A program made the translations under genes and the position numbers. A stretch of 6,710 bases of DNA from Acidobacteriota bacterium (GTDB taxonomy: Bacteria > Acidobacteriota > UBA6911): the NCBI GenBank assembly GCA_031254095.1, contig JAIRVC010000195.1, positions 1 to 6,710 of the forward strand, written 5' to 3'. Positions 1-6,710 of the stretch are shown here, in pieces (position 1 is the stretch's first letter; each line of letters begins with the position of its first letter). The notes beneath the pieces are model-generated. The model worked only from the letters and a program-made list of their open reading frames with translations, did no database searches and was not told where the DNA came from.

Positions 1-477
1 GGTTGTCCGCGCCAGTTCGGCACCAGGCAGCGGGCCGGTTTCGGACAGAACATTCAGCAGGGTTTCTTCCCGTGAATTCAGTCCCTGCGGACGCAATCCG
101 CCCCGGAGCAGCGTCGAGGCTTTCGGAGTGAGCGACACGAGGCGGCCGCCTGAAATTTGCGAACCCGTAGGAAAAAGCGCGCGGAAAACTTCGCCGGGCG
201 GCGCGAAATAATACTCCGCGACCCAGAGCGCCGCGCGCACAAGCTCCGGGGTAACGGAAGGCGCCTGCTCCAGTAGTTCGCTTACGGCCTTTAGCCGCAG
301 GCCTTCAAGCGCGGCGCGTTCAGGAAAGCCGGTAACGTATCCGGTGAGCAGTTTGCGTCCGAAAGGAACCAGCACGCGCATTCCAGGCGCGATTTTAGCG
401 CGCATGAACGGCGGAACCGAATAGGCAAAGGTTTTGCGGATTCCAACGGGAACCGCGACATCCACAAATTCCGGCAT
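1..477 (-). CDS. priA: Primosomal protein N' (PriA helicase), N-terminal part, cut by window edge
   Basis: PriA is the superfamily-2 DNA helicase that recognises stalled replication forks and reloads the replisome. The 159 codons visible translate to a protein starting MPEFVDVAVPVGIRKTFAYS and continuing with a GMRVLVPFGRK stretch and LTGYVTG. This is the typical PriA N-terminal 3'-DNA-end-binding domain (about residues 1-100), followed by the start of the linker/winged-helix region. The helicase motifs and zinc-binding cysteines would lie beyond position 1. The ATG at 477-475 is used. An in-frame TTG at 483-481, directly after an in-frame TAA, is an alternative, because the only Shine-Dalgarno-like sequence (GAGGA, about 496-500) sits 18 nt from the ATG but 12 nt from the TTG. 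The gene follows the lyase gene by 60 bp on the same strand with no clear terminator between, so read-through is plausible. The family call rests on recognised motifs and is firm despite truncation. Confidence 0.88.
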   Translation of the reverse strand, partial: MPEFVDVAVPVGIRKTFAYSVPPFMRAKIAPGMRVLVPFGRKLLTGYVTGFPERAALEGLRLKAVSELLEQAPSVTPELVRAALWVAEYYFAPPGEVFRALFPTGSQISGGRLVSLTPKASTLLRGGLRPQGLNSREETLLNVLSETGPLPGAELARTT

Positions 478-537
478 AGCCAATTAATCAGTGTTTCCTC
501 GACGATAGGGAACCTATATATGTATTGTGTGATTGCG

Positions 538-1986
538 TCACAGGCTATCCCCGAAGTCCGCTTTAAATTTTGCGACGAGTTTTTGCTGCCAGTCGCCGGT
601 CGCTTCCAGCGTGCCGTAGAAGAAACGGAGAATTTTCGGTTCGTCGAGCCACTTGAGACCGCCGACGAGATATCGGTTTTGGTAGAGCCAATTGAGCCGG
701 TCAACCGTGTAAACGATCTGCGACATCGTAAACACCCGGCGGGGCAGCGCGAGCCGGACGAGTTCCATGTGGGCAAGCGGTTCCGTTCCGTCTTCGTTTC
801 GCTGCTCAGACATCGTGCCGCGCTCCATACCGCGCACGCCGCTGGTTATGTAAAGCGCCGATGCCAGCGCCCCGGCCGTGTATTGCGTCTGCGAAATGTG
901 CGGCAGGAATTCCCGCGCGTTGACGTGGCAGCCCAATCCTCCCGGCGGCGTCACAACCGGGACATTGTGTTTGATGAGTTCGTTCGTCATGTATTCGATG
1001 AACTGCGGCCCCTGCGAAACGACATCTTCGTCCAGCGTTTCGTACAGGCCGACCGCCAACGCTTCCATTTCGCGAACCGACATCCCGCCATAAGTCAGGA
1101 AGCCTTCGTACAGCGGAATGTATCCGCGAATGTCGAGATAAAACTGCTTGTTGCCCGTACAAATTCCGCCGCCGCGGGCAAAGCCGAGTTTGCGTCCGGA
1201 AAAATAAATAATGTCGCTTGCCGCCGCCATTGCCAGGGCGATTTCATGGATGCTCATATCCTTGCAGGCGGCTTCGCGCTGCTTGATAAAATAAAGATTA
1301 TCCGAAAGCAGGCTGACGTCCTGTATAAGCGGAATGCCGTTCGCGCGGCACAGGCTCGAAACCTCTTGCAGGTTTTGCAGCGAGAACGGTTGTCCGCCGA
1401 TCAGGTTTGTGCCTGCTTCCATGCGGACATAAGCGATTCCGTCCCTGCCGAGTTCCGCAATCACCTGTTTCAAGGCCGCGATGTCCATGTTCCCCTTGAA
1501 CGGGCAGGTTGAGGTCGTATTAAACGCATCCTTTACGGGAATTTCAAGGATTTCGCCGCCCAGTTCGGTGATGTGTGCTTTAGAAGTGGTGAAATGATAA
1601 TTCATCGGGACCATCTGGCCTTTTTTAACGAGAGCCTTGGCAATGACGTGCTCACAGGCGCGGCCCTGGTGGGCGGGCAGGAAATATTCCATCCCAAAAA
1701 CATGCCGTAACGCCTTTTCGAGGCGATAAAACGTGGCGGAACCGGCGTAGCTGTCGTCCGCCTGCATCATGGCCGCCTGCTGATCGTTTGACATGGCGTT
1801 TACCCCGCTGTCGGTCAGCATGTCGAGAAAAACGTCCGCATTTTTGAGTAAAAAAGTATTATTTCCAGCCCGTTTCATCGCTTCAAGCCGTTCGTCTATC
1901 GTGGGCAGGTTAAGTTTTTGAATGATCCTCACGCGGTGCATTTCAATCGGTGTCGTTTTGCCGGAAAAAAACTTAATATTAGCCAT
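538..1986 (-). CDS. PLP-dependent beta-eliminating lyase, tyrosine phenol-lyase / tryptophanase family (divergent)
   Basis: The family splits tyrosine to phenol, pyruvate and ammonia, or tryptophan to indole, pyruvate and ammonia, in the cytoplasm. At 482 residues the length is normal. Compared from memory with Citrobacter tyrosine phenol-lyase, the following are conserved: Tyr80 (Tyr71) in SYAGS, Arg109 (Arg100) in HQGR, Asn194 before GGQP, Asp223 (Asp214), the Schiff-base Lys266 (Lys257) in SGRK, Arg411 (Arg404) and Phe455 (Phe448). Thr133 in HFTT and Arg389 in GMERG match the tyrosine phenol-lyase residues Thr124 and Arg381, rather than the Asp and Ile of tryptophanase, so a phenolic substrate is favoured. 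Oddities: the family motif DxxR in front of the NAYFIK-like segment reads DVSL, so Arg217 is Leu226. Two cation-site positions also appear changed (Glu69 to Asp78, Asn262 to Arg271). The start ATG has GAAAGG 9 nt upstream (1996-2001). The exact substrate is uncertain, so no symbol is given. Confidence 0.85.
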   Translation of the reverse strand: MANIKFFSGKTTPIEMHRVRIIQKLNLPTIDERLEAMKRAGNNTFLLKNADVFLDMLTDSGVNAMSNDQQAAMMQADDSYAGSATFYRLEKALRHVFGMEYFLPAHQGRACEHVIAKALVKKGQMVPMNYHFTTSKAHITELGGEILEIPVKDAFNTTSTCPFKGNMDIAALKQVIAELGRDGIAYVRMEAGTNLIGGQPFSLQNLQEVSSLCRANGIPLIQDVSLLSDNLYFIKQREAACKDMSIHEIALAMAAASDIIYFSGRKLGFARGGGICTGNKQFYLDIRGYIPLYEGFLTYGGMSVREMEALAVGLYETLDEDVVSQGPQFIEYMTNELIKHNVPVVTPPGGLGCHVNAREFLPHISQTQYTAGALASALYITSGVRGMERGTMSEQRNEDGTEPLAHMELVRLALPRRVFTMSQIVYTVDRLNWLYQNRYLVGGLKWLDEPKILRFFYGTLEATGDWQQKLVAKFKADFGDSL

Positions 1987-2019
1987 GCATCATTGCCTTT
2001 CGTGAATTAATAAACGCTT

Positions 2020-2049
2020 CTTATGGAAATTTTTTGAACTTTTGACCAA
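2020..2049 (-). promoter_or_regulatory. Candidate sigma-70-type promoter of the lyase gene
   Basis: On the minus strand a -35-like TTGGTC (2049-2044) is followed after 18 nt by a -10-like CATAAG (2025-2020). Each matches the consensus at four of six positions. Transcription would begin about 25 nt before the ATG at 1986, leaving room for the GAAAGG ribosome site. The match is modest and the palindrome just upstream suggests a regulated promoter. This is inference from position and consensus only. Confidence 0.35.
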
Positions 2050-2051
2050 CC

Positions 2052-2066
2052 CGGAAACCGTTTCCG
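2052..2066. promoter_or_regulatory. 15-bp perfect palindrome, candidate operator of the lyase gene
   Basis: CGGAAAC-C-GTTTCCG is a perfect inverted repeat with a single central base. It ends 2 bp upstream of the candidate -35 box of the lyase gene, where a dimeric regulator could act. It resembles LacI-type operators in its GAAA/TTTC arms, but the 3-bp centre differs from their usual spacing, so no regulator is assigned. Confidence 0.4.
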
Positions 2067-2168
2067 CCAGACGCAAGGGTTGATTCTACCGTTGTATTTA
2101 GTAAAATGACACTTCTTTTTTCGGTTGACGGGCAGGGCTTAAGCCGACACTCGAATCAAACATTCTCG

Positions 2169-2206
2169 CCATTTCAATCGAAAATTCGCACCATTTCCAT
2201 CGAAAA
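2169..2206 (+). repeat. Pair of 16-bp direct repeats, 22-bp period, candidate activator site
   Basis: CCATTTCAATCGAAAA (2169-2184) recurs as CCATTTCCATCGAAAA (2191-2206), with 15 of 16 bases identical. The start-to-start distance is 22 bp, close to two helical turns, so two protein subunits would sit on the same face of the helix. The pair lies directly upstream of the sigma-28-type -35 element, 84 bp from the chemoreceptor start codon. The binding protein is unknown. Confidence 0.5.
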
Positions 2207-2210
2207 GCGA

Positions 2211-2237
2211 TACTGTTTTACAAAATTTTGCCGATAA
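2211..2237 (+). promoter_or_regulatory. Sigma-28 (FliA) type promoter of the hydrogenase-like chemoreceptor gene
   Basis: TACTGTTT (2211-2218), an 11-bp spacer and GCCGATAA (2230-2237) match the enterobacterial FliA consensus TAAAGTTT-N11-GCCGATAA at 14 of 16 positions. The -10 octamer is exact and the spacing is exact. Sigma-28 transcribes late flagellar and chemoreceptor genes, which fits the MCP signalling domain of the downstream product. Transcription would start near 2244, giving a leader of about 45 nt before the ATG at 2290. That makes an upstream in-frame TTG at 2245 an unlikely start. Confidence 0.7.
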
Positions 2238-2274
2238 AACCTTATTGTATTCGAACGTTCCACAAATTTGCCAC

Positions 2275-2280
2275 AAGGAG
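2275..2280 (+). promoter_or_regulatory. Ribosome binding site AAGGAG that fixes the chemoreceptor start
   Basis: AAGGAG lies 9 nt before the ATG at 2290. The longer open frame beginning with TTG at 2245 has no such site and would begin at about the predicted transcription start, so 2290 is chosen. Confidence 0.8.
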
Positions 2281-2289
2281 CTGTCTTTT

Positions 2290-4005
2290 ATGCGCAAGGT
2301 TATTACAAATGATATGGAAAAATGCGTGGGCTGCAATCTCTGCATACGGGTATGCCCTATGGAAGAGGCGAATGTGGCTTATATCGAGAACGGCGAAACC
2401 AAGGTGCGCGTAGACAACGACAAATGTATTGCCTGCGGCGCGTGTCTTCATGCCTGCAATCATGATTCCCGTTCGTATGAAGACGATACCGAGCGCTTTT
2501 TTCTGGATCTGCGTAATGGCACGCCCATATCTCTATTCTGCGCCCCGGCAAGCCGCGCCAGCCTTACAGAATGGAGCAGGATTCTGGCGCTACTGGGAAA
2601 TATGGGTGTCAGAAAAATGTACGATGTTTCACTGGGCGCCGACATCTGCACCTGGGGCCATATACGCTATATACAAAAAAATAATCCTCGCTCATTAATC
2701 TCACAGCCCTGCCCGGCTATTGTGAATTACGTACTTATGCACCGCAATGAGCTTTTGCCCTATTTGTCGCCGGTGCAGTCGCCCATGATGTGCGTCGCCA
2801 TATATATGAGAAACTACCAGGGCGTAACCGACAAAATCGCCGCCATTTCCCCTTGCATAGCAAAAACCAACGAATTTGAAGAATCAGGCGGACTCGTATC
2901 GTACAACATTACTTTCAAAAGACTCGAAGAATACATAAAACGCAATAATCTTAAGCTTCCAGCCCAGGGCAGAGGGTATGACCATATTGATTCATCGCTC
3001 GGCTCGATTTACTCCATGCCCGGCGGCTTGAAGGAAAACGTGGACTTTATGCTCGGCAAAGCTCTGCGCATAGATAAAAGCGAAGGGCAAAAAGTTGTAT
3101 ACAAGGATCTTGACACTTTTAGAAAGGAAGATCCCGCCAACCTGCCGGCCGTATTTGACGTCCTGAACTGCGCCGAAGGATGCAATCTCGGCACGGGATG
3201 CCGTCACGACAAAACGTTATTTGAATTGAACGCGGCGATGGAAAAAGCCCGCCAGAACGCGGTTAAAGGACGCGACAGGGAATATTTTGAGCAACTGTAC
3301 CAGGAATACGACAAAACCCTGCGCCTGAACGACTTTATGCGCAATTACCGTCCCGTCCCGGTGCGCAGCATAAAAATCGACAATAACGCGATCGAAGAAG
3401 CATTCGTTCAGCTCGGCAAGCATGACGATGAAAACCGCACCTTTGATTGCGGCGCCTGCGGTTCCGACACATGCCTGGAGATGGCGCAAAAAATAGCCAA
3501 AAAGATAAACACGCACGAAAACTGCATCAAGCGGGCGCACGATATTATGAAGGCCGAACACGCCACGATTGTGACATGGCAGAAGAATAACACGGAAGCC
3601 ATTAATACAATTTCAGCCGACATTGACGAAATCAAGGTTATGACGGACAAGATTGTCAGCACTGTGACCGATGTCGATAAATTAATAAATCTTTACGACA
3701 TGGTAACCAAGGATATCGACAAAATCGCCTCAAATGTCCACATGATTTCTATCAACGCATCCATCGAAGCGGCGCGCGCCGGCGATCAGGGGCGTTCTTT
3801 TGCCGTTGTGGCCGAGGCTATCCGCAGCCTGGCCGGTGAAACGCAGAAAGCTACCGCTAAAATCTCCAATGCGACGGGTGAAGCCAAGAGCGCCCTTGGC
3901 GCGATATCCAAAATGGTGACGACTATAGGCGAGGATGTTACCAAGGCTAATAGCGATGTCCGTGAAATAGCGGGTCGCACAAATGATCTGCTGAAAAATA
4001 ATTAA
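2290..4005 (+). CDS. [FeFe]-hydrogenase-like / MCP fusion: putative cytoplasmic hydrogen- or redox-sensing chemoreceptor
   Basis: The product has 571 residues and no membrane segment or signal peptide. Domains in order: two ferredoxin-type 4Fe-4S motifs (Cys12, 15, 18, 22 and Cys46, 49, 52, 56); an [FeFe]-hydrogenase large-subunit domain (about 70-350); a CGACGSDTC-type 4Fe-4S module (Cys387, 390, 395, 412); and an MCP signalling hairpin (about 425-571) with the typical tip INASIEAARAG followed by FAVVAEAIRSLA. In the hydrogenase domain the three H-cluster loops are visible as SQPCP (Cys141), SPCIAK (Cys189, Lys192) and NCAEGC (Cys294, Cys298), so all four cluster-binding cysteines remain. 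The proton-relay cysteine of the usual TSCCP loop is Pro140, and the methionine of the usual MPC motif is Ser187. This pattern fits regulatory, not catalytic, [FeFe] proteins. Inference: H2 or electron state at the clusters alters the MCP helices and hence CheA activity. The FliA-type promoter agrees. The gene has no terminator of its own and runs into a mosaic region. Confidence 0.88.
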   Translation: MRKVITNDMEKCVGCNLCIRVCPMEEANVAYIENGETKVRVDNDKCIACGACLHACNHDSRSYEDDTERFFLDLRNGTPISLFCAPASRASLTEWSRILALLGNMGVRKMYDVSLGADICTWGHIRYIQKNNPRSLISQPCPAIVNYVLMHRNELLPYLSPVQSPMMCVAIYMRNYQGVTDKIAAISPCIAKTNEFEESGGLVSYNITFKRLEEYIKRNNLKLPAQGRGYDHIDSSLGSIYSMPGGLKENVDFMLGKALRIDKSEGQKVVYKDLDTFRKEDPANLPAVFDVLNCAEGCNLGTGCRHDKTLFELNAAMEKARQNAVKGRDREYFEQLYQEYDKTLRLNDFMRNYRPVPVRSIKIDNNAIEEAFVQLGKHDDENRTFDCGACGSDTCLEMAQKIAKKINTHENCIKRAHDIMKAEHATIVTWQKNNTEAINTISADIDEIKVMTDKIVSTVTDVDKLINLYDMVTKDIDKIASNVHMISINASIEAARAGDQGRSFAVVAEAIRSLAGETQKATAKISNATGEAKSALGAISKMVTTIGEDVTKANSDVREIAGRTNDLLKNN

Positions 4006-4013
4006 AAAAGGCC
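3942..4013 (+). repeat. 72-bp direct repeat, copy 1 (3' end of the chemoreceptor gene)
   Basis: This segment encodes the last 21 residues of the chemoreceptor, its TAA stop and AAAAAGGCC. It recurs at 4707-4778, exactly 765 bp away, with 6 mismatches (66/72 identical). Copy 1 is read through to the stop codon as real protein. After AAAAAGGCC the two copies diverge, here into a HAMP-like fragment and in copy 2 into a terminator hairpin. Confidence 0.9.
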
Positions 4014-4064
4014 GCGTTGCCGATCAGCGCCGGGAATTACGCCGCCAAAACGGGCGTAGTGCAA
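4005..4064 (+). pseudogene. Orphan 60-bp HAMP-domain fragment related to the sensor kinase at 5950-6710
   Basis: These 60 bases match 6592-6651 inside the HAMP domain of the downstream sensor kinase at 54 of 60 positions without gaps. Read in the kinase frame this copy gives KKAALPISAGNYAAKTGVVQ against KKAALRISAGDYTAKTGVEQ. Two of the six changes are silent and four alter the residue. There is no start codon, no ribosome site and no continuation of the kinase beyond 4064, so it is a dead fragment of this kinase gene or of a paralogue. It lies between the chemoreceptor stop and the methyltransferase start, within the 94 bp that separate the two genes. Confidence 0.8.
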
Positions 4065-4099
4065 AAGGCCGAGAATAATCATAAAACGATTGGACTACC

Positions 4100-4735
4100 A
4101 TGTTGGGAGTACTTAAGCCTGCCGAGGGCGGTCTGCGAAGTGTAGGCGTTTTTTTCCTCGAATTCATGAAGTGCCCGGCCGCGGTGGGATCCATCTGTCT
4201 GAGCGGCGCTACGTTGGCTAACCGGCTGCTCGAAGGAGTTTCCAGAGAAGAAGATGGGCTGGTTATTGATCTTGGAGCCGGTTTAGGTCCGGTTAGCGCC
4301 CACATGATGCGTTCAGGCATTGCGAAAGACAGAATTATTGCCATTGAGGTTAACGGCGTCTTTAAGGAACTTTTTGCAGCCCGTTGTCCTGGTGTCCGGC
4401 TCGTTATTGCGGACGCAAGAGAGCTGAAAGCAATTCTGGACCGGGAAGCACCGGGTAGAAAAATTTCTGCCATTGTCTCTTCATTGCCTATCAGGGTGTT
4501 GGGGTCGCAACTTACTGAAAACATCTTGCAGCAAGTGAAATCAGTGCTGCGAGAGAGAGGAGGCGTGTTAATTCAGTATAGTTATGCGCTGTGGCTCAAT
4601 TACCCCCTGCAAGACTATGGGCTTGCGCCTGGCTCAGCTTCAATCGTATGGAAAAACCTGCCCCCTGCGCGCGTGGAGTCCTATAGGGTTTGGAATAAAA
4701 GAACAACAAAGCTGATAGCGATGTCCGCGAAATAG
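4100..4735 (+). CDS. SAM-dependent methyltransferase, phospholipid N-methyltransferase (PmtA)-like / rRNA dimethylase-like
   Basis: The 211-residue product carries a class I methyltransferase fold. Motif I is VIDLGAGLGPVS (about 55-66), the acidic end of strand 2 is in IIAIEVN, and SSLPI near residue 131 stands where N-methyltransferases carry an NLPY-like motif. The N-terminal FFLEFMKCPAAVGSI and the late VWKNLPPARVESYR resemble the bacterial PmtA-type family that methylates phosphatidylethanolamine. Distinguishing it from rRNA adenine dimethylase relatives is not possible by eye. An in-frame TAA at 4082 restricts the start to the ATG at 4100, which has only a weak GGA upstream. The last residues (about 200-211) and the stop come from the second copy of the chemoreceptor tail repeat, so the native C-terminus was probably replaced. 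It sits in the chemoreceptor's transcription path, but its gene is likely an insertion rather than a functional partner. Confidence 0.75.
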   Translation: MLGVLKPAEGGLRSVGVFFLEFMKCPAAVGSICLSGATLANRLLEGVSREEDGLVIDLGAGLGPVSAHMMRSGIAKDRIIAIEVNGVFKELFAARCPGVRLVIADARELKAILDREAPGRKISAIVSSLPIRVLGSQLTENILQQVKSVLRERGGVLIQYSYALWLNYPLQDYGLAPGSASIVWKNLPPARVESYRVWNKRTTKLIAMSAK

Positions 4736-4778
4736 TGGATCGCACAAATGATCTGCTGAGAAATAATTAAAAAAGGCC
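4707..4778 (+). repeat. 72-bp direct repeat, copy 2 (degenerate chemoreceptor tail)
   Basis: In the chemoreceptor frame this copy would still read ADSDVREIVDRTNDLLRNN and a TAA at 4768-4770, with no body attached. It is therefore a remnant of the 3' end of an MCP gene. In the methyltransferase frame it supplies the end of that protein and a TAG at 4733-4735. Its last bases form the left arm of the terminator, so this copy probably marks the original end of the chemoreceptor transcription unit. Confidence 0.9.
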
Positions 4779-4816
4779 TGTGAAAGATCATTAAACAATC
4801 ATTCACAGGCCTTTTT
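4770..4816. terminator. Bidirectional rho-independent terminator
   Basis: Positions 4770-4784 pair perfectly with 4802-4816, giving a 15-bp stem that includes AAAAAGGCC/GGCCTTTTT around a 17-nt loop. The T-tract serves the plus-strand chemoreceptor/methyltransferase unit. On the other strand the A-run reads as a T-tract for the glycine-rich gene, whose stop codon ends 2 bp away. Confidence 0.9.
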
Positions 4817-4818
4817 GA

Positions 4819-5088
4819 TTACCGGTTAGGACAGTTAGCGCCGCCGCCGCTGCCGTCCTGTGGGCCGGTTTTCTTACCGCCGCCGCCCGTGCCGTCCTGC
4901 GGGCCGGTTTTCTTGCCGCCGCCGCTGCCAGCGCCCGTGCCGCCCAAAAGCAGTTCTTTGAGAATCGGGCCGGTTCCGTCCTGCGCTCCGCCTCCCTTGC
5001 CGTTGCCGGCAAACGCCGCTACGGATAGTGTGGATGCGAGCAATACGGAGACTGCGCAAACACAAATACTTCTTTTGAAGCTTTTCAT
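4819..5088 (-). CDS. Small secreted glycine-rich protein with GPQDGTG repeats
   Basis: This 89-residue protein begins MKSFKRS, a basic n-region, followed by a hydrophobic stretch (about 8-26) and an AFA site that predicts signal-peptidase cleavage after residue 27. The mature part of about 62 residues is nearly half glycine. It contains AQDGTG (35-40), a short non-repetitive LKELLLG stretch and two 13-residue units, GGGKKTGPQDGTG (56-68) and GGGKKTGPQDGSG (69-81). It ends in NCPNR with one cysteine. An AGGAGG ribosome site (5096-5101) lies 7 nt before the ATG, and the stop is followed at once by a terminator, so the gene is real. GPxDGTG-type small exported proteins are something I recall from other bacteria and archaea, without known function. 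It is divergent from the two-component genes, which may control it. No function is assigned. Confidence 0.78.
   Translation of the reverse strand: MKSFKRSICVCAVSVLLASTLSVAAFAGNGKGGGAQDGTGPILKELLLGGTGAGSGGGKKTGPQDGTGGGGKKTGPQDGSGGGANCPNR
4846..4923 (-). repeat. Two in-frame 39-bp tandem repeats in the glycine-rich gene
   Basis: Units 4885-4923 and 4846-4884 are identical at 35 of 39 positions and each encodes 13 residues ending in GPQDG(T/S)G. Copy number could vary between strains by slippage without breaking the frame. Confidence 0.85.
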
Positions 5089-5266
5089 AACATATCCTCC
5101 TGTTTATGTTTTCATTACAAGCATGTTCACGTTACAGATAAATAAATACCAACAAATTGTGACGAAAGTGTGTTTTTTCATTTTCATTTATGTGGTATTA
5201 ATTTTGAGATACGTCACAAAAAAGACACAAATTTTCGATACAATTTGTAATCCGGGAGTGACCGTC
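5089..5266. promoter_or_regulatory. Divergent control region with inverted repeats, between glycine-rich gene and response regulator
   Basis: This AT-rich 178-bp stretch must hold both promoters. TTGTGACG (5157-5164) and CGTCACAA (5212-5219) form an 8-bp inverted repeat 47 bp apart. ACAAATTGT (5152-5160) is a palindrome. ACAAATT (5227-5233) and AATTTGT (5242-5248) flank a TACAAT -10-like element (5239-5244) upstream of the regulator gene. Loosely similar TTCATTACA (5111-5119) and TTCACGTTACA (5126-5136) could be a direct-repeat site of the OmpR type. No convincing -35 box was found for either direction. GGGAG (5254-5258) is the ribosome site of the regulator gene. Confidence 0.4.
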
Positions 5267-5953
5267 ATGCCCAGTATCTTAATAGCCGACGACAACAAAC
5301 AAATCGTTTCCATATTGGAGGAATACGCGAAAAAGGAAGGCTTTACCGTCGTTTCAGCCTATGACGGGAGCGAAGCCTTAACGAAAGCGCTCGGTGCGCC
5401 GTTCGACATAATTTTGCTCGACGTTATGATGCCGCGGATTGACGGATTTGAAGTTTGCCGTGAGATACGGAAGAACTCCACTGTCCCCATTATTATGGTC
5501 ACAGCGAGAGGAGAGGATTTCGAGCGCATCATGGGACTCGACAACGGCGCGGATGATTACATCGTAAAACCCTTTTCTCCCGCTGAAGTTATGGCAAGAG
5601 TACGGGCTGTTCTGCGCCGGATTACGCGCGAGAGCGGAGCGGCGGAGCAAATTTTTACTTTTGAGGATTTATCGATTAACCTTGACGAATACATTACGCA
5701 AATCGGCGACGTAAAGATCGCTTTAACAAAAAAAGAAACAGAGATTTTATGGACGCTGGCAACAAATAAAAACAAAGTGTTTTCCCGCAAGAATCTTTTG
5801 AACAGTTTATGGGGACATAATTATTACGGAGACGCGCGAACGGTCGATTCCCACATAAAACGCTTGCGCGCCAAGCTGGACGAGGCTCCCCATCCGGAGT
5901 GGGAGATAAAAACTATATGGAGCGTGGGTTATAAATTTGAGGTTGAGACGTGA
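5267..5953 (+). CDS. Two-component response regulator, OmpR/PhoB family
   Basis: The 228-residue DNA-binding regulator is the partner of the sensor kinase encoded next. The receiver domain (about 1-118) shows the acidic pair Asp8-Asp9, phosphoacceptor Asp52 in LLDVMMP, Thr79 in MVTA and Lys101 in VKPF, all the residues expected for phosphorylation. The C-terminal winged-helix domain (about 128-225) shows LTKKETEIL, the recognition-helix region DARTVDSHIKRLRAKL, and the closing GYKF hairpin. The ATG at 5267 is preceded by GGGAG at 8 nt. The open frame continues upstream without a stop but has no homology there, and the in-frame GTG at 5258 would overlap its own ribosome site. Its stop overlaps the kinase start as GTGA, so the two are translationally coupled. 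By position a target could be the divergent glycine-rich gene. That is inference. Confidence 0.93.
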   Translation: MPSILIADDNKQIVSILEEYAKKEGFTVVSAYDGSEALTKALGAPFDIILLDVMMPRIDGFEVCREIRKNSTVPIIMVTARGEDFERIMGLDNGADDYIVKPFSPAEVMARVRAVLRRITRESGAAEQIFTFEDLSINLDEYITQIGDVKIALTKKETEILWTLATNKNKVFSRKNLLNSLWGHNYYGDARTVDSHIKRLRAKLDEAPHPEWEIKTIWSVGYKFEVET

Positions 5954-6710
5954 AAAATAAAATCCTGCTTCGTCTGATTTCATATTTTGTTACATCGTTC
6001 ATTATTTTTGCCCTCGTTATCTGTGTGATATTTTCGATCTTTTTTTCAAGATACAACACAAACGCGCATAAAGTCGAATTGGAAAAAAGAACCGTCAATG
6101 TTGCCGATACGCTGTCCGGAATGCTTGAGGACAATGTTGACGGCATGGCGAAAAAAGGCACGGGTTATGGCGCGTATCTGCGATTCATTGAAGATATTTC
6201 AATGAATGAGGCATGGGTCGTCAATCGCGATTTGAAACCGATTGTCTGCGCGTTTGAAGAACGCATTGCGGGTCACGCGGAATTAATGAACAAGGAATTG
6301 CCGGACTGGGCGGTTGAAACTGTTTTAAGGGCCATCAACGAAAAAACCTTGATAAGTGAAAGCAACGGCGCGTTTTTAGGAGCCGCGTCCGCCACAACCG
6401 CCGCGCCGATTATTTTACCGGACGGCAGCGTGATAGGCGCGGCGGTTTTACACTCTCATGTATCCGACGTGGACGATATAACCCGCAACGGCGTTATTAT
6501 CCTCGTTTTCAGTATGACGACCGCCGTTTTTATATCTTTTTTCGTCGCCGTTATTCTTTCTTCACGTTTTACAAAGCCGCTTGGCAAAATGAAAAAGGCC
6601 GCGCTGCGGATCAGTGCCGGGGATTACACCGCCAAAACGGGCGTAGAGCAATCGGATGAAATCGGCGAACTGGCCTCGGTCATGGATGACATGGCCGATA
6701 AACTGGAAGC
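5950..6710 (+). CDS. Sensor histidine kinase, N-terminal sensor and HAMP part, cut by window edge
   Basis: The GTG start overlaps the regulator's TGA by 4 bp. The 253 visible codons encode a first membrane helix (about residues 9-32), an extracytoplasmic sensor region of about 145 residues, a second membrane helix (about 182-204) and a HAMP linker with Pro210 and a DEIGEL motif (236-241). The dimerisation/phosphoacceptor (HisKA) and ATPase domains would follow beyond 6710. The sensor region contains YGAYLRFIEDIS, NEAWVVNRDLKP and ILPDGSVIGAAVLHS, suggestive of a PAS/Cache-like fold, but the ligand cannot be read from it. Residues 215-234 of the HAMP are encoded by the segment (6592-6651) that recurs as an orphan fragment at 4005-4064. 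The kinase assignment is inferred from the regulator partner and architecture, since the catalytic part is out of view. Confidence 0.85.
   Translation, partial: MKNKILLRLISYFVTSFIIFALVICVIFSIFFSRYNTNAHKVELEKRTVNVADTLSGMLEDNVDGMAKKGTGYGAYLRFIEDISMNEAWVVNRDLKPIVCAFEERIAGHAELMNKELPDWAVETVLRAINEKTLISESNGAFLGAASATTAAPIILPDGSVIGAAVLHSHVSDVDDITRNGVIILVFSMTTAVFISFFVAVILSSRFTKPLGKMKKAALRISAGDYTAKTGVEQSDEIGELASVMDDMADKLE
6592..6651 (+). repeat. HAMP-encoding segment duplicated at 4005-4064
   Basis: This intact copy lies in frame within the kinase gene. It matches the orphan fragment at 54 of 60 positions with no gaps, beginning exactly at AAAAAGGCC, and identity stops abruptly after GCAA. Confidence 0.85.

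Follow-up and report, generated by a model that had tools for sequence, protein, structure and literature searches.

A gene that joins an [FeFe]-hydrogenase H-domain to the signalling hairpin of a methyl-accepting chemotaxis protein (MCP) raises the question of whether a chemotaxis receptor can read H2 directly. Such a gene was present in the window, the 6,710-nucleotide stretch of DNA from an Acidobacteriota genome that was analysed here (Table 1). The preliminary description of this DNA had listed ferredoxin clusters, an H-domain with four cysteines, a further 4Fe-4S module and an MCP hairpin in one protein, and this list was borne out by profile searches and alignment. All 47 aligned sequences shared both N-terminal ferredoxin-type [4Fe-4S] motifs, the four H-cluster cysteines and Lys192, and the Cx2Cx4Cx16C motif had an identical length across the 168 proteins measured. 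The hairpin tip, NASIEAARAG, is the conserved MCP tip for CheA/CheW, while no Pfam match to a PAS domain was obtained in the 571-residue protein at E 0.001. The structure model proposed in the same description matched the H-domain fold and predicted a two-helix MCP hairpin, with helices at residues 410–496 and 498–570.

Table 1. Features of the window, with positions counted from its first nucleotide
Feature	Position	Strand	Remarks
Tryptophanase-family lyase, divergent neighbour	538..1986	-	NF009709
Sigma-28 (FliA/SigD)-like promoter	2211..2237	+	TACTGTTT-N11-GCCGATAA; 52 bp before sensor ATG
H-domain chemoreceptor gene, 571 aa	2290..4005	+	Single chain, fused sensor and MCP hairpin
Two ferredoxin-type [4Fe-4S] motifs	2305..2466	+	C12,15,18,22 and C46,49,52,56; Pfam Fer4 families
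[FeFe]-hydrogenase H-domain, residues 80-304	2527..3201	+	PF02906, alignment to solved hydrogenases, fold match
H-cluster ligands (L1, L2, L3) C141, C189, C294, C298	2710, 2854, 3169, 3181		K192 at 2863
C-terminal Cx2Cx4Cx16C [4Fe-4S] module	3448..3525	+	C387, C390, C395, C412; PF04060
MCP signalling hairpin, residues 410-571	3517..4002	+	PF00015 over cut-off
Hairpin tip Glu493	3766		
Methyltransferase-like neighbour	4100..4735	+	Nearest models OlsG/PmtA, far below cut-off
OmpR-type response regulator neighbour	5267..5953	+	Profile matches
HAMP sensor protein neighbour, WalK-like	5950..6708	+	Profile matches; runs past window end

The domain-architecture search that had been suggested demonstrated that the fusion of H-domain and MCP is common, with at least 6199 relatives at E 0.001 among 7999 candidates scored. 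As PF00015 was present in 119 of the best 120 relatives, the window's own protein included, an assembly chimera of H-domain and MCP was rejected; P0083, also among the best 120, had a GGDEF domain in place of PF00015. In addition, one genome per species was scanned for 84,980 species, by which at least 581 stretches were confirmed. The best 80 loci were analysed, and the 50 genomes searched for maturases and CheA were drawn from them. Eighteen loci were of non-MCP type. Thirteen of these, which are all 13 of the genome tally, were scanned with Pfam, and the other five were classed by their length and missing tip. All 13 scanned relatives had a kinase or GGDEF domain behind the same Fer4–H-domain module: ten had a hybrid histidine kinase, some with PAS (L046, L048, L053, L054, L057, L059, L061, L062, L069 and L071), one, truncated where its contig stops, had a PAS-GAF-HisKA chain (L047), and two had GGDEF (L049 and L082). 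In L053 (1311-5351), one chain comprised the sensor module, PAS, the hybrid kinase and, at its C-terminus, a hemerythrin domain, and this protein possibly combines H2 and O2 inputs. Four loci without the tip pattern (L034, L038, L041 and L042) were counted as MCP-type by length and full-length match, as was L022, which is not in one frame, by its match to residues 1-570.

The manner in which sensor and rod are joined was evaluated from the spacing between the last cluster cysteine and the tip glutamate, which is 81 residues in the window protein (C412 to Glu493). The set comprised 198 proteins, P0001 and P0083 having been excluded beforehand; 168 were measured, and 30 were left out (18 non-MCP, 10 with a deviant tip, and 2 without the cluster motif). 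The spacing was 4 modulo 7 in 159 of the 168 proteins, many of them close relatives; a constant heptad phase is what an uninterrupted coiled coil requires. Lengths of 67, 74, 81, 116 and 123 shared the heptad phase, and 77, 78, 80 and 84, i.e., four of the nine lengths, broke it. Chemoreceptor length classes differ by heptads, and the shared phase of five lengths thus fits an ordinary MCP coiled coil rigidly joined to the sensor. Since only 78 residues follow the tip, whereas the genome's other four MCPs have 171-183 there, the usual methylation-adaptation region is, by sequence, probably lacking in this short hairpin.

As the hairpin is far shorter than the other MCPs of its genome, it might feed a non-flagellar pathway or merely dimerise, with the H-domain still sensing H2 or redox state. 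The existence of relatives with non-chemotactic outputs is consistent with this, and so is the one MCP-type genome without CheA (G025). However, the tip is conserved, CheA (PF02895) was found in 36 of the 37 MCP-type genomes (and in 9 of the 13 non-MCP genomes), and a sigma-28-like promoter lies ahead of the window gene. A non-flagellar output was judged unlikely. In the search of the window genome for cheA/cheW, another step of the preliminary description, CheW, CheB and CheR were identified along with a pair of additional CheW-like domains. On contig C292, a protein with two CheW-like domains, cut by the contig end, is followed in order by CheW, an MCP, CheB and CheR, and the cut protein is possibly the end of CheA.

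The promoter-like site agreed with the sigma-28 consensus at 14 of 16 positions and was the sole match in the window at up to three mismatches, where 0.08 were expected. Elsewhere in the window, and across 70,826 bases of its own genome (both strands counted), no site of at least 13/16 was detected, and one of the three testable MCP genes of that genome had a 12/16 site 46 bp upstream. Of the 79 loci extracted, 78 also had their upstream regions scanned, L074 being omitted as it had no upstream sequence. None of the 78 relatives reached 13/16, so that no conservation of the site across the family was found, and 3 of 60 MCP-type loci reached 12.

Whether the H-domain would hold a complete H-cluster was approached through its pocket and through the maturases. 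According to the alignment to solved hydrogenases, three second-sphere residues (CpI numbers) were replaced, namely, C299 by Pro140, M353 by Ser187, and M497 by Leu292. Pro140 thus stands where the prototypical proton-relay cysteine would be, and proline occupied this position in 48 of the 49 proteins compared. Positions 299, 353 and 497 are altered in sensory enzymes, with the relay cysteine kept in only 17% of them and proline present in approximately 10%, as given in the available text of PMC10055695. The characterised putative sensory enzyme TamHydS (group D/M2e; PMC8163306, PMC11803613 and PMC13104023, each in the portion available) resembles the window protein in its two N-terminal clusters, H-domain, Cx2Cx4Cx16C motif and lack of PAS, and also in Ser at Met353, Leu at Met497 (PMC11803613) and the absence of Cys299. 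TamHydS incorporates the 2Fe site (PMC8163306); therefore, an H-cluster is compatible with the methionine changes by themselves. The differences are that the window protein has an MCP rod and that its residue 299 is Pro, whereas the accessible parts of these sources describe no fused output for TamHydS. Group D enzymes show good conservation of Ser/Thr at position 353 (PMC8163306), and the C387-C412 module, the lack of PAS and Ser187 are group D/M2e marks of the window protein, a likeness by motif. TmHydS (group C/M2f; PMC10055695) likewise has an H-domain and a C-terminal cluster ahead of its signalling part, but it has a PAS domain and Ala at 299. Judged by its residues, the window protein has a pocket like that of TamHydS, the relay position being occupied by Pro.

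The same pocket would also suit a redox receptor that holds the [4Fe-4S] cubane without the 2Fe subcluster and reports ferredoxin redox poise instead of H2. Eukaryotic Nar1/NARF are H-domain proteins of this kind, with a cubane and no 2Fe subcluster. The changes of Cys299 to Pro and Met497 to Leu are in line with such a receptor, as the CpI variant M497L was without a properly integrated 2Fe site (PMC10055695, available text), although TamHydS incorporates this site despite its Leu. HydG was over the cut-off in 28 and HydF in 27 of the 50 relative-bearing genomes (either in 29, both in 26). A genome was regarded as sensor-only when its best PF02906 match had an E above 1e-40, a threshold of our own, and 13 of the 50 were of this type (G002, G005, G006, G008, G013-G017, G021, G033, G034 and G036). 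In eight of these 13 (G002, G008, G013-G017 and G021), HydG and/or HydF were over the cut-off, which argues against a cubane-only receptor; G036 had only a partial HydF, located where a contig ends and scoring below the cut-off, and G005, G006, G033 and G034 had neither protein over it.

Maturase genes were also found next to the sensor gene. In L032, L028 and L030, the sensor gene is followed on the same strand by hydG, with 0, 4 and 6 bp, respectively, between its stop and the start of hydG, and in L029, from an Azoarcus metagenome-assembled genome, hydE-hydF-aspA-hydG lay divergently beside the sensor gene, which encodes the only PF02906 match of that genome. With hydF approximately 1.9 kb from the sensor gene in L023, five of the 80 loci had a maturase gene near the sensor, as far as the flanks examined extend. 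In four of these loci the gene next to the sensor, or close beside it, was hydG, which likewise argues against a cubane-only receptor. Further downstream of the maturases and sensor in L029 (469-5767, 11058-13135), COX1 and FixO terminal-oxidase genes were observed, and the organism, in which [FeFe] maturases occur without any PF02906 match besides the sensor, is probably a proteobacterium that respires oxygen.

The remaining 21 of the 50 genomes, four of them sensor-only, had neither HydG nor HydF over the cut-off, which is a genomic point for a cubane-only receptor. However, 16 of these 21 held other, stronger PF02906 matches, so the maturase gap touches ordinary hydrogenases too; as those proteins would need maturation as well, the absence may be technical. 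The 16 genomes with strong non-sensor [FeFe] matches were G004, G009, G018, G020, G024, G025, G030, G031, G032, G035, G037, G039, G041, G045, G046 and G048. CheA was found in 17 of the 21 negative genomes and in 12 of these 16. Plain incompleteness is therefore unlikely to explain all of the absences, and 16 hydrogenase-bearing, HydG/HydF-negative genomes among the 50 seem too many for assembly gaps alone. HydG or HydF was present in 27 of 37 MCP-type genomes compared with 2 of 13 non-MCP genomes, two groups that differ in taxonomy, so that this comparison is not evidence on mechanism. When the pocket residues of 28 proteins from maturase-positive genomes were compared with those of 21 from maturase-negative genomes, no clear difference was observed. 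In Oxalobacter, a sensor module-GGDEF protein (L049, 5992-8328) occurred with no HydG or HydF over the cut-off and no other PF02906 match, and it is a candidate for a cubane-only version.

In the window genome, which is 76% complete and was searched besides the 50, the hydEFG search recommended earlier was successful only in part. HydE was found cut by a contig end (241 bits against a cut-off of 254.6), whereas neither HydG nor HydF was over the cut-off. HydG was over the cut-off in 8 of the 9 other genomes of the same genus, and within the family the eight other genomes with a sensor relative were exactly the eight others with HydG; as all are of one genus, this counts as one comparison, not eight. 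The genome also encodes a group-A-type hydrogenase adjoining a HydB-like subunit. The absence of hydEFG together with that of cheA/cheW had been named beforehand as the genomic result that would speak against the receptor; this result was not obtained, as the truncated HydE was found together with CheW, CheB and CheR. On genomic grounds, the co-location of sensor and maturase genes and the maturases of the sensor-only genomes newly support a real H-cluster, and a cubane-only receptor was considered rather unlikely.

The H-cluster is a binding site for CO and a target of attack by O2, and the ligand could also be CO, O2 or sulfide, with H2 as just one redox input. The Azoarcus locus near terminal-oxidase genes is compatible with this, but TamHydS and TmHydS are described as unusually CO-tolerant in the portions of the literature available, and such a ligand was regarded as improbable. 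A catalytic hydrogenase with a decorative tail, which the presence of every H-cluster ligand would permit, is highly improbable given the proline at the relay position and the swapping of the output domain among relatives.

Overall, the 571-residue protein is probably an H2 or redox chemoreceptor, as far as its sequence and genomic context can indicate, which would sense H2 and control swimming. In this receptor, H2, or the redox state set by H2, would act at the H-cluster, the 2Fe subcluster of which would be loaded by HydEFG. Turnover of H2 would be slow because the proton-relay cysteine is Pro, and electrons would come to equilibrium with both the Cx2Cx4Cx16C cluster and those at the N-terminus. 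From this C-terminal iron-sulfur cluster the change would pass to the chemotaxis signalling rod: since the predicted helix to the tip, of 87 residues, has C412 in its first turn, a change at the cluster may shift the signalling helix and alter CheA activity. The sensor-only loci with hydG or hydE-hydF-aspA-hydG alongside offer a clean genetic test, as the search of these genomes revealed no catalytic [FeFe] hydrogenase that could obscure the outcome. If this reading is true, bacteria position themselves in gut gradients by reading H2 directly, and one sensor module serves several signalling routes.

The proposal of an H2 or redox receptor acting through CheA/CheW, made in the preliminary description, remains the best reading, but the architecture is common and the chemotaxis link is already contained in HydDB. 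There, [FeFe] group C2 is listed as 'Chemotactic (putative)', and H2 sensing via methyl-accepting chemotaxis proteins is proposed (2016, Sci Rep, PMC5037454, available text). The window protein has PF00015 in the same chain as the H-domain, so its likeness to C2 rests on domain content; it is a direct fusion in which no PAS was found, whereas no anatomy is given for C2 in the part of that source available. Termite-gut bacteria have been hypothesised to orient in H2 gradients by putative sensory hydrogenases, such as those of Fibromonadaceae and MC_77, in a Fibrobacteres study of 2016 citing work of 2007 (PMC4704652). Differences are that the window genome belongs to Acidobacteriota by its RecA and that maturase linkage and output swapping are absent from the accessible text of that account. 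Three of our relatives (L016, L018 and L028) are from the Fibrobacteria bins GUT77 and GUT307, which, judging from their names, belong to that study. Sensory [FeFe] hydrogenases have been proposed from domain content, and a 2022 review, in the portion available, describes the direct physiological evidence as sparse. In the literature searched, as far as its accessible text extends, neither an experiment on a receptor in which [FeFe] and MCP parts are fused nor a report of linkage between sensor and maturase genes was found. Considering the C2 listing and the 2016 hypothesis, this kind of receptor was already known; the window adds one member to it, from an Acidobacteriota genome, and the linkage of sensor and maturase genes is regarded as a useful addition to prior knowledge. 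Hydrogen sensors of termite treponemes are said to have been treated by Ballor and Leadbetter in 2012, and H2 taxis of a methanogen was reportedly described by Brileya in 2013.

The 80 loci were examined for their origin. Bins prefixed Co191, Emb289, Lab288, Nt197 or Th196 accounted for 28 of them, and the GUT77 and GUT307 bins for three. The other bin prefixes among the 80 are presumably those of termite or cockroach bins, and many remaining loci (e.g., L060 and L090, 37-38% identity) were labelled Lachnospiraceae or Roseburia. The five prefixes are used for termite-gut bins in the available text of PMC7886697. In a quick tree of the sensor module (52 rows, of which 3 were assigned to no group), eight named phyla were represented, with 12 phylum-label changes against a minimum of 7. 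The window sensor clustered with Desulfarculales and Desulfovibrio relatives (support 95), while RecA of the window genome was 92-95% identical to Acidobacteriota proteins (P0130, P0141 and P0142) and up to 98% identical to other, closer matches. Within the family of the window genome, sensor proteins at E <=1e-20 were present in 9 of 15 genomes, all of one genus, and the eight besides the window's had 24-42% identity. Based on these sequence comparisons, transfer of the sensor between phyla is the likely reading. It can be suggested only tentatively, as somewhat less than an even prospect, that the module is a mobile hydrogen-taxis cassette: an H-cluster sensor of approximately 430 residues, sometimes with its own hydEFG, spread over at least eight phyla with many gut dwellers and plugged into chemotaxis, c-di-GMP or kinase outputs, the receptor form lacking a PAS relay and having its signalling helix itself supply the final ligand to a [4Fe-4S] cluster. 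The same genome encodes on contig C350 (G000:C350; L004, L111 3-4274) a protein of 1423 residues composed of a hybrid kinase, a sensor module and a second hybrid kinase half; this module clustered with Treponema and Oscillospiraceae modules, unlike the window sensor.

Mis-binning of the window contig would be compatible with the absence of its response regulator from all nine other same-genus genomes at E 1e-60. However, the tetranucleotide correlation of the window with ten other loci of its own genome was 0.934 (those loci among themselves, 0.72-0.94), and with nine loci of other organisms only 0.42-0.81, which argues against mis-binning. Neither a tRNA nor an RNA family reaching the gathering score was detected in the window. 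The lyase upstream was over the subfamily cut-off and below the equivalog cut-offs of tryptophanase and tyrosine phenol-lyase, and no evidence was seen that it is part of the sensor system. A small open reading frame on the reverse strand (4819-5088) has, by eye, a signal-peptide-like start, which is followed by a Gly/Lys/Pro-rich repeat (KKTGPQDG).
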